From a virus: a stretch of DNA of 39,558 bases. The notes below the pieces were generated by a model. That model was not told where the DNA came from, made no database searches, and was given only the letters and a program-made list of their open reading frames with translations. The position numbers and the translations under genes are program-made. Below are positions 1-39,558 of this stretch, one piece after another (the first letter of the stretch is position 1; every line of letters begins with the position of its first letter). The DNA lies in IMG/VR virus record IMGVR_UViG_3300010157_000124, positions 1 through 39,558 of that record; one strand, written 5' to 3'.

Positions 1-2463
1 TAAACTTTGTCCAACTTTATTCTGATTTGCTTTTATCTCTTGTTCTGCTTTTGATACAGAATCAATACCATCAGTAATTCTTTGTTGATCGCTTCTAGTA
101 TCAATTGGTTGATTTGGATCATTCATTTTACGATCAAACTCAGATATCTGTTTTGTTTGATCATTAACATTCAAACTTTGTCCAACTTTATTTTTATTTG
201 GAGAAACCTCTTCTCCAGGTTTGGTTGACATTGATTTGTTGATTTGATTTTCCCCATAGACAGGTTTTCCATCAACAATTGTACCAACTTTACTTTGTGT
301 TGGTCCAAACAATCCCCCAAAAGCATTTCCGATTCCTTGTCCTAATCCTTGAACAGAACCAAGAACCGATTGTCCCATACCCAACGCACCTTGAGCAACT
401 CCCATTCCTCCACCCATACCCCCTCTTCCCATATTCTGAATACCTTGGATTCCAGACATAATGCCAGAAGCACTACCAAGAGTTCCCATAATACTTCCCA
501 TATTATTACCAGCACCAGATAACATTGGAGATGTTTGTCCTAATGCTCCTAATATTGATCCGGCAGATCCAATTGCAGATCCTGCCATTCCAATACCAGA
601 CATTGCCCCGCCAATTCCACCCATACCTCCTCTTCCCATACCACCAAACATTTGTCCCATCATCATACCTTGTTGAGCGGTAGACAAAACTCCTTGTAAT
701 GCTCCCATAGGATTCATTGATTGTTGGGTCATTGGAGTTACTCCCAAATTAACTAAATTTGGAGATGCTTGTTGTTGTGGTGCGGAAGATTCTTTTTTTG
801 CTGTTAATTGAGATTCTTCTTGAGTTTGATCTTCTCTTTGAGCAGTTTCAGAAGTTTCTTCTTCCTCATCCTCTTCTTCTCCATCTTCTTTTTTCTTTTT
901 ATCTCCTCCAACTTTTTCTGCTATTGTAGATAACAATGAAACCATTTGTTGGAAATAATCGGTATATCCTCCATCAGAAGATTCGGAAGATTCTTTTGTT
1001 TGTTTTTGTCCTTGTTCAGTCAGAATTGGTTCATCCGATTCTTCCATTTCGGATTCTTCTTCCTGATATTTTCCACCTTCTGGAACTTGAGATTCTTTTG
1101 TTGCCATTTTTGATGGTTCTTCCGAATCTTCACCCCATAAAGGTTTTGTTGCCCAAGATTTAATTTTACTCCAAGTTGAAGGTTCCGAATCTTGATTTTC
1201 TACTAACCTTGTTGTAGATTCTCCTTCTTTTGGTTGTTCTTCTTTTGGTTGTTCTTCTCTATGTTCTTTTGAAAATGCCATTGCTTTTGAAATTTGTTCG
1301 GAAGATGTTCCGGTTGATTGTCCAAATCTAGATTTTCCAGTATTTGGATCAGCAATAGATGCCCACTCTTTGGATAAACTTGTTTGGAAATCCTTTTCTG
1401 ACATTTTCCCAGATCTAAACTTAGAGTATCCTCTACCTTCAAGCAAACTTCTTCCTATTTTGTCTTGTAATTCTGGAGTAAATTTATCTTCATCAGAAAA
1501 TCCCAACTCCTTTTGTTGTGCCGCAAGAGTTCCCTGAACAACTTGATATTTTCCAACAGCCCCAGTTCCTTGATTTGTCCCTGGAATTTTTCCTCTAGTC
1601 GCAGCAATTTGTTTTTTTTGAAATTCTTTAACTTCACCAACTGTCATTTCAGATAGTGGTTTTTCTGGTTTGCCATATTTACCAAAACCATAAGGAACAT
1701 CATATCCAGACTCAAATCCACTTTTTTTCGCCCTTTCATCAGAGGTTCCTTCTCCTTGTGTTATTCTGTCTAAGAGTGCCTTTGTTCCTTCATCAACAGA
1801 AGTTCTTATTTTTGATCCTGGTTTTCCGACATCATCCCATTTTCCAAGTCTTGGATCTGAATCTTTTTCTCTTCCTGCTATTCTTCCCCCAGCCCAACCC
1901 AATCCACCAGCAATTGCTCCAGGAATTCCTCCCGTGAGAGCTCCAGCAGTAACACTTCCAGCAAGTCCCCCAGAAACTCCAGAATATCCAGCTAGAATTG
2001 ATCCAAACGTTCCCAAAATAGGAATAATTGATTTTAGTGCTTTTCCTAATCCCATAATTCCTGCGGCAGTTCCAGCAATATCTCCAAGTCCTGATGATTC
2101 TCCACGAAAATTCTTATCTAATAATTTTTTAATGTTTTCGTCAATACTAGCAAATATTTGATATTCTCTTATTGCCGAAGAATCTGTTTGGAATTCTTTT
2201 GGCACCAATGATTGTTTTAATTTATCATCTTGATGTTCTTGTCTTTCAAAACTTAATTGTGTTTGTAGGATAGAATATATGTCAGTTAATGCTCTGACAA
2301 TTTGTTTATCTCCATCGGTAGTTCCTGTTTGGACAGATTGGGACCCTTGCTGAACAACAGTAATATTTTGTACTGGAGGTTGTGTTGGTTGAGCCATACG
2401 AAACCCACCAGAATTCTGGTTTCTTAATGTATCTGCTATTTTAGCAATTCCCGAATCTGCCAT
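1..2463 (-). CDS. Putative tape-measure/tail lysozyme protein, partial (C-terminus beyond the window)
   Basis: An open frame of 821 codons runs from ATG at 2463 off the left edge without a stop. AGGA lies 7 nt before the ATG. Order: hydrophobic, Gly/Ala-rich stretch at about residues 128-200; a lysozyme-like domain at about 225-370; a charged, Glu/Lys/Gln-rich linker at about 385-565; a Gly/Met-rich segment at about 585-720; then polar sequence with a repeated NKVGQSL element. The lysozyme-like domain resembles lambda gpR (GH104 transglycosylase): a GEGT motif with the likely catalytic Glu at 238, then YDV, GAVGKYQ and EWASIAD blocks in the same order. It directly follows a gp26-like gene with a -1 frameshift extension, the position of a tape measure in lambda-type tails. 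Inferred role: sets tail length and locally digests peptidoglycan during injection. The lytic domain is fairly secure; the tape-measure role is positional. It could instead be a separate hub lysozyme. Confidence 0.7.
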   Translation of the reverse strand, partial: MADSGIAKIADTLRNQNSGGFRMAQPTQPPVQNITVVQQGSQSVQTGTTDGDKQIVRALTDIYSILQTQLSFERQEHQDDKLKQSLVPKEFQTDSSAIREYQIFASIDENIKKLLDKNFRGESSGLGDIAGTAAGIMGLGKALKSIIPILGTFGSILAGYSGVSGGLAGSVTAGALTGGIPGAIAGGLGWAGGRIAGREKDSDPRLGKWDDVGKPGSKIRTSVDEGTKALLDRITQGEGTSDERAKKSGFESGYDVPYGFGKYGKPEKPLSEMTVGEVKEFQKKQIAATRGKIPGTNQGTGAVGKYQVVQGTLAAQQKELGFSDEDKFTPELQDKIGRSLLEGRGYSKFRSGKMSEKDFQTSLSKEWASIADPNTGKSRFGQSTGTSSEQISKAMAFSKEHREEQPKEEQPKEGESTTRLVENQDSEPSTWSKIKSWATKPLWGEDSEEPSKMATKESQVPEGGKYQEEESEMEESDEPILTEQGQKQTKESSESSDGGYTDYFQQMVSLLSTIAEKVGGDKKKKEDGEEEDEEEETSETAQREDQTQEESQLTAKKESSAPQQQASPNLVNLGVTPMTQQSMNPMGALQGVLSTAQQGMMMGQMFGGMGRGGMGGIGGAMSGIGMAGSAIGSAGSILGALGQTSPMLSGAGNNMGSIMGTLGSASGIMSGIQGIQNMGRGGMGGGMGVAQGALGMGQSVLGSVQGLGQGIGNAFGGLFGPTQSKVGTIVDGKPVYGENQINKSMSTKPGEEVSPNKNKVGQSLNVNDQTKQISEFDRKMNDPNQPIDTRSDQQRITDGIDSVSKAEQEIKANQNKVGQSL

Positions 2464-2477
2464 TTTAGTATCCTATT

Positions 2478-2714
2478 TTAATGATTATTAATTCTATCAT
2501 TTTCGTCTTGAATATATTTTTCTAACTGCGAAATATAAATGTCTCTTTCCCAAGGTAACATAGTCTCAATCTCTGTTAAACTATATTTGTGATGTTGCAT
2601 TAAAACAAAATTGATCTTATAGTAATTACCAAGATTATCATTACCAAGGGTTAGTCTAAAAAATTTTGAATGCCCTCTAATATTATGGAGTGCTTGTGTC
2701 CACACTTTGAGCAA
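2478..2714 (-). CDS. -1 frame extension of the gp26-like protein (GT/gp51-like tail chaperone part)
   Basis: This frame overlaps the 3' end of the gp26-like gene and is the -1 frame relative to it. Its only early start is a TTG at 2714 with no good ribosome site, and its first ATG lies inside the conserved-looking part (MQHHKYSLTEIE). It is therefore probably read by ribosomes that slip at 2657-2663, adding 59 residues (RLTLGND...DRINNH) to residue 239 of the gp26-like protein, for a fusion of about 298 residues. The tail is rich in charged residues and probably helical (TEIETMLPWERDIYISQLEKYI). I recall similar short sequences beside gp26 in marine T4-like phages. By analogy with lambda gpGT it would recruit tail subunits onto the tape measure. 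It ends 14 nt before the next gene. Independent translation from the internal ATG, giving about 40 residues, is the alternative. Confidence 0.65.
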   Translation of the reverse strand: MLKVWTQALHNIRGHSKFFRLTLGNDNLGNYYKINFVLMQHHKYSLTEIETMLPWERDIYISQLEKYIQDENDRINNH

Positions 2715-3373
2715 GTTACTTTCAACTCTTGAGAAACTTTTGGAAGTTTTGCAAAATAATTTTCTATAAGTTTAAATTGTTCAACACTAAGGGATTCAAT
2801 AAAATCTATCATTTCCTGATGGGTCGCTTCTTTTGGATAATAGAAATTATTATCATCAAAAATATAATCTATACAATCAATAATAGCATCAAAAGTTTTA
2901 TCAATGATGTTATTATCACCACTTAACTTCTCAATAGTTTTGAAATTTGGATATTTGAATTTAATTCCAACTTGATCATTTATCTTTATAGTATCATTAT
3001 AATCCTTTAGATTAACATCAATATCTAATAAATTAATATTTACTGGCATTAAATTTTTACAACTTTCTCCATCTGATATCTTATTTTCACATCTATATTT
3101 TGCTTCAACAACTTCTCCAATTGATCTTGCTCTCAAATGTAAGAAGAAAAATTCAAGATCTAATGAAGATAATTCATCAATTTCAATTTCTGATATACAA
3201 CAGTTTTTTATAATCTGTTTCATATTTTCATTGACAAAATCTTTTTCTTCAGATTGAATAGCAATCATTAGAATTTTTTGCTCTTTAACAAGAAATGGTC
3301 TAAATTTAATCTTCTCTTTCAATATTGGAAGAAAAACTTCATATACTGGAGTTTGTATCAATGGTAAATTCAT
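2651..3373 (-). CDS. 26: gp26-like baseplate hub subunit / tape-measure chaperone
   Basis: The 240-residue product matches the T4 baseplate protein family that includes gp26: an N-terminal block (YEVFLPILKEKIKFRPFLVKEQ), an acidic middle, and EIDELSSLDLEFFFLHLRARSIGE. Cys95, Cys105, Cys221 and Cys224 (CSKCGHKH at the end) could form a zinc-ribbon-like site. ATG at 3373 is preceded by GAGG about 8 nt upstream. The family acts in assembly of the baseplate hub and tail tube core; in T4 gp26 is a minor, possibly catalytic, hub component. The last codons include a slippery heptamer, so the gene likely yields two products, this one and a -1 fusion. It sits between the tube-fold gene and the tape-measure candidate. 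Family assignment is good; the exact role is inferred. Confidence 0.8.
   Translation of the reverse strand: MNLPLIQTPVYEVFLPILKEKIKFRPFLVKEQKILMIAIQSEEKDFVNENMKQIIKNCCISEIEIDELSSLDLEFFFLHLRARSIGEVVEAKYRCENKISDGESCKNLMPVNINLLDIDVNLKDYNDTIKINDQVGIKFKYPNFKTIEKLSGDNNIIDKTFDAIIDCIDYIFDDNNFYYPKEATHQEMIDFIESLSVEQFKLIENYFAKLPKVSQELKVTCSKCGHKHSIILEGIQNFLD
2657..2663 (-). promoter_or_regulatory. Candidate -1 ribosomal frameshift site (T TTT TTA)
   Basis: Read on the minus strand in the gp26-like frame, codons are CAA AAT TTT TTA GAC TAA. The heptamer T TTT TTA is a canonical X XXY YYZ slippery site in the correct phase, and A AAT TTT directly before it is also of that form. Only one codon separates the site from the zero-frame stop. 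A -1 slip enters the open frame that ends at 2478. No strong downstream hairpin or pseudoknot is evident by eye; the CTTGGTAAT element occurs twice just downstream. Confidence 0.7.
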
Positions 3374-3403
3374 TCAATTTTCCTCAATGGTTATTTCAAA
3401 ATT

Positions 3404-4066
3404 TTATATAAAAGGCGCTTGTAATGTTATATTTTTAAACATATTATCAGTAAAATAACGAAACGCAAATGTCACTGAAAGTTTATTAATTGTATTTTGT
3501 GCTTCCCAAGATAGTGGCATGGCATTTACACTAATTGGGAATGCTTCTTTTAGAATGGATTTGTAAGCATCTCTACCATCTAATGTTTTTTGAGTTACTG
3601 TTATATTTGTCGCATAATTATCTTTATATTCAAAGTCAAACGCAAGTCTTCCAAATGATTCTCCTCCTATACCAGGAATTGCGGAATAGTAATTTGCGGA
3701 AATAAAACTTAACCAAGCATCAAAAAATACCTTTTCTCTCATATCATCAGAGCATAAGAATGAAAGTGTTATTTGATCATATGCGTTTTGTACTGGAAAT
3801 TTATTAACAGGACCATAAGTTTTTTGTTCAACAATAGCGAATGTTCTTCCAGGCAACTCTGCGGAATCACATCTCAAAGATAACGTACTTCCTAAACCAA
3901 CCCCAGTCCAAGCAGCTTTTAGTTCAGCAGAAGTTGGATCTGAACTTATAAAATTGTTAATGAGATTTAATAGTCCCCCAGGAACTCCAATATCAACAGT
4001 AAAGTTGTATGCTCTTGATAGTTCTGTATTATTAAATGAAGAGACAAAAGTTGATATGTTTGACAT
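3404..4066 (-). CDS. Tail tube-fold protein, gp19/gp54 family (probable tail tube initiator)
   Basis: The 220-residue protein has the signature of T4 gp19-family tube proteins: an N-terminal strand (LSRAYNFTVDIGVPGG), a central LRCDSAELPGRTFAIVEQKTYGP block, then FPVQNAYDQITLSFLCSDDMREKVFFDAWLSFI. T4 gp19 (tube), gp54 and gp48 (tube start) share this fold. Its place among hub genes, beside gp26 and away from any sheath gene, favours a gp54-like initiator linking hub and tube over the main tube protein. At 220 residues it is shorter than T4 gp54 and closer to a bare tube domain. The start is 5 nt after the upstream gene's stop with no clear Shine-Dalgarno, suggesting coupled translation. The fold is confident; the paralogue choice is not. 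Confidence 0.75.
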   Translation of the reverse strand: MSNISTFVSSFNNTELSRAYNFTVDIGVPGGLLNLINNFISSDPTSAELKAAWTGVGLGSTLSLRCDSAELPGRTFAIVEQKTYGPVNKFPVQNAYDQITLSFLCSDDMREKVFFDAWLSFISANYYSAIPGIGGESFGRLAFDFEYKDNYATNITVTQKTLDGRDAYKSILKEAFPISVNAMPLSWEAQNTINKLSVTFAFRYFTDNMFKNITLQAPFI

Positions 4067-4071
4067 GGTTA

Positions 4072-4812
4072 TTATTTTTTATATTGAAATTTTTCTATTG
4101 GCAATATTGCAGCATAATTCCATTCATGAGATTCAATCGGCAAGACTTTTGATCTTAAATGGTTCGTTAAATATTTTTTTATACACACTTTATAATCCTT
4201 ATATTGGGTAGTATATTTTAATGTGTCATATGTTATTTGAAGTCTTAAAATATCGGATGCCCTATTATATACAGATAAATCACTTAACAAATGTGATAGA
4301 AATATTACTCTATTAAGTCCTTTTAAATAATGAAGGTTTAATCCCAAGAAACCATCAATAGTTTTATCCAAAACAATTACCAATGGAAACTTATCCCATA
4401 CTGGTAAGGTATTTTTGTGTTTGGCATCATACACAAAAAAATACATTCCCCCAGGAACAAATTGTTTAGTTCTTTCTTTTGTATTTCTAGGTAGTAGGTT
4501 GTTTGCTTGTGTTGCTTTTATTTTTAATTGTAACCACCCAATAGAAATATCTTTTAACCTTTCTCTCTCTTCTTTACTCGCCGAAGTGAATCTCTCATAT
4601 AAACTTGGAAGTTCTTCTCTACTAAAGAAAAATTCATTTAATTCTGTTTGTAAAGATTTCTCTAAATATTTTCCAGGTTTTCCTTGGGGAGTCAATACTG
4701 CCCAAGCTCCATATCCAAAATTATAAGGATCAAAGATATATTGTTTTCCTGATCCTTCTGGATATTCTACAGTATGATATTGAGAATAATCTTTTGTGCT
4801 TTTAAATTCCAT
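4072..4812 (-). CDS. Conserved T4-like structural-locus protein of unknown function
   Basis: I do not recognise a named T4 gene. The 246-residue protein has no signal peptide or clear membrane segment. It contains an aromatic, strand-like centre (PGGMYFFVYDAKHKNTLPVWDKFPLVIVL), a DGFLGLNLHYL motif, a helical stretch with basic residues, and a C-terminal SHEWNYAAILPIEKF block. I recall proteins of this type beside gp4 in marine T4-like phages. It begins 3 nt after the gp4 stop and ends 5 nt before the tube-fold gene, so it is part of the left late operon and is probably a virion or assembly protein. T4 has gp2 (DNA end protector) and gp53 near gp4; gp53 is found elsewhere in this window, so a gp2-like role is conceivable but not shown. 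Confidence 0.7.
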   Translation of the reverse strand: MEFKSTKDYSQYHTVEYPEGSGKQYIFDPYNFGYGAWAVLTPQGKPGKYLEKSLQTELNEFFFSREELPSLYERFTSASKEERERLKDISIGWLQLKIKATQANNLLPRNTKERTKQFVPGGMYFFVYDAKHKNTLPVWDKFPLVIVLDKTIDGFLGLNLHYLKGLNRVIFLSHLLSDLSVYNRASDILRLQITYDTLKYTTQYKDYKVCIKKYLTNHLRSKVLPIESHEWNYAAILPIEKFQYKK

Positions 4813-4815
4813 GTA

Positions 4816-5280
4816 CTATTTATTCTTTGGTTTTTTGCCGAAAAGTTCATTTTCTGTTAGAATCTTAAATTCCCAACCACGTTTCTTACAAAATTCTTGT
4901 GCTGCTTTCCATTTGGCAGAATTTACACCCCAAGTACAAACTTCATTAATATAATTTTTTGTTACTCTTGATTTTGGAACGGGCGCTTGTGTCTGAGCAT
5001 ATGGTTTTACTTCAATTAAATATTCGGCAATAGTTCCATCCATTTTTTTAACTTTAGCATAGAAATCTAAAAAATATCTATGGTGTTTATTATCAACGGG
5101 AGATATATATGGAACAACGTGTTCTTCCGATGACCACTCAATAACATTTTCATTTTGATCCAACCATATTTGTACTTTTTTTTCCCAAGAAGATCTAAAT
5201 ATTATATTGCTGACATCTCCTCTATATTTTTGAGGATTTTTTGGAATATAGATTCCTTGTTTATATTTGTGACCTGCCAA
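4816..5280 (-). CDS. 4: gp4-like head completion protein (PD-(D/E)XK nuclease fold)
   Basis: From TTG at 5280 the product is 154 residues, close to T4 gp4 (about 150). TTG is preferred because GGAG lies 5 nt upstream, the protein then begins MAGHKYKQG like its relatives, and the alternative start at 5349 would add a 23-residue hydrophobic leader and overlap the divergent gene. Conserved features are PKNPQKYRGD, SSWE (Glu33), WSSEE, HRYFLDF (Asp72) and IEVKP (Glu90, Lys92), the residue pattern of a TnsA-like restriction-fold nuclease, followed by YINEVCTWGVNSAKW. In T4, gp4 completes the filled head before tail joining. It is the first gene of the leftward operon, behind a candidate late promoter at 5312-5319. 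Confidence 0.88.
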   Translation of the reverse strand: MAGHKYKQGIYIPKNPQKYRGDVSNIIFRSSWEKKVQIWLDQNENVIEWSSEEHVVPYISPVDNKHHRYFLDFYAKVKKMDGTIAEYLIEVKPYAQTQAPVPKSRVTKNYINEVCTWGVNSAKWKAAQEFCKKRGWEFKILTENELFGKKPKNK

Positions 5281-5298
5281 AACTACTCCAAAAAATGA

Positions 5299-5306
5299 TA
5301 TAAATA
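5299..5306 (+). promoter_or_regulatory. T4-type late promoter (TATAAATA)
   Basis: A perfect TATAAATA box lies 34 nt before the gp48-like start at 5341, in the short gap between divergent genes. T4-family late promoters consist of this single -10 element, read by the gp55 sigma factor with the gp33/gp45 coactivators. It would drive the rightward baseplate operon. Confidence 0.75.
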
Positions 5307-5311
5307 ATAAG

Positions 5312-5319
5312 TATTTATT
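5312..5319 (-). promoter_or_regulatory. T4-type late promoter, minus strand (AATAAATA)
   Basis: The minus strand reads AATAAATA here, a one-base variant of the late box, 31 nt upstream of the TTG start of gp4. With the plus-strand box at 5299-5306 it forms a back-to-back pair whose predicted start sites overlap. Confidence 0.55.
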
Positions 5320-5340
5320 CCATTTTTTATTAAAAATTTT

Positions 5341-6282
5341 ATGGCACAACCAACTATTCCAGGTACTCCCCCATTAGCAGAACTAACTGGAAATTTACCA
5401 TTTCCATATCTAACTGCCCCATATGATTTTACCAGTTTGAAATATCCACAAGATATTGGACATGATATATTTCAAGGACATTATATAAATTTTTATATAA
5501 ATGTCCACAGAGCAAGTGACTATTTTAAGGGAGCATCTTTCACATATGGTGGAGCACCATCAACATATATTGCGTTGGATGAAAATGGAAGTCCAACAAC
5601 TAGTTGGGGGACTTCAGCACAAAGAATGGCATATAATAGAATCAGTCAGGCAATTTCTTTATATATTCCGGATACTATGCAGACCTCCCAAAGTATTGAA
5701 TGGGAAAATTCAAGTCTATTACAACTTGGTGAACAAATGGCAAAGGGAGGCGGAAATTCTAAGGGAGCTGGAATTTCTTCTGGTAGTAGCAGTTTGAAAG
5801 CAAAGGCAATGAATGCTCTGAGGTCCGTATCTACTATTTTTGGTAAAGCTGCTGAAATTACTGGAAATGTTGGATCTATTGCTGGATTCGCAATGAACCC
5901 ACAGTTATTAGTTCTTTTTAGAGGTATTGATCCAAGAACATTTCAATACGAATTCTATTTTACTCCAAGAAATGAGGATGAATCAAACTCTGTTAAGAAT
6001 ATCATAAGAGCATTTAGATTTCATTCTCATCCGGAAGCAAATCTTCTTGCTGGGGCATTTTTTACTGCCCCATCAACATTTGATATAGAATTTATCCATA
6101 AGGGACAAAGAAATACAAACATTCACCAAATAAAAACTTGCGTACTTAGAAATTATACTTTAGATTATGCTCCATATGGTTGGTCAACATATAAAGATGG
6201 TATGCCAGTACAAACTAGAATGGTTTTAACCTTCCAAGAAACTGATCTAATTCAAAAATCTGATATTGAGAAAGGATATTAA
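5341..6282 (+). CDS. 48: gp48-like baseplate tail-tube cap protein
   Basis: The 313-residue protein has the layout of marine T4-like gp48: an N-terminal LKYPQDIG block followed by YINFYINVHRASDY, a Gly/Ser-rich variable middle (about residues 135-185), and a conserved C-terminal tube domain with FRGIDPRTFQYEFYFTPRNEDES, FRFHSHPEA, STFDIEFIHKGQRN and PYGWSTYKDGMPVQTRMVLTFQET. T4 gp48 sits on the hub with gp54 and starts tube polymerisation; T4 gp48 is about 364 residues. It is the first gene of the right operon, 34 nt downstream of a late promoter box, and is followed after 2 nt by gp53. The opposing gp4 gene lies just to the left. Confidence is high for the family. Confidence 0.85.
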   Translation: MAQPTIPGTPPLAELTGNLPFPYLTAPYDFTSLKYPQDIGHDIFQGHYINFYINVHRASDYFKGASFTYGGAPSTYIALDENGSPTTSWGTSAQRMAYNRISQAISLYIPDTMQTSQSIEWENSSLLQLGEQMAKGGGNSKGAGISSGSSSLKAKAMNALRSVSTIFGKAAEITGNVGSIAGFAMNPQLLVLFRGIDPRTFQYEFYFTPRNEDESNSVKNIIRAFRFHSHPEANLLAGAFFTAPSTFDIEFIHKGQRNTNIHQIKTCVLRNYTLDYAPYGWSTYKDGMPVQTRMVLTFQETDLIQKSDIEKGY

Positions 6283-6284
6283 TA

Positions 6285-7187
6285 ATGTCAAGTTTTTTTT
6301 CATATTTTCCAACAGTAGATTTTGAAAATCGCCTACTCACCGATCTATCAATAAGAATCAAGATAAGAAATACTTGGTTGAATGATGCTAGATTGTATTA
6401 TAATTATAATTATCAAGATCATGACAAACCAGAACATATTGCCAAAAAATATTATAATGATGAATCTTTACATTGGATAATATTATTGACTAATAATATT
6501 TTTGATCATACATTTGATTTTCCAATGAGTGAGAGTATTTTTAAAAAATATATTGCCGATAAATATAGCAACAGAAATGGAGTTAAAACTGTCAGAATAA
6601 ATTCAGGGGGTTCTGGGTATGTCAATGGAATATATCAAGACGTTCCATTGAACGTGTCAAATCCAACTTCTCTATCCACAATAGGAACTGAAATTAAAGT
6701 TAATATAACAGTAAGTTCAAATGCTGTTTCAAATATTTCTGTTTTTAGAGGTGGAACCAATTATGATTCTAATACCACTTTTTCAGTATCTAATACATAT
6801 CTTGGAGGAACCGGATCTGGATTTGTTGGTTCTGTAATAAATTATATGGATGGATATACATACGCCCTCAATAATTTAGATCCTATTTATAGGTATCAAA
6901 AAAGAGTTAGCATATATTCCAGAAGTAACCAATTCACACCAACACAAGATAATTATTATGTTGTGGATGCTGATACATATGCCAATTTATATGAAGATAG
7001 CAATCCTAGTAGAAGTAATATTACTACTGGGGATGGAGAACAACTAACATATATCGTCAGTAGAAGGTATCCAGAAGTAACTTATTTTGATAGAGAATAT
7101 GAAGTTAATGAATCAAAAAGATTAATAAGAATATTGAAAAAAGATTACATTTCACAAGCAAGACAAGAAATATTAAATTTGATATAA
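6285..7187 (+). CDS. 53: gp53-like baseplate wedge subunit with an inserted beta-domain
   Basis: The N-terminal ~95 residues match gp53: FFSYFPTVDFENRLLTDLSIRIKI, then DKPEHIAKKYYNDESLHWIILLTNNIFD, a LysM-like gp53 signature. Residues about 99-185 are an insertion with paired G-x-GY and G-x-NY motifs (INSGGSGYVNG, RGGTNYDSN) that recurs in other baseplate proteins here. The gp53 body then resumes (SRRYPEVTYFDREYEVNESKRLIRILKKDYI). At 300 residues it is longer than T4 gp53 (196), largely through the insertion. In T4, gp53 clamps neighbouring wedges together at the hub. It starts 2 nt after gp48 and is followed 1 nt later by the hub gene. Confidence 0.85.
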   Translation: MSSFFSYFPTVDFENRLLTDLSIRIKIRNTWLNDARLYYNYNYQDHDKPEHIAKKYYNDESLHWIILLTNNIFDHTFDFPMSESIFKKYIADKYSNRNGVKTVRINSGGSGYVNGIYQDVPLNVSNPTSLSTIGTEIKVNITVSSNAVSNISVFRGGTNYDSNTTFSVSNTYLGGTGSGFVGSVINYMDGYTYALNNLDPIYRYQKRVSIYSRSNQFTPTQDNYYVVDADTYANLYEDSNPSRSNITTGDGEQLTYIVSRRYPEVTYFDREYEVNESKRLIRILKKDYISQARQEILNLI

Positions 7188-7188
7188 T

Positions 7189-8679
7189 ATGAGCAGTTCT
7201 TTACAAAATCAATCTGTTGTTGGGTTAAGAGTTGAGCAATGTATAATAACATCATCAACTGGGGAAAAATTGGATTTCAAAAATGCTGTTGTTGAATATA
7301 GTTATTTTGAAGATATATTTTCAAATTTCGTTTCTGGATCTTTAATGATAAGTGACTCATCAGCATTTCAAAATAAGTTGAAATGGACTGGTAATGAAAC
7401 TTTAGAATTGGTTATTGATAAACCAAAAGAAGAAGGTTCTGAGGCATCTGGGAGAGGAATTCCTCTTGGCAAATATGAAGTAGGCACTTCCAATGGATCA
7501 AAAAAACTTGAAACTATTAAATATAGAATTTTTAATATTAAAAGTAGAAAATTGGGAAATGATACAAACGAAAATTTCATTGTTCAATTTTGCTCAGATG
7601 CTTTGATGTTATCAGAACAAACAAAAATCAGCAAATCATACAAACAAATGAAAATATCAGATATCATCAAAGATATCTGTAAAACGTATTTGAATTTAAG
7701 AGTTGAAGATGTAAAAGATAAGAATGGAAATGTTATTTTACCATCTCAAGTTGGAATTGAAGAAACATTTGGAACTAGAGATATTGTAATTCCAAAACTA
7801 AAACCTTTTGAAGCAATCAATTGGCTCTGTACTCAAGCAATTAGTAATTCCTTACCAGGAGATTTGAAGAATGGCGCTCAATATTTATTTTGGCAAAATA
7901 GGGATGCTTATTTTTTCAATACTATTTTATTTAGACTTTATAATAAAGAAAAATATGTATATCAGAATCCACTAATAGATTCAAATAGTAATAGACTAGA
8001 CTCTGGCGGATATTGGTATGGAACAAAAAATATTGAATATTCAAGTCCTCAATACAGCGAATATGAACAAATAATTTCTTTTGAAGTTATGAATTCTTAT
8101 GATACGATGGAATCTTCACAAAGAGGAATGTATGCGAATAGAATGATTGCGCTGGATCATATCAGAAGAATGCACGAAAATGCTGATTTTAATTATAATG
8201 ATTATTGGAAACATCTTAATGGTCAATATGATTTTTATAAAAATAAAAAATTTAACGCAGTCCCCGCATTTCAACCAGCAAACAAAGAAGTTGCTAGGAG
8301 TTTAGAATCAACTATCAAAATCTATCCATCAACAACAAATCAAAAAGATAGTAAATATATTAAATCTAGAGTTCCAAAGATATCGGCAAACTATGTTGAA
8401 AACACAGTCCCATATAGGTATGCTCAAATGGCACTATTGGGACATAATAGATTGAAACTAATGATTCCTGGAGATCCATATATTTCTGCTGGATTGATAA
8501 TTAAAGTTACATTAACAAAAACTTCAAAGGGATTAGATCCTACTGCTGGAGATTTGGAAGATCAATATTTGTCTGGGTATTATGTCATTTCTGCTCTAAG
8601 ACACATTTTAAATCAAGAAAATGAATTTAATACTGTTTTGGAACTTGTTAAAGATAGTTATCACCCACCAAGTCTATAA
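7189..8679 (+). CDS. 27: gp27-like baseplate hub subunit
   Basis: The 496-residue protein lies immediately before gp5, where T4-like phages place the hub. The N-terminus (VEQCIITSSTGEKLDFKNAVVEYSYFEDIF, then FVSGSLMISD) looks like a hub beta-barrel. A second domain contains FIVQFCSDALMLSEQTKISKSYKQMKISDIIKDICKTYL, typical of marine gp27-like proteins, followed by the EAINWLC block and a C-terminal barrel (LKLMIPGDPYISAGLIIKV, LSGYYVISALRHIL). T4 gp27 (391 residues) forms the trimer that carries the gp5 spike and joins it to the tube. I see no catalytic motif. The family call rests on pattern and position rather than an alignment. Confidence 0.75.
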   Translation: MSSSLQNQSVVGLRVEQCIITSSTGEKLDFKNAVVEYSYFEDIFSNFVSGSLMISDSSAFQNKLKWTGNETLELVIDKPKEEGSEASGRGIPLGKYEVGTSNGSKKLETIKYRIFNIKSRKLGNDTNENFIVQFCSDALMLSEQTKISKSYKQMKISDIIKDICKTYLNLRVEDVKDKNGNVILPSQVGIEETFGTRDIVIPKLKPFEAINWLCTQAISNSLPGDLKNGAQYLFWQNRDAYFFNTILFRLYNKEKYVYQNPLIDSNSNRLDSGGYWYGTKNIEYSSPQYSEYEQIISFEVMNSYDTMESSQRGMYANRMIALDHIRRMHENADFNYNDYWKHLNGQYDFYKNKKFNAVPAFQPANKEVARSLESTIKIYPSTTNQKDSKYIKSRVPKISANYVENTVPYRYAQMALLGHNRLKLMIPGDPYISAGLIIKVTLTKTSKGLDPTAGDLEDQYLSGYYVISALRHILNQENEFNTVLELVKDSYHPPSL

Positions 8680-8690
8680 GGGAAAATATT

Positions 8691-9053
8691 ATGAGTGCGA
8701 TGAAAAATAAAAAGAATTTTCCAGGGTTAGATGGATTTGTCTGGTGGACAGGAATTGTTGAAGGAAGGCAAGATCCATTAAAACTGGGAAGAGTTCAAGT
8801 TCGTTGTTTTGGGTGGCATACCGAAAGTAAACAAAATATTCCTTCGGATGAATTACTTTGGGCACACCCAGCATTTGCTGCTAATGTATATCAAACAACC
8901 CACGTTCCAAAAGAAGGAGAAAACGTTTTTGGATTTTTTATGGATGGTGAAGATGGACAATTCCATTCTATTTTGGAGTTATCCCGGCAATTCCTGGAAA
9001 AATATATCCAAAAACTGAAGGATTTTCTGATCCTGGTGATGATGCTGATGTAA
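8691..9053 (+). CDS. 5: gp5-like baseplate spike protein, N-terminal part (frame broken)
   Basis: Residues about 12-90 form the gp5 N-terminal OB domain: FPGLDGFVWWTGIVEGRQDPLKLGRVQVRCFGWH, then ELLWAHPAF and GENVFGFFMDGEDGQFHSIL. After HSIL (about nt 8974) this frame turns into unrelated sequence and stops at 9053. The expected continuation (GVIPGIPGKIYPKTEGFSDP) is present in the -1 frame from 8975, so one base, most likely a G in the GG at 8975-8976, is missing. The OB domain binds the hub in T4. No true stop or insertion is seen at the break. A sequencing or assembly indel is the simplest explanation; programmed slippage is less likely because no canonical heptamer is in phase. Together with the downstream part it makes a protein of roughly 309 residues. 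Confidence 0.8.
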   Translation: MSAMKNKKNFPGLDGFVWWTGIVEGRQDPLKLGRVQVRCFGWHTESKQNIPSDELLWAHPAFAANVYQTTHVPKEGENVFGFFMDGEDGQFHSILELSRQFLEKYIQKLKDFLILVMMLM

Positions 9054-9076
9054 AAAGAAGACCTATTCCGGTTCAT

Positions 9077-9619
9077 TTGGGAAAACCAACAAGATATCCA
9101 AATATACAGGATTTGGATGAACCAACGACATCCAGATTGGCAAGAAATGAAAATATAGATAAAACCCCATTAGGAGGAGCATATGCTGCTAATTTTAAAA
9201 AATTAGCAGCAGACGTTGTAGCATCAGAAGCAACCGGGGGGACAGATACCACCCAAATTTTAGCATCTGGACTTCTGGAAATTTTAGCATCAGAAAAACC
9301 ATTTTATGCTGCAAAATATCCATATAATTGTTCAGTTATGACAGAATCCGGACATTATATTGATTATGATGATAGTCCAGGTGCAGAAAGAATTACTCTG
9401 CTTCATAGAACCGGAAGTTTTTTGGAATTGAAACCAAATGGTGATGTTAGATTATATGCTGCAAATGATTTATATCTCACCGGAGAAAAAAATGTTTATA
9501 TTACTGCCAAAACAAAAATGATTCATAATAAGGCAGTTACTGAAATTCTTGAAGAAATTCAAATGCTCAAACATACCACAAAGGGCATTCATATTGACAA
9601 CATCGGTTATCACTACTAA
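9077..9619 (+). CDS. 5: gp5-like baseplate spike protein, C-terminal part (continues the same gene)
   Basis: This frame is open from 8951; 9077 is merely its first ATG. The true sequence runs on from the gp5 OB domain through PGIPGKIYPKTEGFSDP and DDADVKRRPIPVHLGKPTRYP. The rest contains PTTSRLARNE, EKPFYAAKYPYN, ESGHYIDYDDSPGAERITLLHRTGSFLELKPNGDVRLYAANDLYLTGEKNVYITAKTK, which is the VgrG/gp5-type transition into a beta-helical spike. T4 gp5 has a lysozyme domain between OB fold and spike; here there is none. The spike is short, ending ILEEIQMLKHTTKGIHIDNIGYHY. It would pierce the outer membrane. gp25 follows after 11 nt. Confidence 0.8.
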   Translation: MGKPTRYPNIQDLDEPTTSRLARNENIDKTPLGGAYAANFKKLAADVVASEATGGTDTTQILASGLLEILASEKPFYAAKYPYNCSVMTESGHYIDYDDSPGAERITLLHRTGSFLELKPNGDVRLYAANDLYLTGEKNVYITAKTKMIHNKAVTEILEEIQMLKHTTKGIHIDNIGYHY

Positions 9620-9630
9620 TAAATAGTATA

Positions 9631-10020
9631 ATGAAAACACAAACATTCCATTCAGATTTAGATTTAATGTTTAAAACCCATCCTTCAAAGAAAGATTTGG
9701 TCTTGAGCATTAATGAAAAGGCAGTAATTCGCTCGGTTAAGAATTTGGTCTTAACTAACCATTATGAAAGATTGTTTCAATCCGAAATAGGATCAAATGT
9801 TTCAAAGATGTTATTTGAACCAATGACATCAATAACAGCAAATATAGTTCAAAGAGAAATATATGATGTAATAACTATATTTGAACCAAGGGTTTCAAAT
9901 TTGACGGTTGATGTTAAAATGAATCCTGATGAAAATTCTTTGACGGCAACAGTTCAATTTTATTTAGAGAATTCAATTACTCCAGTCAGTGTAGATTTAC
10001 TTTTAGAAAGAATAAGATAG
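9631..10020 (+). CDS. 25: gp25-like baseplate wedge subunit
   Basis: The 129-residue protein is a full-length member of the GPW/gp25 family (T4 gp25 is 132 residues). Diagnostic parts are the opening SDLDLMFKTHPSKKDLVLSINEKAV, RSVKNLVLTNHYERLFQ, IGSNVSKMLFEP, and the EPR core motif at residues 85-87 in IFEPRVSNLTV. gp25 binds the gp6-gp53 wedge core and nucleates sheath assembly in T4; homologues occur in type VI secretion and R-type pyocins. It is placed between gp5 and gp6 as in related marine phages. No Shine-Dalgarno is evident, so translation may be coupled to gp5. Confidence 0.93.
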   Translation: MKTQTFHSDLDLMFKTHPSKKDLVLSINEKAVIRSVKNLVLTNHYERLFQSEIGSNVSKMLFEPMTSITANIVQREIYDVITIFEPRVSNLTVDVKMNPDENSLTATVQFYLENSITPVSVDLLLERIR

Positions 10021-10028
10021 GAAACTAA

Positions 10029-12110
10029 ATGAGCGGATCAAACTCAAATATACAAATTGCGGGAACAGATTTTGATCAGATTAAAAGCAATCTGATTACC
10101 TATCTACAGGGACAAAATATTCTAAAAGATGCTTCTTATACTGGAAGTGTTCTTTCAATATTAATGGATATCCTTGCTTATAATACCCACTATAATTCAT
10201 TCTATTTGAATATGGTTGGTAATGAAATGTTCCTTGATACTGCCACAAGAAGAAGTTCTGTAGTATCTCGCTCCAAACTTCTTGGATATACTCCATTATC
10301 AACATCATGCCCAACAGCAGTGGTTGACATTAGAGCTGATGGTTTAACCGGATCTGCTTTTTATCTTCCAAAATATACAAAGTTTCTTTCTGAAAAACTT
10401 GATAATACTAACTATACTTTCGTAACAACAAAAGATTATTTGGTAAATGCGAATTCAACAGGACATATAGTCCTTCAGGATGTTGAATTGAAAAGTGGAG
10501 AACCAATTTCATATACCTTTGTATATTCGGCAACGACAAATTTTGAAAATAGATTTAAAATTCCAGATGCTAATATTGATCTTGAAACATTAGAAGTCGT
10601 TGTTCAAATATCAACAACAAATTATGAATCTACGGTATTTAATAAGGTTGATGATAAATTATTATTAGATGGAAATTCGGAAGTATATTTCATTCAAGAG
10701 TCCCTCGATGGAAATTATGAAATGTATTTTGGTAATGGTATCATTGGAAAGGCATTATATGATGGTAATTTGGTTAAAGTTAAATATCTAACCTCAGCTG
10801 GGGTTGATGCGAATTATGCTTCAAGTTTTGTTCCGGTTGAAACTATAGCATCATATGATACAATTGATATTATAACCACAGTTCCAGCACATTTTGGCAG
10901 ATCAAAAGAAGATATTGATTCAATTAGATATATTGCACCTAAAGTATTTTCGGCACAAGGAAGAGCAGTTACCGTCAATGATTATATAGCATTGATAAAA
11001 AAGAATTCCGAAGCATTTCCGTTGGATGCTGTTAATGTTTGGAGAGGGGATGATAATCAACCTCCAGTCTATGGTAAAGTTTTCGTTTCGGTTAAACCAA
11101 AAGGTGGATATTCGGTGACCGAAAACCAAAAGAATCTTATTAAAGAAACCATAATAAAACCAATTAATGTAGTTACTATTGATGTTGATATAGTTGATGT
11201 TGATTATACATTTTTAAATATTGAGACTAATGTTTTATTAGATCCAACAAAAACAACTCTCACAGAGAATGATATAAGAACGACCATAATGAGTGCGGTT
11301 AAGGCATATTCCGCAAATAATTTAAATTCATTTGAATCAACATTGATAATTCCGGATTTGATTACTACAATCAATTCTTCGGATCAATCAATCATCACAA
11401 ATGAACAGAAGATAAAATTACAAAAAAGAATATCTCCAACAACTAACACATCAATTTCATATGTTATGGATTTTGGAATACCAATTAAAAGAGATTTCTT
11501 TGGTAAATCCGTATCAATATCAGATAGTTTCCAAATGTTGGATATAAATAATATATCTACAACCGGAGGATTTATTTTAAGAAAAGATGTTTATATTGAA
11601 GAAGTTCCGGCATCTTCAACGAGCATTGATTCAATTGTAATATTAAATCCTGGAACTAACTATACCAAAACTCCAATTATTAAAATTGTTGGAGATGGTA
11701 AGAACGCAACAGCACATGCTTCCATAGTCAATGGTAAGATTAAAGAAATTATTATTGACAATCTAGGAGAAGGATATACTCAAGCGATAGTCCAAATTGA
11801 TCCTGATGGTGGTGGAGGAATACTTGGATCAGCAAAAATAATTCTTCAAGGTAGATATGGAGATCTAAGAACTTATTATTATAATAATGGAATCAAATAT
11901 GTTCTAAATCCAAAAGCTGGAACTGTTGATTATTATTCTGGGGTTATTAATTTAATTGACTTTAAACCATACTCAATAAATAATAATTCTGGACAACTAA
12001 AAATTAATGTTATTCCAGATACTAATATAGTATATTCTGAGAGAAACAAATTATTAACTTTAGATCAGAACGATCCAACGGCAGTATCAATTAATATTAT
12101 AACTAAATGA
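10029..12110 (+). CDS. 6: gp6-like baseplate wedge subunit
   Basis: The 693-residue protein opens with FDQIKSNLITYLQGQNILKDASYTGSVLSILMDILAYNTHYNSFYLNMVGNEMFLDTATRRSSVVS, the hallmark of T4 gp6/baseplate J proteins (T4 gp6: 660 residues). The centre holds YFGNGIIGKALYDGNLVKVKYLTS and IRYIAPKVFSAQGRAVTVNDYIALIKK, the J-family core. Residues about 530-607 carry a beta-insert with VILNPGTNYTKTP and DNLGEGYTQ, like that in gp53 and gp8. In T4, gp6 forms the inner ring that ties wedges together and rearranges on contraction. AGGA precedes the start; its stop overlaps the next start by 4 nt (ATGA), so the two products are translationally coupled. Confidence 0.93.
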   Translation: MSGSNSNIQIAGTDFDQIKSNLITYLQGQNILKDASYTGSVLSILMDILAYNTHYNSFYLNMVGNEMFLDTATRRSSVVSRSKLLGYTPLSTSCPTAVVDIRADGLTGSAFYLPKYTKFLSEKLDNTNYTFVTTKDYLVNANSTGHIVLQDVELKSGEPISYTFVYSATTNFENRFKIPDANIDLETLEVVVQISTTNYESTVFNKVDDKLLLDGNSEVYFIQESLDGNYEMYFGNGIIGKALYDGNLVKVKYLTSAGVDANYASSFVPVETIASYDTIDIITTVPAHFGRSKEDIDSIRYIAPKVFSAQGRAVTVNDYIALIKKNSEAFPLDAVNVWRGDDNQPPVYGKVFVSVKPKGGYSVTENQKNLIKETIIKPINVVTIDVDIVDVDYTFLNIETNVLLDPTKTTLTENDIRTTIMSAVKAYSANNLNSFESTLIIPDLITTINSSDQSIITNEQKIKLQKRISPTTNTSISYVMDFGIPIKRDFFGKSVSISDSFQMLDINNISTTGGFILRKDVYIEEVPASSTSIDSIVILNPGTNYTKTPIIKIVGDGKNATAHASIVNGKIKEIIIDNLGEGYTQAIVQIDPDGGGGILGSAKIILQGRYGDLRTYYYNNGIKYVLNPKAGTVDYYSGVINLIDFKPYSINNNSGQLKINVIPDTNIVYSERNKLLTLDQNDPTAVSINIITK

Positions 12111-15100
12111 TTCCAGATAATTTTAAAGATTCTCTAGCGTTAATATCTCAATTCCCTGGTTTCATTAGGGATGATTCTGACTATCAAACTTTCATACAGT
12201 TTGTAGAGGCATATTACCAGTGGTTAGAAACCACTGGTAATCCTGAAGAAAGATCGAAAAATCTTCTCAACTATTCCGATATTGACAATACAATACCAGA
12301 ATTTGAGGAATATTTCTTTAATGAATTTCTTCAATACTTTCCAAAGGAATCATTAACTAGCAAAAGAGAGTTGGTTAAGGTTGCTAGAGAACTTTATCAA
12401 AGAAAGTCTACTCCAGCATCATTTAAGTTTTTATTCAGAGCATTATTTGATTCTGATTGTGACATCTATAACGGTAGTGATTTTATTCTTTTATCATCAG
12501 ATGGTAAATGGATTCAACCAAAAAGTATTCAATTAAAGACTCTTGATCCAAGATTTTTACACGTTGATAATTATAAAATTTTTGGAACAGAATCAAAATC
12601 TAGTGCCAAAATTGAAAGATCCCAAGTATCAAATAATTCCATCGAGATCTTTCTTTCTGATTTTGGTACAAATTTTTATCCAGGTGAAACTGCTAAAATA
12701 GTTGATGATCAATTACATGAAATTGTTGTTGATGGTTCAATATTGGAAGCAACCATTATAGGAACTATAAAATCTGTAACAGTTGATCCAAACAATCTAG
12801 GAAAAAATTATAAGATCGGAGATCCTACAATATTTTATGGTGGGGTTGATTATTCTGGAAATCATCTAGAAGCAACCGCTAATGTATCTTCAATTTATAA
12901 TGGAGAAATAAAAGAAGTCATTGTTACCAATCCTTCTTGTGGATTTAGAAAAAATTATTCTCCGGTAGATTTACTCTCTGCCAATGGATCAAACGGAAAT
13001 ATTGTAATTAGTGAACTAAAAACCGATTCTCCATTTTTTACAAGATTTGTTTCAAAGGATGTTATTGATTCTAAAAAAGATGTTCTTTTAAGCAGTCCAT
13101 CTTTTGGTTTTGCTAACAATCAATCCGCTAATATTGATACCAAATTATTAGATGTATTAACTTTCCAAGAGTATAATACATTTCCACTTTCAACATTCAA
13201 TATAACAAATCCTGGATCAGGATATGATGAGAAGTTTAATCTCAATGTTGAATCTTTATATGATACTGAAAATACCTATAAATCCAATCTTTTTGATTTA
13301 GGAATATTGGGACCAATCAAGATTAGAAGTAAAGGTAAGGAATATAAAGTTGGTGATGAAATTCAATTTGTTGGAGGATTTGGCGCATTTGCTTTTGCTA
13401 GAATTTCCTCTGTTGATGGTAGAGGTTCAATATTAGCAGCAGAATATTATAATGGGGATGATATCACCAGTCTTGGTGGGTTTGGATATTCAAACGATTC
13501 TCTTCCAAAATTATATATTGATTCTACAACAGGATTAGGTGGGGAGTTATATGTTGAGTCTGTCTTAGGTGATGGAGAGTCGCTCATTGCCAACGCATAT
13601 CCTATTGGTGGTGTTAAATCCATAAATGTTATAAGTGCTGGTGAGAATTATAGGGAAAATCCTTCAGTTTCTTTGACCACCCAAGACATTGTCATTACTG
13701 GATTAAATTTGGTTGATGTTCCAAAGAAAGGATCTTTGGTTTATCAAGGAGATTACTACAACTCAACATTTAAAGCATTTGTTGATTCATTTACTTTAAA
13801 TTCAGATTCTCCACCAGGAACCCCATATTATACACTTAGATTATATGAATATAAGGGGACTGCGAATGGATCTCTCAGCATTTCAATTGATAAAGTTAAT
13901 ACTAATGATAAACTTTATAATTATACTATAAGAACAACATATAACTCTAATGGATTTACTAACGGAGTTAAAATTTATGGTAATGGAAAGGCAAAAGCAA
14001 CCTCTAATTTCATATCCGGATTAATTTTTGGAAAGGGTAGTTTCCTCGATGAATCTGGACAACCAAGCTCTTCTTGTAGAATTGAAAGTGATGTATATAA
14101 TTATTATTCATATTTCCTACAAGTGGAAAAATCTTTCAGCAATTATAAAGAAGTATTATATAATCTATTACATCCAGCTGGAACTAGGGTTTTGGGAACC
14201 AATGTTCTTCCACAAAAACCTCAAAAATTAAACTCCGGATTATATAATACAGAATATCATAGAAGGAATCTATCAAGAAGTTTATATAATCCTTCTATTA
14301 TATCATATATGGACATTAGGTCCAAGATGCCCAAATTAAAATTTGAGGTCAATGATAGTGGAGAAGGATTTAGAGTAGATCCAAACAGTGAAATTGTTTT
14401 TTTAAGGGGTGGAGCAAATTCATCTGGGTATATATCAAGCATTGATCCAAATACAGCAAACATTTCATTAGCAGATTTAATTGTAACTGATATAATTGGG
14501 GCGCATGGAAATCAGACTATTGGAAATACGGCATTAAACTTTTTACATAATCCAACAGCAAATGCTAATAATCAAACATTGGCAAATGTATTCTCTTTCA
14601 TTGAATTTAATACTAGTCCGATCTCTAATGCAGTCTTAAATACTCCTTCCGATTATTATACTGATTTTATTGAAGTTGATGCCTTTTCATTGTATGATAA
14701 TGAAGTTGGTAGTCAATCGGTACTATCTAATCTTGGAATATTAGGAAAAATTAAAGTAGTATCCGGAGGATCTGATTATCAAGCAAATGATAATATTATT
14801 TTTACCGGAGGGGATGGATTTGGAGCATATGCCAACATCTCCAGCGTTGATGCTAATGGAGCAATTTTAACCGTTGATTATGTTTATGATCCAAATGGTG
14901 AGTATGAATATAATCTTGGTGGATTAGGATATAGAGAAGAAAATCTTCCAACACTAACCGCAAATTCACAATTTGGTACTGGGGCAATATTAACCATTGA
15001 AAATATTCTTGGCGATGGTGAAAAGATATCTGTTGTCTCTGATCCAATATCTTTGGCAAATTCATCAACTAGTATAGTAAAGATTGAAAATTATGTTGAT

Positions 15101-16756
15101 TATAAAGAAAATTATCACTCAATAAATGTTTCTATTGATATAGTATCTTCAAATTCAATTATTGCTAATGCTAACGTTCAAACAATTACTGGAATTGCTG
15201 CCAATTCTGCGAGTGTAACTTCCATATATTCTGAAATTGATGCCCAACCAATTTATAACCTAGAAGTTATTAATGGTGGATATGGATTTAGAACATATTC
15301 AAATGGGAATAGTTCAATATCTTTCTCTGGGGTGAATTGTTCAAATGAAGCATATGGTGAAATTTATTCTGTTGATGAAACCAACCCATTTGAAGCAACA
15401 TTACTTTCAAAAGATGTTATTGGACTAAAAAGAGATCTTGTAATTGGAAATACAATTTTATCGTTTGCCAACAATATCCTAGCAAATGCCAATACAGCAT
15501 TAATAAATTCCCTAACATTCTTTGATATTCAAACATACCCAATCAAAGAAATAAGAGCAAAAAATCTTACAACAAACAACCCATCTGTAAAGGCGCATTC
15601 GTTTTATGATATTGAATATAATACTTCAGAATTATCTTATTTGGGTATTCTAGGTCCAATTGAAATTGTAAGTGGGGGTAGAAACTACCTTCCATATGAA
15701 ACTTTAAGTTTCTTTGGAGGACTTGGTTCTATGGCATATGCCAGAATTACAGATGTTGATGTTGATGGAAAAATTACCAAAGTTGAATATTATACCGACA
15801 ATAGTAATATTTCTTCTCTTGGTGGATTTGGATATAGTAATGATGCGTTACCAAGCATTGTAATCAATACTTCTTTTGGGTCTGGAGCAATATTGCGAGT
15901 CAATAGCATCTTGGGTGATGGTGAAGTAGTAGGAAATATTTCCAATACAGTTAAAACTGATGGATTGCCATTATCTTACGTACTGGATACTTCTGACAAT
16001 ATTGTAATAAGTCAAAACACCCCAACAGAAATTGTAAATGTATTCTCTAAAATTGTTAGTGTTGATGATTCTAATAGTACTATTACAATAGAAGATTGTG
16101 AAAGACTATATTATCCAAATGTTGCTCTGGGATACGCAACCTCCAATACAATTATTGTAGAGAAGATTACTGAAGTATTTGATTTTGTAAATGGTGGGGC
16201 ATATAGTGATCCAAATGCCAAGATAAGGGATATTATCCGCATTGGAGATTTGATAACCCTATCAAATAACATTTATATAAAGGTTACTAATGTTGACTTC
16301 CTAACAAATCAATATGCTACAATATATTGTGAAGGAGATATCAACCCATCTGGCAATAATATTAACCAACAACTAATCAGCGTAATTCATAATTTTGATG
16401 CTAATAATATATCTTTTGAATATCAATTGAGTTATGATAGTGTTGTAAATAGTGATGTCTTGACATTGGTTACTGAAAATAATGATATAATTTACTTCCC
16501 AAATCATGGGGTTGTTCCTTCTATCACAACAGATTATGTTTCTACTGAAGATACACCATCAATATTTGCGATGACGAAGGCGTTGAGTGATGATATAAAT
16601 ACAACAGAACTATTGGAATTTAGTACTATCAGAAGTCTTGAAGATGGTTCTAATTCTTCTGAAGATGGATTTATATTATCTTGGGATACACAAGATTATG
16701 TTAGTAACACATATTTTGCCGAAACTTATATTGGTTCAACGATAGCAACATTTTAA
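12107..16756 (+). CDS. Giant baseplate wedge protein at the gp7 position, with three long internal repeats
   Basis: The 1549-residue protein begins with a helical region (residues about 5-150: YQTFIQFVEAYYQWLETTGN, then TPASFKFLFRALFDSD, SDGKWIQPKSIQLK) seen in marine T4-like structural proteins. Three diverged repeats follow at about 271-494, 743-978 and 1050-1281. Each contains an FxxNxxANAxT-like strand, a YD block, LGILGxIxIxSxGxxY, an FxGGxGxxAxARISSVD block, a LGGxGYxxxxLPxL block and GDGE. Between repeats 1 and 2 (about 640-740) a segment with YKEVLYNLLHPAGTRVLG resembles a gp7/structural motif. Lying between gp6 and gp8 it occupies the gp7 position (T4 gp7: 1032 residues), so a wedge role is inferred. 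The repeats probably form beta-rich arms decorating the baseplate. Homology to gp7 itself was not established. Confidence 0.75.
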   Translation: MIPDNFKDSLALISQFPGFIRDDSDYQTFIQFVEAYYQWLETTGNPEERSKNLLNYSDIDNTIPEFEEYFFNEFLQYFPKESLTSKRELVKVARELYQRKSTPASFKFLFRALFDSDCDIYNGSDFILLSSDGKWIQPKSIQLKTLDPRFLHVDNYKIFGTESKSSAKIERSQVSNNSIEIFLSDFGTNFYPGETAKIVDDQLHEIVVDGSILEATIIGTIKSVTVDPNNLGKNYKIGDPTIFYGGVDYSGNHLEATANVSSIYNGEIKEVIVTNPSCGFRKNYSPVDLLSANGSNGNIVISELKTDSPFFTRFVSKDVIDSKKDVLLSSPSFGFANNQSANIDTKLLDVLTFQEYNTFPLSTFNITNPGSGYDEKFNLNVESLYDTENTYKSNLFDLGILGPIKIRSKGKEYKVGDEIQFVGGFGAFAFARISSVDGRGSILAAEYYNGDDITSLGGFGYSNDSLPKLYIDSTTGLGGELYVESVLGDGESLIANAYPIGGVKSINVISAGENYRENPSVSLTTQDIVITGLNLVDVPKKGSLVYQGDYYNSTFKAFVDSFTLNSDSPPGTPYYTLRLYEYKGTANGSLSISIDKVNTNDKLYNYTIRTTYNSNGFTNGVKIYGNGKAKATSNFISGLIFGKGSFLDESGQPSSSCRIESDVYNYYSYFLQVEKSFSNYKEVLYNLLHPAGTRVLGTNVLPQKPQKLNSGLYNTEYHRRNLSRSLYNPSIISYMDIRSKMPKLKFEVNDSGEGFRVDPNSEIVFLRGGANSSGYISSIDPNTANISLADLIVTDIIGAHGNQTIGNTALNFLHNPTANANNQTLANVFSFIEFNTSPISNAVLNTPSDYYTDFIEVDAFSLYDNEVGSQSVLSNLGILGKIKVVSGGSDYQANDNIIFTGGDGFGAYANISSVDANGAILTVDYVYDPNGEYEYNLGGLGYREENLPTLTANSQFGTGAILTIENILGDGEKISVVSDPISLANSSTSIVKIENYVDYKENYHSINVSIDIVSSNSIIANANVQTITGIAANSASVTSIYSEIDAQPIYNLEVINGGYGFRTYSNGNSSISFSGVNCSNEAYGEIYSVDETNPFEATLLSKDVIGLKRDLVIGNTILSFANNILANANTALINSLTFFDIQTYPIKEIRAKNLTTNNPSVKAHSFYDIEYNTSELSYLGILGPIEIVSGGRNYLPYETLSFFGGLGSMAYARITDVDVDGKITKVEYYTDNSNISSLGGFGYSNDALPSIVINTSFGSGAILRVNSILGDGEVVGNISNTVKTDGLPLSYVLDTSDNIVISQNTPTEIVNVFSKIVSVDDSNSTITIEDCERLYYPNVALGYATSNTIIVEKITEVFDFVNGGAYSDPNAKIRDIIRIGDLITLSNNIYIKVTNVDFLTNQYATIYCEGDINPSGNNINQQLISVIHNFDANNISFEYQLSYDSVVNSDVLTLVTENNDIIYFPNHGVVPSITTDYVSTEDTPSIFAMTKALSDDINTTELLEFSTIRSLEDGSNSSEDGFILSWDTQDYVSNTYFAETYIGSTIATF

Positions 16757-16763
16757 ATAAACT

Positions 16764-17264
16764 ATGGCTAATTCACAAATTAAATTAATAGATTTACCTA
16801 TTCAGAATACATTAACCGGAAATACAAAATTTGTTTCTATTAATTCTGATACTTCCAAAACAGAATTGACTCCAGCAACTTCTGTAATAAATCTAGTTGG
16901 ACAATATTTGGCAAACACTACCATAAATGTAGTCAGAAGTTCAATTGCTTGGTTTCCCGTCTATGTGGAAAAAAATATAACAAGTATTGCCGTCCAACCA
17001 ATAGATTATTTTCCAACCGCATCTATTGGAACTGCTAAATATACAATCCAAGCATCTTCCGGAGCAGATTCCCAAGCATCAGAACTTTTAGTTTTATGTA
17101 ATGGATCTTCGGTTTCATTTTCTGAATATTCAATAATGTATACTGGGGCAAGTAGAATTTGTACATTTAATGCTGCTATTGCAGGAGCAAATGTTGTTAT
17201 ATCAATAACCCCAACAAATTCAACAACTACGCTAAAATTTGTAAAGGTTCAAATTCCAAAATAA
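16764..17264 (+). CDS. Small virion-associated protein of unknown function
   Basis: I do not recognise this 166-residue protein. Its opening, SQIKLIDLPIQNTLTGNTKFVSINSDTSKTELTP, resembles the attachment segments at the start of phage decoration and fibre proteins. The second half (from about residue 60) alternates hydrophobic and polar residues, suggesting a beta-sandwich, and ends TTTLKFVKVQIPK. No signal peptide, membrane segment or catalytic motif is visible. It lies 7 nt after the gp7-position gene and 3 nt before gp8, within the baseplate operon, so a small baseplate or fibre-anchoring protein is the best guess. Confidence 0.65.
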   Translation: MANSQIKLIDLPIQNTLTGNTKFVSINSDTSKTELTPATSVINLVGQYLANTTINVVRSSIAWFPVYVEKNITSIAVQPIDYFPTASIGTAKYTIQASSGADSQASELLVLCNGSSVSFSEYSIMYTGASRICTFNAAIAGANVVISITPTNSTTTLKFVKVQIPK

Positions 17265-17267
17265 TTT

Positions 17268-18902
17268 ATGACAGCAAATACATCAAATTCATTATTAACG
17301 GATAATTATTTTTCTTTAGAAGTAGAAAAATTATATTATTCCCTAGTACCAAATTCAGACTTAAAATATAATACGGATAATAATTTATATTTATTTTTAA
17401 GTTCAATGAAGAATTGGAATAATGAATTCCAACCACCAATTCCAGAAAATAATGAAAAATACTTTAAACAAGTAAAGAAACATATTTTTGCCATAAAAAA
17501 GGTTGCTACTCCAGACGTTTCTCCGGTTATTGAACGAATTGATTGGAAATTAAATTCTTATTATGATACTTATTCGGATGAGGAATATCTTTTTGATAAA
17601 GATATTAATGGAAAACTAATCAAAAAATTCTATGTCAGAAATTGTTTTGATCAAGTATTTAAATGTTTATGGAATGGACAAACAACTTCAAATTCTTATA
17701 ATATTGGAACAATAACAAATTCTGGAAATAGTTATATTAATATTACACACAGTGGTCCTGATCTAGGAGCTGGGAGATATATAAGAATTCAAGATTGTAA
17801 TCCATCCAATTTTGATGGAATCTATAAAACAGCAATTACGCAACAAGGAAATGTTTCCATTATTATTGCTAATGATGAAAAGTATAAAATTTCAACCGCA
17901 AATGCAACGGCATCTTATATTTCTGGTGGAACAATCAAATATTTGGAACTAACTTCAGAAGAACCAGTTTTTGATGTTGGTACTTTCAATAAAGAAGAAG
18001 TTATTATTACAGAAGATGGATATAAGTGGAAGTATATCTATACTATAGATCAAGGCAAAAAGCAAAAATTCTTTAGTCAAGAATGGATGCCAATCTCCAT
18101 AGACACAAATACCACATATTCGGCAAATTCCAGTTTTGGGCAGATTGATGTTATTAATGTCCTTAGTCAGGGCAGTGGATATCAAAACGGAACCGGAACA
18201 ATTGCGGTGACTATTACTGGAGATGGGCAGGATGCGTTAGCATCAACTTATGTAAATGTCAACAATAATCTTGTTGATATTTATATGATTAATCCAGGGA
18301 CTAACTATACCTCGGCAAATGTTAAATTGACTCCAAATGCGTTTGGTGGTAATGGAGCAAGAGTTTTGTTTTCAATTTCTCCTCCAGGAGGACATGGATC
18401 AGATCCATTGACTGAATTTGGTTGTAGAAATGTCATGATAACTTGTCAAGTAGTTGGAACTCAAAATAATAAGATTCCAGTTGATATTACTTATAGACAA
18501 TTGGGGTTGATAAGTAATCCATATTCACAAAAAGATTTAACAAAACCGGCAAACAATTCGGTTTATGAAGTTGATACAAAAATATTAATTGCCAATGAAT
18601 CAGGAACTTTCCTAAAAGATGAGATTGTATATCAAGGAACCGATGTAGGTAATACGACATTTAAAGCAAATTGTTTGACTTTTACCGCAAACGACGATTT
18701 AAAGGTTATAAATACACTAGGAACAATACAACAAGATTACCCAATATATGGGGCAACATCTGGAGCATCGGCAACAGTTTTACAAGAGATTATTCCTGAC
18801 ATTATAATAAATTCTGGCAAAATCTCATATATAGAAAATAGAATAGGAATCACACGAAATGAAGATGATTCTGAATTATTCAGATTAGTAATAACCTATT
18901 AA
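17268..18902 (+). CDS. 8: gp8-like baseplate wedge subunit
   Basis: The 544-residue product has the gp8 pattern of marine T4-like phages: NNLYLFLSSMKNWNNEFQPPIP, KKVATPDVSPVIERIDWKLNSYYDTYSDEE, KFYVRNCFDQVFKCLWNG, and EDGYKWKYIYTIDQGKKQKFFSQEWMPI. Residues about 291-377 are an insert with LSQGSGYQNG and INPGTNYTSA motifs, and EFGCRNVMITCQVVGT continues the gp8 body. T4 gp8 (334 residues) bridges gp6, gp7 and gp10 in the wedge; the extra length here comes from the insert and an extension. Order after gp6 and the gp7-position gene agrees with T4. Confidence 0.85.
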   Translation: MTANTSNSLLTDNYFSLEVEKLYYSLVPNSDLKYNTDNNLYLFLSSMKNWNNEFQPPIPENNEKYFKQVKKHIFAIKKVATPDVSPVIERIDWKLNSYYDTYSDEEYLFDKDINGKLIKKFYVRNCFDQVFKCLWNGQTTSNSYNIGTITNSGNSYINITHSGPDLGAGRYIRIQDCNPSNFDGIYKTAITQQGNVSIIIANDEKYKISTANATASYISGGTIKYLELTSEEPVFDVGTFNKEEVIITEDGYKWKYIYTIDQGKKQKFFSQEWMPISIDTNTTYSANSSFGQIDVINVLSQGSGYQNGTGTIAVTITGDGQDALASTYVNVNNNLVDIYMINPGTNYTSANVKLTPNAFGGNGARVLFSISPPGGHGSDPLTEFGCRNVMITCQVVGTQNNKIPVDITYRQLGLISNPYSQKDLTKPANNSVYEVDTKILIANESGTFLKDEIVYQGTDVGNTTFKANCLTFTANDDLKVINTLGTIQQDYPIYGATSGASATVLQEIIPDIIINSGKISYIENRIGITRNEDDSELFRLVITY

Positions 18903-18928
18903 AGTTTGGATTAGGGAAAAAATAACAT

Positions 18929-21900
18929 ATGTCTACAGAAACTTTAGATAAAATTAAACTTGCACCATATTACGATGATTTTAGTGCGAATTCAAATTTT
19001 CATAGAATTTTATTTAAACCAGGATATCCCGTCCAAGCAAGAGAGTTGACTCAATCTCAAACTATTTTACAAGATCAAATTACTAAATTTGGCGATCACA
19101 TTTTTGCGAAGAATACTCCAATTTCTGGTGGGCAAGTCACTGTAGATTTTAATGTTGAATATGTAAAATTAGAAGTTGTAAATCAAAATAACATTGAAAT
19201 TAAAGCATCCGAGTTTTTAGGAAAAACACTAACAACAAATAGTGCTAATGGGGTTATTGCCATCGTTCTAGCAACTCATGAACCTGAATATTTAAATCCA
19301 CAATCTGGTAATATTACAGATCCTCCAACTTTAATCGTAAGATATCTTTCCGGAACAAAATTTGTTGCTGGCGATAACATTTATTCTAAGACATATTCTA
19401 CAGATGGTTTAATCGCAAAAGTTATTGCCGAAAATTCAGAATATATTCCACATAGAGGACAAAGTTCAATTGCTTCTATTGATGATGGTGTTTTCTATAT
19501 CAATGGATTCTTTGTTGGGGTTCAAAAACAGACTATTACTATTGGAGAATATACTAATACTCCAAATGTGAGAGTTGGATTAGAAATTCAAGAAAATATT
19601 ATTACCTCGGAAGATGATTACAGTTTATTAGACCCAGCATTGGGATCATCTAATTTCCAAGCACCTGGAGCAGATAGATATAATATCAATTTAACATTGG
19701 CAACAAAACCATTGGATGATATTTCTGGAGATCAATTCTTTATTGATTTGATTACTATAGATGCCGGAACTGTGGTAAAGAAAGTCAATAGAACAATTTA
19801 TTCTGAAATTGATGATTATCTAGCAACAAGAACTTTTGATACTAATGGCGATTTTGTTATCAATAGATTTAAACTTTCTGTTGATCAAATTTTAAATCAT
19901 GATGATGTTTTTTATCTAAAAGTTGGTCCAGGTAAAGCATATGTCAAGGGATATTTGGTTGAAAACCAAAGCACATTTAATATTGTTAGTAATAAGGCAA
20001 GATCAAACAATCATGTTACTAATAAACATGTTTATATAGATCAAGGAAATTTCTTATATACCAGTAATAATAATGGACTTTTTGATTCCTCTCTATTTGA
20101 ATCTGTTGAAATTTATATCAATCAAACTAACAATTCTTCGGAACTCTCTACTAATACATTGGCAGCAACTGCTAAAATTAGATCCGTAGAATATGTCTCT
20201 GGAACAACTAGTGATAATTATATCTTCAAGAATTATTTGGTTGATATTGAAACCAAGAGCATTCAAAATTTGATTTGTGGGAGTTTGAGTGAAGATGGTT
20301 CTCAGATCACTTTCCCAGATTCAATGCCAATGATTGATGGATTATATAATGGAGTAAAGGGAATTATCAATCTACAATCAATCGGAGCAACAAAATTTGA
20401 AATTGCTAGTTATGTTGATGGCGTTGCCACACTAACAACAAAATTACCAAATAAAATCAATAGTTTAGATAAATTCTCATTAATTTTTGATTCATCAAAC
20501 TTTAATAGTTTGTGGTCCTCTGATAGATTAAAGTATTGTTTTGTTAATAATCTAAGTAAGAATCCAACTATTTCTACTGGAAAGACTTTCTTATCTGATG
20601 CTCAAAAAGAAGAACTCATTGTTCCAATTGGAGAATCATATATTAAAGATAATTCAATAACAGCAACAAAATATACTTCTTGGCAAACATTCAGAGAGAA
20701 AGCGTTTCCATCTAGTGTTGGAACTCCATTGACTCTAATTTTACCACTAAGTCTTGGACATAATATAAGTTATTATACTTCTGGAGTGACTTTAACTGGA
20801 GTTGATATTGATTCAAACTTTACGTTCTATACCAATTCCACATCATCAGTAAGTTCCGTATTATCAGCAAGTGATAATATTGAAAGTATTGTTATTGATT
20901 CAACAGGAACAAATGCTAGAATTACTGCTAAATCTGGAGCAACTATTCTTGGAAAAACTATCAATGTTGTTGCTAAAATTAATGTTGAAGATGCCACAGA
21001 TATTGCCCATAGAGCAATCAAAGGGAAAGATTTAATTTTGGCAGATACTACTGCTCTTGCGCTTTCTGGAACTGCTGTTAATGATGGAAATAATGATATT
21101 GCCTTTGTTAATCTACCAAGAGGTCAGGTTACTCTATATAAAAATCAATTCAATGCTAACTCACAAAGTCTTTTCGTATCTGATGTAAAGAATATAATTA
21201 AGATCATTGATAATTTTGGAGAAACCGCAAACGCAGCAATGCTAACAAATCCAAAATATGATGTAACAAGAAATTATATTTTGGATAATGGACAAAGAGA
21301 TGCCTATTATGATCACGCAGCAATTAAATTAATTGCCGGAGCATCAGGACCTGTTGGGGATCTAATCGTTCTTCTAAATTACTATAATCAAACTGGTGGA
21401 GATGGATATTTCTGCGTAGACTCTTATGTTTCTCCAGTATCCAATAAACCAGAATCATATAGCAGAATTCCTACTTATATCAGCAAGGCAGGAAATGAAT
21501 ATAATTTAAGGGATTGTTTGGATTTTAGACCAGCAAGAAAAAATGCCGTTTTTGATTTTGTAATTGGAACAAATAATACAGATGATGTAACAAGAGGTGT
21601 TTATACTCCATACGATAACACCAATTTTGAATTATCATATGAATATTATCTTGGAAGAAAGGATCTTCTTGTTGTAACAAAAGATAATAAGATCAATTTG
21701 ATTGAAGGTATTTCTGCGGTTATTCCAAAAGAACCAAAAGAACCAGATGGTGCTATCACCATCGCAAGGGTTACACATGACCCATATACCATGTTCATTT
21801 CTAATGATAATTCTCCACTATCAACATCTTCTATTAAGATTGAAAATGTCAATCATAAGAGATGGAGAATGGAAGATATTACTAAATTGGAAGATAGAGT

Positions 21901-24900
21901 TGGTAGATTAGAATACTATACTTCACTCAGCAATCTAGAACAAAGTGCCAAAGGACTACAAATTCCAGATGCTAATGGACTTAACAGATTTAAATCTGGA
22001 ATTCTAACCAATGATTTCAGCACATATAAGATTTCCGACACTTCAAAAATAGACTATTCAGCCTCTGTTAATGGAGTCAAGCAAGAATTGTTGCCAGTTC
22101 ATGATGTCAAAAACTTTAAATTATATCTAGCAGACACATTAAATAACTTTAATCAATTGACTGCCGCTGATAGAAATGCCCTACCATACTCAGTAGACTA
22201 TGATGGAATCAATTCTTATGTAACATTGAAATATTCAAAGGTTCCAGCAGCAACCCAAAGTTTTGCTACAAGAACTGTTAATGTAAACCCATTTGCTTTT
22301 ATCAATACCCAAGGACAATGTATTCTAAATCCTCCTATGGATAATTGGGTTAGTACTACAAAACTACCAGATTTATTGATTGTTAATCCAGATACTCAAT
22401 TATATCTACAAAGCGATGTCATTAACCATTTGAGTACTGGCGCTTGGCAGACAATTTCTTCATCACAAAAATTTGGGGAAGGAACAACAACAAGTTTGGC
22501 AAAAGCAGTTGCTACTGGTAACTGGAATGCCGTAACAACAATGTCATCCCAGGATATTATCAATTTTATATCTGTATATGGACAAGATACTCTTCCTGAT
22601 GGATCAACATTAGGATCAAAAGATTATAAACATATTGTAGATGTGACTACGTTAGATTCTGATCAAGCATATCTGTCATATCTAAGAGGAATTGTTGGAA
22701 CCTTTATTTCAAGAGATGGATATTGGGGATCTGGTGTAACACAAACAACAACATCAACAAACTATACTGTTACAGATACAACACAACAAAGAAAAGATGT
22801 TTCTGGATATTGGACAGATCTTGGTAATAAGTATGAAACCAACAATGGATTTGTAACCGATGTTTCTATCAATCCTTATATCAGAGGGCAAGAAATTGAA
22901 TTTGTTGCTGCCGATCTATTGATGAGTACTGGAGTTGATTGTTATTTTGATGGTAAGAGGGTGTCTAATAGAATTAGATTGACAAATACTCTAGCAGTAA
23001 CAACTTCAACAGCAAATGAATTTAACAATTCAGAGATTATTGGATATAAATCTGGAAACACTTATGTTCCCGTTGGTAAGATTTTATTCTCCAGATATTC
23101 TGGAGAATTGAGTGCGTCAAACACAACAATTAAAATGTTGGATGTTGTTTGGGATATTAACGCAAGCAAATATACAGATGATGGATATTTATATACTTTA
23201 AGATTGGATAAGAACGGAACCGTAAGTGGAATTTCGGCAACTGCTGGTCTACAATATTATACCCATAGATCCGGAAGAATTCAAGCGGCAAGTTCATCAA
23301 ACTATTCAGTTAAACTTTCTCAGTTAGCATCATCAGTTGATGGAGCATATATTGGGAAAACATTAAATATTATTTTAGATGATTATCAATTGGATTATCC
23401 AATCACAGGGTATGATGGGGCAACAAGAACGGCATATTGTAACTCTTCAACAGTATCGCCATCCGTTGTAAACGCAGTATATTCAATTAAAAATTATACT
23501 GGACAAGCAAGCACAGATGATAGTGGAACATTATCTGGCATTTTCTATCTACCAAACAACACATTCAATGTTGGACAAAAGATATTTAGAATTGATAACA
23601 GAATTAATGGTAATATTGGTTCAGAAACAACCTATGCGGAAGCAACATTCTATGCTTCTGGATTAAGTGTTCAAAAGCAGAATTTAAACTTTGCTCCGGA
23701 TATTTCTTCGGCAAACTTCACTTTCACAAAAACTGAAAATCAATATCTAAAAACTGTTGATCAATCATCATCATCGGCAAATGTTACTAATTTTTATGGT
23801 ACATATAATGCTCCGCCACCACCACCTCAACAACCGCCACCGGAACCCCCACCGCCGATTGTTGATCCGGCGCCACCAAAGGAACCTCCGCCGATTATTG
23901 ATCCACCGCCGATTAATGATCCGTGGGGACCGCCGGAGTTTCCTCCTCCGAAATGGGTTGATCCTCTATGTCAAACATTTATGTTGTTTGGAGAAAATTA
24001 TCCAAATGGAGCATTTATAAAGTCTGTCAAATTGTTATTCAAGACAAAACCGACAGATCATAATTCTCCAATTACGATATCTTTATTGGGGACTGTAAAT
24101 GGATATCCAGATGGAAAGACTTTGGATCACTCTATCGTAACATTACCACCAGATAAAATTAATCTTGCTGGTGATGATCCCCATATTTTGGATTCTACCA
24201 AGTATACTGAGTTTGAATTTCCAGCTCCTGTATATGTTAAAGCAGAAACTTTATATGCGATAATGATTAAAACCAACTCTAAAGAGTATTCTTTATATTC
24301 TTGTAAGTTGGGCGATGTTGCTATTCCATCTACTGCTAAGAATTTACCAACCGATCAAAACCCAACAAATCCATTAAAGATTTCTCAGGTTCCTTCTGTT
24401 GGTGGATTGTTCCTATCTCAAAATTCTTTGACTTGGACAGCAGATCAAAATCAAACATTGATGTTTGAATTAGATAGATGTGAATTTGAAACTGGATCGG
24501 TTTCCGTTGAATATGTTGTTCCAGAAAAATTACCACAAAGAAGTATTGTTGATAACTATCTAACATATATTGCGAATACAGCATCTATCGCCAATGCGAA
24601 TCAATATTTCGCAAGTTCAACGGATGTTGTTATTGATGCGTTCAATGTAACAACAACTGATCTTGAATTTGATAGTGCCAAGGTTTCATACGCATATAAG
24701 TCAACCAGATACTCCAATGGAGTTCCAAATCAAGAAAGTTCATTTACAAGTTTCCATCCAGGAAAATATGGAACCGCAAGTTATGATGATACATCATTGG
24801 ATGACAATACTGGACCTAGAGTTCTACAACATGCCAGCAACAACTCTTTTGTTGTTCAAGCAACATTAAATACGACAGACTCTAAAATCAGTCCAATCAT

Positions 24901-25633
24901 TTCTGATGCTGGATTAACACTATATGGCGTTAAGTATAGAATCAATAATCTAGAATTGGCATCCAAAGATATCACCATTATTAATAGTGGGTCTGGATAT
25001 TCAAATACAGATCAGATCAGTATAAGTTTTGCGGATACAATTAACGGAGGAGAAGATGTAATTGCTTATCCTACTGTTGATTCAACTGGAAGTATTACTG
25101 GATTTACAATCTCTTCTGATACTGGAAACCATGCTAATACCATTGCGTCAAGCATAAGTATTACATCAACTACTGGATCTGGAGCAAATCTTGCGATTCA
25201 TGGAGAAACCTCAAGTGTAGGTGGAAATGCCCTATTCAGAGAAATCTCAAAATCTGTAACTTTGGAACCAGGATTTGATGCTTCTGATTTGAATGTCTAT
25301 TTTACCGCATATAGACCTGTGAATACAGATATATATGTATACTATAAGATATTAAATAGAGAAGATACGCAACTATTTGATGATTCTGATTGGCAACTAA
25401 TGACAATGATTTCTGGCAATAAGCAATATGCTTCACAAAAGACAGATCTTTATGAATATGTTGCCGCCCCAGGATCAAATAACACTGCCGACACAACAGT
25501 TGGTTATGTGAGTAAATCTAACGGAAAAGCATATACAACATTCTCTCAATTTGCTATTAAGTTTGTTTATAGAACTTCCGATTCAACATTTATTCCTAAG
25601 ATTAAGGAATTTAGAGCAATTGCACTAGTTTAA
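18929..25633 (+). CDS. Giant DUF4815-like baseplate/fibre protein (gp10 position) with polyproline hinge
   Basis: The 2234-residue protein opens with LAPYYDDFSANSNFHRILFKPGYPVQARELTQSQTILQDQITKFGDHIF, the signature I know from DUF4815 proteins of marine T4-like phages. A long beta-rich body follows, with VYTPYDNTNFELSYEYYLGRKDLLVV, MEDITKLEDRVGRLEYYTSLSNLEQSAKGLQIPDANGLNRFKSGI and a KYKHIV-type region before the hinge. Residues about 1627-1680 are proline-rich. A C-terminal part starts with DPLCQTFMLFGENYPNGAFIKSVKLLFKTK and contains ITISLLGTVNGYPDGKTL and PVYVKAETLYAIMI, which look like an adhesin-type jelly roll. A G-x-GY beta-insert lies at about 2013-2100. By position after gp8 it takes the place of T4 gp9/gp10 and likely joins fibres to the baseplate. 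Fibre attachment is inferred. Confidence 0.8.
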   Translation: MSTETLDKIKLAPYYDDFSANSNFHRILFKPGYPVQARELTQSQTILQDQITKFGDHIFAKNTPISGGQVTVDFNVEYVKLEVVNQNNIEIKASEFLGKTLTTNSANGVIAIVLATHEPEYLNPQSGNITDPPTLIVRYLSGTKFVAGDNIYSKTYSTDGLIAKVIAENSEYIPHRGQSSIASIDDGVFYINGFFVGVQKQTITIGEYTNTPNVRVGLEIQENIITSEDDYSLLDPALGSSNFQAPGADRYNINLTLATKPLDDISGDQFFIDLITIDAGTVVKKVNRTIYSEIDDYLATRTFDTNGDFVINRFKLSVDQILNHDDVFYLKVGPGKAYVKGYLVENQSTFNIVSNKARSNNHVTNKHVYIDQGNFLYTSNNNGLFDSSLFESVEIYINQTNNSSELSTNTLAATAKIRSVEYVSGTTSDNYIFKNYLVDIETKSIQNLICGSLSEDGSQITFPDSMPMIDGLYNGVKGIINLQSIGATKFEIASYVDGVATLTTKLPNKINSLDKFSLIFDSSNFNSLWSSDRLKYCFVNNLSKNPTISTGKTFLSDAQKEELIVPIGESYIKDNSITATKYTSWQTFREKAFPSSVGTPLTLILPLSLGHNISYYTSGVTLTGVDIDSNFTFYTNSTSSVSSVLSASDNIESIVIDSTGTNARITAKSGATILGKTINVVAKINVEDATDIAHRAIKGKDLILADTTALALSGTAVNDGNNDIAFVNLPRGQVTLYKNQFNANSQSLFVSDVKNIIKIIDNFGETANAAMLTNPKYDVTRNYILDNGQRDAYYDHAAIKLIAGASGPVGDLIVLLNYYNQTGGDGYFCVDSYVSPVSNKPESYSRIPTYISKAGNEYNLRDCLDFRPARKNAVFDFVIGTNNTDDVTRGVYTPYDNTNFELSYEYYLGRKDLLVVTKDNKINLIEGISAVIPKEPKEPDGAITIARVTHDPYTMFISNDNSPLSTSSIKIENVNHKRWRMEDITKLEDRVGRLEYYTSLSNLEQSAKGLQIPDANGLNRFKSGILTNDFSTYKISDTSKIDYSASVNGVKQELLPVHDVKNFKLYLADTLNNFNQLTAADRNALPYSVDYDGINSYVTLKYSKVPAATQSFATRTVNVNPFAFINTQGQCILNPPMDNWVSTTKLPDLLIVNPDTQLYLQSDVINHLSTGAWQTISSSQKFGEGTTTSLAKAVATGNWNAVTTMSSQDIINFISVYGQDTLPDGSTLGSKDYKHIVDVTTLDSDQAYLSYLRGIVGTFISRDGYWGSGVTQTTTSTNYTVTDTTQQRKDVSGYWTDLGNKYETNNGFVTDVSINPYIRGQEIEFVAADLLMSTGVDCYFDGKRVSNRIRLTNTLAVTTSTANEFNNSEIIGYKSGNTYVPVGKILFSRYSGELSASNTTIKMLDVVWDINASKYTDDGYLYTLRLDKNGTVSGISATAGLQYYTHRSGRIQAASSSNYSVKLSQLASSVDGAYIGKTLNIILDDYQLDYPITGYDGATRTAYCNSSTVSPSVVNAVYSIKNYTGQASTDDSGTLSGIFYLPNNTFNVGQKIFRIDNRINGNIGSETTYAEATFYASGLSVQKQNLNFAPDISSANFTFTKTENQYLKTVDQSSSSANVTNFYGTYNAPPPPPQQPPPEPPPPIVDPAPPKEPPPIIDPPPINDPWGPPEFPPPKWVDPLCQTFMLFGENYPNGAFIKSVKLLFKTKPTDHNSPITISLLGTVNGYPDGKTLDHSIVTLPPDKINLAGDDPHILDSTKYTEFEFPAPVYVKAETLYAIMIKTNSKEYSLYSCKLGDVAIPSTAKNLPTDQNPTNPLKISQVPSVGGLFLSQNSLTWTADQNQTLMFELDRCEFETGSVSVEYVVPEKLPQRSIVDNYLTYIANTASIANANQYFASSTDVVIDAFNVTTTDLEFDSAKVSYAYKSTRYSNGVPNQESSFTSFHPGKYGTASYDDTSLDDNTGPRVLQHASNNSFVVQATLNTTDSKISPIISDAGLTLYGVKYRINNLELASKDITIINSGSGYSNTDQISISFADTINGGEDVIAYPTVDSTGSITGFTISSDTGNHANTIASSISITSTTGSGANLAIHGETSSVGGNALFREISKSVTLEPGFDASDLNVYFTAYRPVNTDIYVYYKILNREDTQLFDDSDWQLMTMISGNKQYASQKTDLYEYVAAPGSNNTADTTVGYVSKSNGKAYTTFSQFAIKFVYRTSDSTFIPKIKEFRAIALV

Positions 25634-25637
25634 ATGT

Positions 25638-25862
25638 ATGGAATTTGTAAAAATAAAAGGGACCAACATAATAAGAAATCTAGATAATCTATCTCTAGTT
25701 AATATGGATAAGAATGAACTAGATGAATATATACTTAGAAAGAATATTATGTTGGAACAAAAAAAAGAAATAAATAGTATTAAATCGGAAATTTCCTCCC
25801 TAAAGTCGGATATAAACGAATTAAAACAATTAATTGTAAATAATTTAACAGGTAAAAATTAA
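25638..25862 (+). CDS. Small coiled-coil protein
   Basis: The 74-residue protein begins with FVKIKGTNIIRNLDNLSLVNMDKNELDEYILRKNIML and continues with a heptad-rich helix (residues about 40-68: EINSIKSEISSLKSDINELKQ). Similar short proteins with an early conserved NxxSLxNxDxxxLxEY motif occur between baseplate and fibre genes of marine T4-like phages, as I recall; no function is known to me. It starts 4 nt after the giant gene and its TAA stop shares its last base with the next ATG. An oligomerisation or fibre-assembly helper role is possible but not shown. Confidence 0.7.
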   Translation: MEFVKIKGTNIIRNLDNLSLVNMDKNELDEYILRKNIMLEQKKEINSIKSEISSLKSDINELKQLIVNNLTGKN

Positions 25863-26650
25863 TGAGCATAAGACAAGTTTCCTACAGTAATACATTCTCC
25901 GAATGGATGATTGTAACTAACCAAACTGTTGCTAGATTGAATGTTCTTGATACTGGATATTACGAAAAGTCAAATGGAACATTTTTATTGACATCAAACA
26001 CTATATTTGATGTAGGTAATACTGCCATTTTCAGAGGCAATACCTATTTCCTTGGTGATATGTATTCCAATGCGAATTCTTATTTTGTAAGTATTAGAAC
26101 TGGAAATTTGACCGCAACTACCAATACAAATTTAAATAAATTGTATGTATCCGGAAGATCAACTCTTGCTGATGTATTAGCAACAGATCTTACGGCAACA
26201 GGAACGATCACTTTTACAGGATCAACCACAATCAACAATGCTGATCTTCTAGGAACTACCATTATTGATACTACATCAATTGGTGTTGCTACAATCGCAA
26301 ATACAACCATTGCCAATTTGACGGTCACTTCAAATACCACACATACCGGAACCGGATATTTAAAACTTCCATCAGGAACAACGGCACAAAGACCTTCTGG
26401 AACAACAGTAGGAAGAATTAGATATAATACAACAACTACAAATTTTGAAGGACGTGATTCTGATGGATGGAAGAGATTAGGCGGTGGTAAAGGTGGTGGA
26501 ACAGATTCAATTTTTATTGAAAATGATCAGATCATTAGTGATGATTATACACTAACCAGTTTTAAAAACTATATAACAGCAGGACCAATTTCTGTCGCAA
26601 ATAATAAAACGGTAACGATTCCAGATTATTGTTATTGGACTATAGTATAA
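25862..26650 (+). CDS. Tail fibre-like structural protein
   Basis: The 262-residue protein opens with RQVSYSNTFSEWMIVTNQTVARLNVLDTGYYEKSNGTFLL, an attachment-like segment, then a Thr/Asn/Ile-rich beta-repeat region (residues about 80-175: TATGTITFTGSTTINNADLLGTT and similar), typical of fibre shafts. A GTTAQRP..GRIRYNTTTTNFEGRDSDGWKRLGGG segment at about 175-215 is a motif common at fibre ends. A last domain reads FKNYITAGPISVANNKTVTIPDYCYWTIV. There is no S74 chaperone end. The stop codon lies inside a late promoter box that serves the next gene. Role in host binding is inferred. Confidence 0.75.
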   Translation: MSIRQVSYSNTFSEWMIVTNQTVARLNVLDTGYYEKSNGTFLLTSNTIFDVGNTAIFRGNTYFLGDMYSNANSYFVSIRTGNLTATTNTNLNKLYVSGRSTLADVLATDLTATGTITFTGSTTINNADLLGTTIIDTTSIGVATIANTTIANLTVTSNTTHTGTGYLKLPSGTTAQRPSGTTVGRIRYNTTTTNFEGRDSDGWKRLGGGKGGGTDSIFIENDQIISDDYTLTSFKNYITAGPISVANNKTVTIPDYCYWTIV

Positions 26651-26653
26651 ATA
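26646..26653 (+). promoter_or_regulatory. T4-type late promoter (TATAAATA)
   Basis: A perfect late box overlaps the stop codon of the preceding fibre gene. It is 33 nt before the ATG at 26687, which has GAGG at 26677-26680. This spacing would give an untranslated leader of about 25 nt. Confidence 0.72.
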
Positions 26654-26686
26654 GTTATTATACAAATTAATTTAACGAGGTAAAAA

Positions 26687-28462
26687 ATGTCAACAATTAA
26701 AGTTAGAAATATTTCAAGTGTATCCAATACAACACCGACTATAGTATTGGATGATCTTGGAAATGCAACGTTCAGTGGAACCGTTAGTGTTAAGGATTTA
26801 CACTTCGCCGAAACCACTTCCAATAATATTTTCTTTGGGGTTAATTCTGGAACAAGCATAACAAGTGGATTTTGGTCTGTCGGTATTGGCAGTAATGCTT
26901 TAGCAGCCCAAACATCTGGTTGGTCCAACATTGCTATTGGTACTAATGCTCTTCGTAATTCATCAACATCAAATTCCAACATCGCCATTGGAACATCAGC
27001 CCTACTAAACTTGACAACAGCAAAACAAAATATTGCTATTGGTGAACTATGTTTATCATCATTATCAACAGAAATGTCTGCCGGAGTAGAAAAACAATAT
27101 GATTTTGGTTTAGTTGGTATTGGTTATGGAGCTCTACAACAAGCATCAGTTAATTGCTACGGGGCAACAGCTGTTGGACACCAAGCGTTACAAAACAGCC
27201 TTGGTGGGAGATGGAATACGGCATTTGGTTGGCAGGCACTACAAAATAACGTCCAAGGAACGTCAAATATGGCTTTTGGTGCCCTTGCTCTAAAAAACTG
27301 TGCAACCGGAAATGTCAACATAGCTATTGGTGGATCTGCATTAAGAGAACATGTATATGGTGATGGCAATGTTGCTGTAGGAGATAGTGCAATTTGTACA
27401 GGAATGACAGGAGCAAGAAACGTTGCTGTTGGACATGCTGCACTTCTTAGTTCAAACAACATATCAGATACAGTTTCTGTTGGGTATGCAGCTTTACAAA
27501 ATCTTGATGGATGGAGTGAACCTGGTTCCAATGCTGGAGAAAATCCTTGGAATTTAGCAATGGGCAGTTTCGCAATGCAGAACACGAGACGATCATATTC
27601 AACTCATGCGATTGGTGCATATGCTTTACAGCACATGAGAAATGGGGCTGTCAATATTGCTGTTGGTGGATCTACCGCTAGATACTCAAATAATGCGATC
27701 AACAACGTAGTTGTTGGAGATTCTTCTATGTACAAAGCAAATGGTTCCTATGGGAATGTTTTGGTTGGTAATTTTTCAATGATGACTGGCGATGGCAATT
27801 CGGATAATATTGGCATTGGACAAGCTACTCTTGGGTCGCAGCCAAGCAGGTTGGGTTCTCCTCCTGGCAATTATGGAGATGATATCATACAAAGAACTTT
27901 TCAACTGAGGAACAATATTGCGATTGGTTCATACTCACTGGGCAACACAACGGTTGGTGTTCAAAACGTTTGTGTTGGACATGGTGCCGGAACTAACATG
28001 ACAACAGCAAATAACTGTCTTGCTCTTGGTTTCGCATCCGGAACCAGTCTTTCTCCACTAACTTTAACAACCCAATCAAATAAAATTATTATGGGTAATA
28101 GTTCACATGATGCAGCATATGTTAATGTAGCATGGACTGTTACTTCTGATGTGAGAGATAAGGACGTTAAGGAAAAGGAAGTTCCTGGGTTACAATTTGT
28201 TAAACAAATAAATCCAATAACATTCCAATTCAAAAATAGAGAAACAAACGAAATAACATCTGACATTACTAGATATGGTGTTAGCGCACAAAACATCCTT
28301 GAACTTGAAGGTAAAGATTCAATTATCGTTGATTCCACCGTCCCAGAAAAATTGAAAGTAACAGAAACAATGTTAATTCCAGTTTTGATTAATGCGGTTA
28401 AAGAATTAAGCGCAGAAATTGAACTATTAAAAACTCAACTTTCAGCAAACACTGCTAGTTAA
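26687..28462 (+). CDS. Tail fibre with YadA-head-like repeats and S74 chaperone end
   Basis: The 591-residue protein starts with STIKVRNISSVSNTTPTIVLDDLGNATFSG. Residues about 40-470 hold about fifteen imperfect turns of a NIAIGxxAL-type repeat (for example SNIAIGTNALRNSS, WNTAFGWQALQNN, RNVAVGHAALLSS), the left-handed beta-roll pattern known from YadA/hemagglutinin heads. The last ~105 residues are a Peptidase_S74 intramolecular chaperone: Ser487-Asp488 in TSDVRDKD is the likely self-cleavage dyad, then PGLQFVKQINPITFQFKN, RYGVSAQNI, and a C-terminal helix (VKELSAEIELLKTQL). The domain helps trimer folding, then is cut off. The gene has its own late promoter, a good Shine-Dalgarno, and is followed by hairpins. 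Confidence 0.88.
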   Translation: MSTIKVRNISSVSNTTPTIVLDDLGNATFSGTVSVKDLHFAETTSNNIFFGVNSGTSITSGFWSVGIGSNALAAQTSGWSNIAIGTNALRNSSTSNSNIAIGTSALLNLTTAKQNIAIGELCLSSLSTEMSAGVEKQYDFGLVGIGYGALQQASVNCYGATAVGHQALQNSLGGRWNTAFGWQALQNNVQGTSNMAFGALALKNCATGNVNIAIGGSALREHVYGDGNVAVGDSAICTGMTGARNVAVGHAALLSSNNISDTVSVGYAALQNLDGWSEPGSNAGENPWNLAMGSFAMQNTRRSYSTHAIGAYALQHMRNGAVNIAVGGSTARYSNNAINNVVVGDSSMYKANGSYGNVLVGNFSMMTGDGNSDNIGIGQATLGSQPSRLGSPPGNYGDDIIQRTFQLRNNIAIGSYSLGNTTVGVQNVCVGHGAGTNMTTANNCLALGFASGTSLSPLTLTTQSNKIIMGNSSHDAAYVNVAWTVTSDVRDKDVKEKEVPGLQFVKQINPITFQFKNRETNEITSDITRYGVSAQNILELEGKDSIIVDSTVPEKLKVTETMLIPVLINAVKELSAEIELLKTQLSANTAS

Positions 28463-28470
28463 TAACAATT

Positions 28471-28490
28471 TCCCCCTCTTTTGAGGGGGA
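28471..28490 (+). terminator. GC-rich hairpin after the S74 fibre gene
   Basis: CCCCCTC at 28472-28478 pairs with GAGGGGG at 28483-28489 around a TTTT loop, with one further T-A pair outside. It begins 9 nt after the stop codon. The following ATTTCT is a poor U-tract, so it may be a weak terminator or a 3' end stabiliser. Confidence 0.55.
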
Positions 28491-28528
28491 TTTCTAATAT
28501 CAATCTATTTTGGTTGCTATTAGAAATC
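28489..28528 (+). repeat. 11-bp inverted repeat in the intergenic region
   Basis: GATTTCTAATA at 28489-28499 is perfectly complementary to TATTAGAAATC at 28518-28528, with an 18-nt spacer. It abuts the GC hairpin (sharing G28489 and A28490) and ends 24 nt before the next ATG. It could fold in RNA or be a protein-binding palindrome. Confidence 0.6.
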
Positions 28529-28552
28529 TAATCAACATAAAAGGGTCAATAA

Positions 28553-29008
28553 ATGTTTTCAGAAGACATAAAATTATCTGGTGAAGTAAAATTTACATTA
28601 ATTGATGAAAACGGTAATGTAAAACTTGAAACCCCTTATATGAACAATATGATTGTTCAAGTGGGAAAAAATTATATTGCTAGTAGAATCGCATCAAACA
28701 ATTCTGGTTTTATGTCATATATGGCGGTCGGAACTAGCAATGCCAATAGTTCAATCGCAATGACAACCCTACAAGCAGAACCTGCAAATTCTAGGGCACA
28801 ACTAGTTAACGCAACAGCAACTGCCAATGTCATCACATTTGCGGCAACATTTAATCCAGGAATTGGAACTGGTGCTTTAACAGAGGCTGGTATATTTAAT
28901 AGTGGAACCGCAAATAGTGGAACGATGCTTTCAAGAATAACGTTCCCAGTAATTACAAAACAAGCATCGGATACTATTACCATAAATTGGAATGTTAAGA
29001 TAAACTAA
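28553..29008 (+). CDS. Small tail fibre/adhesin-associated protein
   Basis: The 151-residue protein has the compact pattern MNNMIVQVGKNYIASRIA, MSYMAVGTSNANSS, TTLQAEPANSRAQLV, ITFAATFNPGIGTGALTEAGIFN, SGTMLSRITFPVITKQASDTITINWNVKIN. This sequence style is shared by small tail proteins of many phages that act as fibre tips or accessory fibres; the GTGALTEAGIFN block is the most telling. No signal peptide or membrane segment is present. AAGGG lies 7 nt before the start. The gene ends 1 nt before the next fibre gene, so the two are probably made together. The exact role is not known. Confidence 0.75.
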   Translation: MFSEDIKLSGEVKFTLIDENGNVKLETPYMNNMIVQVGKNYIASRIASNNSGFMSYMAVGTSNANSSIAMTTLQAEPANSRAQLVNATATANVITFAATFNPGIGTGALTEAGIFNSGTANSGTMLSRITFPVITKQASDTITINWNVKIN

Positions 29009-29009
29009 T

Positions 29010-30338
29010 ATGGCAACAATAACAGTAAGACAATCTGGCGGGAATACTGAAGTAAGATTGAGTGGCGTTGCTATTGCGAATTCGCCACTATCAAACATTC
29101 AAGTTGATAACAACTTTAACAATCTTAATAATCAAATAGATACAACATATACTTCGGCAAATTCAACAGCAAATACATTATCAATCGCATTTGGTGTTGC
29201 TAATGGTGCATATTCTTCCGCAAATGCTTCTGCCGCAGCAGTTCTTGCTGCATTTAATACCGCAAATCTAGCAATAGCGCAAGTAAATACCGCATATTCA
29301 GCAGCAACCGCATCATTTGATAAAGCGAATTCCGCATTAACTTTGTCACAGTCAGCATATAATAGTTCAAATGGCAAATATAATTCAACCGGAGGAACAA
29401 TCTCTGGAGATGTTCGGGTAACAGGAACGTTACAAATAGATAAAACCCTTATAATTTCCGGTAACGTCAATACACTTAATGCTAATAATTTAAGTGTTGT
29501 TGATAATATGATATATTTAAATGATGGAAGTAATACAGCTAATCCAGATCTTGGGTTTTCTGGAAATTATAATGATGGTACATATCGGCATACAGGTTTC
29601 TTTAGAGATGCTTCTGATGGTGTTTGGAAAGTATTTGATCAATATGTCCCCGAACCTGGTGCATCTGTTTATATTGATACAAGTAACAATACCTTTAGAA
29701 TAGCAGATTTCCAAGCAAATAATGCCTATTTTGGAAAGATCTATACAACAAAGACTGATCTTGTTTCAAATTTAAATAGTTATTTATTCAATAGTCAACA
29801 AGCAAGTTATTATCTATCTGCTAATAATCTAACCGGATCAATCCCAAATGCTGTTCTAGCAAACTCGGCAGTAATGATGGGAAATTATACATTAAATCAA
29901 GGGGTTGGTACTGCTAATAATGTACAATTCAACTCATTAGGAGTTGGTACTGCTGCTTCTGGAACCGCTGGTGAAGTAAGGGCAACCAATAACGTAACAG
30001 CATATTATTCCGATAAAAGATTAAAAGAAATTCTAAGTAAAATTCCAAATGCTTTGGACAAAGTAAATGCTCTTTCTGGGATATACTTTAAACAAAATGA
30101 AAAGGCAGAAGAATTTGGATATAATAATTATGAAAGGCAAGTTGGGATAATTGCTCAAGAAGTTGAAACCATTCTTCCGGAAGTGATTAAACCAGCACCA
30201 TTTGATATTGATGAATTCGGAAATAGTATTTCTGGAGAAAATTATCTAACCGTACAATATGAAAAACTAGTCCCATTACTAATTGAAGCAATTAAAGAAT
30301 TGTCAGAAAAAGTGAAAAGATTAGAAAATGGCTCTTAA
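29010..30338 (+). CDS. Tail fibre with S74 chaperone end
   Basis: The 442-residue protein begins TITVRQSGGNTEVRLSGVAIANSPLSNIQVDNNFNNLNNQID. Residues about 45-125 are Ala/Asn/Ser-rich with heptads (YSSANASAAAVLAAFNTANLAIAQ), a trimeric coiled-coil shaft. Residues about 148-250 form a module (SVVDNMIYLNDG, GFFRDASDGVWKVFDQYVPEP, NTFRIADFQANN) that is repeated nearly unchanged in the giant fibre at the right edge. The last ~109 residues are an S74 chaperone with Ser334-Asp335 in YYSDKRLKEIL, then NALSGIYFKQNEKAEEFGYNNYERQVGIIAQEV and a terminal helix. The 3' end overlaps the next gene by 11 nt. Confidence 0.88.
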   Translation: MATITVRQSGGNTEVRLSGVAIANSPLSNIQVDNNFNNLNNQIDTTYTSANSTANTLSIAFGVANGAYSSANASAAAVLAAFNTANLAIAQVNTAYSAATASFDKANSALTLSQSAYNSSNGKYNSTGGTISGDVRVTGTLQIDKTLIISGNVNTLNANNLSVVDNMIYLNDGSNTANPDLGFSGNYNDGTYRHTGFFRDASDGVWKVFDQYVPEPGASVYIDTSNNTFRIADFQANNAYFGKIYTTKTDLVSNLNSYLFNSQQASYYLSANNLTGSIPNAVLANSAVMMGNYTLNQGVGTANNVQFNSLGVGTAASGTAGEVRATNNVTAYYSDKRLKEILSKIPNALDKVNALSGIYFKQNEKAEEFGYNNYERQVGIIAQEVETILPEVIKPAPFDIDEFGNSISGENYLTVQYEKLVPLLIEAIKELSEKVKRLENGS

Positions 30339-31464
30339 CGCATCAGGAAAACTTAGTGTTGGTGGAATTGTTACCGGAGAGTCCATTGAATTAGAATTGG
30401 GAATGTCTGGAACAGCTGTCGCATCCCTAAATGATGATAATTTTAGAGCATTAGCAAATGTCTCTTCTGGAACAATCTCAATAGACACCTTTCATGGAAG
30501 ACAATCCACTTGGGCAAAAAGAACAAATAGTTTTGCTGGGGGTGGATGGTGGTCTGATGTTTCGGTTTCATCAACCGGAAAATATATTATAATGGTTAGT
30601 AATGATGGGTGGGTAGTTGTATCAACAGATTATGGGAGAACTTGGTCAACCCAATCTGATAATACTTCTGGAGTTTCATTTTATAAATGTTATATAACAG
30701 ATGATGGCAATTGGATATATATGCTTGGATCTGTTGATAACACTCGCAGGTTGTGGAGAAATACATATTCTGGGTACATAACCCTAGGATTATATTCGGA
30801 CGTTTATACTTTTAGCACTTTGGCAGTTGGATTTGCTGCTGCAAAAAATTATACTCCATACCCAGCATTATTTGTATCAACAGATTTTTCTGGTCCATGG
30901 GGAAGTGAACGCTCATATGTATACAAATCAATAGATAATGGAGCAACTTGGTCAACGATTTATAACGTTTCTTCTGTTGTAAGCGGTAATAGATTTATCA
31001 ATGCCGCATGTTCTGATGATGGAAATAGAATAGCAGTATCAAATTTTAATGGGACTGTATATCATTATACAACCAATGGGGGATCTAGTTGGTCAACAGC
31101 AGCTACAACGGGGGCAAATTTCTTCGGAATAAAAACGGATTCATCAGGATCAAAACTTATAATGTCCGGAGATGATGGACTTTGGTATTCTTCATTTGGT
31201 GGTGCTGCTGGCAACTTTGATGGAAATCAAGTTTCTCATAATCAAAGTTTTACTTTATCAAGAGATGGATCAACGATATATGCTGGATATCCTGGACTTT
31301 CGTCTATAAAAAAGGCAACTTCATTTAGTATATATGGCGCTGGATGGTCCAATGTTTATTACCCAAGTTCAACGGGATATGGGTTGGTTGGATGTTCAGC
31401 AAATGGCAGTTTTGTCGTTGCCACCGCAGGTCAAAATAATGGTGCAATTTATACATCAGTATAA
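30328..31464 (+). CDS. Asp-box beta-propeller adhesin, copy 1
   Basis: The 378-residue protein begins with a phage tail attachment segment (LNASGKLSVGG, SLNDDNFRALANVSSGTISIDTFHGRQSTW) similar to the SLxxxxxRxLAxxxSGxISxxxFxGK unit of many tail proteins. The rest is a beta-propeller with Asp-box-type turns: STDYGRTWST, SIDNGATWST and TNGGSSWST, alternating with strands such as YIIMVSNDGWVVV and FVVATAGQNNGAIYTSV. The sialidase/BNR-like fold suggests sugar binding; sialidase catalytic residues are not evident. It is likely a tail tip that recognises a host glycan. The start overlaps the S74 fibre gene by 11 nt and lacks its own Shine-Dalgarno, implying coupled translation. A diverged tandem copy follows. 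Confidence 0.8.
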   Translation: MALNASGKLSVGGIVTGESIELELGMSGTAVASLNDDNFRALANVSSGTISIDTFHGRQSTWAKRTNSFAGGGWWSDVSVSSTGKYIIMVSNDGWVVVSTDYGRTWSTQSDNTSGVSFYKCYITDDGNWIYMLGSVDNTRRLWRNTYSGYITLGLYSDVYTFSTLAVGFAAAKNYTPYPALFVSTDFSGPWGSERSYVYKSIDNGATWSTIYNVSSVVSGNRFINAACSDDGNRIAVSNFNGTVYHYTTNGGSSWSTAATTGANFFGIKTDSSGSKLIMSGDDGLWYSSFGGAAGNFDGNQVSHNQSFTLSRDGSTIYAGYPGLSSIKKATSFSIYGAGWSNVYYPSSTGYGLVGCSANGSFVVATAGQNNGAIYTSV

Positions 31465-31508
31465 ACTATACCAAAAACAAACTATTCAATTCAATTATAG
31501 ATTAGAAA

Positions 31509-32693
31509 ATGGCTCTTAACGCATCAGGAAAACTTAGTGTTGGTGGACTTGTTACTGGAGAGTCCATTGAATTAGAATTAGGAATGTCAGGAACAGTTGT
31601 AGCATCCTTAAATGATTCTAATTTTAGGGCATTAGCAAATGTCTCTTCTGGAACAATTTCAATAGATACTTTCCACGGAAGACAGACCACTTGGGCAAAA
31701 AGAACAAATAGTTTTGCCCAAAATAATTCATACGAAAGGTGGAATGATATTTCAGTTTCATCAACCGGACAATATATTGTTATAGTTAGTAGTTCTGGGT
31801 GGGTGGTTATATCAACAAATTATGGAAGAACTTGGTCAACTCAATCTGATAATACTTCAGGAACTGCATATTTTGGTTGTGCCATAACCGATGATGGTAA
31901 TTGGGTATATTTGATTGGGGATGATGGAGCAGGTCGTGGACTATGGAGAAATACATATTCTGGGAATCTAACCAATGGATTTTGGACAAAAGTTTATACT
32001 TTTGAGTTCGCTGCCGTTTACATTGCTATCGCAAAAAATTATACTCCATATCCAGGATTATTTGTAATGGCAGGAACTTCATATCTTCCAATACCTCCAT
32101 ATACTCGCTATTGTAAAGTATACAAATCAACAGATAATGGAGCATCTTTTTCAACGATTTTGTCTCTTGAAACAGGGCTTGCCACGGTAAATTTTAGTAG
32201 TATTTCATGTTCTGATGATGGAAATAGAATAGTAGTCGGTAATGGAGGGACTCGGATGTATGGCGGACCCCCAGTTGCGGACTATTACTATACAACCAAT
32301 GGTGGATCTACTTGGGCAGCATCTCCAGACAAAGACATTTCATTCCAAAGAATAAAAACAGACGCATCAGGATCAAAAATTGTCGCATCCCAAGAGGGTG
32401 GCGGTCTTTGGTATACTTCTCCATTTGGAGGTACTTATGGAAACTTTGATTCAAATCCAGTTACTAATGATATATGTTTTACTTTATCAAGAGATGGGTC
32501 AACAATATATGCTGGATATCCTGGACTTTCATCTATAAAAAAGGCAACTTCATTCTATCAATATTCGTCCGATTTGTCTAATGTTTATTATCCAAATTCA
32601 ACCGGATATGGATTAGTTGGTTGCTCCGCAAATGGCAGTTTTGTTGTTGCTACAGCTGCACCAAATAATGGTGCAATTTATACATCAGTATAA
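31509..32693 (+). CDS. Asp-box beta-propeller adhesin, copy 2
   Basis: The 394-residue protein is the tandem paralogue of the gene at 30328. The first ~65 residues are nearly the same (LNASGKLSVGGLVTGESIELELGMSGT), as is the end (GLVGCSANGSFVVATAAPNNGAIYTSV). The propeller body has the same Asp-box turns (STNYGRTWST, STDNGASFST, TNGGSTWAAS) but differs in length and sequence in the loops, for instance around LPIPPYTRYC and GGTRMYGGPP. Divergence is concentrated in predicted exposed loops, which fits selection on receptor binding. The upstream sequence is a relic of the S74 gene end, so this copy lacks the gene overlap used by copy 1. A terminator hairpin follows 32 nt after the stop. Confidence 0.8.
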   Translation: MALNASGKLSVGGLVTGESIELELGMSGTVVASLNDSNFRALANVSSGTISIDTFHGRQTTWAKRTNSFAQNNSYERWNDISVSSTGQYIVIVSSSGWVVISTNYGRTWSTQSDNTSGTAYFGCAITDDGNWVYLIGDDGAGRGLWRNTYSGNLTNGFWTKVYTFEFAAVYIAIAKNYTPYPGLFVMAGTSYLPIPPYTRYCKVYKSTDNGASFSTILSLETGLATVNFSSISCSDDGNRIVVGNGGTRMYGGPPVADYYYTTNGGSTWAASPDKDISFQRIKTDASGSKIVASQEGGGLWYTSPFGGTYGNFDSNPVTNDICFTLSRDGSTIYAGYPGLSSIKKATSFYQYSSDLSNVYYPNSTGYGLVGCSANGSFVVATAAPNNGAIYTSV

Positions 32694-32725
32694 ACTATAC
32701 CAAAAACAAACTATTCAATTATATA

Positions 32726-32755
32726 AATGCCAGAGTAATCTGGCATTATTTTTTT
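32726..32755 (+). terminator. Rho-independent terminator
   Basis: AATGCCAGA at 32726-32734 pairs perfectly with TCTGGCATT at 32739-32747 around a GTAA (GNRA-type) loop, followed by a run of seven T at 32749-32755. It ends the adhesin transcription unit and directly precedes a late promoter box. Confidence 0.88.
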
Positions 32756-32771
32756 CTCCATTTAAAAAATA

Positions 32772-32779
32772 CATAAATA
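32772..32779 (+). promoter_or_regulatory. T4-type late promoter (CATAAATA)
   Basis: CATAAATA differs from the consensus late box only at the first base. It lies just after the terminator and 33 nt before the ATG at 32813, which has AAGGGA upstream. Confidence 0.65.
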
Positions 32780-32812
32780 ATAATAGATTAAATTTTACCA
32801 AAGGGAATTTCC

Positions 32813-33151
32813 ATGTCAGCAGGTTATCTAGAATTATTTTTAGAACAAGGAGAAGACTTTTCTGTTGATATTACTTTAGATTCTATCAACAATTCTCCTT
32901 ACAATATTTCAAATTATTCTATCAAAAGTCAAATTAGAAAGTCATATTGGTCTGCCAATACGACAGCACAATTCAATACAACAATAACAAGCAATAATGT
33001 ATTGACAATTTCATTAACATCTCCAGTAACACAAAATGTTGCTTCTGGTAGATATGTCTATGATGTATTTTTAACTAGTCATGTTAGCAATACCAGATCT
33101 AAAATTCTAGAAGGTATTTTATATGTTGATCCAAGTTCAACAAAAATATAA
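32813..33151 (+). CDS. Small virion structural protein (fibre-locus beta-sandwich)
   Basis: The 112-residue protein reads LELFLEQGEDFSVDITLDSINNSPYNISNYSIKSQIRKSYWS, then LTISLTSPVTQNVASGRYVYDVFLTSH and ILEGILYVDPSST. This pattern (FSxxITL, SQIRKSY, GRYVYDV, ILEGxxxVxP) is familiar from small structural proteins in fibre regions of marine T4-like phages and resembles the N-terminal domain of BppU-type baseplate proteins. It looks like a single beta-sandwich. It is the first gene after the promoter at 32772 and is followed 11 nt later by another small gene with its own AAGGA site. Likely a connector or small fibre; no direct functional evidence. Confidence 0.75.
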   Translation: MSAGYLELFLEQGEDFSVDITLDSINNSPYNISNYSIKSQIRKSYWSANTTAQFNTTITSNNVLTISLTSPVTQNVASGRYVYDVFLTSHVSNTRSKILEGILYVDPSSTKI

Positions 33152-33162
33152 GGAATACTATA

Positions 33163-33453
33163 ATGGCATTGAGAGCAGTATCAGTCAGAGTAAATAGTCA
33201 AAATCCAATACGAGTTGATTCTATAACTTATGATTCTACAATTAATGTCAAACTTGGATCTCAACAAGATTATTTGGTTAAATTAGCAAAACCATCTCCA
33301 ATTAGTAGAATTAGGGATTTGGCAGATGTTTCTGCTTTGACCCCTATTAATAATGATTTATTGATTTATAATTCAAATACTAGTAAATACGAAAGCAATC
33401 AATTAACTTTTCAAAACATTAATGTTAGTAGTATTGACGCAGGAACATTTTAA
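33163..33453 (+). CDS. Small fibre-locus protein with a C-terminal DAGTF motif
   Basis: The 96-residue protein starts LRAVSVRVNSQNPIRVDSITYDSTINVKLGSQ and contains IRDLADVSALTPINNDLLIYNSNTSKYESNQLTF, the 'DLxDVs...NDxLxYNsxxxxYE' unit common in phage fibre proteins, ending IDAGTF. Related short genes sit next to fibres in marine T4-like phages, where a DGGT(F/Y) end is frequent. The unit probably forms a small fibre-attachment or trimerisation domain. It is preceded by AAGGA and ends 2 nt before the glycine-rich adhesin gene, so the two may be partners (for example stem and tip). Function is inferred from motif and position. Confidence 0.72.
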   Translation: MALRAVSVRVNSQNPIRVDSITYDSTINVKLGSQQDYLVKLAKPSPISRIRDLADVSALTPINNDLLIYNSNTSKYESNQLTFQNINVSSIDAGTF

Positions 33454-33455
33454 TT

Positions 33456-34727
33456 ATGTCAAATTCAAGATTATTATCAATATTACCATCAAGTCTAGCA
33501 AATAATGGTGGAAAGATATTAACAATATCGAATAATTCAATTGCTTGGACAAATAATTATGCTTATGATGTAGCAAATTCCGCATATGCTGCGGCAAATT
33601 CTGTTTCCATGTCTCTACAATCTGTACAAACTGCTAATTTTACTGCTGTTGCTGGAAAATCATATCCAGTTAATACCTCAAATAGCGCAATAACTGTCAC
33701 TTTACCAGCATCACCAACTGCGGGACAACAGATTAATATATTTGATTATGGAGGGACTGCTGCAACCAATGCAATCTCGATCAATACTAATGGATTGAAG
33801 ATCAACGGGATATCGGCCAATTATGCTTTAGCCACAAACCGCCAAAGCACAACGATTGTATATGTGGATGCCACTCAAGGATGGGCCGCTATTAGCGGAA
33901 CCAGTACAACATCCTTAGTACCTACCTACTCAGCTTCTTATCTTGTCGTTGCAGGGGGTGGCGGCGGTGGCGTCAACTCTACTGGCGGTGCTGGTGCTGG
34001 CGGGTTATTAACGGGGGCAATACCACTAAATGTTAGTACAACATATACCGTAACTATCGGTGCTGGCGGTTCTGGTGGCTCTGCGCCCAGCTCTGCTACT
34101 ACAGCAGCGGGAACTTCAGGGACAAACTCTTTTTTCACTGGGGTTACTACTGCTATCGGCGGCGGCGGCGCTCCGACTTATTTGACTAATGGCGTTAATG
34201 GAGGATCTGGTTCTGGATGCGCTTTTGGTTTGATTCCCGGTTCTGGAACTTCAGGTCAAGGCAATGCTGGAAGTTCCTCTGGAAGTGCTAGTTACCCTCC
34301 CGGTGGTGGCGGCGGCGGAGCGGGGGCATCTGGATCTCCTAGCACTTCAAGTGCTGGAGGCGCTGGCGGTGTCGGTATTGCATCACCCATTACGGGGACA
34401 TCTGTCTATTATGCTGGCGGTGGCGGCGGTTCTGGGGATAGTCGCGGATGGAGTGGTGGTGCTGGCGGAAATGGTGGCGGAGGTAGTGGTAGTAATAGCG
34501 CATCAGCAGCAGGCTCTGGAACCGCTAACACTGGTGGTGGCGGAGGCTCGGGACCTTATGGCGGTGGCGGGACTCAAGGAAATGGCGGCAACGGCGGTTC
34601 AGGCGTAGTCATTCTTTCAGTACCCACTGCAAGCTATTCAGGCACCACAACCGGCTCGCCCACTGTAACCACCTCCGGATCAAATACCATTATCAAATTC
34701 ACTTCCTCTGGTAGTTACACCGCATAA
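33456..34727 (+). CDS. Glycine-rich tail fibre adhesin
   Basis: The 423-residue protein has a fibre N-terminus (LLSILPSSLANNGGKILTISNNSIAWTNNYAYDVANSAYAAANSV), a beta domain at about 50-150 (TAVAGKSYPVNTSNSAITVTLPASPTAGQQINIFDYGG), then a Gly/Ser/Ala-rich region from about 160 to 390 with runs of 4-6 glycines (VVAGGGGGG, PPGGGGGGAGASG). The end reads GVVILSVPTASYSGTTTG and SSGSYTA. Such polyglycine runs resemble the PGII sandwich of gp38-type adhesins of T4-like phages and the GAGG-rich tips of other phages. The glycine-rich half is visibly GC-rich and uses GGC/GGT, while neighbours favour GGA, suggesting acquisition. Likely a receptor-binding tip. Confidence 0.82.
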   Translation: MSNSRLLSILPSSLANNGGKILTISNNSIAWTNNYAYDVANSAYAAANSVSMSLQSVQTANFTAVAGKSYPVNTSNSAITVTLPASPTAGQQINIFDYGGTAATNAISINTNGLKINGISANYALATNRQSTTIVYVDATQGWAAISGTSTTSLVPTYSASYLVVAGGGGGGVNSTGGAGAGGLLTGAIPLNVSTTYTVTIGAGGSGGSAPSSATTAAGTSGTNSFFTGVTTAIGGGGAPTYLTNGVNGGSGSGCAFGLIPGSGTSGQGNAGSSSGSASYPPGGGGGGAGASGSPSTSSAGGAGGVGIASPITGTSVYYAGGGGGSGDSRGWSGGAGGNGGGGSGSNSASAAGSGTANTGGGGGSGPYGGGGTQGNGGNGGSGVVILSVPTASYSGTTTGSPTVTTSGSNTIIKFTSSGSYTA

Positions 34728-34746
34728 AAAGTTAAATATAATATTA

Positions 34747-34754
34747 CATAAATA
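34747..34754 (+). promoter_or_regulatory. T4-type late promoter (CATAAATA)
   Basis: CATAAATA lies 37 nt before the ATG at 34792 in the 64-nt gap after the glycine-rich adhesin. GGAG at 34779-34782 is the ribosome site and sits in the 8-bp palindrome CTCCGGAG. Confidence 0.65.
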
Positions 34755-34791
34755 CAAAATATATATTCAAAATCCTCCGGAGTTTTAACAA

Positions 34792-36303
34792 ATGTCCAAT
34801 ACAGTAATTCAAATTAAACGCTCAGGTAGCACCGCCACACCTGGATCGTTACAATATGGCGAATTAGCATATTCCTTTCAATCTGGAAAATTATTCATTG
34901 GTAATTCCTCAAATACTGTCATTGCGATTGGAGGAAATACTTATAATCAAATCATTGATGCCGCAACTTCTCTTAATACATCAAGCACTTTAGTAAAAAG
35001 AGATGCTTCTGGTAATTTCTCTGCTGGAAATATTACTGCCAATTTGTTTGGTAATGCTAATACAGCAACAAGTTGGCAAACAACAAGAAATATTAATGTT
35101 TCTGGAGATGCTTCTGGTACAGCAACCATTAATGGTACTGCCGATTCCAATGTAGCACTAACTCTTGCTACAGTAAATTCTAATTTAGGAACATTTGGTG
35201 GTACTACCAATATTCCAGTATTAACAGTAAATGCGAAGGGATTGGTTACATCAGCGGCGAACGTTGCTGTCTCAAGTTCGTTCACCATTGCTGGTGATAC
35301 CGGAACCGATCTATTTAATAATGGCGAAACGTTAACATTCACTGGTGGAGATGGCATTACCAGTACAGTAACAAATAATAATGTTACTATGGATGTTGAT
35401 AATACTGTTATTAGAACAACAGGAAACCAAACAAAAACTGGAACATTCAGCGTTATTGGGGATTTCAGTGTTTCTGGTAATACCACGTTTACTGGCAACA
35501 CATCTTATATCAATGTTGAAACATATAAGATTTCTGACCCATTAATTTATCTTGCTGCAAATAACTATACTTCTGATATTGTTCCTATTGGTTTTGCTGC
35601 AAACTATTTTGATGGAACTTCCGAATTACATACTGGTCTTTTCAGACAACCACAATCAAATACATATTATCTATTTACTGGGGTTAGTGATGAACTTTCT
35701 GGTAATAATAATGTAACTCCAACTTCAAATGGATTTACAACAGCAACTTTGGTTGCCAATATTACCCAAGGAACGGTTTCTAATCTAAAATCTGCGGTTG
35801 CTACAACCGATGGTGGTACTGGATTAAGAAGTTATGTAACTGGTGATATTCTTTATGCTTCCGCAGCAAATACTCTAAGCGCATTAGCTGCAGCATCTTC
35901 AGGAAACGTTTTACTTTCTGGGTCAACTCCTTCATATGGTAAAGTTGGTTTAACAACTCATGTTTCTGGAATTCTTCCGATTGTAAATGGTGGTACAAAC
36001 AATGGAACTTTGGGTTCTGCTGGGGCAATAGCATTCAGTAACGGAACATCATATACATTCAGTTCTGTTGGAAGTTCTGGACAAGCATTTATTTCTGGGG
36101 GAACTGGAACCCCAACATTCGGCACACTAACTATGACTGGCGGTGGTTTGGGAATCACCTCGGTAACAGCAAATTCCGTTCTTTATTATTCTGGTACTGG
36201 AACAGCGATGTCATATACTAATACTCCATCTGATGGTCAGGTCATGCAGTATGGGGTTGGAACTGGAGTTCAATTTGGTATGCTCGATGGTGGAAATTTT
36301 TAA
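34792..36303 (+). CDS. Tail fibre protein
   Basis: The 503-residue protein begins VIQIKRSGSTATPGSLQYGELAYSFQSGKLFIG, a typical fibre N-terminal unit (IQxKRS...LxxGELAYs...LFIG) that binds the baseplate side. A Thr/Asn-rich beta shaft follows with NLFGNANTATSWQTTRNI, a motif common to phage fibres. Residues about 240-325 form a block (DPLIYLAANNYTSDIVPIGFAANY, ELHTGLFRQPQ) related to the module in the 442-residue and giant fibres. The end has GDILYASAANTLSALAAASSGNVLLSGSTPSYGKVGLTTHVSGILPIVNGGT, also widespread in fibres, and terminates MLDGGNF. No S74 chaperone is present; the next small coiled-coil gene could be an assembly partner. Confidence 0.82.
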   Translation: MSNTVIQIKRSGSTATPGSLQYGELAYSFQSGKLFIGNSSNTVIAIGGNTYNQIIDAATSLNTSSTLVKRDASGNFSAGNITANLFGNANTATSWQTTRNINVSGDASGTATINGTADSNVALTLATVNSNLGTFGGTTNIPVLTVNAKGLVTSAANVAVSSSFTIAGDTGTDLFNNGETLTFTGGDGITSTVTNNNVTMDVDNTVIRTTGNQTKTGTFSVIGDFSVSGNTTFTGNTSYINVETYKISDPLIYLAANNYTSDIVPIGFAANYFDGTSELHTGLFRQPQSNTYYLFTGVSDELSGNNNVTPTSNGFTTATLVANITQGTVSNLKSAVATTDGGTGLRSYVTGDILYASAANTLSALAAASSGNVLLSGSTPSYGKVGLTTHVSGILPIVNGGTNNGTLGSAGAIAFSNGTSYTFSSVGSSGQAFISGGTGTPTFGTLTMTGGGLGITSVTANSVLYYSGTGTAMSYTNTPSDGQVMQYGVGTGVQFGMLDGGNF

Positions 36304-36323
36304 TTATTAACTAAAGGTATATT

Positions 36324-36866
36324 ATGAGTGAAAAATTTACTAATTATTATATTGAAACATTAACTGGAACTCTACATGATGCGCTTGGGAAAAATATTGT
36401 GTTTCAAGCGCAAAGTAGAGTTGATAGAGAAGAAATTGAAGAATTAAAAAAATTACTTGAACATAAGAGTAATGAAACAAACTCTTCGGAACAAAATCAT
36501 GATAGATTACAATCCATGATTGAGTCTCTAAACTCCCAGGTTGAAAAATTATCAAGAGAGAAGTCAATTTCTGATAATTCTATATCTGAAAAAGATAATA
36601 TTATCTTTAATCTATCTAATAACTTTGATACTTCTAATCAAAAAATTTGTGATTTAGAATCACAGATAAATAAGAAAGAACAAGAATTACAATCTCTATC
36701 TTCTGATTGGGAAGTAAAAATAAATAAGAAAGATAAAGAACTACAGACTCTAATTTCCAAATATGAACCAGAGAAGGTAGTTAAAAAGCAAGATAAAACG
36801 AATAAAAAAATTATTATTGCGAAGGAGCAAACAAAAGAAGAAATATCTTCTGATGATACATTTTAG
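36324..36866 (+). CDS. Coiled-coil fibre-locus protein
   Basis: The 180-residue protein begins SEKFTNYYIETLTGTLHDALGKNIVFQAQSRV, an N-terminal segment I have seen in proteins located next to fibres of marine T4-like phages. Residues about 35-150 are strongly heptad-like and charged (EEIEELKKLLEHKSNE, LQSMIESLNSQVEKLSRE, ICDLESQINKKEQELQSL), predicting a long coiled coil; the end is Lys/Glu-rich. No signal peptide or membrane segment is present. AAAGG precedes the start. It is located between two large fibre genes. It may be a fibre-assembly chaperone or a structural rod; I cannot tell which. Confidence 0.75.
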   Translation: MSEKFTNYYIETLTGTLHDALGKNIVFQAQSRVDREEIEELKKLLEHKSNETNSSEQNHDRLQSMIESLNSQVEKLSREKSISDNSISEKDNIIFNLSNNFDTSNQKICDLESQINKKEQELQSLSSDWEVKINKKDKELQTLISKYEPEKVVKKQDKTNKKIIIAKEQTKEEISSDDTF

Positions 36867-36880
36867 TTGACAACAATAAT

Positions 36881-36900
36881 CATCCTATATAGGATGGTTT
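36881..36900 (+). terminator. Palindromic hairpin after the coiled-coil gene (weak terminator)
   Basis: CATCCTATATAGGATG at 36881-36896 is fully self-complementary and can form a 6-bp stem with an ATAT loop, followed by GTTTT. It lies 14 nt after the stop codon and 20 nt before the next ATG. The short T-run makes termination inefficient at best. Confidence 0.5.
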
Positions 36901-36916
36901 TACTGGTAAATACCAA

Positions 36917-39558
36917 ATGGCAAATACTAAATTCCAATTAAAAAGGTCGGTAGTACCCGGAAAAATCCCGGCATCTGGCGATCTAGACATTGGCGAGTTA
37001 GCACTCAATCTTTCCGATACTAAAATATTTTCTAAACATTCTTTAGGAAATATAATAACATTATCCGATTATGAAATGGCAAATAGTGCCAACATAATCG
37101 CACGAGTGTCATATTCTCAAGCAAACACAGCAACAACTATTGGACAATCCGCATTCGCCACTGCTAATAGTGCAGCATCAAATACTGTTTTAATCCAGTC
37201 AGTAGACACTACTCAAAATACTAATATAAGTTCTGCATTTACTCAAGCAAACAATGCTATTTCAAATACTGTTTTATTACAAACAGTAGATGCAACTCAG
37301 AATACTAATATTGCGGCAGCATTTATAAAAGCAAATGCAGCAACAACAAATGCATTTTCAATATTAAATGTAAATTCAACATTATTAACATCAAAATCAA
37401 ATTCAGACACACTATCATTACAAAGTAATGGGGCAATTGTAATTGATTCTGATTCTGTTAATAATAAAATTAATATTGGCGTAAGATCCGCAACAACATC
37501 ACAAAATGGGGTTATTCAATTATATGATAGTTATGATTCAACCTCAATAACATTATCTCCAACAGCAAACGCATTAAACTTTGTTTATAATTTAGCAAAT
37601 ACCGCAAATAGTAAACAAACATCTTCTAGTGGATTGTTAACAACAAATTATAAATCACAAGAATTTGTTGCCTCTAATAACCAAACAATATTTACTATAA
37701 CTGATGGATATAGTGTTGGGTATGTTAGTGTATATGTTAATGGAGTATTATTACCACAAATAGAATATACCGCAAATAACGGATCAACAATAATATTAAC
37801 AACTCCAGCAGGTGGGGGAGATGATGTTGTTGTTAATAAATGGTATTTTGATAGATCAATTTATTTAACCTCAACGCTGAAGGTTGATGAGTTTGTTGCC
37901 TCAAATAATCAAACTTCATTTATAACAGCTAACACATATACATCCGGATTTGTAAATGTATATAGAAATGGAATATTATTAAGTAAAAATGAATATGTTG
38001 CTTCCGGAGGTACTAATGTCACATTAAATTCTGGAGCGAGCGCAAACGATTCAATTTCAATTCAATATTGGGGATCGGATCAATATAATGCTGCCCCCGT
38101 TTGGATTGCCGCAAATACAGCACTAAATGTGGCAAATGGAATTGCAGCATCTGCCAATTTAGCACTCATTACCGCAAATAATGCTATTTCAAATACAATA
38201 TTAATTCAAGGAGTAGACACTACTCAAAATACTAATATAAGTTCTGCCTTTGCTCAAGCAAATAATGCTATTTCTAATACAGTATTATTACAAACAGTAG
38301 ATACTACACAGAACACTAATATTACAGCAGCATTTGCTCAAGCGAATAATGCTATTTCAAATACAGTATTAATTCAAGGGGTTGATAATACTCAGAATAC
38401 TAATATTAATAGTGCGTTTGGACAGGCAAACAATGCTATTTCTAACACTGTTTTAATCCAAAGTGTTGATGCTACTCAAAACACAAATATAAGTTCTGCC
38501 TTTGCTCAAGCAAACAGCGCAACAACCATTGGACAATCGGCATTTGCTCAAGCGAATAATGCTATTTCAAATACAGTATTAATTCAAGGGGTTGATAATA
38601 CTCAGAACACTAATATTACAGCAGCATTTACTCAAGCAAACAACGCAATCTCTAATACAGTATTGATCCAAACAGTAGATGCTACTCAAAATACTAATAT
38701 TACTTCAGCATTTACTCAAGCAAACAACGCAATCTCTAATACAGTATTGATCCAAACAGTAGATGCTACTCAGAATACTAATATTACAGCAGCATTTACT
38801 CAAGCAAACAATGCTATTTCTAACACTGTTTTAATCCAAGGAGTAGATAATACTCAAAACACTAATATCAATAGTTCTTTTGCTCAAGCAAACACCGCAA
38901 CAACTATTGGACAATCGGCGTTTACTCAAGCAAATAATGCTATTTCTAATACGGTATTACTACAAACAGTAGATGCTACACAGAACACTAATATTACAGC
39001 AGCATTTACTCAAGCGAATTCTGCATACAATACCGCAAATACAAAATTTAATATTTCTGGTGGAAATATAACCGGTGCAGTTACAATATCTTCCAATCTA
39101 ACTGTAACTGGTAACGTAATATTCTCCGGTAATGTGACTACCATATCGGCAAACAATCTATTAGTAAAAGATAATATGATTTATCTTAATTCTGATGGAA
39201 ATACTGCCAATCCTGATTTAGGATTTGCTGGTAACTACAATGATGGAATATATCACCATGCTGGGTTCTTTAGAGATGCTTCAGATGGGATCTGGAAAGT
39301 ATTTGATAATTATGTGCCAGAACCTGATGCTTCTCCATATATTGATACCAGCAACAATACATTTAGAATAGCAGATTTTCAAGCAAATAATTCATATTTT
39401 GGAAAGATCTATACAACATCAAATGTTTTAGTTGCTAATTTAAATTCAGAATTATTAAATGGGCAAAATGCTAGTTATTACACTGGGTTAATTTCTTCTG
39501 CGTTTACTCAGGCAAATACTGCGACAACTATTGGACAATCGGCATTTACCCAAGCAAA
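36917..39558 (+). CDS. Giant repeat-rich tail fibre, partial (C-terminus beyond the window)
   Basis: The frame is open from ATG at 36917 to the right edge, 880 codons, with no stop. The N-terminus (TKFQLKRSVVPGKIPASGDLDIGELALNLSDTKIFSKHS) is the fibre attachment unit. Coiled-coil repeats follow at about residues 60-150. At about 250-395 there are two copies of a beta unit (EFVASNNQTIFTITDGYSVGYVSVYVNGVLL and EFVASNNQTSFITANTYTSGFVNVYRNGILL). From about 415 to 710 there are about nine more 28-residue repeats (AFTQANNAISNTVL + IQTVDATQNTNITA type), four heptads each, as in trimeric stalks. A module shared with the 442-residue fibre follows (DNMIYLN...GKIYTT), then the repeats resume. Likely a long side fibre. 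Confidence 0.88.
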   Translation, partial: MANTKFQLKRSVVPGKIPASGDLDIGELALNLSDTKIFSKHSLGNIITLSDYEMANSANIIARVSYSQANTATTIGQSAFATANSAASNTVLIQSVDTTQNTNISSAFTQANNAISNTVLLQTVDATQNTNIAAAFIKANAATTNAFSILNVNSTLLTSKSNSDTLSLQSNGAIVIDSDSVNNKINIGVRSATTSQNGVIQLYDSYDSTSITLSPTANALNFVYNLANTANSKQTSSSGLLTTNYKSQEFVASNNQTIFTITDGYSVGYVSVYVNGVLLPQIEYTANNGSTIILTTPAGGGDDVVVNKWYFDRSIYLTSTLKVDEFVASNNQTSFITANTYTSGFVNVYRNGILLSKNEYVASGGTNVTLNSGASANDSISIQYWGSDQYNAAPVWIAANTALNVANGIAASANLALITANNAISNTILIQGVDTTQNTNISSAFAQANNAISNTVLLQTVDTTQNTNITAAFAQANNAISNTVLIQGVDNTQNTNINSAFGQANNAISNTVLIQSVDATQNTNISSAFAQANSATTIGQSAFAQANNAISNTVLIQGVDNTQNTNITAAFTQANNAISNTVLIQTVDATQNTNITSAFTQANNAISNTVLIQTVDATQNTNITAAFTQANNAISNTVLIQGVDNTQNTNINSSFAQANTATTIGQSAFTQANNAISNTVLLQTVDATQNTNITAAFTQANSAYNTANTKFNISGGNITGAVTISSNLTVTGNVIFSGNVTTISANNLLVKDNMIYLNSDGNTANPDLGFAGNYNDGIYHHAGFFRDASDGIWKVFDNYVPEPDASPYIDTSNNTFRIADFQANNSYFGKIYTTSNVLVANLNSELLNGQNASYYTGLISSAFTQANTATTIGQSAFTQA
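38160..39016 (+). repeat. Tandem 84-bp coding repeats in the giant fibre
   Basis: Units of 84 bp encode the 28-residue heptad repeat (GCATTTACTCAAGCAAACAA-type starts). About nine imperfect copies are visible, some spaced by a short unit encoding TTIGQSAF. Two earlier, more diverged copies lie near 37130-37330. Neighbouring copies share long identical stretches, so copy number could change by slippage or recombination. Confidence 0.85.

Follow-up and report, generated by a model that had tools for sequence, protein, structure and literature searches.

Does the gp26-like gene in this stretch of DNA from a marine T4-like virus end where its reading frame ends, or is a second, longer product made by ribosomes that slip into an overlapping frame? 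We addressed this question in the window, by which we mean the whole 39.6-kb stretch that was analysed (IMG/VR virus record IMGVR_UViG_3300010157_000124; 39,558 nt), and among its relatives in public phage records. A two-form arrangement of this kind has a precedent in phage lambda, whose slippery heptamer, GGGAAAG, is unlike the T TTT TTA found here. The short and long forms of lambda, G and GT, act on the tape measure protein and the tube subunits and then leave, and a 2016 review of recoding describes the G-T frameshift as conserved among long-tailed phages "except T4" (PMC5009743). Judging from sequence comparisons, the gene in the window very probably encodes a lambda G/GT-type tail assembly chaperone, with -1 ribosomal frameshifting predicted to yield its two forms.

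The feature lies on the minus strand, a point on which the preliminary description was silent, and its parts are collected in Table 1. The gp26-like frame ends CAA AAT TTT TTA GAC TAA, just as that description had read it, and T TTT TTA is a canonical slippery heptamer in the right phase. Its product scores 187.6 bits against PF12322, for which the curated cut-off is 24.5. The overlapping frame is displaced by exactly -1 and is open from stop to stop between positions 2771 and 2478 (minus strand), which fits the tail and the fusion of 298 residues originally proposed; the 59 residues added after the slip would be RLTLGNDNLGNYYKINFVLMQHHKYSLTEIETMLPWERDIYISQLEKYIQDENDRINNH. This tail matches phrog_634, "baseplate hub assembly catalyst" (gp51; E=3.2e-26), as well as the C-terminal end of phrog_150 (E=1.8e-10).

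Table 1. Coordinates of the chaperone locus and its flanking genes in the window.
Feature	Position	Strand	Remarks
Tail tube protein	3404..4066	(-)	Upstream neighbour; phrog_45 E=4.7e-31, PF23849 E=2.6e-8
gp26-like ORF; predicted short form of the chaperone (TAC-N, lambda gpG-like)	2651..3373	(-)	240 aa; PF12322 T4_baseplate E=3.4e-55; phrog_150 baseplate hub E=1.9e-58
Shine-Dalgarno-like AGAGGG	2673..2678	(-)	9 nt upstream of heptamer; candidate dnaX-type stimulator
Slippery heptamer T TTT TTA	2657..2663	(-)	In phase; ends 3 nt before 0-frame stop
-1 frame tail	2478..2657	(-)	59 codons + stop; gp51-like domain (TAC-C, lambda gpT-like)
Next gene downstream	1..2463	(-)	821+ aa, cut by window edge; putative tape measure by position

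A relative of gp26 is present in 972 public phage records and the tail in 743. About 300 loci were fetched, and their gp26 and tail ORFs were detected with profile HMMs; with identical sequences removed, the unique set comprised 188 loci with a separate tail ORF, and grouping of loci below 70% nucleotide identity gave 79 clusters. The separate tail ORF is in the -1 frame for 243/243 gp26 ORFs and in the +1 frame for none. An in-phase T TTT TTN heptamer is found in 187 of the 188 unique loci, the sole exception being Vibrio phage YC (Ackermannviridae), and in all 79 clusters; the TTT codon lies 6–9 nt before the stop in 178 loci of the unique set. The preliminary description had proposed asking of related phages whether the heptamer and the -1 phase are kept, and both are. 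Pelagibacter phage Mosig and the group of locus L061 were considered as exceptions and rejected as such: their heptamer is present earlier, and the 0-frame end is longer. The A AAT TTT that was noted before the heptamer is indeed there in the window, but it is not conserved (26/187 loci), and we rejected it as a second conserved heptamer.

Conservation of the heptamer is far beyond chance. Its seventh base is free (A in 32, C in 96, T in 45 and G in 14 of the 187 loci), and the codon that precedes TTT specifies Ser, Asn, Asp, Thr, Ala or Gly, yet always ends in T. As background, 36 in-phase TTTTTT were counted among the remaining 40,766 codons of these genes, where Phe is spelled TTT in 72% of cases and is preceded by T in 27%. 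TTT occupies the site in 79/79 clusters against 56 expected, and is preceded by T in all of them against 50 expected. A synonymous-site null gives a log10 P of about -29 over the 79 clusters, a value that ignores tree structure and is therefore overstated.

The tail might instead be a separate small gene, gp51, that is started after gp26 termination by reinitiation or translational coupling. Many records annotate it in this way (P-SSM2, S-PM2 and phiM12, for example), and most database annotations assume it; a -1 frame ATG close to the stop is present in 37 of the 187 loci, and an ATG overlaps the gp26 stop in Ackermannviridae and Schizotequatrovirus. Against this stands the position of the remaining starts. 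In 130 of the 187 loci the -1 frame has no ATG, GTG or TTG from its upstream stop until more than 5 codons past the slip, and thus no start codon before the conserved first residues of the tail. Conservation of the tail begins at the first codon past the slip and, because the 0-frame has already ended there, belongs to the -1 frame itself. The overlap in the window has no ATG, as the preliminary description stated, and its TTG and GTG codons precede the slip by 57 and 48 nt; the first -1 frame ATG comes 57 nt downstream of the slip, and no Shine-Dalgarno sequence can be seen ahead of it. Many loci have a Met some 57 nt past the slip, which was rejected as the tail's own start, given that a Shine-Dalgarno 4-mer precedes the ATG in 1 of 163 loci and that conserved residues precede the Met. 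A separately started gp51 also leaves unexplained why the heptamer is invariant and why it is lost from the gp26 of T4-type phages, in which gp51 has a full gene of its own. In T4 gp51 itself, the gp26-like domain and the segment homologous to the tail form one uninterrupted chain. We regard a separate start as very unlikely. The preliminary description had looked ahead to relatives that keep both frames without the heptamer or with a good start of their own; what we found is that the heptamer is kept and that most loci lack a usable start.

The T4 group provides a control. Genes 26 and 51 of T4 lie on opposite strands, and both products belong to PF12322 (E=8.8e-64 and 3.9e-52, respectively); T4 gp51 in addition matches phrog_150 over positions 3–248 (E=2.6e-84), tail domain included. 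Since both proteins fall in PF12322 and the match of gp51 to phrog_150 is near full-length, T4 gp51 corresponds to a long form encoded by a single ORF and gp26 to the short form, and the two are paralogues. Straboviridae gp51 is likewise a single ORF (33 fused ORFs in the locus set). The window protein belongs to the same PF12322/phrog_150 family and its tail is homologous to the C-terminus of T4 gp51, but in the window and its marine relatives the long form is encoded across two frames, whereas T4 has two genes. Where the long form has a gene of its own the slippery site is missing: T4-type gp26 keeps Leu-Lys-Glu-Phe-Phe, spelled mostly GAA/GAG TTC TTT, and an in-phase T6 run was found in no T4-type gp26 examined. 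The literature lists both T4 proteins among the chaperones of hub assembly and reports that the finished particle lacks gp51 (PMC3004832).

A different arrangement is seen in Salmonella phage SKML-39, Dickeya phage Coodle and Vibrio phage YC, all of the Ackermannviridae, and in the unclassified Vibrio phage K364. Their gp26-like gene has no heptamer, and the next ORF starts at an ATG that overlaps the gp26 stop (TAATG). Compared with the tail domain, this ORF gives an hhalign probability of 95%; HMMER, applied to three sequences, scores two of them at 19–23 bits and K364 at 2 bits. These matches suggest a third mode of expression, in which the C-terminal domain is made on its own from the TAATG ORF by reinitiation.

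Sequences on both sides of the slip were compared with control regions. Upstream, a Shine-Dalgarno-like match of at least 4 nt is present in 97% of loci versus 32% at control positions, mostly at a spacing of 8–10 nt from the heptamer. Codon choice at the site is skewed accordingly: the Glu codon there is GAG in 66% versus 23% elsewhere, and the base before that codon is G in 44% versus 10% elsewhere. The stimulator in dnaX has a similar spacing. In the window the AGAGGG is a candidate stimulator of the slip.

This upstream element also bears on a reading in which slippage occurs during transcription of the T run, so that a mixed mRNA pool encodes both forms. A poly-T run does sit at the junction, and it is 7–8 T long in 45 of the 187 loci. 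It is exactly six in the other 142, which makes transcriptional slippage unlikely; T runs of six are shorter than it usually needs. Moreover, what is conserved is the in-phase heptamer with its free seventh base and not the length of the run, and a Shine-Dalgarno-like element at 8–10 nt is a ribosomal signature. With these points taken together, slippage by transcription is about as hard to credit as a separate start. That the heptamer has no function and only reflects a Phe-Phe/Leu motif conserved in a genome rich in A+T is already contradicted and keeps next to no probability: Phe-Phe is conserved in the protein and TTT is the usual Phe codon elsewhere in these genes, but TTT and the T before it exceed expectation across the clusters, the -1 frame beyond the 0-frame stop encodes a conserved protein, and T4-type gp26 retains Phe-Phe mostly as TTC TTT.

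Downstream of the heptamer, ribosomal frameshifting may receive help from RNA structure in some lineages. The 70 nt that follow the heptamer fold more stably than shuffled sequences (mean z of -1.4, versus -0.4 in control regions). A long-range stem pairs nt 14–25 with nt 110–121, counting the heptamer as nt 1–7; it is 11–12 bp long and begins 7–8 nt past the heptamer, and its other arm lies in the PWER(E) codons, some 90 nt beyond. At least 5 expected pairs in this stem were obtained for 28.7% of 136 dereplicated loci, versus 0.7% after a synonymous re-draw of codons (paired t = 6). Pelagibacter phage Mosig, Methylophilales phage Melnitz and locus L061 are among those that have it; the window, P-SSM2 and S-PM2 do not. 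A downstream stimulatory structure in the window was accordingly rejected (fold z = +1.4; pairing in the long-range register, 0.0), and because the stem of some relatives is missing there, a 3′ stimulator is not evident. RNAalifold over the whole family returned no single consensus structure, and as column-wise covariation is weak at that scale, we treat the stem as a lineage-specific candidate. We give roughly even chances to a broader scheme in which one family has taken three routes, namely -1 frameshifting (marine, Vibrio, Sinorhizobium and other phages), two paralogues (the T4 group) and a TAATG C-terminal protein (Ackermannviridae), with the frameshift tuned by the Shine-Dalgarno-like element and, in about one-third of lineages, by the long-range stem.

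If the window gene is expressed by ribosomal frameshifting, most ribosomes would terminate at TAA and yield the 240-residue short form. A minority would slip one base back at U UUU UUA, re-pairing from UUU UUA to UUU UUU, and would then translate 59 more codons, with either Leu or Phe expected at the slip; the AGAGGG 9 nt upstream probably holds the ribosome back at the heptamer. The resulting long form of 298 residues would end in the gp51-like domain. If lambda is a guide, numerous short forms and a few long ones may cover the tape measure protein and bring in subunits of the tail tube.

As for lambda G/GT, a short protein with what would be a rare -1 extension is encoded between the tail tube gene and a putative tape measure gene, and the context is that of a T4-like tail module: the upstream genes on this strand encode the tail tube, the DNA end protector (gp2) and the head closure protein (gp4), and the opposite strand has genes for the baseplate and the tail-tube cap. 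The preliminary description took the next gene downstream for a tape-measure candidate. Its position speaks for this, as does its equivalent in phiM12, which is annotated as similar to tape measure proteins; the profiles do not, there being no Pfam match and only a weak, short match to a PHROG of unknown function, so that the identification is positional only. The product is rich in Gly, Ser and Gln, and its full-length homologue in a 96% identical contig has 934 aa.

Several side observations concern these neighbours. The product of the downstream gene has a Gly/Met-rich segment and a middle stretch, residues 301–381, that matches phrog_30077. Judged by eye alone, it looks like a lytic domain; in cyanophage S-N03 the equivalent gene carries a chitinase annotation. 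The product of the head closure gene (gp4; 4816–5349, minus strand) has a match at E=3.5e-22 to PF08722, the N-terminal domain of TnsA-like endonucleases. Two adjacent plus-strand ORFs, 8691–9053 and 9077–9619, match positions 4–94 and 329–398 of phrog_430 (baseplate hub subunit and tail lysozyme), and are possibly a reduced or split gp5 gene.

Structures predicted with AlphaFold2 had a mean pLDDT of 92 for the window gp26 and 90 for a T4-type gp51. The gp26 model resembles viral baseplate hub proteins, with TM up to 0.85. Foldseek against the PDB gave no significant match for either model, and the HK97 tail assembly chaperone 2ob9 matches the gp26 model only at E=2.8.

Vladimirov, Gautam and Davidson reportedly noted in 2022 that frameshifting appears conserved in several T4-like groups and that T4 uses genes 26 and 51. 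They identified the tail assembly chaperone genes of T4-like phages (T4 26 and 51; Virology 2022, 566:9-15). Two papers that cite them add to this: the PRFect paper states that some T4-like phages have a short gene and a long fusion gene with no frameshift, and a 2025 paper on phage Adele that poly-T slippery sequences are known in T4-like TAC-N genes (PMC12846349). The core of the finding is thus already known, since the T4-like tail assembly chaperones were described in 2022. Pseudomonas phage Adele itself (Vandenendeviridae/Andersonviridae, PMC12846349) is similar in having a -1 slip at a poly-T stretch that ends TAC-N, with a -1 frame open in all relatives; it differs in its GTTTTT motif and in belonging to other phage families. 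Our search of the cyanophage literature found no prior report beyond citations of Vladimirov et al. The Shine-Dalgarno-like element, the long-range stem and the TAATG overlap of Ackermannviridae may be new details, which the 2022 paper could include.

The tail frame is unannotated in the records of S-WAM1, ACG-2014h, metaG-MbCM1, avDM6 and AS-yj, and in those of P-SSM2, S-PM2 and Mosig the annotated gp51 start falls within the real -1 frame or shortly after its beginning. In many public records the long form is annotated wrongly or is missing, gp51 having an incorrect start or no entry.

For the family as a whole, the apparent T4 exception to a conserved tail-chaperone frameshift is removed, as published in 2022, and large comparative support is added from uncultured marine phages. 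Lineages that frameshift and lineages with two genes exist side by side, a natural experiment on what makes phages hold the ratio of short to long form constant.
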